Source of the DNA: Lichenostomus cassidix
Lineage: Eukaryota; Chordata; Aves; Passeriformes; Meliphagidae
Direction: 5' to 3'
DNA length: 64,000 nt
Assembly: GCA_008360975.2 (NCBI GenBank)
Contig: CM039182.1
Span: forward strand, 145,022,656 to 145,086,655
Shown: positions 1 through 64,000 of the stretch, piece after piece
How the letters are laid out: every line of letters starts with the position of its first letter
How positions within the stretch are numbered: position 1 is the stretch's first letter
Notes under the pieces: generated by a model
Seen by the model: only the letters and a program-made list of their open reading frames with translations
Told to the model about the DNA's origin: nothing
Database searches by the model: none
Made by a program: the position numbers and the translations under genes

Positions 1-320
1 TGTGTGTCCCCATGGTACATTACATGCAGCACTTCCCAGTGGCAGTAAATGTTCTGGCTTAATCAAAAAGATCACATTTCTTTCTATCACTACCTGCCCA
101 GAGAAGCTAGAATAACTTTTGGCCAAGGAATACATTAGTTTAAATCTTAGATTTCAAAATGAAATTACACGAAGTCTTGCAGATATGATTCATATGTCCC
201 CCATTACTTTCAATCTCTTCCTTTTTCAACTTCTAACTTGAATTTGTGTGAGAGCTGCAGTGCTGTCGGTAGTGCTAGCACAGGTCAGAGGCTCAGCAGG
301 GGCAGGCATGGCATCCAGGC

Positions 321-402
321 ATCCCTCTTCCCAGCCCATCCCTCTTCCCAGCCCATCCCTCTTCCCAACCCACCCCTCTTCCCAGCCCATCCCTCTTCCC
401 AT
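321..402. repeat. 17-bp minisatellite, about 4.8 copies
   Basis: A 17-bp unit (atccctcttcccagccc) repeats head to tail starting at 321, 338, 355, 372 and 389, with the last copy partial. Copies three and four carry single substitutions. The unit is pyrimidine-rich on the plus strand. It is flanked by unique sequence. The open frames that cross it owe their serine/proline-rich translation to the repeat and are not genes. Confidence 0.9.
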
Positions 403-799
403 CAGAGATCGTTTAGCTCAACCATTCCTGTGAGTTGTCTGCTCAGCCAGAGCCACTCTTGCACTTCCTGCAAATCATCCTCAAGCAGCTTCATCTTCAG
501 ATTTAAACTGCAATGCTCTGCTCTTTGCAAGGCTCATGGAGAGATTTCTGTGGGTATTTCAGGCTCTCCCCAACCTAGTGGCTGCATGAGGATCTTTTGT
601 CTGTTTTGCCTCTCCCTGCTGTGTGAGTGTCCCAGTTTGGAGAAGTGGGATACCACTGGTACTCACCCACTGCATGTTCCTGTCATGAAGATTTATGAAG
701 TGATATTTTCAAGGAGTAAAGCATTATTTAAGCCAGGTGCTGTGATCTATTGATAACAAATGGGATAAACATTGGGTAGTAAAATATTTAAAGCACAGT

Positions 800-990
800 C
801 TTTGGAATTGTGACATTTGTGGCCTTTTCCAGCTCTGCTAATGGCTTCCTGCCTGTCCCTGGACAAGACACATCCCTGTCCCTGCCACTCCTCTACCCCC
901 AGATTTTATATAATGCATGTATTTATCTGTGAACTCTCGTGGTGGACAGTGCTCTGAGAGGTGCTGGCAGAAAGGCAGGTACAGCAATAC
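800..990 (+). mobile_element. MIR/CORE-SINE relic, sense
   Basis: This is an old tRNA-derived SINE fragment. From about 830 the sequence follows the MIR core: an agctctgcta block (the 'ggctctgccac' part), a degraded 'gaccttgggcaagtcac' block around 855-880, then ccccagattttatataatg in the place of 'ccccatctgtaaaatgggataatg'. Near 948-975 there is a 'agtgctctgagaggtgctggcag' segment that fits the tail of the reptile-type MIR ('agtgctttgagatct...'). Divergence is high, as expected for an element that pre-dates the split of mammals and reptiles. Boundaries are approximate. Chance similarity cannot be fully excluded without a profile search. Confidence 0.5.
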
Positions 991-1000
991 AGTTCTGAGT

Positions 1001-4000
1001 GCTCAGGAGACCCTCAGGATCCTCTTTGGGTGGAAGATTTTATCCCAGTCTGAATCTAGGGACAGAAAGTTGCTCTTCCCCCGGCCACCTTCAGTTTTAT
1101 TTCAACTTTAAACTTTCCTGTTATTATCTGTTCCCAATATTACACCCATTGTGGAGCTTAGGTGCCAGGGGGGTTTAGTCTGTCACTGTGTCACAGCTCT
1201 AGGAAATATCTGACTAAAGGCAGTGGGAGTTGGATAAGTGCTATGGCCTGAGATAGAGATGATGGCTGGGAATAGGTAATTTATGCATCCCTTCTGCTTT
1301 TAAACTCTGATTTGATGATTAGAAAACAAACACACATTCCTGTAGCTTTGTCAATAAAACTTTCCACTTTTTAAGAGAAATCTGATGTTCACTTTTCTTG
1401 CTGTTTGATGCATTTCACCTTATTTCAGGGTTTTTACTTATATGTATGTATGTATGTATGCATGAGGCAAGGTTCCTGCCCCTTTGGTATCATAGCAAAA
1501 TATTCCTAGAACAAAATTGCTGCAAATGTACCCCAGAATGGTTTATCCAACAGAGTGGTGTGCATGGATCCAGTCAAACTGGGCAGTAGCCCAAACTTCA
1601 GCTGGGAGAGTTCACCAGCTGACTCTCCTGGTTTATAAGATTCCTGGTCACAGATCTTGAGACCTTGAGTGGAACCTCCTATTTGTCCATGTAAAATGTA
1701 CTTTTTCCTGTTATTTACTCATGGAAGTATTTCCCTTGTCCTGAAAGTACATCTTAGTCTGGTGTGCACTTTTTTGGCTGTAATCCAGTGGAATACTCAG
1801 CACAGACATCTTGTATAAATCATATCCAATGTACTCCCATGTACTCTTTGAAGGGCCACAACACAGAGTACACTTTGTCCCTGGATTCTGGGTACCAGCT
1901 TCTGACTCAACTGCAATGTGCATATTTCATGATGGAGGACCTTTTCGCTGTAGTACTTAATGTTCGGTGAGAGTTTAATCAAGAAACATGAGTAATTGGC
2001 ATTAACATTCACTTCTGAGCAGGAGAACAGCTTTGATAGCATCTATACTCATTAGACATTTCGTTCCAAACACTGTTCATTACAGTCAGTGCTCTTTGTA
2101 TTGGCTTCTACTTTGTAAATAGAGCACAGATTCTGCTGGGCACAGAAGCAGGCCTTGAACAAACACTCTGTTGTTACACAGAAGGAAGAAGTTTTCACTG
2201 TCAAAAAGAAACAAATGGAGCACTACAGTTACTTTAAGAAAATTTCTAAGCAGTGTGCAACACAACAGAAAGACCTGCAATGGCAGGACACAAGATTAAT
2301 TTACTGGCTGCCTAACTGGAATGAGTAGAATTGATTTTGCTCACATTCTGAAATGAATCCTGGAAAAGTTCAAGCTTTGACTTGGGAGGCCTGATGGAAG
2401 TGTGTCGGGCTGCACTTATGGATGCAGAACCATGATGTGCAGTGCACGGGCATGAGCCAGGCCAGTGGTGAGATGGGAGAGAGCCAAACAGGTCTCCATG
2501 CTTTGATCTTCTGGCTGCTTATGTAAAAGTCCTGAACAGCAAATGGATGCTGATCCCCAAAATGTCTATACCAGCATGTCTGTACCACACACACTGTCCT
2601 CATACCACTGCAATTGGTATAGGTGAGAGACACCTAAGCACCTTACAGTCTCTGTTTACTTTTTAATGAATCTTAGCTACAAAAGTAGTAAATGAGCATT
2701 CATGAATAAGCATTTCCGCTGTCCACTGTGGAAACAAAGGATACAGAGTGTGATGGTTAACAGTGCTGCGAGGTGGAGCTTTGGTGTGAAATATTCTATA
2801 CCATACACGACCATGCTGGGGGATGTGGTTTCAGCAGGAAAGACCTGGGATTGGAAGTGGGAAGAGGACCATCCTGCCTGGCTCTCTGGGGAACTCAGAG
2901 CAGCTGAGTTTAGTTTCCCTGTTGGTTGTGAAAACCAGCACAACAGAGTAATGCTGATTTGCTGATTTTCAGGTAGCTTATAAAATAACAATATTGTGTT
3001 ACTGTGGTATCTAAAATGGCCCTAAGGCAGGAGTTAGGAAATGTGTTCTGTGTCAACTCATCCCTACAGTCCCTGATTAAATTTGCACCCAAATCAAGTA
3101 GTACAAAGTCTCAAATTGTTTAATGAGTTGACTTGACAAATAGATAAATTTTTTAGCAGTTACCCTGAAAATGTGAGGCAGCAGGAGCCCTGAATTTCGT
3201 ATCTGTCAGTAGAAACAGTCTGGGGATCTTATTCTACTGTTTTATGATACTTAACACCTTTATAGCTTTAAAGCACTTCTGAGGGAACGTGCCACCTATT
3301 ATTTCAAGTAATGCTAACTAAGCTCATGTTGAGTGAAGTACAAAAACATCAATTTCTTTGTGACAGTGTTTGAGAATAATGTGCCAATGCAAGGACTCTT
3401 GGATCCCAGTTGCCTGCTGTGGCCATCTGACCTGAATTTTTACTCACTGCTGCATCCTACAGGGTGATCTGCAGTAGCCAAATAATTTCAAATAGCTTTA
3501 GGCCCATGGCTTCCTGGGTTTGGTATAGCCAAGAACCAGAAAATATTAGCAACCAGTGCTCGTTTAAGTAACCTCCATTTGAGAATTACCACCCTAGGTA
3601 TTATCTAACTCTAATATCATATAGGGCTATTCTGGTTAGGTTCTTCATCTGGCACATAGCACTGCAACCCATGAAATGTGGCTTTGCTTGGTTTTGGCCA
3701 AAATCTTCTCACCCTGAGCTAAACATTAAATTTGTCAGGATGAAGAATATAATAGATGAGTGCTCTGGGACAGTTTCCCAGTCACCTTTCCCTAGATAGA
3801 ATGTTTTTGTTCTTATCAGCCTTACATTCTTCATGGTTGTATCCTAGGAAAAAGGCTTAGGAAAATCCATCTTTCTCTTGGCTGGGCTCAAGGCTGATCT
3901 GGGAGTCTGGCTCAGCATGACAAAGCCCTTCCCCCTGCTACCGACAGGTGAACATGCTGCCAAATCTCACCTCTGACTCTTATTTTCTGCCCTCAGGTCA

Positions 4001-6869
4001 TGCCATCTCATGCCACCTCAGCTGCCACAAGGCATTTGTGGGATAACACTTGCAATACAGACCTTCTTCATGATGTTTTCCTGTTGCCTGGTAGTAGCAC
4101 TGAAGGAATTGCAGCCCACTGGACAGACACTTCCAGATGGTGGTGGCCACAATCTCCTTTCCTTTGACATGTTCCAAACATCCCTTTTCTTCTTAAAAAG
4201 TAGTAAGATCTTAGCACTGTCACTACTGTTGCTGTCACTTTCTAGTAGCAGCAACAAAACATGGATTGTTTCAGTCACTCAGCTTCCATTTTTCATCTCC
4301 TCTTTCCTTCCTTTCTCTGCTATTCCTGTGCTTTGTTTTCTGCTTTCTTAGAGATTCAGCGGGAAACTATGCTGGAGTAACAACTGCCCCTCAGAAATAC
4401 TCCAAGACTGTAGCTCTGTTTCTTGCAGGACATGGAGGGAGAAGTCTGTCAAGGGGGTGGAAAGTGAGGAAGTCCAAGCAAAAGCAGGAGGGTGATACAA
4501 CCCTGATGGATTGGAAGAAAGAATGAGCTCAAGGAAAGAGTGTGAAGGCAGAACAAGGGGAAATGATAAGAGATAAGAGCATGAATATGGGCAGGAAGAA
4601 GCAACACAAGGTCTTCAAGACAGAATTAGAGATATGATGAGAAGAGTTAAGGACTGTCAGTAAATAGATACACAATCTGAATGGTAATGGATCAGGAGCT
4701 TTAGCTGCAGCACCGTGAATGTTAAGGAGAGGAGGAAAAGAGGCAGCAAAGAGTTTGCAGCAATCCAGTTAGCCAGAAGGGACCTTGACTCAGCTGTTCA
4801 GGCCTCAGAATCTCACTGGAACAAGGTGGGATGATCATGAGAACAGGCTTTCTTGGGGAATTCATGAGCTTTTCTAGATGGAAATAGCATAGAGAAACCT
4901 TTGCACAGCAGATTTATGTCACCGCTGGCTTTGCTTCTAGCTGGAAATTCAAGGCAAAGTGAAAATAAGTATTTATTTTCCTCCAGCAATCCTCAATCAT
5001 TGAAATATTGAGTGAGTCTGTGAGTTTGGTTTAATCAATACTGCTCTGGTCAAACTTGTCACTTATAGACAAAAATGCAAGTATGCCAAAGAGAAAACAA
5101 GACTAGAAAAAATAACACTATTGACAATGACCTTTGAGCAAAAGTGGATTTTGTTTGTTACACTCATATATCTGAAACCTCCTGGATCCAAGTGCACAGC
5201 AGCAGAGTACACAGTAAGGAGTTTGAATAAATGACTTGGTTTGTCAGAAGTTCAGAGCACTGACTTCCCATGAAAGCAGTGGAAACATCAAGTACCAAGT
5301 TTCTTCCAAAACAAATTAATTAGTTGTGACACTTTTTTTGGTCCTATGTTGTTGACATGTCTTCTGTGACATTGTGGACTTTCTGGCTTGGTTTCCTAGT
5401 AGAGAAACAGTCAGTGACCACAAGTCTGGTGTGTTCCAAGTGTTTTGTCACGGGATCTTGGAACAAAATGGCCCAAAACCATGCATAATTTTCTTCTTTT
5501 TTTATGCTGAGTGGAATAAACTTAAGAAAAAAGAAATCCTCTGTTTATTCATGGAGCTTATTCTAAACAGAAAAAGCACCGAAGGATATCTAGTGTAGCT
5601 GAAACTAATTAAAATGCAGTGTATCTTTCCGAGACTAAACAGTGGCTCATATTAAAAAGAGATAGTCTTAAACATTTTGTGAAACCCTACTGTCTGCTGA
5701 TACTTTCTCTGAGTGACATGGTAATACTGAACTCTGAGCATGTGACTCTGACAAAGTCAGCATAGGCTTTCTTTTTGTTTGTTTTTTTAATGTTGAATAG
5801 CTCCATTTTGGCTAAAAGAACCAAATCTGAGAGATGGAGAAATACTGTTTACCAGCACGATAACCTTGTGTGGCAGCAGACTCATGATAAATACGCTATA
5901 GATCTGGAAGTTCAGGCTGATACATAGTCTGGACCAAAGGGTTCTCTCGCAGTGTGATGATCTATTGTATTGCCCAGCCAACTGGAGTGGCATTAAAATG
6001 AATTATACCAAGCTCCTGGTTTGGAAATTGTCTAGTCCATTATGTTTTAAGTACAAATTTCTTAAAGGGCAGGAGGAACCTTGGAGAGAGCGAATGAATT
6101 GGAAACAAATTGTAACCATGACATTCTGCCCTCTTTTCTCTCCTCTCCTTGCCATTTTCGGCAATTAGGGCATTACTTCCTCTTTTCTGTCAAGAACTGG
6201 TAGGGTTTGAAAAGGGCTTTTCAGTCATTTGCCTTGTTGTGATTTTCAGAAAAGGAATAAAAGAATTGTTTATCCTTCCCTGCCTGCACACCTATGTCTG
6301 TGCTTCCTTTGTCCCGAAACATATCCTTTTCTTGTTTTCTGAAGAGGTTTCATAAAGTCAGCATAAGAGATGTGCCAATGGGTTGCCTTAGTAGTAAAAT
6401 CCTTAGTATTTTACTACTCTTTCATGATGCCACAAACCGTGATGTGCTGTATTGTTCAAGCAGGCTCTATGTTCACAAATATCTGTTTATTCATAATAAT
6501 CACATTTCTGCATGTTCTTGTTCTTCCAGCTGACTCGTGTGCACAAAAGTCTCCAAGTTGTTGAATTAATTCTCAGGTTACTAAGCAAAGTAATTTTGTT
6601 TTCTCTTCTTTTCTTTCAATCTATGCTAATTTTAAATATCCTGCTGATTAGCTTGTACACTGTCAATTATATAGCTGCCACAGCTTCTGTACTTCTGCTG
6701 TAACTAGAAAAGTTTTCAGTACCACTATAAACATTCAAGGTGTATTCTCTGGTAATAGCTCATGCTTGCATGATTTCAGATAGATTGTCTTTCAGAAAGA
6801 CAGACTGATTTTGGCTTATCCAAGATATCCAGCAGGAAAATGCAATTTTGATCCATTGCAGCCTATCTA
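1001..6869. other. Unique DNA, no gene seen
   Basis: Apart from the short TATG repeat I see only unique, moderately AT-rich sequence. All open frames are under 115 codons, overlap on both strands, and show no family motif or plausible exon structure. Confidence 0.6.
1441..1460. repeat. (TATG)5 microsatellite
   Basis: Five copies of tatg directly followed by catg. It is short and isolated. Confidence 0.85.
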
Positions 6870-7925
6870 ACCCTGCAAACCCTGATTGTTCTGACACAGA
6901 GAACACCTACAGGTCTGAGTGCCACTGTGTGAGTTCAGCAATTCACAGCATTGTGTGGCTGCCATCAGCCTCTTCATCTTCCCCTCACCTTTATTTGGGA
7001 ACTGAGCTCTTACAAGCACTCACTTTGCATTTTACTCTCTGGCCTTCAGTAAAGTGGGCAATTCAGTGTGATACCCAGATAGATCATGTGCTAGTCAAGG
7101 GTGAGTCACCCTCAATCTTGGATGTGCAAAATTGCTTATTGAGTCTAAAGGTGGGGGAGTCTTGCATTTGTTTCATCAGAATTCATATACAGTTCGCTTT
7201 GGATGTGCTAACCAGATATCCAAGAAAGATGCTCAGGCCACCATGGCTATGATTTTGCATGAAGTCCTTAAAACTGCATTCCTAAATTTGGATTGTGATG
7301 CCTTAGTCACCTGGATCATAGCTTGCTTCTTATTTTGACAGATGCCAAAAATACTGGCACAAGTACCCTTTTCTAATAGCTCATGTTGCAGTCTGCATCA
7401 CTGGTTCTAGTCTCACATGGTTTCTGTAAACTTTTCAGTGTGCAATCCCTATGAAGAGATAATCAATTTGTGTAATTTAATAATTACAAATAAAACCATA
7501 CTTCAGGTTTTTCCAGTGTCATGAGCAGCTGCTGATGGATCTACAAGCAGAGAGTATCTGTCTATGCCTTCCCAAGGCTCTCTTGGACCCACTCAGTGAT
7601 GTTAAGCACTTTAACAGCAGGGACTTTTTGGGAACAGTCCAGCTTGCTCTGGTATTAGGAACCATTTAGCAAATGGTGATAACTAATTTAATTAGGATCA
7701 GATGCTGATGCCATTTGTGAAGATGATGCCGTATGGACACAACCCACTGTTCTTTGGCTCTGAAGCATCCTTCTCTGATTTTTGGACTGCCATGAGATAC
7801 AAGCACTAACATACTGACAGCAATGCACAATAAATGGTAGGAGTATTCGGGTATTTGTCATTCAACCAAGGTATTTTATCTACTCAGTTGTCAGATGCCA
7901 TCAAGACCAGCAGTTTTATATTTCT
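6870..7925 (-). pseudogene. Reverse-transcriptase remnant of the LINE ORF2
   Basis: This is the RT part of the same element. Blocks appear in order: the fingers motif KTAGLDGI; a KDASEPKN segment standing for 'GKDPSEPKN'; LIPEQAGLF; VLNITEW; VDPSAAAHDT, which carries the first catalytic Asp ('VDLSAAYDT'); CASIFGI where 'LAPTLFNIY' is expected (about 7336-7356); and YDPGD for the catalytic YADD, where a 3-base insertion and substitutions have destroyed the Asp pair. AHPKRT in place of 'ANPxKT' and YLGITLN close the domain. The frame changes repeatedly and includes stops, so no protein can be made. Identification rests on the ordered series of motifs, each short alone. Confidence 0.8.
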
Positions 7926-8675
7926 TGAAAGAATTCATTCCTCAAATGACTGTCTCAAAGTAATCAATGTCCTGAAATTCTTGTCACTTACTGTGCAATT
8001 TACACTTTAGGTCTAATTTACACACTTTGAGTGCTCAGAAGATTGGTCTGCACTGATAGTATGTCTACTTCTTGTCAGTCAATAGAGGCATTCTGACTAA
8101 TTGCTGATGCTTTTCTGCTGTTGTGGATTATGCCTACATGTTCTATGGAGCATGACTTCCATCTTCTGTCAGCTCAGAAAAAATATCCTCACTCAATAAA
8201 TTGCTTTACAGGTCAAACCCTGTTTGTATTTCTGACATCCTACAATTTGCACAGTTTTTAGCTTAGCTGTGGAGCTCCCTGCCAGGGGATAACAAAGATA
8301 GTTAAAGTTTCCATGGTTTTTAGAAGTCATTATACAAGTTCATGGGATCTATTGTATTACCTTCTCTCCATCTAACAATCGTGCAGATAGCAGAGGCCTG
8401 ACACAGGTTTTCATACTTATTTTTGTCAGTATGAAAAAATACTCCTGGCTGGAGACACTTTTGGATCCCAGACTAGATCCAAAGTATGCATATGACCATA
8501 CTGCTATCACACCCACGCATCATGGCTTGTGTTGAAGCACCATTTGAATCAGTATCTGTTAAGTTTGCTGCCATTGACTCACATTTGACCACAATCAAAC
8601 ATGATCATTTGATGTGGTGATGTATAGAGAGAAGAAACAGAAATGCTGTTGACACCTCTAGGTAGACTCCTGATG

Positions 8676-8960
8676 TCACCTATTGGCAATGACAACAGGA
8701 CCAAGCTTAACAATAACCCTACTATTTTTCTTACATGGTTTTTTTTTCCTCTGGTCAGGTTTATTCTTAGTGACCTGGCTGTTTATCCCCTTATATTTTG
8801 CTTGCAGACATAGCACCTGGCGGTTACATTTATCACACAGCTGGATGATGATTTCTTGTTTGACAGCTGAGGAGCCTTCAATATTTGCAGATATTATTGT
8901 CAGTGCTGGTGCTGATAAGAGGCCTTTTACAGATGACTGACAGCTTGCACATCTAGGCAC
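8676..8960 (-). pseudogene. Endonuclease-domain remnant of the LINE ORF2
   Basis: A 94-codon frame without stops holds the N-terminus of an apurinic/apyrimidinic-like endonuclease, the enzyme that nicks target DNA for LINE insertion. Residues 20-58 read LTIISANIEG, then SSAVKQEII, then QLCDKCNRQVLCLQ. This is the family pattern 'LxxISANIEGxSxxKxExIxxLCxxxxxDVLCLQETHRG'. The Asn of the first motif (residue 26) is kept. The catalytic Glu expected after LCLQ is Ala (residue 54, about 8799-8801), so the protein would be inactive. After about residue 60 the match fades into a Lys-rich tail. The Met at 8960 is only the first in frame; the true ORF2 start is not known. It belongs with the RT relic downstream at 6870-8000. 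Confidence 0.75.
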
Positions 8961-11422
8961 ATCTTTATCTGTGATATTAGGTATTTAGCAGGATTTGTGG
9001 ATTTATAGAATCTGACAGGGATAGCAATGTAAAGATTTCTGCTGGGATCCTGTTATGTATGAATATCTATGAAGAATACTCCATTTTCTATTGTCTACAT
9101 GGTTACTACACATAACTCCAGAGTGAGAAAAGGGGCAGAGTTCTAAATTTTGCCTCACGGCTGCATCTCTGCTTTAAAATTTTTTTGTTGATATACTGTA
9201 AATTTGAAATACCATGAAATCTAGTTGTCTCTATTTGCAGTGGAGGAAGAACTAAGAGAATCTATGCATAAGACTGAAACAGATCTGACTCCCTGCAAAT
9301 GGATTTTTGACCAAGAATTCTTTCTTATTTTATTAACCAACTGAGAGTATATCTATTGTGTGACTGAGTCAATGCCCTGTTATTTCAAATTTGTAAATGC
9401 CCCACTCTGGTCCTCTAAGGAGTTCTCCAGCACAGCTGTGAGACCATTTCACAACCTATACTTCCATGGCACATTTTTCCTATGTTTTCCTCATCCAAAA
9501 GCAACAGAAAGAGAAAAAATGCCTTTAATCTGCTGGTTTCTCAAACATCCCCCCCACAGTTCTGTGAGCAAAAAAGGAGACATCCTTCTAGAGGTGCAGG
9601 AGTTGAAACCATTCATAATGCTCCTCAGGATAGTTGCTTTTTTGATTGTTATGTACACACACATACACAGAGCAGTCATAGTCTCCAAGTCTTGGGCAGA
9701 GACTCCTCATTATTTTGTTGCTGAGGTCCTTTAGAAGAGGGGACAGGTTTCTGCAATGTGTCACTGCTGAAGGACTGATGGAAGTTGGTGGCCTGTGGCT
9801 CTAGCTCTGAGATTTTGCTAGATAAGTTTTACTCTCTAAACAGGAACTTTCTTTCTCTCCACATTTAAATGTTTAGTTGAGAAAGGTGTACTATTATAAA
9901 ATTGGTACACTAAAAGCATGATCAAGATCCAAGAAACAGAGCAGCTTAGATAACAGGCATCAACTAGCAGAAATCCATCTTTGTTTACAGAACATGTGAA
10001 TACTGAGAGCATAACAGGAGAAACTGAGGCAATAAACTATTAGATAAGAGTTGGAATCTACAAAACATATTTCATAAAATCCCACATCCCCATTTCTAGT
10101 GTCATTCTCCTTTTTCCAGTTAGAGTTTCCAGGCTTACCAATTTTCAGAACATGTGTTTTAATAACAAAACCCATCATTGTTGGTGTTTTGGTGGTTTTT
10201 TTTTGTTTTTTTTTTTTTTTTAATAAGCGACATTCAAGTGTTTTTTAATAATAAAACCAGTGCTTAGCCTCAGTTAGAGAGCAAAGCTCTCACTGTGTGG
10301 CAAGTTGCTCAAATCTACAGGAAAATGAACTTATGCCCTAAGCAGCAGGGGACAACAGGCATGTGCTAGAGAACTGGGAATGTTTGGTTGCAGGGCAGGA
10401 GTAAATGATGCAAAGATGGCCATGAGATGCTTTAATTTTTAAAATAAATCTGTGTTTAAGTCTTTTCAGGTGTACAGCACTACGCCAGTAAAGTGAAACA
10501 GAAAACTGCAGTGCTTAGCTCAGGAAGATGAGAGATGTACAAACCAAATCCCTAATGTCCACAGCAAGCAAGAAATGGCAATAAATTTCCAGCTACAAGT
10601 CTAGGATGCTGCTGTCAAAAGCAGTGATGACATTTGATGCAGCAAATGAGACTGGAAGGAAAATTCAGAGTCAACATTTGCCCTGAGGCTTCTGACAAGT
10701 AGATGTAAACTGATGGTCATCAGGATCCTTTGCCAGTGGAAGAACATGTCTTAGGACATGTTGAAATTGAGTTATCATTGGCTAAATTGAATTGGAAGAA
10801 ATTTATGTGTGTGTGTGTGCAGTCCTTTGAACTGAAAGAGCAGAGACCCTGTAAGCTGAGAGGAATGAAAATCTGTTGTGTGTTTCTGGGCAGGCAGTGC
10901 CTGGTATTTGGGAACTGGGACCTGTAATTTTCCCTACAAGCTGAAGGGCTTAGTGTTAAAAAGCAAAACACGATCTCGTGAACATGGAGAGACACGAGTA
11001 AGCAAGAAATTTTCTGTGTGCTGTGAATAGAAGCCTTAGGAAGGAGCTGCCTCCACTTGCCCAAGTATTTGCTCCTGTTCCAAAACAGAGTTCCTGTAAG
11101 AGTTGTGAATTAAAATAACAGGCAGCTGTGGCACTTCTCTTACAGAGCAGCCACTCAAAGTTCTCCAGACTCCAAACTGTCCAAACAATTTCATTTCTAG
11201 TCCTAAAATGCATATTTAATCTTTTTTGTTATAAAGCTTTCAAATCTTGTTTCGGAGCATTGTTAAACTGGGATTTATTGGTGATACAGCATCAGGAAGC
11301 TTGCAAAATCCTTTTTTTTTTTCTGAGCAATTGTTTAAGGGTAAAAGCCTGCAAAGGCAAGTATCATTAGTTTTGTGTCACTGTCTGTACATGAACCAGG
11401 AATTTAAAATCAGATTTTGATC

Positions 11423-11424
<2 letters not shown>
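8961..11424. other. Unique DNA with small simple repeats
   Basis: No gene recognised. It holds a short CA-type stretch (about 9655-9668), a T-rich run broken by one G (about 10197-10221) and a short (TG)n (about 10806-10819). The 5' part of the neighbouring LINE could extend here, but no ORF1 zinc knuckle was recognised. Confidence 0.55.

Positions 11425-11466
<42 letters not shown>
11425..11466. repeat. (TA)n microsatellite, about 21 copies
   Basis: An uninterrupted alternating TA tract of about 42 bp, followed by tgtatgtacatg. Long pure TA tracts are polymorphic and can extrude cruciforms. Confidence 0.95.
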
Positions 11467-11473
<7 letters not shown>

Positions 11474-11478
11474 CATGC

Positions 11479-11510
11479 ATAGATTTATAGATTTATAGAT
11501 TTATAGATTT
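11479..11510. repeat. 8-bp tandem repeat (atagattt)4
   Basis: Four perfect copies of atagattt begin 13 bp after the TA tract, followed by aaattttata. Perfect identity suggests recent expansion. Confidence 0.9.
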
Positions 11511-12697
11511 AAATTTTATATTTATACCATGTGAAGACCTCTTCCTCTACCTGATGAAGGTTGTATTTACAAAAACAGATTTAGAATTGAATGAAAAAAA
11601 TATGACCTCTATTTTTCTCTTTACTTAGAGGAATACAACTGATTTCAGTAGAAATTGCCTCTGATTAAAGCTAGTGAGTGTACCAGAACAGCCTTTATAT
11701 ATTGGGGTATAGAATAGCAAGCTGAAATCACCAAAACAAGTTTACTGTTCAAGCTAGGATTTGAAAGTCCTGAAAATCCTATTTATGTAATTTTTATTTC
11801 CCTTTAACCCCTTGGCAATAGCTGGTAGGATTCCTGCCATAAGCACTAATGAATTTTGCATTGAATTCTGACTCTTGGCATTTAGGGCTTAATAAAATCT
11901 TCTTTTCCTCTATCTGGAAGATTCCTTTTCTGCTAATTGGTGTCAACATCAATCAAGATCAGAAGTGCAACAACACTAGTTTAAAGGCCTTTTGCTCATC
12001 TGCTCTATACCCCAAGTAATATGGAGCTGTAGTCAGCTTACACATAAAAGTGGCAGTAAATGTACTTTCACTGTAAAGTGCACAAAATTCTTGGAAGCTT
12101 TGAAAAATGGTCCTCTTCCTGTAAATTAAAAGCTGCTTTCAGAGGCCTGTCAGTTACACAAGTATCATTTTGAGTGAGTGGGGCTATGCTAAATACTTTG
12201 TGTAGCCTTAGAAAAGCTTCCTCTACACCTCCAAACCTCTGGACGACACTGTGGAGTTTTTCATTAGAGGAAGCTCTGGAGAATGAGGGTTGGGTCACAG
12301 CTCCATGAATTTGCATGCAATTTTTCTACACACAGAATCAAAGACACACAGAAAAAAGTGCAATTATTTTCCTCAAAGCAAGGAAAAATTACATGCAGCA
12401 TATTTCCTGTCTTTCCCCTGGCTGAGCTGGGGAAAAGTACTTTCATTCACAGAAGCAGTATGAGACTGAGGCCAGTGCTGACAGAGGACTGGGGACAACA
12501 AACAGCAATTTCCAGTCCTCCCATGATACCTTGTGGCTCACACTGCTGCACAGCTTGTTGAGCTGGAGCGTTAGGGTAGCTTCATCTTGCTGCCCAGTGA
12601 AGCCTAAAATGAAGAGTGGGGAACTTCATGGTACTTGCCTTGCTAGGTGGTACAGTGCCCATAAAGGAAGAGTATGCAAGGAAAGGACAAACATGTA

Positions 12698-13795
12698 CAT
12701 AGAATCGTAGCATCATTTAAGATGGAAAAGATCCTTAAGGTCATTGAGTCCAACTGTTAACTCAGCACTGCCAAATCCAACACTAAATTATGTCCCCAAG
12801 TGCCACATCTATACATATTTTAAAATATCTCTGGGGATGGTGACTCCAGCACTTCCCCCAGTAGCCTATTCAAGTGCTTGACAAACTATGGTGAAGAAAT
12901 ATTTCCCAATATCCAATCTACACCACCCATGGCACAACTTGAGGCCATTTCCTTCTGTCTTATCACCTGTTACTTGGTACATAAAGAGGCTGATCCTGCC
13001 TGGCCACATCCTCTCCTCAGGTAGTTGTAGAGAGTGATAAGATCTCCCCAGAGCATCCTTTTCTCCACTGCCCCTCATAAGTGTTGTGCTCCAGACCCTT
13101 CACCAGCTTCTTTGCCCTTCTCTGGACCTCCTCCAGCACCTCAATGTCCTTCCTGAGCTGAGGGGACTAAAAGTGGACACAGCACTTGAGGTGTGGCCTC
13201 CCCAGTGCCCAGCACAGAGGGACAATCACTGCCCTGGTCCTGTTGGCCACACTATTGCTGCCCATGATGCCATTTGGCTTTTTGACTCTCTTTCACCTGG
13301 GCACACTTTGGCTCACGCTCGGCTGCTGTTGGCCAGCACCCCCAGGGCCTTTCCTGCTGGACAGATTTGCAGCCACTCTGCCCCCAGCCTGGAGCACTGC
13401 AGGCCTTGCTGGGACATGAGGGCAGGACCCAGGCCTTGGCTTTATTGAACCTCATACAATTGTGAGGACAATGTGTGTCCACAGACCCAGCCTGTCCAGA
13501 TCCCTCTGCAGAGCCTCCTAGACTCTAGCAGATTGACATTCCCACCCAACTTGCTGTTTGCAAATTTACGGAGAGTACACTCTCTCCCCTCACTCAGATC
13601 ATCAATAAAGATATTGAACAGGACTGGGCCCAATACTGATCCCTGGGGACACCACCAACGACCAATTGGATGCAGCACCACCACTCTCTGGGCCCAGGCA
13701 TCCAGACAGCTCTTGACTCAGCTAAGAGTGCACCTATCCAAGCTGTGGGTTTCTGACTTTTCCAGGAGAATGCCCGGGAATGCCATTTTGACACT
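12698..13795 (-). mobile_element. CR1 LINE, 5'-truncated, minus strand
   Basis: The left edge (acatagaatcgtagcatca) is the reverse complement of the CR1 3' octamer end and runs into the well-known CR1 3' region ('gtccccaagtgccacatct', 'ggcacaacttgaggccattt', 'gtagttgtagagagtgataag', 'cagacccttcaccagcttc'). The copy continues through the end of ORF2 and stops inside the RT domain near 13795, so it is about 1.1 kb of a roughly 4.5-kb element, truncated at its 5' end as is usual for CR1. ORF2 pieces are visible in several minus frames (13442-13684, 13252-13482, 12866-13078), so frameshifts separate them. CR1 normally makes no target duplication and none was seen. Confidence 0.95.
13442..13684 (-). 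pseudogene. CR1 ORF2 reverse-transcriptase fragment
   Basis: An 80-codon open frame contains [18 protein letters not shown], the RT box around the primer grip, followed by KFANSKLGG where intact CR1 has 'KFADDTKLGG' (13547-13568). One codon is lost and both catalytic Asp residues are replaced, so it is catalytically dead. Upstream sequence continues in another frame, and downstream the 'NCMRFNKAK' segment is in a third frame (within 13252-13482). The C-terminal segment VTGDKTEGNGLKLC lies at 12866-13078. The Met is not a real start. Confidence 0.9.
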
Positions 13796-16513
13796 ACTTC
13801 ATCACAGAGTGCAGTACAAGGCTGCTCTTGGTCAATAGAGCAATGGCAAATCTCTTGGTGTCCCGCAGGCCATTGTGCATTTTGAGTAATAGCTGCCTGG
13901 GGAGCAGGTTAATGCCAGGCACAGGCTCTGCTTGCTGTAACTCACGTGAATAGCTGTGAACAGAAAGGGTGAACGTTGCGATGACAGCACATCAATAAGC
14001 AAAGCCACTTTCTCCACCTTTTGACATGAATTACCTGTCTTGGATACTGCACTATAATCAGCACTTGCATCACCAGGAGGAAAATAAAGGCCAATATGAC
14101 CTTCTGGAGCAACAGGACCTGTTTTCCTGGACTGATGAGAGAGTCATTAGTCTGAAAAGTTACTTGGACTGTCAGTAACCTTCTCACTGTGCGATGCAGT
14201 GCCTTGGCTGAGCCACACCTCCGTGTTTAATTTATCCCCTTTGCACAGTTCTTTAGGGACTGATAGAGTAAATGTTTCTGCAGGCATGATGGCTGGGCAG
14301 CCTGCAGCACTACAAGGACAGCACACGGACTTTGTGCAGAATCCAACATGAGCTCTTTGGGGTGAATCAATGGGGTACAGAGGGGGAGAATTGGGAGGAG
14401 TAGTTTTTCTGGGATTTTCAGCAACCCTCCTCACCTACCCGGCTGTGTGTGCCCCCTGGTACTGGGGAAGGAAGCAGCTACAAAAGCAGTGGGACTGACT
14501 GTGCATTAGAGGGGCTCTCCTATCAACAGCAAAACAGACTGTTTTGTCTCCATTCACCTTCTAGGCAGATCAGGGCAGTCCTTAATGCTGGTCTTAGCTA
14601 TTTCCCTCTTCATTTCACACATATTTCAAACAAACAGGGATGACAAAAGCATGCAATTTATTGCAACACACAATGCTGGTAATTTTGCAGGATCTGAGGC
14701 CAGCTGAACAGTATGCTGCTGACCTTAAATTGCTCATTCCCCTCTGCTGTTAAGTAAAAGAATAAATCAATGGGTAATTCCTTTCTCTCACCATACCTCC
14801 TCTCCCTCCTCTATTTTTAAAGCCAGACATCAGTCCTTTTTATTCAGCCATGACAATGCAAGTAGTGCAAAGAAAATCTTAGGACCCAACCAATATGTTC
14901 AGTTTCTTTTGTAGTGTTAATTAGGTGTGCTCAGTGCCTTTCTGAGAGAGGCATGATGCTAACCTCAGAAACTCAGATAATTGTCAAATATATCTGTTTA
15001 TTAAAATATGTTTGTTTCTTTTTTCTTAGGAGGACTTATCTTACAGGATTTAGCTTCTCCTCCCAGACAAACCGGGGGATTGCTGGATGCTGGGGTATGT
15101 TGTGGGCCAATGATTGCAGAATTACCTGCTGCAGTATCTTGTTTGAGCAATGTCTGCAGCTTCAGCACAGCACAGATGCAGCTGGGAGAGATGTAAAACC
15201 ATTTTAATCCTTTGTAGTTCTTACCTGAAGTTATTGAATAGCATGTTGTTAGAACAAAATGGGGAAGGCTCTTTTTTAATACACACAAAATATGAACAAG
15301 GTGCTCCTGCTGCTGTTGAACGTGTTCTTTGGTAAGTGCAACTTAATTTAGATTTGGAAGTACCTCAGAGCAAGTGGTTCCTTCTTTCATTTATACACAT
15401 ATATTTTCTGAATGGTTGAGTCTGAATTGCAGGGCACCTTGAGTGCTTCAAAGAAGTGAAATGGCACACAGGGAAAGGGACTGGATAACAACAAAAAGCC
15501 ACATCGTGTAAGTCTGAAGTTTCCCATGAGCGAATGGATGCAATATTCTATGTGGATATGTGTAAGCATGTCTGTTTAGATTTGAGGTTTTACAGCATCA
15601 TGGCCACACTGAGTCTGGCAGCACCTGTAAAGTGGGAGCCTGAAGTGTGTTTGTTTCCTTCCCTCTCATGCCCAAGGTAGTGAGGCTGTTCTGTGTCCTG
15701 CCTGACTCGCTGAGAAAAGGACAAAGGGAGCACAGGCAGGCAGGCACTTTATCTGAGCTGACCATATGGGAGCAGAATTAGGATTTCCTACCAGCACAGA
15801 AGACCATTCTGATAGTAAGGAATAGGCAATAGGAATTAAATTACAAATGTATATGCTGCCCTTAGGGGATATCAGTTTGTATCTCAGAGTATCCATTACC
15901 ATTCTCTTTTGTGCTGCTGGGCAGGGGAGGCCAGTTAAGCTGCTCTGGGGCAAATGAACTGTTAATATCTGAGGCACCCTCTAAAAGAAAGAAGCAGGAG
16001 GCCACTATGTTAGTTTATTGTACTGAGGTGAAACATGAACTGCAACAAAAATAGGAAAAAAATCTGTTTAAGTGAACAATCACATTTTGGAGTTTTTTTT
16101 CTCAGTGGTAGGAATTTATTAAAACAACTGGAAGTCATCAGGAAATAAATCATTTTCTGACTAAGGAAAAAGGTTTTGGATTTGTTCAGAAAAGCTGAAT
16201 ATAATTTTCATCTGTTTCAGGTGAGCCATGTCACAGAGACAAGCCATGATTTGGTTTCTCAACAGGTTGTATCCTTCAGGGCTAGTTAGGCTTTTGATTT
16301 CACTTGATATGGAAGTACCTGTGGTCTTCTGAGCCTGTTATCTTGCAAGACAAACAATCAACAATAAAGAAGAATAAAAAAATAAAGATGAGCCACCAGA
16401 CCAGTTTTGTGAAGCACAGAGCCCCATGGTAAGCTGTCCTTGATGAGCAGTTGGCTGTGATTTACCACTGCTGATTCGTCCAAAGCATTGCAGTGACAAT
16501 GTTTTCTGTTGCA
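13796..16513. other. Unique DNA, no gene seen
   Basis: Unique sequence between two CR1 copies. The minus strand at about 14050-14130 translates to a hydrophobic helix-like stretch, but with no recognised protein around it. Nothing else identifiable. Confidence 0.55.
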
Positions 16514-16760
16514 GAGTCATAGAATAACTTGGGTTAGAAGGTACCATAAAGATCAGCTGGTTTGAACACCCTGCTTCAGGCAGGGACACCTTTCATTTTG
16601 CCAGGTTGCTCAAAGCCCTGTCCAGCCTGGCCTTGAACTTCCTGGGATAGGAAGTCCACAGCTTCTCTGGACAACCTGTTCCAGGGCCTCACCATCCTCA
16701 CAGGAAAGAATTCCTGCCTAATATCTGTCACTTCATTCTCCTACATGGTCTTCTGCAGAA
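16514..16760 (-). mobile_element. CR1 3' fragment, minus strand
   Basis: The left edge agtcatagaataacttgggtt is a CR1 3' end in reverse. The body follows the CR1 form 'caggttgctcaaagccc..tccagcctggccttgaac' and 'cacagcttctctggacaacctgttccag'. After 'cctaatatct' the match jumps ahead, suggesting an internal deletion of some tens of bases, and fades near 16760. This subfamily differs from the copy at 12.7 kb. No coding part is retained. Confidence 0.92.
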
Positions 16761-19700
16761 ATTAATTTTATAGAACCAACATCCAGCATTTTATTTGTTT
16801 TAAATTTATCTGCCATGAAGTTGCCTTTCACTCCTCTCCTTAGTGGTTTCCCCCCTTCTACTATGAGACAGAGTGAGTAATAAGAAACCATTCAGTTTGT
16901 GCTGGTTTAAGACTTGTCATCCTGTGCTTTATGACTTAGAATCGGTCTTGCTGGGAAAAGAAGCCACTGGGAACAGAGACTTATTCTGTGTTCATACTGA
17001 CAGCAGGATAGACAGGTGTCATCTCATGATGACATTTAAAGGTGGACGAGTCCCATGAGTGAGGGAGTTCAGTCTGGTGTAATCAATGTCAACCCTGATG
17101 AAGACTATTTTTGTCAATTTTATTTATTCCTTTGAGACATTGCTTTAAAATAACAGGAAGACTGTAATTTAAATGGTTATGGGGCGTGGGTGGTTGAATT
17201 ATTCATTCTTTATAGAGGGCAGACTCTCCATCAAAATCCAAAAGTGGCTGACCTGCAATATCCTCCCTCTTCCCTTCCCACCTGCTGTGCCCTGAAACAT
17301 GGAAAGAATACCATGGCTCCTTCAGTTAATCTGCAGGGATGGAAAATTAGCATGTTTCGCTTTCATTTAAGGAAGATGCTTCACCCCTGAGACTTTTGCA
17401 GAGACACCTTAATTGGTCATCTTTCTGAGCTTTCATTTTATTAAGAAACAATGAGCAGCACTTTGCAGACAGCCTATGTAAAATATGCTGAAGTTTATTG
17501 TACCATGGATCTCTAAACCACTGAAATAAAGACCTGTGTGGGCAATTTGCAATAGCTTCTACTATTTAAATGCAAATGTGCATAGAGAGCTTTGTTCTAG
17601 ATATCAGTTATTTGATACACCTTGGCTTTTGTCCCTGCCCTTAAATACCTGATATTCCTTCCGAGATGCACATTCTTTAAAAAAACTAAAAGACAGCAAA
17701 ACCCCCAAAACAACAAAAAACACATCTGAAAAAAACTAAGCACCAACCCAACCCACTCCCCAGCTTGTATATCTAATGCCAATATTCCCTGTGCAGCATC
17801 TGTAAAAATGTGCTTCATGCAGGCTGGTCCCTCACCTTATCCAAATGGCCCTTAGGCCACCAGCTGCTGCTGGAGCAGAGAGGCACATATAGGGGAGTAG
17901 ACTGGCCATGGCATGCCAAATGCATTTGCCACAGCAGCAGCCCTCTTTATTTCTCTGTCTCTTCCTCTAGAAATCTTGAATGTGTTTAAATATTAAAGCT
18001 GGACACATCTCAGTGTATCCCCTGTGGAGTCTTTCATTGAAAATATCCGAAATCCAATAAAATCAGCTGGTCCTTTTGATGTTTGTAAAGTGGTTGCTCA
18101 CTGAAGTGGCTGGGCTGGGAGTCCAATATCAGACTTCCATAAAGATATCAACAGAGTATTTCCAATAGTGCTGATAATTGTAATCTCCTTGCTGGCTATT
18201 CCATTCTGCTCACTAGCATAACCTTTATTTTTTTTAAAAAAAGGGTATTTAGTGGGATTTGTTTGCTTTATTTCTACCCTCAGTGTAGCAATGATTTTCT
18301 TTGTGTCTTAGAGAAATCCCTTAACCAAAAAATACCTTGAGCTTACAGAAATCTATTCACTTCCTAAGCAAAACTGTTGACAGTACTCTCTAAATCAGAA
18401 TTGTTTCACCTGTACTAAGAAGGGAAAGTGGTTGCTGTGTCAACAGGGTGAAAACCCAGCAATTCTAACATTTAGGATTTTTTCCCTTAATTATGCTGCT
18501 CTACTTGCATCTCCCTATAAAAACAAATGGAGGACGACAGACTTCCAGGTTCTTTTCATTATCACCAACCGAAGCACAGCTGGGAAGAACAGCAACTTCC
18601 AAACCCTTTAGGATTAAGTTAACATGCAAAATAAGCTTTTGTGCTTTGCTTTACAAAGCAAATCCTTTCCATTCTCTCAAATCAAGACTGGTGAAATATG
18701 AGGACAAATGCCCAGCTCCTGCAGAAATATTTATACTTGCACCTAATTTTCACATCAGGCACCAGTGCTATTCATGAAGATTAAAAATGGAAGTCAGAAG
18801 ACAATAGAGGTTCTCAGCCAAATGAGTATTGTCTGTCAGAAAGAACAGACTCTTTCAGCAGCCACCACATTAACCATAGGCCTAAGTCAGTTTTCCATTG
18901 AGTCGCAGGCGCTTTTCCAATTTCCTGATACATACTATTGCCTTGGCAAGGAGTAAATGGGATCTAGTGCCAGGACACTTGTATCTAGAGCATACTTTGA
19001 CTCCTTGCTGTGTTTGCAGAAATTCCAGGTACACATCATTAATCACAAAGCCTGTCCAATTCCTGAATTATTTAATACAATATTGGAGCGGTTTTGAATT
19101 ATTTAAAGCAATATGCGAAAGGTTCTCTGTGATATACATGCAGAGATTATTAAGAACCTTGCTAAACAGACTTAAATTGCCAGAATCTAATATCAGCTCC
19201 CCATGTTCCATAGCCCTAACTCGAGGACGGAAAGAAACAAAATGCTTCTGTCCAACAGCCTCCTCCTTTACCCTAAAATTTATTGTAATTGTTAGAAATA
19301 AGTGAAATGGTTTTAATCTATCTCATTGGAAGCTGCTCAAAACATGACAGGCAAAAATGTCCAGCACATTGTAATTTGGTATTAGTGGAGAATGGAAAAG
19401 CCAGGAGGTTTATCTGATCCTCCTGAACCTGTGAATCAGGCATAGATACAACATGGGAACAGATTGTCCTCCAAAGTGCCTTGATTTTTTTTTTTTTTTT
19501 TTGGCTTGTTTGTTTTGTTTTTGGAGACCAGGAATGAAAGAGTAACTTCTATAATGAAACTGGTAGTTCCTCAAGATCCATTATCAGTGAAAAACATTAC
19601 CTAGGTTTATTTGAGAAGTTCATTCAGCTCCTTAGTCGTACCCAGGACAAATTGACCACAGACAGATCAGTGCCAAGGGTGTTCTAGGAACCAAACAGCA

Positions 19701-22700
19701 GAGCTGGACATCAAAATGTGACTTCGGTGTAGCCTCAAAAGCAGTTCAACACAAATTTAAATAATAGTTTAGATCCAGACTTCGCAGCCATGAGCTTATT
19801 TTTGGGTTATGGCAATGCTTTCCCACTGAAATATTCATCACACTTATTATAAAGGTGGGCTGGAAGAAACATCCTTAATCATAGAGAAGGGAGAAGTGGC
19901 AGCAGAGTAATTCTCACTGTCAAGAGAATCAGTTCCTGCATCCTTCCTCTTCCTCTTCTTCCTCTTCTTTTACATAGCCATTTGCTAGGGAAGATGGGGA
20001 GCAGCTTCTTAAAGGCCCCTGAGGACAGATGCTGATAGAATTAGGACCCTACAGAGGTGACCATGCCAGGTGACCCTAATCTGAGCTGCTGTCTCAGTTT
20101 GATGATGCCTTCAGGCATATTAGCAGATGCACTCCAGTTATTTTATTGAAACTTTTCATCCCAGCCAAGCAGGTGAACTGAAATTTCCTACAGAGTTTTT
20201 CCCTTTAGCTTAGCACAGAGAATGTAAGATTCTCCTCCAGTCACAGCACTGCGGGAGCTTCAGCTCTTTGTGCAAGTGTGCCCATAGTCTGACCCACGGG
20301 ATCATGGACATGAAGGAGTCATTTTCAATATGAGTACCATTTTCCCTCTATTTCTAAGAAATTTATCACTGGAAAAAGCCCAGTCAGTTTTCTCTGAAAA
20401 TACATAGCATTTCCCCATTGTTAACCTTAGAACACTGCAATTAAATGGTGAAGAAGGTCAGAAGAGGGATTACTGACATGTATTTTTTTAGCCAAGTAAT
20501 CACAATGGAAGCATTCACCTTTCCACTCATTTTGAGATGGCCATGAACTTATTATATAGCCAACTCTAACACACCAGGGTAATATATGACAGTGAATCGT
20601 CTTAGTTTATCCATTCAGCTTGCCCTGTGAGTTTACGAGGGCTGAAAATCTATTTGCTTTTCACCTCATTTAGCCTTGATTTAAAGGTATGACAGAAATA
20701 AGTGGATACCATCCTTCAGTGTCTCTCTCCGTGGAGTAAAGCCTGTCATAAATTGTTGCTAATGTTTCTGCCCCAGTATGGACTTGGGAGTGTGACCCCA
20801 TGTGCATAAGGGACAAAGGCAAATCACAGCTTTGTGCCTGACAAGACAGGCACAAAACCTTCAGCATTTTGCTGAATCCTTGTCCAGTGGTTTGATTATT
20901 GGAGACATGAGAGTCAGGCAGTAACACTGCACATCCAAGCTGAGTGCTCCTGGGACTCTGCAAGGCATCAGGAGGCCCTGACTCAGCAGGAACTCAAATT
21001 TCTACACCTGTGAAAGGTATAGATTTATTCTGTGAGAGACAAGACCATCCAGGGGGCAGCTCTTCTGCCTGGTATATCATGCTACCACCGGTGTAGGGAA
21101 TGCCCAGTTTTGTTTTTTTTTTTTTTATAGTGTCATGCAGGGTAAGGTGCTCTCTTTCCCTCCCCCCACAACTCCCCCAGCTTTGCTGGCTCTGTACCCA
21201 TGGATTCTGCCCTGGACACTTTCCAGTCATTCATTCAGCACCACATTCTCTTTACTTCACATACGTCCAAAATTCCCACACAAAAGTTGACCAGCCAGTG
21301 CCTTGTCTATACTGAAGGCAATGTAATCACACCTGGTTTCTATTTCTTTCTTTTCCACTTTTGCCCATAATCTTTAATTTAAGCAATTCTAAAACCAGGT
21401 GGTGAGTCCAGTTGTTGTCACTTTATGTCTTGACTGGTGAAAAAGGCCTTTATGAATACATTATTTTTGTTTCATGGCCATCCATTTTCATCACTTGCTT
21501 TCTTTGAAATCAGTTTTGTGTTAGTAGAACTTAAGAGCTGTATACTTAATCTTAACATCCTTACAAAGATTTTCAATCAGACATTTATGTTAATCCAGAG
21601 TCCTCAATATCTACCATAAAATTGTTTTAAGGGTAATGTAGATTTTCAAAGGCAAAATATTTTTAGTTCTTATTTTCCCTAACTTCTAGATAATTTTAAT
21701 TGTCTGATTTTTTGAAAGAAATGTGTTTGTTTTTTTATGCAACATTATTTTTCCCACAGAGCATTCTTTGATGTACACAAAACCAATAATACAGAGATAA
21801 CCATCTTGTGCCATTATCGTGGCACTTCAAGACTTCTTTGAATTATTTGTGGTGCTGTAAGGATTAGAAGACTCTCAGTTTGTATACGAGAGTCTTTCAT
21901 TTAATTCAGACAGAACTATTTCTGTTTATTAAACACTTTCAATAGGATGGCACCATCACAAAGAAGCAAAAGACTTTCAAGCTTTTATTGTAACTGCAAA
22001 TTTTGTATCCTGCTGCAGTTCAGGGCATGTTTTCTTTTGCAGCATGGCTTCCTTTTTTAAGTGAAACATTTAGGGTGAAATTCTGACATCTTATTCCCAT
22101 TCTGCAATAACAACTTTTTCCACTGAAATACATAAAACTACTCAAAGGATGAAGAGTTACATAATGTGTTAGAGGTGGATAGAATCTGATCCCTCAGAAT
22201 TTAGCTGCATTTCCTTTCCTTTTAGCCTGCTTGACCAAGCTGTATCGAAATAGCCATAAACCAGTGCTTTGGCCCATGCGAAAATGCTGCTGGTACCAGA
22301 AGAGCAGGTTTCCAAACCAAAATATAGCCCCTGTAAAGTGAAATATGGAGAAATAGAAAGGGAAATAATTCAGCAAAAAAAGCCAATTTAGTTATCCAAA
22401 ACCTGCTAAATCCAAACAAAGCAATTATTTTATTGAAAAGCAAGGAAGCAAATTGCACTGCAGTCGATTGCACAGTGTCATTCAAAATGGGAAAAGATTG
22501 TTAGGGTAAGATATCTGACAAAGTTATGGTGATTTGCAGCTTTTACTTGATCGTTTAGAAATAACAAAAGTATTTTAGGATGGATATGTTAACAGGCACA
22601 TTTACCTGCCTAAGCTGAGGAGCTGCTATTATGGTTTTGCCCAAAGTGAATATGCTGAGAAGAGAGACTACAAACTGAACTCATAGATACTGGCAATGCT

Positions 22701-25425
22701 GGTGTCCCTCAAGGATCTTTCTTTAACTTTTACAACTACTTTCTCTGTTCTTATGCCTGAATGATTTTCTCAAAAAAACCCACAGCACTTCCTCTACAAG
22801 GTGTTGTATCCTGAATCCAGTCAACCTCACAGAGCACATGTCCCAGAGACCAGAAATCTACAGCAGAGCAACAGACTTCCCACAGGCCACGCTCAGTGAA
22901 TGAGTTCACAGGCAATTGTAAGAATGTTTTGTCCTTCTATTCTTTTCTCAGATGAGCTGGGAAGATGAACAAAAGTGGTTGAAGAGACCTGAACAGAAAG
23001 GAGGTAGTGACAGCCCAGCCTGGGGAGCCAGGGATTCTGTTCACTTGAAAACTTGCTGAAAGAAATAAGCCATGGCTCCCTTCATTTAAATTTATTTATT
23101 TATCTTTTTATTATTATTTTAATGAGGACATGTCACATTAGTAATGCAGTGGGAGAGAAAACTCACAAACTCCAGCAGACAACTGGGTATAGGGTTGCAT
23201 GGTCCTGTGCTTGATTTTGCAATATATATGTGACAGATGGAAGAGCTACTGCAGGCCTGGTGTGTATTCCCTCGTTAGAGAGAATAGGGATGCTTGAAAC
23301 ATTCATAGGCACATTTTGCCCTCTCTCCTAACCTTAATCAGACTGGGTTCAGTCTGCAGGAGGAGATTGGAGCAGTTGTGATCCCTCCTGACCAGGCTGA
23401 TTGCCCTGATAAACTCAAATTTCCCATTTAACTGCCTGTTCATCTCAGTGGTCTCATCTTAACACCTGGATTTAGAAGTTTGTTTTTTGGTAGTAAAGCC
23501 CCTGATACAGCTGTGATTGATGACTGTGTCTGTTAAGCCAGGTTACAATATAAATAAATAATGCTGAGCTGTAAAATTGTGGCTGACACCAAGGAAACTG
23601 ATGAAATGGGAATGTTTTTGTCTTTAGGAATTAGCACAAGGAAGTTTGGGATGTGCAGCTAGTTGATCTCGTTAGACTTTCACAAACAGCTTGAGTTCTA
23701 TGTGGCAGGATCCTGGGGATTGTAATTAAGATCAATGACATGTCATTTTAATGAATATGGATCCAAATCTCACTGGGAGATTTAGATTGTTGTGTCTCAG
23801 TGCTCCAGTTTCCTTTACAGAAATCAGGGAAGGTAAAACTTCTTTTCCTAATTCTTTGTTTCTTCTTTTCCAGTGAGTGTGTCAGGGCAGGACTGTGTTT
23901 GTTCAGCACCTCCATCAGTAATGACCTGAACTCAGATATGGAGTTTAGATGAAGCTGCAAAGAGAGTCATGACAACAGACTTGCTTCGCAGTTTCTTGGT
24001 TATATGTTAGTACTAATGTAATACAACCAAGGTGTGTTATAGAAGTGGGGCTTCTGGTTTTGATCAGAATCCAGAAACACAGAATTGTGATAAGAATTTA
24101 ATAACAAAGAACAGATTAATTATACTCTGGAAATGTTTTGACTAGCATTTGTTAAAATCCTGAGCAATGGTTTTGTCAGTACTTTCTTAACCTGGACTAA
24201 TTCGTCCACCCCTGTCTGGAAAATTCTGTGTGTTGTGTTATTCAGCATAAGGGAACAGAAGTGTTTTCCATGATCTATGTAATAATCAGTGCTTTTCCCA
24301 GTTTATCTTGCCTTTCACACAGCAAAGATGTGCACTCCCAAGGTGCCAGATGTTTACATCACCGAGTAGGTGAAATGTAGTAGAAAAGGATGTCATTTTG
24401 ATGACTCTCTTTATAGCATATTCCTACCAGTGCTCATTCGAGAATCTGGGATGACAGTAGTAAATAATGCTTAGTACTCCTATAGCACAGTACAGGTTTA
24501 AAATTAAATTTTAGTAGTAGTAGGTTTAGAGATCTCTGAAAAAGTGAACATGTACCAAAGGGAAAAAGTTAAACCTTGACTGTGATAAAACCATGTCAAG
24601 CCAAGAAATGTTCTCTGGGGATTGACTCTTTCTCATCTAGAAAAATAATTTAAAAATGCTTCTTTGAGTAGGTAAAATTAGATGCCTAAATGGGCACCAG
24701 GGAAATTATTGTGGGGGAAAAGGTAATTGTTTAACTTCTCACTACAAATCAAACTTCACTTCTAATTTGGGTAAATATTGAAATTCAAGAGAGACTTTGG
24801 AAAAATTTAATAATTATTATACTTATCTGTGAAAATTAAGATACTTGCAATCCAACCTGACAATACAGAGCTGTCGAGATACTACAAAGAAGTAGAGGAC
24901 TGGATAGTTTTCTCTTTCTGATATTTGAGAACAAACTGAGATTTCAGATTGGAGGTGCCTTGATCTGAAAGCCATATTCATAAGAGCTCTAGCATTGTAG
25001 TTTTGAGGAAATACAGACAGTATTCAAGTGAAAGTAATTTTATGTCACTTAAAGTAAAAGTTCAAAGAAAGAACCCCATGTCATCAATATTTTGGCTGTT
25101 TAAATGTGTTAATATTGTGCCACAGTATGGACTATTTACTTGTGTCCCCTAACCTACTCTTCCTGGCATAAGATTCCAGATGTCAGACACAAAGCATTTC
25201 TCCCCACATCACACTGAGAAAAAATCCAGTGCATGACCTACCAACATAGACAAAAACGAGTCGTAAACCAGTGGAATTAAACACAACATGCTAAATATGC
25301 ATTTTGGGACGTAAGGGAGGGATGAATAGATAGATATTAAAAGTCATCCCAATAATAGCAATACGTAAAATATCTGATGATTCTCTGAGTATTTTTAGAA
25401 AGCAGTGCATTGCTGCGGTATGCAA
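16761..25425. other. Unique DNA, several small repeats
   Basis: No gene recognised. Contents: a POU octamer ATGCAAAT at 17570-17577 with an AACAATG Sox-type site at 17447-17453; an imperfect 30-bp tandem duplication at 19064-19124; a T18 run at about 19485-19502; a CTTCCT-rich run at 19941-19971; a T run near 21113-21127; and AT-rich sequence at 23085-23125. Confidence 0.5.
19064..19124. repeat. Imperfect tandem duplication, 31-bp spacing
   Basis: Copy one (19064-19093) and copy two (19095-19124) both begin tgaattatttaa, then share aatat and end in ggtt. About three quarters of positions agree. The 12-base start is identical. This looks like an old local duplication inside AT-rich, conserved-looking DNA. 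Confidence 0.7.
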
Positions 25426-25580
25426 CTGAAATATCACCCAGTGAGACTTCAGCATAATTAAGCAATGATTAATCAATACTTAACTAAAGAAATTAAGCTC
25501 AGGAGAAACAATTAATTGAAGTTAAGTGAACTTTGACAGCTCATATTAAACTAAAGCTCTAATTAACAAAAGCACTGTGC
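25426..25580. promoter_or_regulatory. AT-rich homeodomain-site cluster (candidate CNE)
   Basis: About 150 bp packed with TAAT-core sites (ataattaag, gattaatc, aattaag, aattaattg, ctaattaac) and without CpG. Such clusters are typical of conserved non-coding enhancers near developmental genes, but AT-rich DNA also makes such sites by chance. Function is inference only. Confidence 0.2.
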
Positions 25581-27715
25581 ATCCTCTAAATGGAGGGATG
25601 TGCAGGCTTCAGGTGCTAAAGATGAGGTGAGTGTTACTCTGCAGATTTCTTGATGAGGAGGAGTCACTGATGGAGAGCTTCATTTCAAGGCTTTGAAAAG
25701 AGAAGGATGTTTTTCTTTGGAAGCCCATGATTCTGTTTGGTGACCTGACTCAAAGTTCTGGCAGTTCAGGTGGCTCTCTGGAGGAACAAATTCAGAGTGT
25801 CCTGGTCGGCTTTGCAGCCTGGCCTCCTGTCCTTCAGGCTCTTATAATTTAGGACCAAACTGCTGGACAAGGTGGGGGGGTCGCTGCTGGGACATTGCCA
25901 AACTCCACAGAGCCAAAGGGTTTTGGTCTTTTGCATCACTTGGAGCTCCACGGCCCAAGTTCCTGTGGGAGTTGTGGCTGTTGGGAGCCCCAGCAGGAGC
26001 TGCTGTCCCCAAAGGGCTGCAGCCCAGGGAAGGGCTAGGACAGGGAGGTGGGGGAGAAACAGTCTGGGGGACCTGGCAGGGTCTGACTGTGACAGAATCT
26101 TCTTTTTCTCCTGTTCTCTCTTCTATATCCTTGTGTTTTTATATCTCCCCTAAAGTAACTTTCACTTTTAGTGTTGATGAATGCCATCATCTCTGGACCC
26201 AGCTGACAAACATTTATGCATGGGAGCTTGTCTCAATATCTTTTCTGCAAAGCTTTCTCATGAAACCACAGAGACAGGATACCTGATCTAATGCTTTTGA
26301 AAAGATTGATGTCTTACCTGGAGAACAAGCCTGGTGGAGAGAAGGAGAAGAACACGGGGAAGAGCTCTAAATTATCATTGCTGTCTCTTGGCTCTAAGGA
26401 AATGAAATAGCCACCGGTTCTGTTTACAGTAGCCAAACCATGTCCAACAGGCCCAGGCTGATGATGGGTAAGGGTCAGGAATGGGGCTTAAAGCCTAATC
26501 TTAGCCCCAGCCCACCTAAGGGAATTATCACTCTAGAGAGCAGGGCCTTTCCTTGCTTGTTTTCACAGACACTGGAGACTGACACAAGTCTGAGATGGGG
26601 GGGAAAAGAGATATGATTGGCTAGTGGCTTAATTGCTCTGTTAATTGCTTTGCCTCTGGTGCTCCCATCCCTGCAGAGAAAGTGCCTGAGGGTTATCTCA
26701 GCTGTGTGAGTTCCCCTCAGTGATGAGCAATTATCTCCCAGGCAGAGACTACCAAATGTGGATGTCACAAGATAGCTCCATTCAAAATGATGGATGGGCA
26801 GGAAGGAAGACAAACTTCGTTCCCAGAACTCAAATTAGGAGCTGGCATATCCTCATCTGTGTGGATTTGGCCTGACTTTGCAACAGCACGAAGGTCGAGA
26901 TGTACCTCATTAAAGGTTCAGGTCCTGAGCCCAACTCCACTGCTGGAGCCCACCTGGAAACCCTTGCTGGACATTTACAGGTCTGATTTTCCTTTTGTTG
27001 AGGCCTCCACAAGATTTCTGTGGCCATGGAAGTGTTCTGGGTGCTCTGCATGGAGAAGGCAGAATTTCTCTGCTTGCATTGTACAAACCTGAACTAGTCT
27101 GATCCAGTGAATCCCATGTTCCACGGGATGGAGGAGCATTTGGAGTAGGGATACACAGGGCTGGTGGAGGTGAGGCAAACTTCTGCTGCTTTGAAGCCAC
27201 AAAGCGCACGGAGCAAGCTGAGAACTTGCACGGGTTTTGCTCCTTGAGCAGCAGCACAGCAACACCACAAAGCTCTAGGTGTGCCACAATCCCCATTTTT
27301 GGGGAGAACTGTGCAGTGGAAGAAGGAAGAGATTTACCCTGCAGGAAATTCCAAATCCTAATGGGATGGAGGAAGAAAGCAAAGCAAAACAAACCACACC
27401 CCCAAAAATACAAAGGTGAAATTACCTGCCTGTGGCCTCTCAGGAAGGCAGTAGCAGGGTGAGGAAGCACAGTCTGTGCTGTTCCATTAAAGCCTCTTCA
27501 ATAAGAGTGCCTGGCCTGGCACTCGTGTGGGTGAGTGTTCCCAAGCAGCTCCATAAATGTGCATTATTGCTGTGTTCCTGCCTGCCATATTTCCTGTTCT
27601 TTATTCACCAAGTGGTGGGGGCTGTCTCTGGCTCATCAATTAAACCCAAGAGTGATGATTTCCAAAGGTATTGCTACTTAGTGAAAGAAATTCATCCTTA
27701 GGCTAAAGGACAAAG
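25581..27715. other. Unique DNA with a GC-richer block
   Basis: No gene recognised. The block at about 25780-26100 is clearly richer in G and C than its surroundings but shows no LTR ends, no target duplication and no recognised repeat. A 186-codon minus-strand open frame at 26910-27470 has no family motif and overlaps equally long frames on the other strand. Confidence 0.45.
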
Positions 27716-28010
27716 CTCAAGGCCTAAGTGTTATTTAAATGGCTCATAAAACATGTGCTGGCTCTTTAGCCAGAATGAAAATCACCCTTAGCTAACATAG
27801 GAAATATCCTGCTTTCCTCTGCCTTCCCCAGTCTTTTCATGATGATGAATCTCTTGCTCCCCATTATTTCTGTAAATGAGAATATGCTGTAACATTGCTG
27901 AGGTTGGGCTAATTAAATCAGCTCTTTCTTATCTCATTGATCTGCATTTTAAAGCTGAGCTGATTAAGGATGGAAGACTATATTTGATTAGAAATATGTT
28001 TTTGCCAGTT
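27716..28010. promoter_or_regulatory. Candidate conserved non-coding element
   Basis: A CpG-free stretch with balanced composition and several sites common in vertebrate enhancers: gctaattaaatcagc at about 27908, tgattagaa near 27987 and tttaaatggctcat near 27736. It has no repeat signature. Called only on its look; cross-species alignment would decide. Confidence 0.2.
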
Positions 28011-29173
28011 AGTTACATCAAAGGGTAGATTACAGGAGAGCAGAGGAGCTGAACTCACACGGCTACTGTTTCTCCTGGATGTTAAAAGGAAAGAGAAATA
28101 ACATGAAATAAAAAGCAAGCCCCAAGATGCATTTCTTACCCATATTTTTTCACAGCAAATGATGATACCTTTGTTTTATCTTCTGGAAAAAAAATTAATA
28201 ATAGATAAGTGAAACTGTGATACCGAGAAAAAATTTCCATGAGCTGTGGAATGCTATGGATGGTGCTTTACCAAACATCCAGCAGAAATCTTGCTAAAAC
28301 TGCAGTCCCTTCCTGGTTTTATGGTGGCATCAGCAGAGTTATTCAGCACCCAGGACCAAATGCTTCTCTGGACTGGTAGCCAGAGCAAAGGCTTAGAGCA
28401 GAGCCCCTGGCTGATCCTCTGCCTGAGCAAACTGCACAACTCCTGTGCAATTTTTGCTGTATTCCCAACCACCATGTCCATACATATCATTGAAGGTAAC
28501 ATTATGCCTGGTGTGGCTACGTGGCAAAATCCTTTGTTAAGGGCCTTCATTAGGAAAAGATTTTTGATAGCTCCAAGAATGCTGCATCCTCAGCTCAGAA
28601 GGGGCTTTCTCAGGGAAGGAGGAGTTAGGAAAAAGGATAGGAGGTAGAAGTTCCATTTTTCTTCCTCTCAGTTTTCCAAGAAGACTTGGTGGCATATTTA
28701 GCACCACAGATTTGAAGATGGCAAGGAAATCATCTGTCGTGTGACCTCTTGTATTGGGCCACCATGCAGCCATCAGAACAGCTCCTAATTTCTCCTCAGT
28801 AGGGTTGGGACTGACACAGTGACTTTATTCTTGTGTGCCACTGCTGAACCATACTAGGAAATGCAGGAGAGCCTCTTAGGCACAACATTTATCACTAGTC
28901 TCTGAGGTCAAGCAATCAGACCAGGAGTTAGAGACAGCAGAGTGAATCCCATAGATCTGGCATGTTCACTTGGAAAGGCAGCACAGCTGCAACAAAGCAT
29001 GGGCTAGGAGAAGAGAAATAGGAGTTTTACCCCTGGATTAATGCTGTGCAATGTTGTGCATTACTACTGACATGTAAGAGGTAAGTAGGAAGGAGCAGAA
29101 GGTGAAAGAAAATTTTATTTTCCCTTTCTTGAACAAAGAGTGCATAGTTAGTAATAAGACACAGACAACAACA

Positions 29174-29195
29174 GTTGTCCCTATATAGGGACAAC
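29174..29195. repeat. 22-bp perfect palindrome with CArG box
   Basis: gttgtccctatatagggacaac equals its own reverse complement over 22 bp. Its centre (29180-29189) is CCTATATAGG, an exact CC(A/T)6GG CArG box, the site bound by serum response factor. The symmetry ends at both sides (A opposite A). Confidence 0.9.
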
Positions 29196-29689
29196 ATTTT
29201 CTCTGTATCAGCCCAGTGCACTTTTCTGAATACCAAAACCAGCAGGAAGGAGTTCCTCTCTCTAGCTGTGCTCCTGTCCTCTGCCTTTTTGCTTGAAATG
29301 TTCATTTTAGGGGATTGCATGTGGGAACTCAAGCAAAATTCATGCTTTCTGCTCAAAAGCAGAAATGGATGAGCAGAACAGGCTACTTGCAGGAAGATAT
29401 TAATTAGAAAACACATCCCAGACATTGAGACTTGTATGTCCAGAAACAGCTTTAGACCTAGTCCTTAAAATGGGATGAAAAGCCATTGAAAACTGATCTG
29501 TGGATAAATTTAACCACAAAACAAAAATACAGAGTGAGAAGAAGGGTTAGCTCATCTGGCATGGGATTTCTGAAACATCTGATCTGTGGAGGAACAAAAC
29601 TAACTGTTATCAATTCATGACTTATTTTTAATTTGTGTCACAAGTAAGGTGGTGCAAAAGCTTATTTATTTACTATGAAGAAATACAGA

Positions 29690-30330
29690 TATTTATCCTT
29701 AAATGAGAATTAAAGAAACTCTCTGCAAGAGATTAATCACAGCATGCCATGATGAGATTTAATAAGCATGAGATGCATGTAGGAATTATTTTTCTATTTT
29801 TGCAGTGGCTGTATTTGCTTGTATTACTGCTCAGAGAGATAATAGCAGCTCTAGTGGCATTACTATTGAAATCCATAAAATTTCCCTTGAATTAAAAGAA
29901 TCCTTTAAGGAACAGCAAGGATGAGAAAGGTGACTCCAAAGCTAGTGAGTCTCCTTCCAGAAGACTGATTGCTGCAAATGGTAGCCTAAATTAGAAGGGA
30001 CTGAATATGCTTTGTCCTTCACAGAGTTGGACTTCCTGCATTTTGTTTTAGTTTTATGTGTTAGGCAATGGGATTTACAAGGAAAGTGGTCAGGATTTCA
30101 TAATTTACTCTCAAATGTGAATTTGCTTGCTTCATCTACATTAACCAAGATTGCATTTTTGGATAGCCATTCACCACTGGAGGTGCATCAATTAAAATAT
30201 TTGTTAAAATTCCAATTAATCTTTGAGTACAATTTCCAATCACCTTTTTATGTGCCAATTCCACACAAAATTTAATTGATAAGTAAATAATTATTCACTT
30301 TTATTAACTATGTGACAGCAGAATTGATCC
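29690..30330. promoter_or_regulatory. Candidate conserved AT-rich elements
   Basis: Two CpG-free stretches (about 29720-29920 and 30165-30330) are rich in homeodomain-like cores such as attaatc, caattaaaa, aattaatc, tttaattgat and aataattatt. No ORF or repeat explains them. The call rests on composition and motif density only. Confidence 0.2.
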
Positions 30331-33300
30331 CGTTTAAAATCTCCATAAGTTTCTCTTTAATAGATGAATGCAGCAGCCCAAAAGGATGGCCTCCATTAAA
30401 CCCAAATTAAAGGCTTATTTAAGATATTCTGTTTTTATATTTTTCCAGACAGTAGGTTAACTTTTAGGCCAAAGAAGGCCACCAGTACCTTCTGAGCTAA
30501 TGTTTAATTTAAAAGATCTGTTTTAAGAATATTCATACTTTGATTCATTAGTTTCCTGCATGAGGTAATAAGAAGATGCCTGTTTAAGAGACACTGCAAT
30601 GATAAAAATAATAATGTCTGAGTAATACTGGGGGTGGTGTTGCCAGCGTGTATTGAGGAGGCATTTGAGTGAAACTGTGTTGCCAAGTTTGCAGGTTTTT
30701 ATTACAGTGATTAATAGAAATAGTTGTTCTCCTGAATTCAAGGTTGTTATTCTGTCTAGGTTTACAAAGCCTGTTCAACAGGAGCTGTGTGTAAATCCAT
30801 TTGTGTGTAAAGACAGGAGGCCTCTGCCTGATTCCTGTTCCTAAATGATTGAACATAGTGCAGCACTTCTAAGGAGCTCTTTTTTCCCCCATCTTGCCTA
30901 TACGAAATCTCAAAAGTATATTCCTTCCATTTATTTCTTCATCTTAGAAATGTATCAATTGTTTTAAAATTCTCAAGTGGTTGTGTCAGAGAGGCAACAC
31001 TGGCCTGTGAGTAATACGGGATTCCTGTCCCAATTCTCCCATGTCTTCCCTCCATCTAGAAAACACCCAGAAACGGTATGGGAAACTCTCAACAGATTGA
31101 GCCCTTTTCAGCCCAAAACTGTCTACAAAATAAAGCTGAGCAGCAGCAGCAGTCTGTTTATCTGAAGGGAGGTCATTTGCAGAAGCCTGGGATTGAGCAG
31201 AGCAGAATTTCCTTTCTCAGAGCCCTTCCTCAAGTCTTGGCTGCCCCATGTCATGCAATCAAGAGGGGTGATTGTGTCTTTGACAAGGTCTGTGCAGAGA
31301 CAAATAACCCACAGAGAAGCTGAGACTTCATAGCCTCCCTGGCTGCTGGGCAGACACATCCATGTGTCCAACCAGCAAATTTCACCTGGATGAATGCAAT
31401 AATTTTCAGGAAGGAGGTGTCAACCAAAAGCTTAGGAAATGGAGGCATTGCTCCCCTGGTTCCAAAAGTCTCACTGATCAATGTAAAAGGAACTAATTTG
31501 GGGAACTTTTAATCTTTGCCTTCAACAAGGCCCTTGTTAGGAGAGCTTTTCATATTTGGGTGATTGAGCTGGTCTAAGAGACAGAAAGTAAAGAGTGATC
31601 TCTCAGAGCCTCTTCCAAGGCTATAGAATGAATGAGCTGTGGTAGAAAGCAAAGAAGAAACCATCATGCATGTTCCCCTGATCTGAAACCCCTCCTGAAC
31701 TGGGCCCCTCTCAGGGCCAAAGTCTGTAAGGAACATTGGTAATGGCAAATTGTTATGGGAAACTGGAACTTGCAGTTTGAAGCTTTAGCGCATCTAGATG
31801 ATTTCAAAAGAGAAGCAATATTTAATGTCTAATTGGAGCAGGAGATGGTGTTTTCAGTTTAGCAGAGCTTCCTCAAAGGGTTGCATGAAGTCTAAAATTA
31901 ATACTCATCTTTTAAAATGTATGGTCTCATTACTACCAACCCTACCATAGCTGAAATATCACACATTCTATATTTACTGGGATAACATGCAGCACAACAT
32001 TTTGTGGCTGCCTTAACAAGCTTAGAAACTCATACTGAAAAAAAAAAAAATCCCCAAAACAAACCTTGTCTGAAGACTGGATAAAATAAGCAATAAATCC
32101 AGAGTGAAAACATTTAAATGGCAGGCGAAGCCCACTGTAAAAAAATCTCTGTGGGAATAAAAGAAAAGTCTTTGAACTCCTGTGCGTGATAACAGTTTTA
32201 AAATCTTAATGCCAATACCCTGGCTAGTAGGGCAACAGCCTTTGAAAGCAGAGGTCAGTGTTCCAGCTGTCTGACATCGTGTGTCCAGCCAATTCTTGTC
32301 CTTTATTTCCCCAGTGCTGTAAAGCTGATGAGGGGCAGAAGCTGATTGAAGACTGTAGCGCCCAATTTTTCAAAGACCAAGTGTTATTTAATGTTCAGCT
32401 GGAAATCTGTATGTGGATTTAAGTCTGGGCCGATACTTTAATAATTACTCTGGCTGTTATGTTTCCCCAGAAAAAGGTCAATCCAAGGGTTGTGTAAGAC
32501 TCTGAAGGCAATTAGAGTAGCTTTAGAGCAGATTTTGTTTATCACTGTAGTTATAACAAGTATTTTTTGGGGTTTTTTTCCCAGTCAGTTGGGCTATCTA
32601 AAGTGTGACAAAGGATATTACTTAACAACAGCTGGAGGCCTTTGAGGGAGCAAAGACTGACTGATTAGGCTTAACTGGTCATTTTTTGATGAATTCTTCT
32701 GAACAAAGGGTAACTCAGGCATGTGGTTAATGATAGTTTTGAAGGACACAAAGGGAAAATATGGCTAAAGTTAGAAGTTTATTCGGGTTATAGATTAAAA
32801 AAATAGGAGATTAGAAATCAGCTGGAAGAGTAAGTAGAGGGTGCTTTAAAAAGAATGCAAATGCCATAAAATAAGCCACAGTTGCTTTGCTTTTTACAAG
32901 GCATCTTTATATGTACTGTTATGAAAAATCCTGCTTCAGCTTGTTTAGGAAGTAGTAAAATCAGGTGTGAAATGAGTTTTGTAGTCTATGAAAATCTGAG
33001 GTTCCAACAATTGACCTTTGCTAAGACAAAATTAGCAAAGCGTAAAATTTCAAACAAAAAATACAGGGGAAAAAGCAAGACAAAAATAGAATTTCCATCT
33101 GACTTAGGAAGTCTAGGTTACAAATACTAGCTTTATTTTTAGGAGAAGGGCTGGTACTCCCCAGATCAGAGCAATTACTTCTACTATACTCTTCGAGGAA
33201 ACCTGGATGTTGCCAAGACAGGCTTTTCCTTTTGACTAATTGTAATTTTCCAACAAAAGACAGTTTTGGCTGTTGCCTGTGTTGAATCTGAGGGTGGCAG

Positions 33301-33449
33301 GGGGTTTGAGTGATGGTGACACTCCATCCCCACAGTGTCCCCACTGAGGATGCTGCCAGAAGGTCACACAAATTAACTAACATCTGATCACATAGGGGTG
33401 GCAGGTGTGATCAGTTCAAAGCAGGTTAAATATCCCACAGGGAAATTGA
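30331..33449. other. Unique DNA, no gene seen
   Basis: No gene recognised. The part at about 32300-32480 (including taataattactctgg) again looks like conserved non-coding sequence. A short A-run occurs at about 32039-32050. Open frames are short and without motifs. Confidence 0.45.
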
Positions 33450-33930
33450 AATTATCATAGTTGTTGGAGAAGCAGCAGTGGAATGAAGTTCAACAGTTCA
33501 AAATGCAAACTCACACATTTTTGGCCAATAAAGAATTCTGCAATGGCTGGGGACATGACTTGGTGGGAGAAAGAGGACACAGACATGGCAGATGATCACA
33601 GGAAAATCATGAGTCAAACGTAAGCCTGTGTTGTGTCAGGGAAGATATTATCATTGGGGAAGAGTGAAGAATTTAATAGCCCAGTACTAGACTCCCTGAA
33701 AACTCACCTGGAATACTGACTGCTGTGCTAGTCAAACTTCTGCAAGACCAATGCACTGAGACTGGGAGAGATTCAGTGAAAAACTAATAGTTGTGATAAG
33801 AAAAGCCATAGAAAATCTGACTAAACACATTTGCAGTGCAATAGAGTGTTTCTGATGGTGACCAAAAGTAAAAAACAAAGTAACAAAGACTAAGATAGTA
33901 TAAGAATGAGTAATAGTTCCCCAAAACACT
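33450..33930 (+). mobile_element. Ancient CR1-type LINE ORF2 relic, sense
   Basis: The plus strand around 33484-33525 translates to MKFNSSKCKLTHF, matching the CR1 ORF2 segment 'MKFNKAKCKVLHLG'. About 100 bp on, IMSQT matches 'NMSQQ', and at about 33690-33715 LKTHLEY matches 'RPHLEY', all in the proper order. The frame is interrupted by stops. Divergence is much greater than in the other CR1 copies here, so this is an old lineage of CR1 or a close relative. Boundaries are approximate. Confidence 0.65.
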
Positions 33931-34264
33931 GTCAGTCTTCAGCAAATCTCAATTTAAAGCCTTCCTGAGCAAGACACATTATTTTTGCTCTTACTTTCTT
34001 CCAACAACTGTTTCCTCTGCTGGATTTCCTCCCATACCTTCTTCTATTCCCTTTGCTTGCAGCTTGCTTTCAGCATGTCTGCAGCAGCAGGGATTTCTGC
34101 ACACACAGGATGTGGGAGAAACATCAGCTTTTTCTTCTTTGGAAACCAATCCTTTTTAATTCCTCTAATGTGACTAATTCTTATTTTTATGAAGACAATG
34201 AGCAATCATTTGTTGTTCATTGCTTTCTCCCTAACAGTGATCTGGGAAATGGAAGTGCCTGTCT
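33931..34264. other. Pyrimidine-rich spacer between two LINE pieces
   Basis: This 330-bp stretch separates the ORF2 relic from what appears to be the 3' part of the same old LINE. It is T/C-rich on the plus strand and unmatched to CR1. It may be an insertion or simply eroded LINE sequence. Confidence 0.35.
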
Positions 34265-34545
34265 TAGACCAAGACAGCTTGGCTTGTTAATTTTAAGACA
34301 ATTAAGGATGAGGGAACACGACTGAGATCTATAAATGGGCACTGGGCTACACAGCAGTGAAGAGCAAGAGTAGTTTCAGCTGAAGAAAAATTTTGTCTAA
34401 AGAACAAAAGAATCTTGATAATGAATAAATTTAAGTTGAAAAGTAGAAGAAAGGTTTCAGCCATGGAGTAAGTGAAACTGTGGGATAGTCTACTGGTCAT
34501 GGGTTGGCTTTGACTGAGCTATATTTGTACAAATAGATATATTAA
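34265..34545 (+). mobile_element. Ancient CR1-type LINE, 3' part, sense
   Basis: The segment aaggatgagggaacacgactgagatctataaa (34304-34335) and the later 'aagtgaaactgtgggatagtctactgg' (34469-34495) follow the old amniote CR1 pattern '..acatgactgagacctataaa..' and '..gtgaacctgtggaactcattgcc..' at plausible spacing. It has the same orientation as the ORF2 relic at 33450, so probably the same insertion. Identification is by consensus recall and is less firm than for the upstream part. Confidence 0.45.
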
Positions 34546-36130
34546 TTTAGAAGAAAACACCCTCACTTTTTCCCAGGGGCCTAGGAGATCAGTTGCATCA
34601 GGCATGTTAAATTTTCACAAATGGAAATGGCTTGGCTAGCATGACTTCAGGTTGCCTTTGAGTCTCTTGTCTGAATAGTTGTGACCCATTTATAGGAGGA
34701 TCAAGCATGGCCTTCTGCTCATGTCTGCAGAGGTACTTGAATGAATGACCCAGATGCTTTAATCACTCAGACATTCCCCTTCTTGGAGGGGATGGAGAGA
34801 ATCCTGAGTGATTTAAAGATAGAGCATATACTTAATTAATGAAAAATGTCATATAGCACAATGGCAGAGGAGCCCACCTGATGAGTTGGGAAGGCTTTTC
34901 CCATATTATGGCCTATTTTTGGGAATGAAAAATAGTTTTAAGAACCTGCTCAGCTCTTGTCACTGCAGGACCATAGCACTACACCTCCCTCCATTATGTT
35001 TTATCCCCTCCAAAAACTCCTCTGATGGAGTTTTGTTCCAACACTTCCCCCAGAGGACTTTGCTCTCCTGTCTAATAAATTTCACAGTTAAGAAGCTTTC
35101 TCTGATGCTTTGTCACTCACAGCCACATGAGAATGGATAAAGAGCTGCCTTCAGACGTCAGAGATGAAGAGTACTTATGTGCATGGGAACAGTCCCAAAA
35201 GGAGTGAGATGAAGGACTACTGCAAATATCAGCAGTGTGGTTACCTTTGCTCACCTTATATAGCAGGGATCTAGCAGGAAATGCAAAGGTGTGAATTTCA
35301 GCACTTGTGAAAATGCCAGATTTACAGCCTTAAATAGCAAAGTCTTCTGCCTCTCCACAAAAACAAATATAGCAGGATGTCCACTGTGAAAATTTTCTCA
35401 CAAGTAGGCGTCATCCCAAGGGTGAGAAACGGTAAATATGCACCCAAGGTGGGGAAGAAGTGGTCTTTCATCCTCTGAATGACAGAAATTGAAGCAGGGT
35501 CATGAGTTTAGTGCACTGTTGACGTTTGACACGGATCAAATGAAAACACTTGGTTGTTATGGGTATGGGTTCATTTTAACACGGCAACGGAAGATTTCTT
35601 TTCCAATGACCAGCCACCAAAATCACCCTGTCACCTGCCAGTGGATTAAAAACAATGTCATGGAAGGTGATTTGGGCTGAGATGTCATCTATAAAATATT
35701 TATTATAATGAGATATATGGGTTTCAGTCACTTAGTGCATCCTGCAGTAGCTGCTAGATGGGTTAAAGACCGAATTACTCAATCCTAATGTCATACACAG
35801 CTCTTGCACAGTATTTTTATTGCTAATTACTTGGTGGCATTATATTCACATAAAATAAGACCAATATGGACATGGCTGTTTGGGCAGCCAGGTTGGACCT
35901 TTTCTGTGTTGCTCTTTACCTTGTCAGTGGAGGTGAATCACTAGTTGAAGCAAGATTCAATCTGAAGCTGGTGTGTTTAATTACCCTTGAAAAATGGAAA
36001 GGTCAAAATAGGACAGGAGCGACAAAGTCAATTGAGCATCTGGACAGAGTCCAAGCTTCAGCCATCACTGTCATCTCCTTGTTTCTTCTTTTGGAGGAGT
36101 CTACATTTACGTGTAATTATAAGAAGATAT
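34546..36130. other. Unique DNA, no gene seen
   Basis: Unique sequence; nothing recognised. Confidence 0.5.
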
Positions 36131-36594
36131 ACACTGTATTCTGTAGTTCTTTTCTCTTTTTCTCCTTTTCTCCCACTCCTTTCCTTCTACCCCTGTTCAT
36201 GCTTTCTTCCTCCCACTAGGTCTTCTCCTTCTTCCCCTCTGCTGCTGTCTTCTTTCTTGTATGTGAAAACTCAGAATTCCCTTCCCTTCCCTTCCCTTCC
36301 CTTCCCTTCCCTTCCCTTCCCTTCCCTTCCCTTCCCTTCCCTTCCCTTCCCTTCCCTTCCCTTCCCTTCCCTTCCTTCCCTTTCCCTTCCTTCCTTCCCT
36401 TCCCTTCCTTCCCTTCCCTTCCTTCCTTCCTTCCTTCCCTTCCCTTCCTTCCTTCCCTTCCCTTCCTTCCTTCCTTCCCTTCCCTTCCTTCCTTCCCTTC
36501 CTTCCCTTCCTTCCTTCCCTTCCCTTCCCTTCCCTTCCCTTCCCTTCCCTTCCCTTCCCTTCCCTTCCCTTCCCTTCCCTTCTTCCCTTCCCAT
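36131..36594. repeat. Long polypyrimidine tract with (TTCCC)n core
   Basis: The tract is almost purely T and C on the plus strand. A mixed T/C-rich lead-in (36145-36260) precedes the tandem core (36276-36594). The core starts and ends with pure 5-bp ttccc units. Between about 36374 and 36515 it alternates 4-bp ttcc and 5-bp ttccc units, often as two 4s then two 5s (about 18 bp). The long open frames here (Pro/Ser/Leu-rich on plus, Gly/Lys/Glu/Arg-rich on minus) are translations of the repeat, not genes. Confidence 0.97.
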
Positions 36595-37552
36595 TTTTTA
36601 TCTAAGGATTCACACACACGTAGGATCTGAACATCAAAACACTCTGCATATGCGCATCTGGTGCATAAATATGCAGACAGAGAGGCACATTGATAGAATC
36701 AATTAAAAGCTCTCTCTGCAGCACTCAAGTCTTGCTGATAGTTAATCACAGATGTCTGATATCTTTTTATCTCGAGTCAAAGATTCTCTGTCTCCTTTAT
36801 AGCAATCAATACACCAGGGTTGTCTCACAAAGTCCACGGATTTTTATTTCAAAGATCTGACAGGACAATAACCGTATGACTCTGACCCATGTGAGAGGCT
36901 TTGGGTGACGCATGTGTAAGACTTGTATTATATCTATAATTCATTTGCAGCTTGGTCTCCTGGGGGAGCAGGGGGAATCATGGCAGCTGTTTAACAACCC
37001 ACAGTTACAACTGAAAGGAAAGGGAGCCACAATTCAGCCAAAACATTATGTAAAGATTATGCTCACTGGGCCAGACAACCTGAACTAAGATGTCTATTTT
37101 TGTGAGGAGTGTTGGGGGATTTTTAATGACTGTCAGATCCTTGATTTTACAGCTCAGTCAGAAATACAATAGCCATAATAACATATTGTATTGATAGTAT
37201 TCTTACAACTACAAAGTTTTAAGGTTGTGTGAAAGGAAAAGTTACTGTAGAGAAGTAATACCATTTATAAGACCAACACAGGCACCTGCAAAAAAGCAAA
37301 ATTAGTTTGCATGCACACAGTCCTTTCTACAATTCTCAAGCACAGAAAATAGACAAGAAACTAGGTAGGGCAATGTGTAACTTGGAGCAACTGAGAGTGA
37401 CTGCTCTCAGTTTAACAGTTGTTTCAGACAAAGGGGCTGATGAAAGTGAGGCCCCACAGGACAGAGAGGGATGGATTATTGCTGCCCCAGTAACCATGTG
37501 GGCAGCAGGACGAGGTCCACATGGGAAATGGCAGTGCTGAACCATGTCTAGC

Positions 37553-37722
37553 ACATCACAGCATCATGGAATGGTTTGAGTTGGAAGAGACCTTAAAGAT
37601 TGTTTCAACCCCTCTGACATGGTCAGGGAAAACTTCCACTACACCAGGTTGTTTCTACCCCATCCAGCCTGGCCTTGAGCTCTTCAAGGGATGGGGTAGC
37701 CACAGCTTCTCTGGGCAGAGTC
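37553..37722 (-). mobile_element. CR1 3' fragment, minus strand
   Basis: It starts with a degraded octamer end (catcacagcatcatggaatgg) and follows 'tttgagttggaagagacctta', 'catccagcctggccttgagc' and 'cacagcttctctgggca', the CR1 3' region in reverse. It breaks off at about 37722. Only about 170 bp remain. Confidence 0.92.
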
Positions 37723-40700
37723 AATGGGCATAGCTGACCTTGCTCTGACTGCAAGGTAAACTGTGTTAGCACTTACAGTGGTTTAAACTTCTGTGTTTCA
37801 CCTTTTTGTTGGTCTGGTTCTGCACACAGCTTGGGGAGTGTAGCAGATACACCAAAATCCACTGAAAACCTGCAAAGCAGATTAAATGCCTCTATTCGAA
37901 GAGGGAGAAAATGAAACATTTAAGCTCAGCCCTCTGTAACAGTCAAGAAGATATGGGAAAGAACAGGGAGCAATGCAGAGCAGGTTTCTAAGCAGCTGCA
38001 GAAGTACCACAGGCTCACAGATCTTGGATGCTGTATTTGTTTTTTTTATCCTCATAGAGGAAATAGTAAAACTAAAAGATAGAACATGTGTGAGCTAAAC
38101 AATGAAATAGCTTTCACAGGGGAAGAGATGACCCAGGCTATCAATCACCATCTTGGGAAAGAGGTGTTTGGGGGGTGGTGAGAGAGAAGATGAGTGGGGT
38201 GGGCTAGATGAACCTCTGACCTTGGGCACAAGGGCTGTTTGGAAGGTCTTTCTGACCACACTGAACCCTGCTCTGCTCTGGATGCTTTCTACGTCACAGC
38301 CATGAACCCCAGTGCAGAATCAAGGCATCTCTGCTTTCTGGTACTTGTCTGAGCTCTGCCTTGATTCCTTTACTAGTTTTCCACCTGCCTTTGCTCGACT
38401 CCAGGGAAACCAATAGCTCCCTGCCAGCTTTTGTCAACAGCATGTGCAAGGACAATGTTTGCAAGACAAAATATCTGGTGTTAAGATTTCTCTGTAAAGG
38501 AGAAGAGGTTGCTTTATTAAAAGGTCAGTTCTGCATCTAAGAGGTTAATAAGTATTCGCTGAGACTCATCAATGTCAAGACTAAAACCAAACAGGAAAAT
38601 GGCAATCTCTTTCTCTTTTGTAAAGGAACTTGTTGAAATAACTGCCTAAGTCTGCCCTCTGTTTACTAAAATGGCTTCAGAAATCTCTAAATCCATTTAT
38701 CCTGAGGATTATCATCATCTGGTTTCCAGACAACGTTCTCATTTCCTCCAGTGAGGTTTTCTGATACCTTAGGCCATTAGCTGTGGTATTGATCTTTTCT
38801 TAATACGTGAGAATTCCTACAGCAAAGGCAGCTCTGAATCTAAAAAACCCCAAGCCAAACCTGTTTTATCTGAATAGCCAGAACAGCATTATGTTAGAAA
38901 CAAAATTTAACATTCTGTAGCTTTTGTTTATAATAAATGTATCAGGGCAGGCTCCAAAGACATCCTTCACAGAATAGACTGAGCCTGTTATCAGCCACTT
39001 GGGGAAATTCTGTTCCAGAAACAAAAGCCTGTGACATGCCAGTCCTTCAGCTCCTAGTCCTATGGCTCAGCCCTGGGGAAAGAGATAACGGGCAGTGCTC
39101 AGGAGCACACCCTCTGAGATTTTACCTGGCTCTTCCTACCCCAAAATCCACCCTCCTGACAAATCCTGTGCATCAGTCCATAGAAAAGTAGTAACCAAGA
39201 CCCTTATTACTCATCCTAATTCATCTGATAGGGATTGTGGGGATGGTGCCTCTGTAATAGAATTGGAGGGACGAAACCTTAAGTAAAGTCTGATAAAAGA
39301 AATCTCCACACCTTTACTTCTATTTTCCTGCTTTACAGGCCTGTTTCCCCCTTTGTCTCCTGTTTATTAGGCAATGTAGGAATTCCACAGTTACTCTATT
39401 TAAGGAAGACAATCCAGTAACCTTGGGAAGAAGGAGATGAAGGCAGCTGGGGAAGGAGGTGAGAGCATTTGGACCATTAGTGGTTTGGACAGGTGGGAAT
39501 CTATTGCTACTTCTTCAGAATTAATGTGAGCTTTAATGTTGAAAAGCTTAGGTTCCTAAGAAAAAGTTTTCTTCGTACCTGTAATCTGTGAGGCAGAGAA
39601 AAAAGAGCTAAATTCATTCACCTTAACTATTAGGGCAAATTTGTTTTCCCACTTGTTCAGCAAGAATCTGCATATAGACAAGCCTTGTGCCCCCCTGCTC
39701 CAGTACCATGACCTTCAGCAAGTCTCTCTCTCTCTGTTAAATACATGAGTCACCCAGCCCTATACAGAGTTCATGGGAGGAGTGGAGTTCCCTCAAACAC
39801 TGTCAAAAAAGATTGACTAAAAATGCCTCTCATGGAATAGCAAAAAGATTATTAGAATTTGCTTCTTGCCACTTTTGGACTTATTTTGGTGCTTGAAGCA
39901 TAAATTTCAGCAGTTATAGAGAAGTGTGATTTTAAATTTCTGCATCAGAAGAACCCTTCAATGTATGAAAGTCTTCATTAACACCTAGGAACAGTCATTA
40001 TGGTCAAAAAATTCAAATTTGGGTGCCTTAAGTAAGAATAAGTATATACTTTATCAATTTTTCAGTATGTCTGAGCACCTGCAGATAACATTTAAGACGA
40101 GTTAATTACAGGATCCTAAATATGGATTAAAGGATTAGCTTTAGCCATTAAATTGTGAAAAGTTTAGCTTATGTAACTTACCAGGGCCACATGGAAAATT
40201 GTTGGATTTAGATGTAGAATCATAAATCTTCTTAAACAGGAGGAAGGATGCAGAAAAGGATCCAGGTTTGTCTTCCTTGTTTGCCACAAGCTACTTCCCA
40301 AAACCCAATAGGGAATTAAAAGCCATAGGACTTAGGGTTCTTTTCCTGAAGTTTCTCTCTTAATTGTATTAGCAGTTAGGAGTGATCCTGCAGTGTAACA
40401 AAACAAAACTCCAACAAACAAACAAATCCCCAAACAAAACAGTCATTTTAGGCCATAGACAGATGCTCAGTGTGCAGCAGCCTCTGCCAGCTGATGATAT
40501 TATCGTGTTCAGCTGCTATTTTGCAGCTCTGAATTTGTATCTCTGTCCCTTTTCCCTTTCAGCAAGCATTCCAGCTCTTCTGGCAAAATGAGTCCTGTGA
40601 ACACTCCCTAACTCAAACAGTAAAAGTAGGTGATTAGAGTTATTTCAGCTAGTTGTGGTTGAAGAGGATAGATATAACAGTGCTGAAATGGGGGTGGAGA

Positions 40701-43139
40701 ACAAGTAATTTTTGGCTACAAACAGTAACAGCTTCAACATAAAGAAGAGAAAATTTGGAAAAGGACACTACTCTTACAAGCTGAACATACTGAGTTCAAC
40801 CTCACAGCCCTCAAACTAATTACCCTGAGATAAAACAAGTGGATTTTAGCTTTTCTTTAAATAGTGAAGATAATCTGGTAGTGATTTAACAGTAAATGTC
40901 ACAGCAAACAGATTCAGGACCAAAGCTCAGCCAAACAAGCAATGTTCTTTCCCATGCAGGGTTTTTAAACAAATACCTCTGCTTTTCTTTATTAAAAGTT
41001 TCTCTCTTGCCCCTTCTTTTCCCAAATTGTGCCAGCAGAAACTCTGCATTTCCAGAAGTGCATCTAGTTATATGCAATATCAGCCAGGGTCAAAGATCTT
41101 CCTTTGCTGTTATTTCGAGCCTGGCTGCCAAACAGGACCTGCACAAAATATCAGTGTGCTCGTGGCCTGTGAGGGCTGTGCTCCAGCAGCACTTCAAAGA
41201 GGCAGCTCAGGGGGAAATTGGTTCTCAGCTCACTGTGGGAGCCCCTGTGATTCACTGAGCCCCCACTGGCTCTGGCGACAGCGGCATGGCCAGAACTGAG
41301 CACGGCTCTGTGTGGGGAATAAGGCTCTGAGATTTCACACAAATTAAGCCTTCCTACTTCAAGCCAAGTTTGGATACCTGTTGGAAATCAAAACAGCTCC
41401 TATTCTCCCTGTTATGCAAATAACAAAATGAGGAGGTTGGAGTGGCAAGTGTGGTCAGTAAGGTACTCCCTGTTGTATTTCCCTGCTGCTGGCATTAAGT
41501 GGTCCATGAAAATGTTATAGCAAAACCCCACAAAGTTCTTCTTACAGCAGCCTGGAACAAACATCTTTAAACTAGCACAGTGAAAATCAGAAGACATGGG
41601 GTAGAACCATGTTCCTTTGAAATGTATGATTCCATTAAGATAAAATATTTATAGAAATTAGATCAGCCTAACGAGGATTTCATTTTGGAGAAAACTCATA
41701 AAATGCCGGTCATATCAGGGCACATTTTCCTCTCCTTTTGGAACAAAAATTTCTGAAAGGAAAAGTTTATGAAACAAAGAAAAGTGAATTAACATAATTC
41801 ATGGTGATTAATAAAGATGTTGAAAACAAAATGTTGATTTTCTGACTCAAAAGGAGTTTTTGGATCACCCCAAAGCAAGGTATTTTGGGGGAGGGAAAGG
41901 AAAATTTACTTTCAGTGAGAATATCTACCTCATTTTGTATCCATCTGAAATAAATTTTATTATTGAATTTCCTCACAGAGGAGAAATATTCCCATAACAC
42001 AGACCTCTGTTACATGGACATGGGCAGCACTGCTGTGCCAGCTGCAAAGGAAGAGTTAATCCTGGTGAAGAAATTCTGCATTTCCTTTGGTGCTCCTCTG
42101 TGATTAGGGACCCTGAGTGATGAGAGAAGGCGACTTATCTTGATAAGCTGATGAGGTTATCACTGCCAGTTCACTTCCCCCTTCCTCCCTCCCCAGTCTG
42201 CCCTACTTTACCCTCATCCCACTCACCAATACCTAAACTACTTTTCAAACAGCACCAGGACCACAGGGCAGAATTTTAAGGAAAGCAGAGTTGGTGGAGA
42301 GTTTCCATGAAATGTAATGCTGATGGCTGCAGTGATGAGGAGCCTAATGGGTGAGTAGCTCAGATGTCTTGCTGTGAAGGGCAAAGGGGCTGCCAGAGGC
42401 AGGACTTTGTCTGTTGGCATCTTAATTGCCAGGTTTCAGAACTGCACATAAAAATGCAAACCCTCATGCTGCCCCTGGCAGCGTCTTGGAGTTGGTCTGA
42501 TTCACACCAGCCCAGAACACAGCAAGGAAAGGCTTTGAAGAGCAGGGAATGATGGTCTTGTAGAGAACAGGATCAAAATTAGGAACAAGATCTATGAATT
42601 AACAGTAAATTTCAATAGCTACAGTAGAAAATATGTGGCAATAAAAGCAAGTGGCAGCTAAGGAGTTGACTGTGGATCCCATGTGGCATAAATCCACTCC
42701 ATTAGGAGCAGACTAGGGCTGAAGACAGCCAGAGAGGCACTGTAGAGAATGGCACTGAGGACAGTGAATGGAAATTCCCATTTTTTAAGTGACTTTACAC
42801 TGCGAACATGTACATCACAAACTTCACCACAAATGGGTTTTCCTGACTATGAAACAGGCAGCAAAGCTGAGCCAAGTGTGGCTGCAGCCTTGCAGCAGGA
42901 CCTTGCACACATCAGGGACTGGGAGCTGCCCAGGGCTTGGAGTAGCACAGCTTTTCAAAATCCAGCACTGGAAGGCAATGCCAGCTTGTGGACTGCAGCT
43001 TGCTTAAGGTCCTCAAGTAGAAAAAGTTACTTGACTGGTTTTGTAGCTTCCAGGTGCTGCAAAAAACCCCAAAAAAACAAAAAAAACCCAAAACCAGAAA
43101 AGGGACTTCTACAGGTATGCCAGATATAAGACTAGGTGA
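37723..43139. other. Unique DNA; possible weak MIR trace
   Basis: No gene recognised. At about 39700-39760 ccatgaccttcagcaagtct resembles the MIR core but too little flanks it. A GTTATGCAAATAAC site (41411-41424) holds a POU octamer inside an inverted repeat. A-rich runs occur near 40398-40440 and 43063-43100. Confidence 0.45.
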
Positions 43140-43142
43140 GCT

Positions 43143-43327
43143 TCTGGAAGCAGAAGTTGTCCAGAGAGGTTATGCATTCTCCATCGCTGGAGGTTTTTAA
43201 GGCTTGGCTCAAAAAAGCCCCAAACAACCTCCCCTGATTCCATAGCTGACCCTGCTTTGAGTAGGAAGCTGGGTTACAGAGCTCCTGAGGTCTTTTCCAG
43301 GCTGAATTATCTTATGATCCTCTTTTT
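43143..43327 (+). mobile_element. CR1 3' fragment, plus strand
   Basis: This is the only younger CR1 copy here in sense orientation. It reads 'gttgtccagagaggtt', 'ctccatcgctggaggtttttaagg', 'gaccctgctttgagtaggaagctgg' and 'ctcctgaggtcttttccagg', then ends in 'ttatcttatgatcct', a degraded ATTCTATGAT-type 3' end. The last 185 bp of the element are kept, with no coding sequence. Confidence 0.93.
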
Positions 43328-46300
43328 ATGTTCTAGTACCAATTAAAGCGAAACAGAACCAAATTATGAGCAAGAGAATTTATGCAATTACTTACTGGTC
43401 CCTTGGTATTGCTAATGAGTGCAGAAACATAAAAGATCCCCCACCCCCCAGAGGATCTTGGAGATGGATCTGAGAAGAGGATGGCTTATATGCAGGGCAT
43501 GATTCTTCAGGGGTTTAGCAGCATCAGTCCGCATTCAGAGCACCAAAGACCCAAGGCTTTCTGCTGTGCTTTTAACACCCACCCTGCACACTCCCTTCTG
43601 CCATGTAACTTTTGCTGTGAGATACAGTAAAATCTTCCTTTTTACCTCCCTGTCAATATTTATTGTGTGTGTGTAATTTGAATATTTTAAAATAATGAAA
43701 TAAAATTCCTGTCTGCATTCATCAAGTCTGATGAATGATGTGGCATAAAACGTGAACACAGAACAAGTTAAAACTACAAGAGGAGACAGTGAAATAGATG
43801 AACCTCTGTGTATTTGAATGAACAAATTAGTCATAGCAGTGATGTCAGTGAGGAAAACGGATTGTGGCCTCCCAGGTGCCTCAGAAAAACCCTTTTGTGG
43901 CAATTACACAGCTTCAAGGTTGGCAAACGCCAAAGATTCATCAGCAAACAATCTTTGTTTTCGTACTACTACATTGAACATGTGTGGCACTTGTGGAAAA
44001 TGTCATTTTAAGGGATGTGTCCTTTTACAGGAGCAGCTTTGTAAGTGAAGATCATTTTAGACTTAAGGGTTAGAAATGGTCTGCTAGGCTTGAGCTGCGG
44101 CAAGTGACTTATGGTTACTGCCTGGAAAATGCAGTTCACCTGAAAATTATTAACTTAGGATTGCTTAGTATCATTGGCTAATGTGAACAGTCTTGATTAA
44201 GGCAGTTTTTAGGACGTGCATTGCAGGATATAGAGATTTAAAGAAAACCAGTGTTTTCCCAGAGCTGTCCACAGATTTTGCACTATCCATCAGACCCTCC
44301 TTCTCCCTCTAATATTATTTTTATACTGATGAATTCATTTACATAAATTATAGGATACTCAGATACTGAGTGGGGCGACAGAGTGAGAAAGAAAGGAGGG
44401 GAAGTGTCTCAGGAAATTCCTCTGGGATCATTGGGGGAGGCTACCAGGAGGGAGCTGAAAATTGGGACAATTTAAATTAGTCATTGGCAACTGAGAAAGT
44501 AGAACAATACCCGAGACACAGAGAAATGTGGAGGCAAAGGAAAAGAAATCTCTGGGTACAGATACAGAGATGTTCCTGGACCCACGTTAGCAGAGAATTC
44601 TCAAGTCCATAAGAACTCAAAGCACGTAGCAAATTTAAGGGGAAAAAGAAACAAGAGTGAAAGTTTTATTATTATTTTCTGGTGATAGCCAAAACAAGGA
44701 AAGGTATCTCACCTACCACAGATCAGAATAAATGAATTCCTGTGGGGACTGAGGGAACCATTATAAACCATTCAGCTTGATTGCAGATGTCAACATCCCA
44801 AGCAAATTTGTAGTCTTGAGGATGGAATCTTACTCGTGCTCTCCAGAAGTGGGAGAGAAGCCAAACACATCAGTGTCACATTGAAACCAGGGCCCTGGGG
44901 AAGCAATCCCTCCCAAGAAACTCCCACTGGATGCTGCACTGTGAATCATGTGTGATTTATAGTCGTGCTTTGATTACAGCTAGTTGGGAATTATTTTTAG
45001 CTTTCCATTCAGAAATTAAAATTCATCAGAAATGCCTTTTGGGTTTTTTTTTGTTTTTTTTTTCCCTCCCTGGAACTTAGATGCTTGAGTGGAGCAGATC
45101 CTCAGGTAATATTTCTGAGCAAAACCAGAGAAAGAGAAAGGTGAAGAAAAACCAAGACAGTAATGACACCAGCTGGAAATTAAGTTTAGAGGTAGATCTC
45201 AGTACAGGTCTGTAAGCAGGCAAGTGAAACTCTGGACCAAGATCCCTCCTACACACATTTTGGCCTGTTGGTTATTCTGGTCAATGCAATATTTTTTTCG
45301 TGAGTTTCTCTGAGGGCAGCTGAATGATTTCCATCAGGTCAAAAAGGACTCTGAAAGACTTGCAGTGTTGTGCCCACCACTTATCTGGAGAGCCTCTCCT
45401 AGCCATTTCTCAGCTGAAATCCCTTGATTTGCTTATATCTGGTTTTGATCAGGGTTTGCCTTCAAACAATAGCACACATCCTTAAAAAAAAATTTAAAAA
45501 GAAAAAAGGAGGTACTTGGGTAGTCTAAGTCAACACAGACTCAGTAATTAATGAATTTATAGTTTCTCCCTCCAGCAATTCCTTTCCAAACACACAAGAG
45601 GACATGAAAATTACAAAGTGCCTACAGTCCCTTCCTTGTATTTAGGAACCCTGTAGCAAGGCTCTGCATTTGCATTTTTTATCCTCTTCTGTCTGTTGTC
45701 TGATTGTGGTTGTAAAAGAGAAGACTGAGGGCTTGTGTTTGACTTCTAACTTCACCTCTGCTGTGTGCAATCAGAAGTGTTTTTCAGGCAGAAAGAGCAC
45801 TGGTAAAGTCTCATGTTTGCCTTTTGTTCCACATGAAAGAACAGCACACATCCTGTTGTTCATCAGCCAAGGTTATTCCTCTTGGCTGTCTGCTTCCTTC
45901 TCCCATTACTTGTGCCTTAAACTCTACCTTAGTCACTTTCCTGGAGTTTGTGTCCCTGGTTTCTTTCCCTGCTTAACCCAGGATTGCCAAGGTGGAGATG
46001 AGGAAGAGTCTGTGGTGGGCATGGTGCTTTCCAGTTACCCTGACTCCTGACACCCTAATTTTTACCTGGTTTTGGCACAACAGAAATGTCACATTGTACA
46101 CACATACCCTTAGTTTGGACCATGAAATATTCAGGGGTTATACAAGTATTAAAATTAACATTCTGACAGAGAAGGTGAGACTGAGACATAAAAGTGGAGT
46201 CAGCAACTGTGCTCTTGGCAGTGCCATCCTCCTGAGCCCACGCTGGTTTGGCACTGCAGGAGGGCACCACGAGAACTTTGTTTCAGGAAGGAATATGATT

Positions 46301-48089
46301 TTGAAGTCCAGGTTTGTTCCAAGTCAGAATGAAACCCAACAAAAATATTGATAAGTTCCATGAATGAAAAGTTCAGGGAGAAATGAAATATTTTTCAGAA
46401 CACCACATCTTAGTTTAGACTTTCCATTTTTAATGCACTGCAATTTTTTTTTCTTTTTGTCAGAACTAAGCACAGAATAGGAAATAAAAATCCCTTGTTT
46501 TCAAATGTCAGAAATGGGACAGACTGACACTGCTATCACACCTCTCCCCTTCTACACCTCCTCATCCCTTCCCAGATCATCCACATGAAATTTTGGCAAA
46601 AATAGATGAGACTTTCCATATGTGAAGTAAGTGACAAAAGCACCCACGCCAGGTTCTGATGAAATCCACTGTCATCCCAATCTGACATGACATTGCCAAG
46701 CAAGGTGATTGATTTGTAGGGTCTATCTTACAGTGACAACTACCAAGTTGTGAGATCTGGCTACCAACCAGAAAATGTACTGGTAGACTTAAAGCAGTGT
46801 GTCAGCAAGTCCTAAAGTTCTGCTTAGACCTGACAGCCTGTTATCAACTAAATCTTCCTATCATTGCTGTTTTGCTTCACAGGGATAGTGTCTGGGTGTG
46901 TCTATGCTGGAGTTTGATGCTTGAGAAAGTGCATGGGCAGAACCCCCTGAGCAGCAGTTGTGCTCATGGAATGAGTTGCTGTTCCACAGCCAAGTGTGAG
47001 TTGGGAAAACTGCATGGTTCTGCACTGCAGAGGTCAGAATCTGAATATCTGAAGGCTCAAAGCATTTATTTTCTACTATTTTAGATGTCCACAAGCACCT
47101 TTTAATGCAAAGCATTGTGAAAGGGAGCAACATCTCTCTGTGTGTTTGGTCTTGACACAGGACTGCCATTTTTCCAGCATGATTTTTCAGAAGTGAGGTT
47201 GTGGAGTGTATGGGCAGCCAGCCCATCTGCTGCATCCTGCAAGTGTCAGCCTGAAGTACAAATGCCCAAGACTACCATACTTTTTCTTGGGTTTTTCTGG
47301 ATGGAAATCTGTGGAAACACAGTTTGGGTGCCCTGCAAACACATATGGAGCAAAAGCTGGCCCTCTAGGAAACATTTGTCATACTAGGCACACGCTGTAG
47401 GAGGGTTCAGCACATACCCTGAGTTTATCCTCACTCTGCTCTGTGTCTACCCAGACAGCAGCACCTTACCTGATAGGATGACCAGATACAGAGCCTTGCA
47501 GATGTCCTTCAGTTATCTCATGGTCAGCTGGGCTGTGAAGGTGACTTCCATCAGCCAAGGCAAAGGAAACACAAACAGGGATGGCACATGAGGAGCAGTG
47601 CAGAGAGATAAGAGTACAGAGGGGCTGAAGCTCATGAGCTGTGGTACAACAAACCAGTGAGTTCCCTTTTGTTAAATTCTCCTCCGAGACCTCCTGTATT
47701 GATCTTTGCCATTATCTCCTATTCCTGTGATGGCCTGCCTATCCCATCCTCTTCTCCCAGATTTCTTCTCCCTCCTGTCTTACTGTCGCTTCATGTGTGC
47801 CTTTGCTCGTCTCTTCTTACACCTCTTGTGCCTTCTGTCTCTTCCTTTCCTGGGCTGGAAACCAGGCAGCACGTCTGATTTCTGCCAGATAACCCCATCC
47901 AGAACAGCTTTGGGCACTTTAGATCCAGGGATGAGTCGCAAGGCTACCTTGAGGTCTGTGTCTCATTGAGCTTTCTCTTGGTAAGAAGTGCCTTGCTTGT
48001 TGGAACACTTCAGCAGAGTTATGTTTGAGTTAGATTGTCTGTGAGGGGCAATCTGTGTCCCTCCCTTTTGAGGGCATAATTTTGGGAAT
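43328..48089. other. Unique DNA, no gene seen
   Basis: A (TG)n run at about 43662-43674 and T-rich runs near 45047-45062 and 46445-46459 are the only repeats seen. Open frames up to 126 codons lack motifs. Confidence 0.5.
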
Positions 48090-48131
48090 GGACTGTCTCC
48101 CTGTCTAAAGGGACTGTCTCCCTGTCTAAAA
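48090..48131. repeat. 21-bp direct tandem duplication
   Basis: The 21-bp unit ggactgtctccctgtctaaa(g/a) is present twice in a row with one difference in the final base. It is a recent slippage or duplication event. Confidence 0.95.
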
Positions 48132-50509
48132 GTTACTTCAAGACTCCTTGCTGAGTTCAGCAGCTGTTTCCCAGTGGGGACAATTTCTTCATGGACATTT
48201 TGGGACACAGTGGTTGAGAAAAAGGTCTGGTGACCTGTTCCACTGGACACTTGTGAAGGTCCTGGAAGATGGACTTGTCTTCTAAAGGAGGAAGTCTCAT
48301 CTTACACAAAGCTGTTTTCAAAGCCATTCAGAGTGGATTTTTCCCACTGAATTATAACAGGAACCAGGAATGGATCTGCCACTGAACTGTCATTGCCACT
48401 TGCTCAGCACTGTGCTGCCAATCCATGGAGTTTCTCCACACTTGTGTCCATGTAACTCTTGCTTTTCTTTCATGGCTGCGTGGGTTGATAAACACACTTT
48501 GAATTCTGTGTTTCAAGAGGCATCACTTCACAATTGCAAGGACATCTGTTTTCCAGGGGAAATAGTGGAACTGCCCCAAATGTTTGCTGTGACCTTTTGG
48601 CTTCTGACAAATCTGTCAGTCATCTGTCTAGAGGGTAAATTCCTTCAGCATATTTTTCATGTTTTGTTCAAAAGTAACTTTTTGAAAGCATTGCTGCATT
48701 GTCTGTGAACATTTACATCCTCAGTGCCAGAAGATGGAATTTCCAGAATTTCCTCTATACTTCCTTAATAAGAAAATAAAAATTAAAATGGAAAATGTGA
48801 CTTTTTAAACTTTTTGAAGGATATTGATCTCTCCCAGGGAGTTCAGGTAGTGTTCTTCGATGCTGGAGGGCAAAGCTCAGTTTCTACATATGCAATCAGA
48901 AAAATGAGGATAAATCAGTTTACCAAACGGAGGTTGGTGTGAGCTTGAGGAAAGGAAAAAACACACACAAAGGCCATGGAACCAAGCCACAATAGTTCAT
49001 GGGACAACTTCGCTAGAGGTTTTTCATTTGTTGGGGCACAGAAAAAGAAAATTGGGATTCTGGAATTCTTCTGACTTCCAGAAAATCACAGTGAGATGCC
49101 AGGAGAAAAACTTCAACCCAATTGCAAAAGAGCTACATCTCATATAGTTTTTTTTCCTGTGTTTTTCTTCCAAGCAACTGTTACTGTGATGTACTAACAT
49201 GATTGCTGCATTCAGTGTGACTCCAGCTCCAACAGCTTCTTGTGTGAGTAAGCATGAGTAGGAGCAATGTTTAATTTCTCTGTGACCATACAACATTTAA
49301 CAACCTTCTAGCACACTGAGTGAGAAGAGTGAGCTGTACTTGGTGTTCTGAAGTATTTTGGTGCAGGCTGCTGTGCTACACAGGTAGGTTGATAGTGTGC
49401 AACCTTTCTAAGAATTTAGCTGTTGAATTTAAAATAGACACCCATTAGAAATAGCAGGCAGGCACTCTAATGCCAGATTCTCATCATTTCTAGTACCTGT
49501 TGCTGTTAATTGAATGGTAAAAGTTACTTCAAGAGTCCTAGCAGCCACCGAAGCCTATTCCTCCTCCTCCACCCATCTATTCCTCTCACCCCCTGCTCCT
49601 TCATTTGCAATGCAAAGAAGAAAGTGTTTGGTGACAGGAGAGCAGGTATGAAGGTAGGATGGGACTGGCAGCTCTCAGCAGTGAAGTACCTCCATCAGCA
49701 GGGAATACGGGAGAGTGGGGACAGCAGGAAAGGGAAAGATGAAGTGATCCTATTTATAAATGTATTCCCCCACTCCCTGTCTGTACTATGCAGATATCTC
49801 AGCAGCGCAGATGGATCTGCATACTGATGAAGACATGGGGCATCTATGAAAAATTCTGGAGCTGGCTGAGCTCCCTGCAGGCACAGGGTCTGCTTTCTCC
49901 TCCATTAGAGCCCAACACACTGGCATTTTTCAAAGCTTGGACATGCATGCCAGGGTTTGGTGCTGCTTTGTGACTTTGCTTCTGCCTAAGAGCAAAGCCC
50001 AGTTTCCACTTCAGCAGTCAGAAAAAAGAGTGCAAAGCGATTGAACAAGAGACTGAACCTATGAGCAAGAGGTAACTTCAAATCAGCTCATCAGTAGGCA
50101 ATGTGAATAGAGGAAAATGAGTACCACTACAAAAAGGCCATGTAAATCACCAGCCAGGATGCTTGGAGAAAGCCAGCTCTGTCAAATATAAGAGATCAGC
50201 TTGCTGAGGTGCCTGGAGGGTTGTAGAGAAAAATCTGGGCAATTCCTCAAAGCTAAGGCTTTGTGCTACCCAGCAAGGAGAGGAACAGCGGGTTACTGTA
50301 GTTTCTTTCACAGTGTCTACATCTGACAGTGCCATATGAATACCAGTGGAGTGGCACAATACCCCATGGAGGTAGGTATGAGAAATCACATCTTTCTGTT
50401 ATAGACATCAAAGAATCCAGACGGTCAAGGGTTTTTGGTTCCAAGGTACCACACAATGCTTTCTCCAGAGCCAGCAGGAGATGTGGGTGTCCAGCTTCCC
50501 CCAATACCA
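48132..50509. other. Unique DNA, no gene seen
   Basis: Nothing recognised beyond unique sequence. Confidence 0.5.
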
Positions 50510-50605
50510 GGCACTCAGTAACTGGCCTGAGATCACACCACAAGCCAGTGACAGATCTGTTCAGAGCTCAGGACTTGTGACACTCTGACCACCTGCTCTT
50601 CCTGT
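50510..50605 (-). mobile_element. MIR/CORE-SINE relic, antisense
   Basis: The run agtaactggcctgagatcacac, then cacaagccagtgacagatctg and ctgaccacctgctcttcc follows the MIR core in reverse ('agtgacttgcccaaggtcacacagcaagtcagtggcagagctgg..ctgctcttaacc') with few gaps. This is the best MIR match in the window. The tRNA-like head and the tail are not seen. Confidence 0.6.
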
Positions 50606-51617
50606 AAGATAATCCTACCCTGTAATCCTGTGCCAAAGTATTTGGAGAAGGAAAATGACTGGGAAGGGCAAGGTCTGGGCCACTTGAAGTTTTGAGGGAC
50701 TGGGATGATTGATATCTATTAGCATCTAAAAACCCCTCTAAGCTCCCTCTTTAATATGCTAGCACAGATGGAGTGATCTCCTAGAGGCCAGGGCAACTGT
50801 GATCCTTGATGAGCTCCTTGGACATTTCAGCTTCCCCTAATTCTTTCTTATCCATGACAGACTTAGCGCCCATTCCAAAATGGATCTTATGCCAGCTCCT
50901 GGTAAACAAACTGCTGTGCTGCAAGAAACATCTTCACAGCTGACTGCAGTAAGCCAGACAGAAGCCAAAGACCTGAAGACTCAGAAATCTCTTAGGAGAT
51001 CTTCCTGGAAAAGAGGAAGAGTTGCCCCACAGTAAGGCCAGGCAGAAGCACTGGGTCAGCCTGGCTCAGCAGCTGTCAGGGTTGCAAAGCTGCTTTCACC
51101 TCCCCATGTGAGGAAGGACCTCTGCCAGAGCAGGGGAGCACCATGGACCCAGAGTCCCTTCTTTCCATCCCTTTCAGAGCAGACACATGGCTAACACAGC
51201 AGCATTCCTGCCTTGAGCAGTGCCCAGGAACCACAAGAGCAAATCTACCTTTGTTTGTAGAGCGAGCCACTTGAAATAACATCCAGGGAGATCTTGAGAA
51301 AGGTTTTGATCTTTCCTTCCTGGCATGGACCAGACATTGCTGCCAGTACAGACTGTTCAGCCCTATCAGCATGAAAGATGCTCCTGCAAGGAACACAGTT
51401 TTAGCTGTTTTAGTACATATCTGCCATCACCATCTGGTATTTGTTGGCATGAATGTGTACTATAAGGAAACTAGGTTCAAGGGTAAAAAAAAAGGTTTCA
51501 CGAACATTTTAAAGTTTTAAGTTCATTCAAAGGTTTGGCTTTTGCTTTGTTTTAAACATTGGATATACTCACACAAAGCACAATATGTCTTCTGTTCTTG
51601 TGTTCTTATGATATCTT

Positions 51618-51634
51618 TTTTTTTTTTTTTTTGA
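51618..51634. repeat. Poly(T) run
   Basis: A single uninterrupted T run of about 17 bases; no retrosequence is attached on either side. Confidence 0.9.
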
Positions 51635-51959
51635 GCATTGTTACTGGTAGAGGTCTTCAGACAAGGGTTCTGTATTTACAATAAGCACTAGGAACTCTGT
51701 TAACTTGGTAGGATAGTCCTTGCAAGGTGTAGGTGAAGATGAGCAGGAGATTTTTCAGATGATGTGCTTGAAAGAGTCTCACCATATTCTTGACCAGGAC
51801 TTTAGTCTTTCTTCATCTCTCACTGGGGTTTTCTGTCCCAGTTAACCCAAGTCAGCTGAAGAGAGCCCTGAACAGAAAACCATCCACAGGAATATGAGGG
51901 ACATCAAATAGACTCATCCCTCCCTGAAAGTAATAACACAGACGTTTTGTGTGCAGTAT

Positions 51960-52025
51960 TCGTGAGCAATATTTGTCGAGTGCTTTGAAGTTAGAAAGCA
52001 CTATATAAATGCTAAGTATTATTAA
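51960..52025 (+). mobile_element. MIR/CORE-SINE 3' tail, well preserved
   Basis: gtgctttgaagttagaaagca followed by ctatataaatgctaagtattatta matches the 3' end of reptile-type MIR elements ('aaagcgctttgagat...aaaagcgctatataa..gctaggtattatta'). The tail is close to that form although the family is hundreds of millions of years old. The core upstream is not recognisable. It could alternatively belong to another SINE or LINE that shares this tail. Confidence 0.55.
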
Positions 52026-52796
52026 CTACATGAATAAGTCATCTTCAGAGAAATGTAACACTGCTAAAGATGGGAGAGACGTCTCTTCCTTTCTTAATGA
52101 TAACCAACCCCCAAAGTTATTCATAAAAATTACTTTTAAAAATAGATCAAATGATTTCCCCATTCCGTGATAATCCCTCTGATTGCCCCCATGTTTCAGT
52201 TCACTGTATCATCTCAGAGATCAAAGGATGTGTCTGAGGCTGGCAAACCAATCCCACAAAGAAGAAAACATTCTGCTGTAGATAAACAAAATACAATTTC
52301 CAGATAACATCATGGTGCTGATCAAAATAGCTGCTTTTCCAATTAGATTTCAAAGAATCCTTAATTGTTATTGATTTAATCTGGAGATGTGCAGATTTTT
52401 CCACTTAGGAACCTGTTTCACAGGGAGCTTATTACCCTGGGGATTTCAGTTGCAGACAGGTTTTAGTAAGCAGCAACAGCCTGGCTGTCAGGCAGGTGAC
52501 AATAAAAAGGGAATCTGTCCAGATACAGGAGACAGTGCTATTTGTGCTTCTGTTTCCTGCAGTAATTTAGAGCACGTAGCCTTATCCATTCTGAAATGGC
52601 AGCAGACCTCACATCTGCATAAAGGCACTTGCCTTTAAGCTGTAATAGGCAGAGATCTTAAATAAAAACTACCTTATCTATCTACCTAGTCATCACCTCA
52701 GTGTTTCCTTCTGTTTTTATTCTTATTAATTCAAACCATGGAGGTCTGCCCTGAAACTTCTTCTTTCTATTCCCACATCATATGCTCATTTTCAGC

Positions 52797-52816
52797 ATAT
52801 ATATATATATATATAT
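52797..52816. repeat. (AT)10 microsatellite
   Basis: A pure AT tract followed by gtatatgtatac. It lies just before an A/T inverted repeat. Confidence 0.95.
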
Positions 52817-52830
52817 GTATATGTATACAC

Positions 52831-52880
52831 ATTTATTTATTTATTTATGCATTTTGCTGTGCAGAAAAATAAATAAATAA
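52831..52880. repeat. (ATTT)n / (AAAT)n inverted repeat
   Basis: atttatttatttatttat (52831-52848) and aaaaataaataaataa (52865-52880) can pair as hairpin arms around a 16-bp middle with its own GCA...TGC. Tetranucleotide repeats of opposite strand sense lie within 50 bp. Confidence 0.85.
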
Positions 52881-53504
52881 GTAGAGGTCTCTATAATGTC
52901 TGCTGGGCTGCCATTTCAAAGTCAGGCAAAACAGCAGGGTGTGGGAAGAAGAGAGGCAAATTGGGGCTGCTGCTCCACAGACAGGTGACATTTTGGAGCA
53001 GAACAACAGGAGATGGCTTCCTGTCAAGCAGCAATAAGAGGAGGAAGAATGAAAAATAGCTCCCCCCAAAGAAAATTGTTCTGTCCCAGGCAAATGACGG
53101 TGGAAGGATTTGGTAAAATGACAGTGGGGGACTTAATGCTGTCAGGTAGCTACGGCAGTGTCAGGAAGAGTGACTCAGGAAAGGTGAGTCAGAGCCAGCT
53201 GCCATCAGGAAAATAAGTGCCTGAGCCATGAGCAAGATCTGTCACTTGGTGCCTTCTTGCAAGGCAGATGTGCCACAGTTTGACCTCCAAGCCCAGCTCC
53301 CTGTGCACACCACGTCCTGCATGGACTGTGATGGGATGTGCTGCCATGTGGGGACTCTGCTGTCCAGAGGAACAGAGAGGGCTTGGGGAGAATCACCAGC
53401 AGGCCAGAAGAAAAGGTTAAGATTGGTGCTATCAGATGAAAAAATGAAGAAGGGCTTGAAGAAGTCTGGAAAGCAATGAATGTTGTGGAGAGAGATGAGA
53501 AATG

Positions 53505-53510
53505 CACATT
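53505..53510. repeat. Target-site duplication, left copy
   Basis: cacatt directly before the LTR. The same six bases follow it at 54295-54300. Confidence 0.8.
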
Positions 53511-53807
53511 TGCCGTTGTTTGGTTTTCCGAGGTTGCCCTCGTTGAGGACAATGGCCCTCGGACGCTGCGGCTGTCCGGCTCCTCGAGGCAGGGGAACCC
53601 GGCTAGCAGGCGGGTTTCTTCCCCAGGGTCGGCGGCTCAACCCTCGCTGCGGCCACCCGACGGCAGCTTACCCAATCCCAGGGTGCCCCGATTGGATTTG
53701 GGGGGACCCTTTGCAGGGTAGGGGAACAGTCCAGGCAGGCAGGAGAATGAGGCGGCGATCCCCACGAAATGAGACCAGTCCCAGGCGTGGAGGAGCAGCA
53801 ACAGTCC

Positions 53808-53813
53808 TTTATT
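53808..53813 (-). terminator. LTR polyadenylation signal
   Basis: tttatt on the plus strand is AATAAA on the minus strand. It lies about 300 bp from the downstream end of the LTR and about 110 bp below the TATA-like site, a normal place for the end of R. Confidence 0.7.
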
Positions 53814-53918
53814 TATGGAGTGCAAGTGGGGGAAGAACTGTTGTCGCCCTCGGGCAGAGGTCCGGCAGAGTCGGTGGTCCGAAGCCTCTGACCACGAGGG
53901 AAAGATGGCACCGAGGTG

Positions 53919-53974
53919 TTAAAGGGAGCCCCGGGGTTTCCTGGGGTGGGAATGCAGGGGCGGGGCCAATCAGG
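53919..53974 (-). promoter_or_regulatory. LTR core promoter (CCAAT, GC box, TATA-like)
   Basis: The plus-strand sequence ggggcggggccaatcagg (53957-53974) gives, on the minus strand, a CCAAT box read in reverse next to an Sp1-type GC box. The TATA-like ttaaag (53919-53924) lies about 35 bp further on. The arrangement fits a U3 promoter firing leftward. Activity is not shown. Confidence 0.45.
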
Positions 53975-54294
53975 CCCCGGGGAAACATGACAGGCAGCAG
54001 GGGGAGCAAACTAGAAACAACAAGGGAGGGGAATACATAGAACCAATCAGGGGAGCACAGCAACAGAACAAGCTAGAAGCAGGGAGGCAACAGGGGCAGA
54101 GAGGGGAGGGGTACAGCAAACTTCGAACCTATGGGCCAACACAAAACTTTGCTGTGGGAGGAGGGAGGGCGGCTCAAGGCTCAGCCTCGACTGAGCCCCA
54201 AGAGATCACGTCCTCAGCGGCTCCGGCCTCCGCCACATTGACCTCAGTCAATGGGATTCTGCATTGGGCGGTACCGGGCTGCCGCCCCTCCACA

Positions 54295-54300
54295 CACATT
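54295..54300. repeat. Target-site duplication, right copy
   Basis: cacatt immediately after the CA end of the LTR, identical to 53505-53510. Confidence 0.8.
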
Positions 54301-56597
54301 GTTGGTTTTTCAAAAACCTGAACTGGGCTCAGACATCAGGGGTGGTCTCCAGCTGGATTTACTGCCACCAGACACCATGAAAGCAAGGAGCTGATCAGTT
54401 CCTCCTAAGCCAAAAGACTGAAAGGGATAAAAATCTTCTCAATCAGGGCAAAAGCCAACATTTAACTTTAAGAGTTATTTCCCTTGCTGCTGCATTTCCA
54501 TGACGCATCCAGGAAAACATGCCTGGATATCATTACAAACCACCTACACTCTAAAATAGTATGAAAAGGGAATTTTATGTATGGACTCATATGAAAATCT
54601 TGGAGGAAGGGAGAGACCCATTTTTCTAAGAGGCTGAAGGCACTAGAAACCCTCAGGAGGTCCTTTCCATTTTGGAATTCAATTTCCCAGAGGCTCGGAG
54701 AAGCACCAGAATGTTTGGATGCCTGTGAGCAGATCTATATGTTCCAGATGCTGGACATTCAGGCTGATTTTGCTCACAAAAAAAGAGATGGTTATGAACT
54801 AATTCCCAGCTCTGATTTCCAAGCAAATTCATCTAACCACAACAAGCTTTTTCTCCAAAATAAAGGTTTCTAAAAGTCTTGAAAAACACCAGCTTCCTGA
54901 TGATGTAGAAAATAGCTGACTTTGTAGGCAGTGAAGCCAAAATCACATCTGTTAACATCAGTGTTACATTTAGGTTAAATTTAGCCTAATCTCAAAACAA
55001 TACTTTTTTACCTCCATCATCCTACATGGTAATTGGGGTACATGGTAATGGTGTTTTATTAATAAAAGACACTGTAAAGAACATTTCCATGAGATGATAA
55101 CATTAGGGGGCAGTCCTCAGCTAGCAGCCAGTCCTATGAGTTCATTGAACAGCTGTGTTTATATGGGGCTGTTTGCAAAATTTATGTTTGAGTTTGTTTT
55201 AACCTTACTTTATTGCTACTGGAGAAACAATAGATCTTTTCCATTACAAGTCATCGAGTGCAGCATTAAAATACAGCAGGAGGGGTGAAACTTTCCATGC
55301 CCCTTCTCCTCATAAATCTCTGGTTATATATATATGTATATTTTTCTTGTAAACAGAAAAGCCCTGCACGGTCTGAGATGAGCTGCGAGAAGTCTATTGC
55401 ATCCATCCAGGTTCTTATTTTGCTTTTTCCCTGGGACTGCATGCCTGAACTTTTCACAGAAGATGTGATGCCCTGTTTCTCAGTTCCCTGGGCAGGTCAG
55501 GCACACCATGACCTATTCGTAGCAGGCAAACAAAATCCATACACCTTTCCAAAGGGTGGGCACCTTAGGCCTCCCCTGTATCCCTCCAGTTGGTAAGCAG
55601 ATCAAAGACATTATTTCAAGCATCTCCTTTTTCATCTGGTTTTTATCTGACCCCAATCCCCCTTTTGTTTATTGATTCTTATTTCTGCCTTCCTGCAAGG
55701 GAATATCACCTCCTCCTCCACCTTTTGTTTTTCTGCCCCACTCCCAAGGCCACTGCAGAAACCATAGGAGGAGACCCTTTTGTGACTTTTCCTCATCTGT
55801 TTTGGAAGCTTAACACCTTTTCCTTCTGAGACAGATTTGCACTCCAGCTCTTCCAAATTCTCCCAGTTATCCAAGCCTTTCTTTCCTTCAGCATCTTATT
55901 CTTGCCAGAGATACCTTTTGCAGCAACCAGGTTGCTGGGTATGGCACTGAGGGAGTGGTGCCCTGTTCTCCATCTGAACTCACTGCTCTGACTGAACTCC
56001 CCTCAATCCCAGAACTCCAACAGCCACCATAGCTGTGCCTCAGCATCCCCAGCATCACCCCTGAGGTATGACTAGATTTCGTGATCCATGTGCATCCTAC
56101 CCTAAGACTCCCAGGAGTCTCAGAACAGTTCAGACACCCTGGACTGCTGTCAGCAGCTTCACTGGTGTTACACATCATGTCCTGGATCGATGCCCTCCTA
56201 AGAAACACAGCCACTCTTGGCATTGTCTCCTACAGGCTGAATGCCAATGTATTACACTTTCAGTCCTGCCTCTATGTCATCCTTGCTTCTCCCTGGTCCT
56301 GTCCTGAATCTCTGGAAAACAGTCATCTTCATGGATGTACTCCATGGTCCCTTTCCTTGGATCCTGCTGGTTTCCCTCATTACCACCGTACCAAACTGAG
56401 ATTCCTTAGTTTCTTCTACTTGCCTCTTTGATATTCCTTGAGCCAGTTTACAAAATATTGCTGATGAAAAAGGGGAGAAAAAGCCCACAGAAATGGACTG
56501 TTTTCCCTTGCCTCACAGTAAGATGACATGTTGTGTCCATGATCCCATTTGTGTCCGTTTACATTTTCTAGTCCATTTACACACAGGGGCAGGAATT
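54301..56597. other. Unique DNA, no gene seen
   Basis: No repeat or gene recognised. The 55590-56430 part is C/T-rich on the plus strand, which yields several serine/proline/leucine-rich frames without family motifs. Confidence 0.5.
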
Positions 56598-56690
56598 TGC
56601 ATTTACAAAGAGAGAAACAGAGGCCAAAAAGCTGGCTCGCTTTACCAAATGTCCAAAGCAGGTGTGGAAATAGGAGAAATTCTCCAAATA
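56598..56690 (-). mobile_element. MIR/CORE-SINE relic, antisense
   Basis: gcatttacaaagagagaaac, then agaggccaaaaagctggctcg, 'accaaatgtccaaagcaggtgtgg' and aaataggag follow the reverse MIR core ('cattttacagatgagaaactgaggcacaaaaaggtt..tgcccaaggtcacacagcaggtctgtgg..gaatag'). It is degraded but collinear. Confidence 0.45.
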
Positions 56691-59002
56691 CCCTGTCTGG
56701 TCCCTCTACCCTCTGTCTTGGAGCTGGCCACTTTAATGAGTAGCTGTGCAGATTTCCAGCCACTGATGCCAGCTATTTCCACACACAGAGTGCAATCAGG
56801 CTCCATCTGCCACGAGAGGTCAGAGAGTCAGGCTCCAGAGATAGATTTTAAATACAATTCTGAATAAAGCTGCTGGCCCCAAACCAGCTGTGGTTATGCT
56901 AAAGTTGCCTCAAGCCTCTGGATATGAACATAGCAGCAATGGGCTGAGGAAGAGCCATCCTCGCCCTCAGCATCACTTTCTGCTGCTATTTAGTGCCGTG
57001 GGAAGGACACCAGGCATGATGGACTGGAGCTGGAAGCCTTTACAGCAAATTCTGTCTCCCAAATGCTTCCTCAGCTCGTTGCGTCTCTGTGACCATGGCA
57101 GGTACATAGATCTAGCTGACAGACTAAGGTCCTATAGCTCAGTTTTATATAGATGAACTGTAATTTTAGTAATAGGATGTTTAAATAATATTGTGTCACT
57201 TTTACATTTCACCTCCCTTTCCCTTGAATGAAAGTGCCTGTCTCCTTTTGACAGGTGGACATTTTTTTTTTCCTCTTCCTTTTCCCCACAAAGACTTTGC
57301 CTGAAGGACATCAGGAGTCATAATAATGGTTGATGCTTTCATGAGATCCTTACAGATTATGGCTAAATGGAATGGTGCTGTAATGTGATTGCCTCTCCAC
57401 TCTTACTCCTGCTGTGCCATGTAATGGCATGGCAGGGCTCTCCGCTGGGATTAAAGCCAGTCAGACTGAAAATTGACTTGTCTTGGGGGCCATCAAGCAA
57501 ATTTAAATGGCTACTTCAAGATTCTGCCTGCCAGTGAGCCATATCTCCAGTGGATTAGCAGAATGAATGAAATGTGGGGACAGTAAGGCTGTAGAAACAC
57601 TGCTATTAGGCCTACATGCTCTCTCTCTCCTTCTTTCTGATTTTATTCTGAACGCTTATTCTAGTTCCTTATAATTTCTCTCTGTGTTCTGCCTCATCCA
57701 TGAAATGGGAAGGGAGCTCAAAACAGAAAGAAAAGCTGTGACCTCCCCTTTGCTAGGCCTTAGGTAGGATAAGGACAGGGAGGAGGGGATGGGGACTTGC
57801 CCTTCTCTTTCATTAATTTTTCCTGGGGATAGAAGCCTTTCTAGAGAGAATTCAGAATATATAAACATGTTTTCTGCTTGGAGTAATCCTCAAGGGTAAT
57901 TCCTCCTGCAAGGCTGAAGCAGGGTGGTAGAAAGACTGTCCCTCATTGCTCCTGTGATCAGGCTCCTCTCTGCTGTCACAGCCACAGGGAACATCTGCTC
58001 CCTCCCTCCTGTCCTCACACAATGCTGTGCTCCCTTTGCACTGTAACCTCCTGCTTGTCACAAGAAAGTCTCACTGCATGGTGACAGTCTGGGTAGGAAC
58101 AGGTCATCTGGCTCTACAAGCATCCATTTGAGGTGAAGGCACATTGTAGCAGATATTCACCAGTCTGCCTGTCCTGGGAAAATGTTAGTGCCTGAGGAGG
58201 GTTCACATCTACTCCCTTGTCATCCAGTGCCCTTCAGTAGCTCCAGCTCTACTTAAATTCTTTGGCTTTTCAGATTATGTCAATGGGATTTAAGCATGTT
58301 TCGCTACTCCTGTGAATAGGAATGTTTTCCCATCTCAGCCCCCAAGAATGCTGAGTTAGGAATAGTGTGTTAGCCTCTTTTGAAAAAGGCATTTGTGAAA
58401 TGTGACTTTGAATACCACAGTGACACCACCACTTTCCTTGGCAGCACAGCCATGCCTTTTTTTCAGCTGTTTTCTCTAATATTCTGTCTAAAATTTTCCC
58501 TGATGCAGCTGAAGTTTAATTACTTCTTTCTCTATCGTTGCTGACTAATGATAATAATTGCTTCCTGTCCTCTGGTGCAACATTCTTTTCTCTATCTGCA
58601 GATAGTTATTGTGTCTCCCCTTGGTATTATTTCCTCTACTTTGAAATTGCCCACAAGCACAGTCCCATTTCTTGTTTAGCTGCTAAAAAACCCCAGAAAC
58701 ATAGCAGTGAGAGTGGAACCTGGGGTGTGGCAGGGGACAGACAGGTGGGGTGACCCAATAAAGTGGCACTGGCAGAGAGTTTTGCTCTGCAGTAGGTCTC
58801 TCTGACAGCTTTTTGACAGCTTTACACAAAAGGAACTGATGGTCTCGGCTCAGGTGCTAATGGTCTAAATTCTACATTACAGGTACTGGAAGTTGTTACA
58901 GGTGGTTTTATAAGAGAAGTTCAAGTCTGAGTGGCCATGGAGATTGACACACAGTTTCTCCTCTATAAAGTCTCTTTCCAGAGAAGGAAGGAAGGACACA
59001 CT
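56691..59002. other. Unique DNA with a conserved-looking part
   Basis: No gene recognised. The segment at about 57310-57560 is nearly CpG-free, with gggattaaagccagtcag and caaatttaaatggctactt, and looks like a conserved non-coding element. A short direct repeat (ctgacagcttttt, then tgacagcttta) is at about 58802-58824. Confidence 0.4.
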
Positions 59003-59070
59003 GGTCCTGTTTTCAGAGGTGCAAAGCCAAGAGATGCAGTGAGTTGCCTAAGGTCATCAGGAGGAAGAAA
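59003..59070 (-). mobile_element. MIR/CORE-SINE relic, antisense
   Basis: cctgttttcagaggtgcaaa, then gatgcagtgagttgcctaag and gtcatcaggagg match the reverse MIR core ('cccattttacagatgaggaaactgaggcacagagaggttaagtgacttgcccaaggtcacac') over about 65 bp. It is short. Confidence 0.45.
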
Positions 59071-59246
59071 TACGTGATTCACAAGTGCCCTAAATCATGT
59101 TGTTTAAGTAGTCTCAATTTCCTTCAGCATACTATAACTCTAATTATCTTCAGAAGTGCATGACAATGACTCCAATGCTTAGAGAAGACTGTTCACATGA
59201 TTTACCTCCACATAAGGTTTTAAGCATTTTGCTAGCTTCAGGTCTT

Positions 59247-59350
59247 TCTTCTTCTTCTTCTTCTTCTTCTTCTTCTTCTTCTTCTTCTTCTTCTTCTTCT
59301 TTCTTCTTCTTTCTTCTTCTTTCTTCTTCTTTCTTCTTCTTTCTTCTTCT
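59247..59350. repeat. (TTC)n/(GAA)n tract with 10-bp higher-order unit
   Basis: About 18 pure TTC units run from 59247 to about 59300. Then the decamer ttcttcttct repeats in exact register to 59350 (about six copies from 59291). A T7 run and ccag follow. The minus strand is a pure GAA/GAAA purine tract. The Glu/Lys/Arg-rich and Ser/Phe-rich open frames here are only translations of the repeat. Confidence 0.97.
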
Positions 59351-60176
59351 TTTTTTCCAGGTAAATCTACAGTCAAAATTGGCACCCACAGAGAAACCCA
59401 GCCAATGTGTTACACTTCTGTCACTGAAAAAGCTATACACTCTCCCCATTTCACTATTGTGAACCAAATTTTTCTTAAGTTTAATTTTTTTTTTTTTTCT
59501 GTTTCAGGAAGAAATACAAGAATTACATCTCTGTGGGAAGAAAGAGACAAGAATTGTTATCTGCTAGTAGAGTGCTTGGGATTTCTTGAATATATTTGTA
59601 AATAGGTCTTCACTCAGCTGGCAAGGCTGACTATAAACAGAACTCCTCAAAGATTCTTTCAAACATAGTGTCTTATTTTCACATAAGAGAAGGACCTGAC
59701 ATATAAATGCCTCTCAAGCAGAGTTCTTCATTCTGGTGACTTCTATAGAAATAGCTTCCAAATCCTATCTCCACACGACAAAGGCCTTTGGAAAAGAAGT
59801 GTGAAAACTGGCATGTTTTGGGAAAGGCAGAGGTTACCTCATGGCTCAAAGCAGAGGTAGCATGGATCACTGAGTGAGACAATGAACTGAGACTGCAGAG
59901 CTTCTGCAGGGTGACTTGCTATGTTCACCTTTCTCCTGTTGTGTACTTAGATTAAAATTGCATTGAGGCAGAGACTTTTCCTTAGTAAGCATTTCTATAT
60001 CACCTAATACAACATTGTTCCCTATCTTAACAGACACTTCTGCATGCACTAAACATAAAATACAATAAAACAAATAAATAAAGGAGAGTAAGTCACAGCT
60101 CTCCTACCTGCTTTTTTAAATAATTTTTCTGCCATTGTCAGCTCTCTCTACTGTGTACCTTTTCTGCAGGTAAATA

Positions 60177-60213
60177 TCAGCTGTTTTGGACAGACCTTGT
60201 CCAAAACAGCTGA
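60177..60213. repeat. Perfect 16-bp-stem inverted repeat, 5-nt loop
   Basis: The arm tcagctgttttggaca (60177-60192) is the exact reverse complement of tgtccaaaacagctga (60198-60213), with loop gacct. Weaker pairing continues outward (tctg near 60163 with caga near 60219). Stem length is below that of a normal microRNA precursor and the loop is too small for one. Confidence 0.95.
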
Positions 60214-61377
60214 AATACAGACTTAAGATGGAACAGGAAGAAAGTAAAAATGCAGAATGGAAACAGATACAAACATGGTTGTTGTTCTGAGTCTGACAGG
60301 GATGACAGCCCATGTTTTGATTTGTGACCAAAGCAGTGTTGATAACATAGGGATGTTTTCATTCCTGCTGAGCAGAGCTCACACAAAGCCAAGGCCATTT
60401 CTGCTCCTCACCCCACCCCACCCCACCAACAAGGAGGCTGGAGGGGAACATGGAGCTGGGAAGGGACACAGCCAGGACGGCTGACCCTGAGTGATCCAAG
60501 GGATATTCCAGATCATATGGCACCATGATCAGCAATAAAAACTGGGGGAAATAAGAAGGAAGATGGGAATATTCATGGTTATGACATTTGTCCTCCTAAG
60601 CATCCATCACATGTGATGAAGCCCTGCTTTCTAGTAAGTGGTCGGACATCTGTCACTCCATGGGAAGTGATGAATGTTTTACTTGATTTGCTTTTCTTGA
60701 GCACAGCTCTGTTTCACTTATCAAACTGTCTGATTCCTTAAGTTTTCAGCTTTTGTACTTCAGATTCTCTCCCTTGTGTCCTAGAGGGGAAGGAAGTGAG
60801 TGAGTGACTGGATTGCTGGCTAGGGTCAACTCACCACAGCAGTAAACACCAGACGTCCAACCAGTTAACAACCCTCAAATGTTTTAAAGACCTTGTGGCA
60901 AAAGATTTCCACCACCACTCAATGACCAGCCCAAGATGATGCAGCTCCTGTGGATTTTTGCAAGGCTAAAAGCAGAAGACAGAAACAATAGCAGGGCTAA
61001 CCTTGTCATTTTGTACACCAGCCATGAAGGGCAATCAGTTGGTGAACCAGAATGCAGTTTTGTCTGCATAGGATGGGGTAGGGGAAAGAAACACAAAAAA
61101 AGAAAATCAGTTTCTGCTCAATGCACAAATCCAAGTTGTTTCATCACCTACCAGCAGGTAAGTTGCAGCTCATTATTGCTGTAAGGGTAGAGGTGGTTGC
61201 ACAAATGAATGGGGTGAGACAGCAGTAGCTTACTCAGGCTAAAATTATGAAGTCACTGCCTTTGGGAAGAGAGTGTCTCTCTAGCAGGTGTCCTTGTCTG
61301 CATTGTGGATAAAAGAAAAAAAGCCAAACAAATCCACCACCAACAAATATAAGGTGCAGGTTTTTTGTTTGGTGTGG
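60214..61377. other. Unique DNA, no gene seen
   Basis: Holds a small (CCCCA)n run at about 60409-60426; nothing else recognised. Confidence 0.5.
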
Positions 61378-61403
61378 TTTTTTTTTTTTTTTTTTTTTTT
61401 TTT
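61378..61403. repeat. Poly(T) run, 26 bases
   Basis: This is the longest T run in the window. On the minus strand it would be a poly(A) tail, but the sequence before it in that direction matches no recognised mRNA or SINE, and no flanking duplication was found. Confidence 0.95.
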
Positions 61404-64000
61404 GATATGTGAACAATGGCAGTACATTTCAGCCAAGGTTAACTGACCTTCATTTTTTGTGTTATGTAAAAATTACACGTATTTTGATTTTTCCAGTTTT
61501 TGTCATTTATCTACACTTCAGAAATTTATCTCCCCAGCTTCTCTAAAGACAAACCAAAGGATCAACAACCTTAGAAGGCTGGAGGTGCTGACCTTGGAAA
61601 TAGCGAGATGGCTTTGCTAAGCATGTAGGTGCAATGAGGCAGCACTAATTCTTGTCCAGGTGTCTGGGAGACAAAATACAATATAATTCAACAGAACAAA
61701 GCTGTGGGAGGAGTGGTGGGGGGAGAAAGGAGAGCATTTTCACCCCACTCTGTGTTTAGCTGACAGATAATGGGGACACCACCATTTTCAGACACATTCT
61801 GCTGTCCCTCTGTGTCTGTTCTGTCACCTGGCTCTAGTCCAGGAGGGGTGCTCAAGTGCAGTTTTGCTTCACCTAGGTTTGGTGTTCATAATAATTTTGG
61901 AGATAAGGGTTGATTAAAAAAAAACATGGACAAATTTCCTCCCAGAGAATCAGATCCACTGCTTTAAGTAGCCCTTTAACAAACATTGTGCCTCCCCATG
62001 TTTCAGGCTGTATCATTTTATGCTGCTGTTGCCAGATCAATAGAACATGGATGCTTGGACCACATGAGACTGTACCCATGTACAGTTCTTTTTAATTATG
62101 TCTGCATGAACCCCAGTGTAGGTGTCTGTTCTGATTTAATAATGTCTCATTTCAATATAGTTTGAACCTGTTCCATGCTGATTTAACCTAAACCAAAATA
62201 AACCCTTTCCTAAGCCACAAAAAGACTGCTCATTATTTTATAATTAACTTCACTAAAGATACCTTGTCTCAAATTAAAAATGATTAAGGTGATTTGGAAA
62301 AAAAATCTTTACAACTAAGCAGTTAATGGAAAGCATATTGAACTCTAGCCAGGGCTGGGCTGAAAGCATTTCAGTAAGTTTATATTTAACGTGTTTTAGA
62401 AATCTAAGACAGATCCAAGCTAGCTGTTAGAATTTGTCTTTCACATGCTGCCTTCTACCCTATTGCTGTCTTCATGTGCACAAACCCAGTTTATGCCTGA
62501 CTCTATAGGAGCTGTCGTTTCCCTGTGCCTGTTTAGGATCCAGCAAAGGAGCAGATGCAATCTCATCTGTTATTGAGATTTCAGTAGAAAGGCTCGTTAC
62601 TCCAATTGCTCCCTCATCTATCCTCTTTCCTTTTTCTCCTCCTGGGCTTGATTGATATTCAGAGGGAAAAATAACCCTGGAAAATTTTTTAGGAGGAAAT
62701 TGCAAGCAATGTTCTAGTAGAAGTTCATCTATCACTCTGTATATACTGTATTCTGATTTTTAAAAATTACTGGTTTATGTCAGCATTGCAAGGAACACAA
62801 AAGTTTTGATCACATGCATCCACAAAAATGAAGCCAGATTTATCTTCCATTGTTTGGAGATACTGAGGTAAATCAAAATAAAAATCAGTTTTCACTTTAC
62901 ATAGTCTGTGTTTACACAACAGTCTTGGGTTATATCCTTCACTCCTGCGGCACTTGATGGACAGTTCTGGACGGTTTCCCAAACCAAACTGAGAAAAGGG
63001 ATGCCAAGGAATGGCACTTCACAGTCTACAGCTGGCAGGGAGGAGTTTCTGCATCATCTCTGCATGTTATTTACAAGAGGCTGGCGCGGAGCCCCATCAG
63101 CCTGTGACCACACTGGGCGGAGGTGGAGTGTTCAGCCATCCTTGTGTGGGGAAGGAGGATGTTCTGATCCAGAGTAAGAGGCATTGGAGAGGTCAAATAC
63201 TGGGCAAACGTTCACAAGGATCACCTCTGGGCTTCCAGTCCCCCTTATTTTCTTTACTGCTAGATATAGAGTGTGGAAAGCTCTGTGTGTATCTATGTCT
63301 TGAAAAAAAATACCCAGGCTGGGCGAGGAGCAATGAATTCCCCAACTTGGCCTTTAGTTTGATAAGCATCTGCACTAAAACACTGGCCATGCCATGAGAT
63401 GGGTAGAGAGTCACTGACACCTCAATCATAACACACTAAATGGAGTCCTCATTTTAATGGTGGTTTGTTTGGATTTTTTTTTTTTTTTGTTAAAAAACTG
63501 ATTTTTTTTAATCAGAGACAGATTCTTTCTTGGAGGTCTTCCTGGCAGACATTTTCCTGACTTTAAATCATGACTGAGTGTAACCTACAAGACAAAAGGG
63601 GCAAGTTGGTAGGGATGTTACTGCAGCTGAATGAGCAAAGTGAAGCTTCTTGATGGTTAGTTAAAGAAGTGGAACACCTGGGGTGTTTGCAAATGAGCTG
63701 TTGGGAGAAAGTGTTGCAATTAGGACATATTAAAAGGAGATGCTTCCAATTCATAACACATAGTTAACATAGTTATGGGTGCTGAATCCCTCCACCACTG
63801 TCTGTGTGCAATACAACCTCCCTTTAGAAGAACTTGAATTACTTCCCAAATGGTTTGTCCAATTTCAGGTGAAAATTGTGTTTCAGACAACAGCACAGCA
63901 GTGTCTCTGGGATGAGAGTCGTTCTCTTCTGTGTAGAAAATTAATGGCTCGTTTTGTTCAAACACTGTCTGTCTTCTCCCCGTGATGATAATCTATTTTG
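61404..64000. other. Unique DNA, no gene seen
   Basis: No repeat other than short T runs (about 63474-63488). Two adjacent minus-strand open frames at 62472-62735 and 62767-62982 have unusually protein-like composition but no family motif that I recognise. Confidence 0.45.

Follow-up and report, generated by a model that had tools for sequence, protein, structure and literature searches.

A badly decayed, almost full-length non-CR1 LINE fossil in CR1-bearing DNA, for which Vingi is the best label

Can a scatter of short motifs, in reading frames that are all broken, be the remains of a single retrotransposon, and if so, of which kind? The question arises in a window of 64,000 nucleotides, the whole stretch of DNA analyzed here, where the original prediction read eight motifs of a LINE ORF2 from the minus strand within 6870..8960 and assigned them to the I/Jockey type, as the superfamily of such LINEs is named, perhaps to something Nimb-like. 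Stops occur in all three minus frames across the motif region. The seven intact motif strings are nonetheless present in minus frames, once each and in the claimed order: ISANIEG starting at 8894 with VLCLQ ending at 8802 (counted as one motif), KTAGLDGI at 7917-7894, LIPEQAGLF at 7658-7632, VLNITEW at 7609-7589, VDPSAAAHDT at 7544-7515, YLGITL at 7081-7064, and LNSHSGTQT at 6938-6912. The eighth, a damaged YADD, reads Y-D-P-G-D-stop at 7320-7303 and is placed by collinear alignment only.

As had been anticipated, ordinary searches pass over this sequence. Pfam, run on a stitched reading and on one frame, returned no endonuclease or reverse transcriptase family, its only match being an unrelated, sub-threshold DUF7385 (E 0.015); a phmmer search of 3716 candidates, with the same stitched reading as query, gave no match at E<=10. 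Because both approaches came back empty, relatives were fetched with a LINE probe sequence, which matched at least 1484 proteins at E<=0.001 among 7985 candidates; the best 120 of the 1484 were used. A second search, with the Anolis protein P0032 as query, gave at least 1029 matches, and the best 120 of these contributed 11 new proteins, making a set of 131 listed proteins from both searches together. Reverse transcriptase is found in all of the 131 listed relatives, endonuclease in most, and RNase H in none, and the six that were rescanned all contain endonuclease and reverse transcriptase families only. Their named hosts include Anolis, Branchiostoma, sea urchins, a starfish, fish, psyllids, aphids, moths, and porcelain crabs; the protein P0093 carries the name of a cyanobacterium, a label that we take for contamination.

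A profile of 984 aa was built from 73 diverse, intact relatives and applied with our own frameshift-aware local aligner. An initial setting, with gaps that were too cheap and a fixed background, was dropped: GC-rich stretches near 12.7 kb and at 53-55 kb equalled the target, and the minus-strand score exceeded the plus-strand score for only 7 of 120 proteins. The final settings used stricter gaps and a background taken from local composition.

At the middle setting, one collinear minus-strand match runs from 8933 to about 6995 (profile aa 2-750) and scores about 176 bits. Against 176.5 bits, 200 dinucleotide shuffles averaged 23.3 and reached at most 33.3; a repeat on a larger stretch gave 176.2 bits versus a shuffle maximum of 31.2, with 23.2 for the reversed profile and 21.8 for the plus strand. 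The match thus stands far above shuffled sequence, where the best of 200 shuffles reaches 31-33 bits. When the window was divided into 70 tiles, the three best all overlapped the fossil, and the site scored 176.8 bits versus 56.2 and 48.8 for the next two, minus-strand tiles that take in the same CR1 copy. At the loosest setting (5.5, 0.2, 4.5), the match extends to 6432 (aa 954) and rises to 231.7 bits, compared with a mean of 39.7 over 200 shuffles, 33.5 for the reversed profile, and 30.2 for the plus strand; since this setting also lifts the shuffles to as much as 62.8 and other window tiles to as much as 76.8, our conclusions rest on the stricter ones.

Single relatives used in place of the profile tell a similar story. 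Under the strict setting, 15 of 16 exceeded the best of 40 shuffles, the exception being P0116 (21.1 bits versus a shuffle maximum of 24.3). The fossil was the top place in the window for 12 of the 16, with one tie, while the CR1-bearing tile at 10-14 kb outscored it for 3. Taken as a whole, the minus-strand match covers 6432..8933 and extends over aa 2-954 of the 984 in the profile, with many stops, frameshifts, and deletions, and it has the order of an APE-type non-LTR element: endonuclease and then reverse transcriptase in one direction, followed by a YLG block and a zinc knuckle. The fossil of a non-CR1 LINE is real, almost full-length, and badly decayed. A protein-level, frameshift-aware search thus recovers an element that Pfam and ordinary protein searches miss.

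Might this be a copy of CR1 or L2 whose motifs were misread through wishful reading? CR1 is the dominant LINE of birds, it is likewise an APE-type LINE, and two copies lie close by. With a near-full CR1 ORF2 as probe, the 3' half of a CR1 ORF2 was found at 12786-13774 (minus strand, 256.9 bits) and a short CR1 3' fragment at 16599-16831 (minus strand, 52.5 bits). At the fossil, in contrast, the same probe scores 18.0 bits, less than the average shuffle (means 19.4 and 19.9), and 75 of 100 and 83 of 100 shuffles equalled it. The L2 probe, covering the endonuclease part only, reached 18.9 bits there, as did 9 of 100 and 15 of 100 shuffles; a Rex1/Maui reverse transcriptase probe reached 20.8 and 21.1 bits, matched by 6 of 100 and 7 of 100. 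Including RTE and L1, which were also represented by their reverse transcriptase parts, the five labels range from 15.0 to 21.1 bits at the fossil, within the range of shuffles, and all are rejected. In this comparator scan the background was not adjusted by tile, and high values near 52.8 kb are read as composition artefacts for that reason. CR1 identity of the fossil is refuted, and we give the CR1-or-L2 reading almost no credence. With a collinear profile match far above shuffles and CR1 at noise, the claim of a single non-CR1 LINE ORF2 fossil of I/Jockey type stands. Just past the longer CR1 copy, at 12698, the octamer repeat of the CR1 end is present in degenerate form.

Support along the element is uneven. 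Each block was compared with 1000 shuffles and with other pieces of the window, at a strict and then a loose setting, and four blocks stand alone: the endonuclease N-terminus, the fingers and palm of the reverse transcriptase, the YLG block, and the zinc knuckle. The apurinic-type endonuclease N-terminus (8778..8933, minus strand, 52 codons, ISANIEG...VLCLQ) scores 79.2 bits at both settings, a value reached by none of 1000 shuffles and none of 790 other window pieces. The fingers/palm block with KTAGLDGI, LIPEQAGLF, VLNITEW, and VDPSAA (7527..7941, minus strand) scores 57.6 bits under the strict setting; when aa 416-565, from KTAGLDGI to VDPSAAAHDT, were taken as the unit, scores were 55.9 strict and 85.4 loose, with none of 1000 shuffles and none of 446 other pieces reaching them (best other piece, 52.8 and 58.5 bits). 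The YLGITL block (7052..7105, minus strand) scores 19.2 bits over the aligned block; in the block test it gave 19.0 bits strict, a score reached by 1 of 1000 shuffles and 9 of 1124 other pieces, and 24.8 bits loose, reached by none of either. The rest of the endonuclease and the linker (7970..8770, minus strand, aa 57-415) are fragmentary and their support is weak: scores of 18.7 to 26.6 bits were reached by 0 to 9 of 1000 shuffles, and of 454-538 pieces from elsewhere in the window 5 to 24 did as well.

Two parts fall to the level of shuffles. The part that should contain YADD (aa 566-700) scored 12.5 bits, which 777 of 1000 shuffles equalled, and 15.4 bits, which 288 equalled, and the thumb part with LNSHSGTQT scored 12.7 and 13.2 bits, equalled by 735 and 760 of 1000, its best loose alignment lying in a frame other than that of LNSHSGTQT. 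The motif observation is thus partly confirmed: six of the eight sites lie in individually supported blocks, whereas the damaged YADD and LNSHSGTQT do not rise above shuffled sequence. The interval was also drawn too short. A LINE fossil is present in it, but a C-terminal zinc-knuckle-like ORF2 end lies beyond 6870, at 6432..6546 on the minus strand (28.8 bits over the aligned block; 28.6 strict and 32.4 loose in the block test), where none of 1000 shuffles scored as high but 2 of 816 other window pieces did. This weak block sits at about the spacing seen in the relatives, with the noise-level thumb part between. Directly beyond the zinc-knuckle remnant on its 3' side, at 6390-6418, an 11-bp inverted repeat without mismatches encloses a loop of 7 bases.

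Judged by its sequence, the copy is dead, with neither intact catalytic residues nor an intact frame. At codon 8801-8799 a conserved catalytic Glu of the endonuclease, located by aligning the relative P0001 with LINE-1 ORF2p, reads Ala, and a stop falls at the position of the YADD box. Over 599 aligned codons the fossil has 19 stops, and its alignment needs 22 frameshifts; for the CR1 copy at 12.8-13.8 kb the figures are 3 stops over 326 codons, with 8 frameshifts. Both kinds of damage are thus commoner per codon in the fossil than in its neighbor. Stops yield estimates of 0.50 substitutions per site for the fossil versus 0.10 for CR1, an age contrast that is rough because 9 of the 19 stops fall in the unsupported aa 566-700; without that part, 10 stops in 478 codons give a lower estimate.

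Which clade the fossil belongs to is a separate matter. Vingi, reportedly defined by Kojima in 2011, is a compact element with a single ORF, is sister to Ingi in reverse transcriptase phylogeny, and is said to have no RNase H in its ORF2; Vingi-1_EE, Vingi-2_Acar, and the human X12_LINE are examples. ORF2 of the I clade carries RNase H, while the Jockey clade is not known to carry one. Among the non-LTR clades named in Anolis, none but Vingi is known to belong to the I/Jockey superfamily, and one relative of the fossil comes from Anolis; Vingi is therefore the best label, reached by elimination through Anolis. The clades in question are CR1, L2, Penelope, L1, RTE1, R4, BovB, Vingi, RTEX, and Neptune in PMC7561263, whose table also has a row 'Other', which keeps the elimination from being watertight.

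Like Vingi, the listed relatives combine endonuclease and reverse transcriptase without RNase H and include an Anolis protein; their ORF is often about 940-1000 aa (about 2.9 kb) on contigs that are often 3.0-3.6 kb, which would fit a compact element. The fossil differs in being a single dead copy in CR1-bearing, probably bird DNA. Over the entire region the Anolis protein reaches no more than 46.6 bits, which places it 112th among the 131, and its endonuclease N-terminus is missing; the top scorers, at up to 105 bits, are unnamed and fish proteins, and ranking the relatives by score yields no clear nearest host.

An I-, Nimb-, or Jockey-clade fossil would come from the same superfamily, with similar motifs. 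Nimb and I are both known as amniote fossils, with examples in turtle, alligator, and human according to PMC9004415, and two relatives are called 'jockey-like' (P0076) and 'X-element' (P0116) by their sources. Nimb ORF2 from locust, as described in PMC3391268, carries RNase H, with zinc fingers in its ORF1. None of the 131 relatives listed has RNase H, which goes against the Nimb-like example given in the original prediction and against the I clade; its absence is compatible with Jockey. The interpretation as a non-CR1, Nimb-like LINE fossil in a bird is accordingly supported in part. We consider membership in one of these three clades unlikely, and regard it as probable that the fossil is what remains of a single non-LTR retrotransposon of the Vingi clade, now dead.

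LINEs copy by target-primed reverse transcription. The active ancestor would have been an I/Jockey-type element with endonuclease, reverse transcriptase, and a C-terminal zinc knuckle, and no RNase H. By the mechanism established for LINEs, its endonuclease would have nicked host DNA and its RNA would have been reverse-transcribed at the nick, after which the copy would have decayed for a long time through substitutions, frameshifts, and deletions until no working protein was left.

A bird host is plausible from the CR1 content and the overall look of the DNA. The fossil is probably very old and would have come down from early amniotes for the most part vertically. Such descent is plausible because traces of Vingi have been reported in human and Vingi itself in reptiles: PMC5753468 gives hedgehogs and reptiles as carriers of Vingi and classes the human X12_LINE as one, and PMC9004415 counts one pre-amniote Vingi fossil in human. 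Elements of this kind have so far been reported from reptiles, hedgehogs, and invertebrates, with faint traces in humans, and we found no report of avian Vingi in the open PMC literature. That Vingi instead reached birds or archosaurs long ago by horizontal transfer, which would leave the clade label intact, is a less probable though serious possibility. It would suit the finding that the highest scores go to unnamed and fish proteins and not to the Anolis protein, and hedgehog Vingi is called a likely horizontal transfer in PMC3183009; on the other side, the human traces predate the split of mammals and reptiles (PMC5753468 and PMC9004415), and the decay of the fossil looks heavy. In a bird host, the choice between vertical descent with losses and horizontal transfer of amniote Vingi would become directly testable at one locus, and one more LINE clade would join the short list seen in birds.

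One stretch of the fossil is unusually well kept. From 8933 to 8778, the endonuclease reads through its first 52 codons free of stops and frameshifts, and 26 of the 52 residues equal the consensus. Among 1260 indel-aware simulations in which decay was uniform, 159 ended with a total score like the real one, and in none of these was the endonuclease block preserved as well (best, 45.7 bits versus 79.1 in the real sequence). No block of up to 70 codons reached 79 bits in the 159; 17 had a longer one, the shortest of 103 codons. By density, the best block carried at least as many bits per codon as the real one in 2 of 145 simulations with a similar total. Simulations with substitutions only reached the endonuclease level in 15% of cases at a divergence of 0.2, 1.3% at 0.3, and 0.2% at 0.4; another run gave 4.6% at 0.2 and 0.3% at 0.3, and five P0001-type proteins gave 17.5% and 0%. 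Fitted in this way, the endonuclease block has about 0.1-0.2 substitutions per site versus roughly 0.3-0.6 for other blocks, whose decay is if anything understated because gaps were chosen to fit.

The indel-aware simulations may thus hint at constraint on the endonuclease block, the substitution-only measures being milder, in a test that is biased because the locus was originally picked for its clear endonuclease block. Selection could explain the preservation, and so could patching by a younger copy or chance together with ascertainment, and we treat it as a lead only; that the host took over 8933-8778 as a conserved element seems doubtful.

Simple repeats occur elsewhere in the window. A 17-bp tandem repeat of 4.8 copies lies at 320-401, a (TTCCC)n pentamer array of 67 copies at 36277-36592, and a (TTC)n array at 59243-59351. 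The last is probably the cause of a side match of the profile, 39.7 bits at 59216-59338 on the minus strand.
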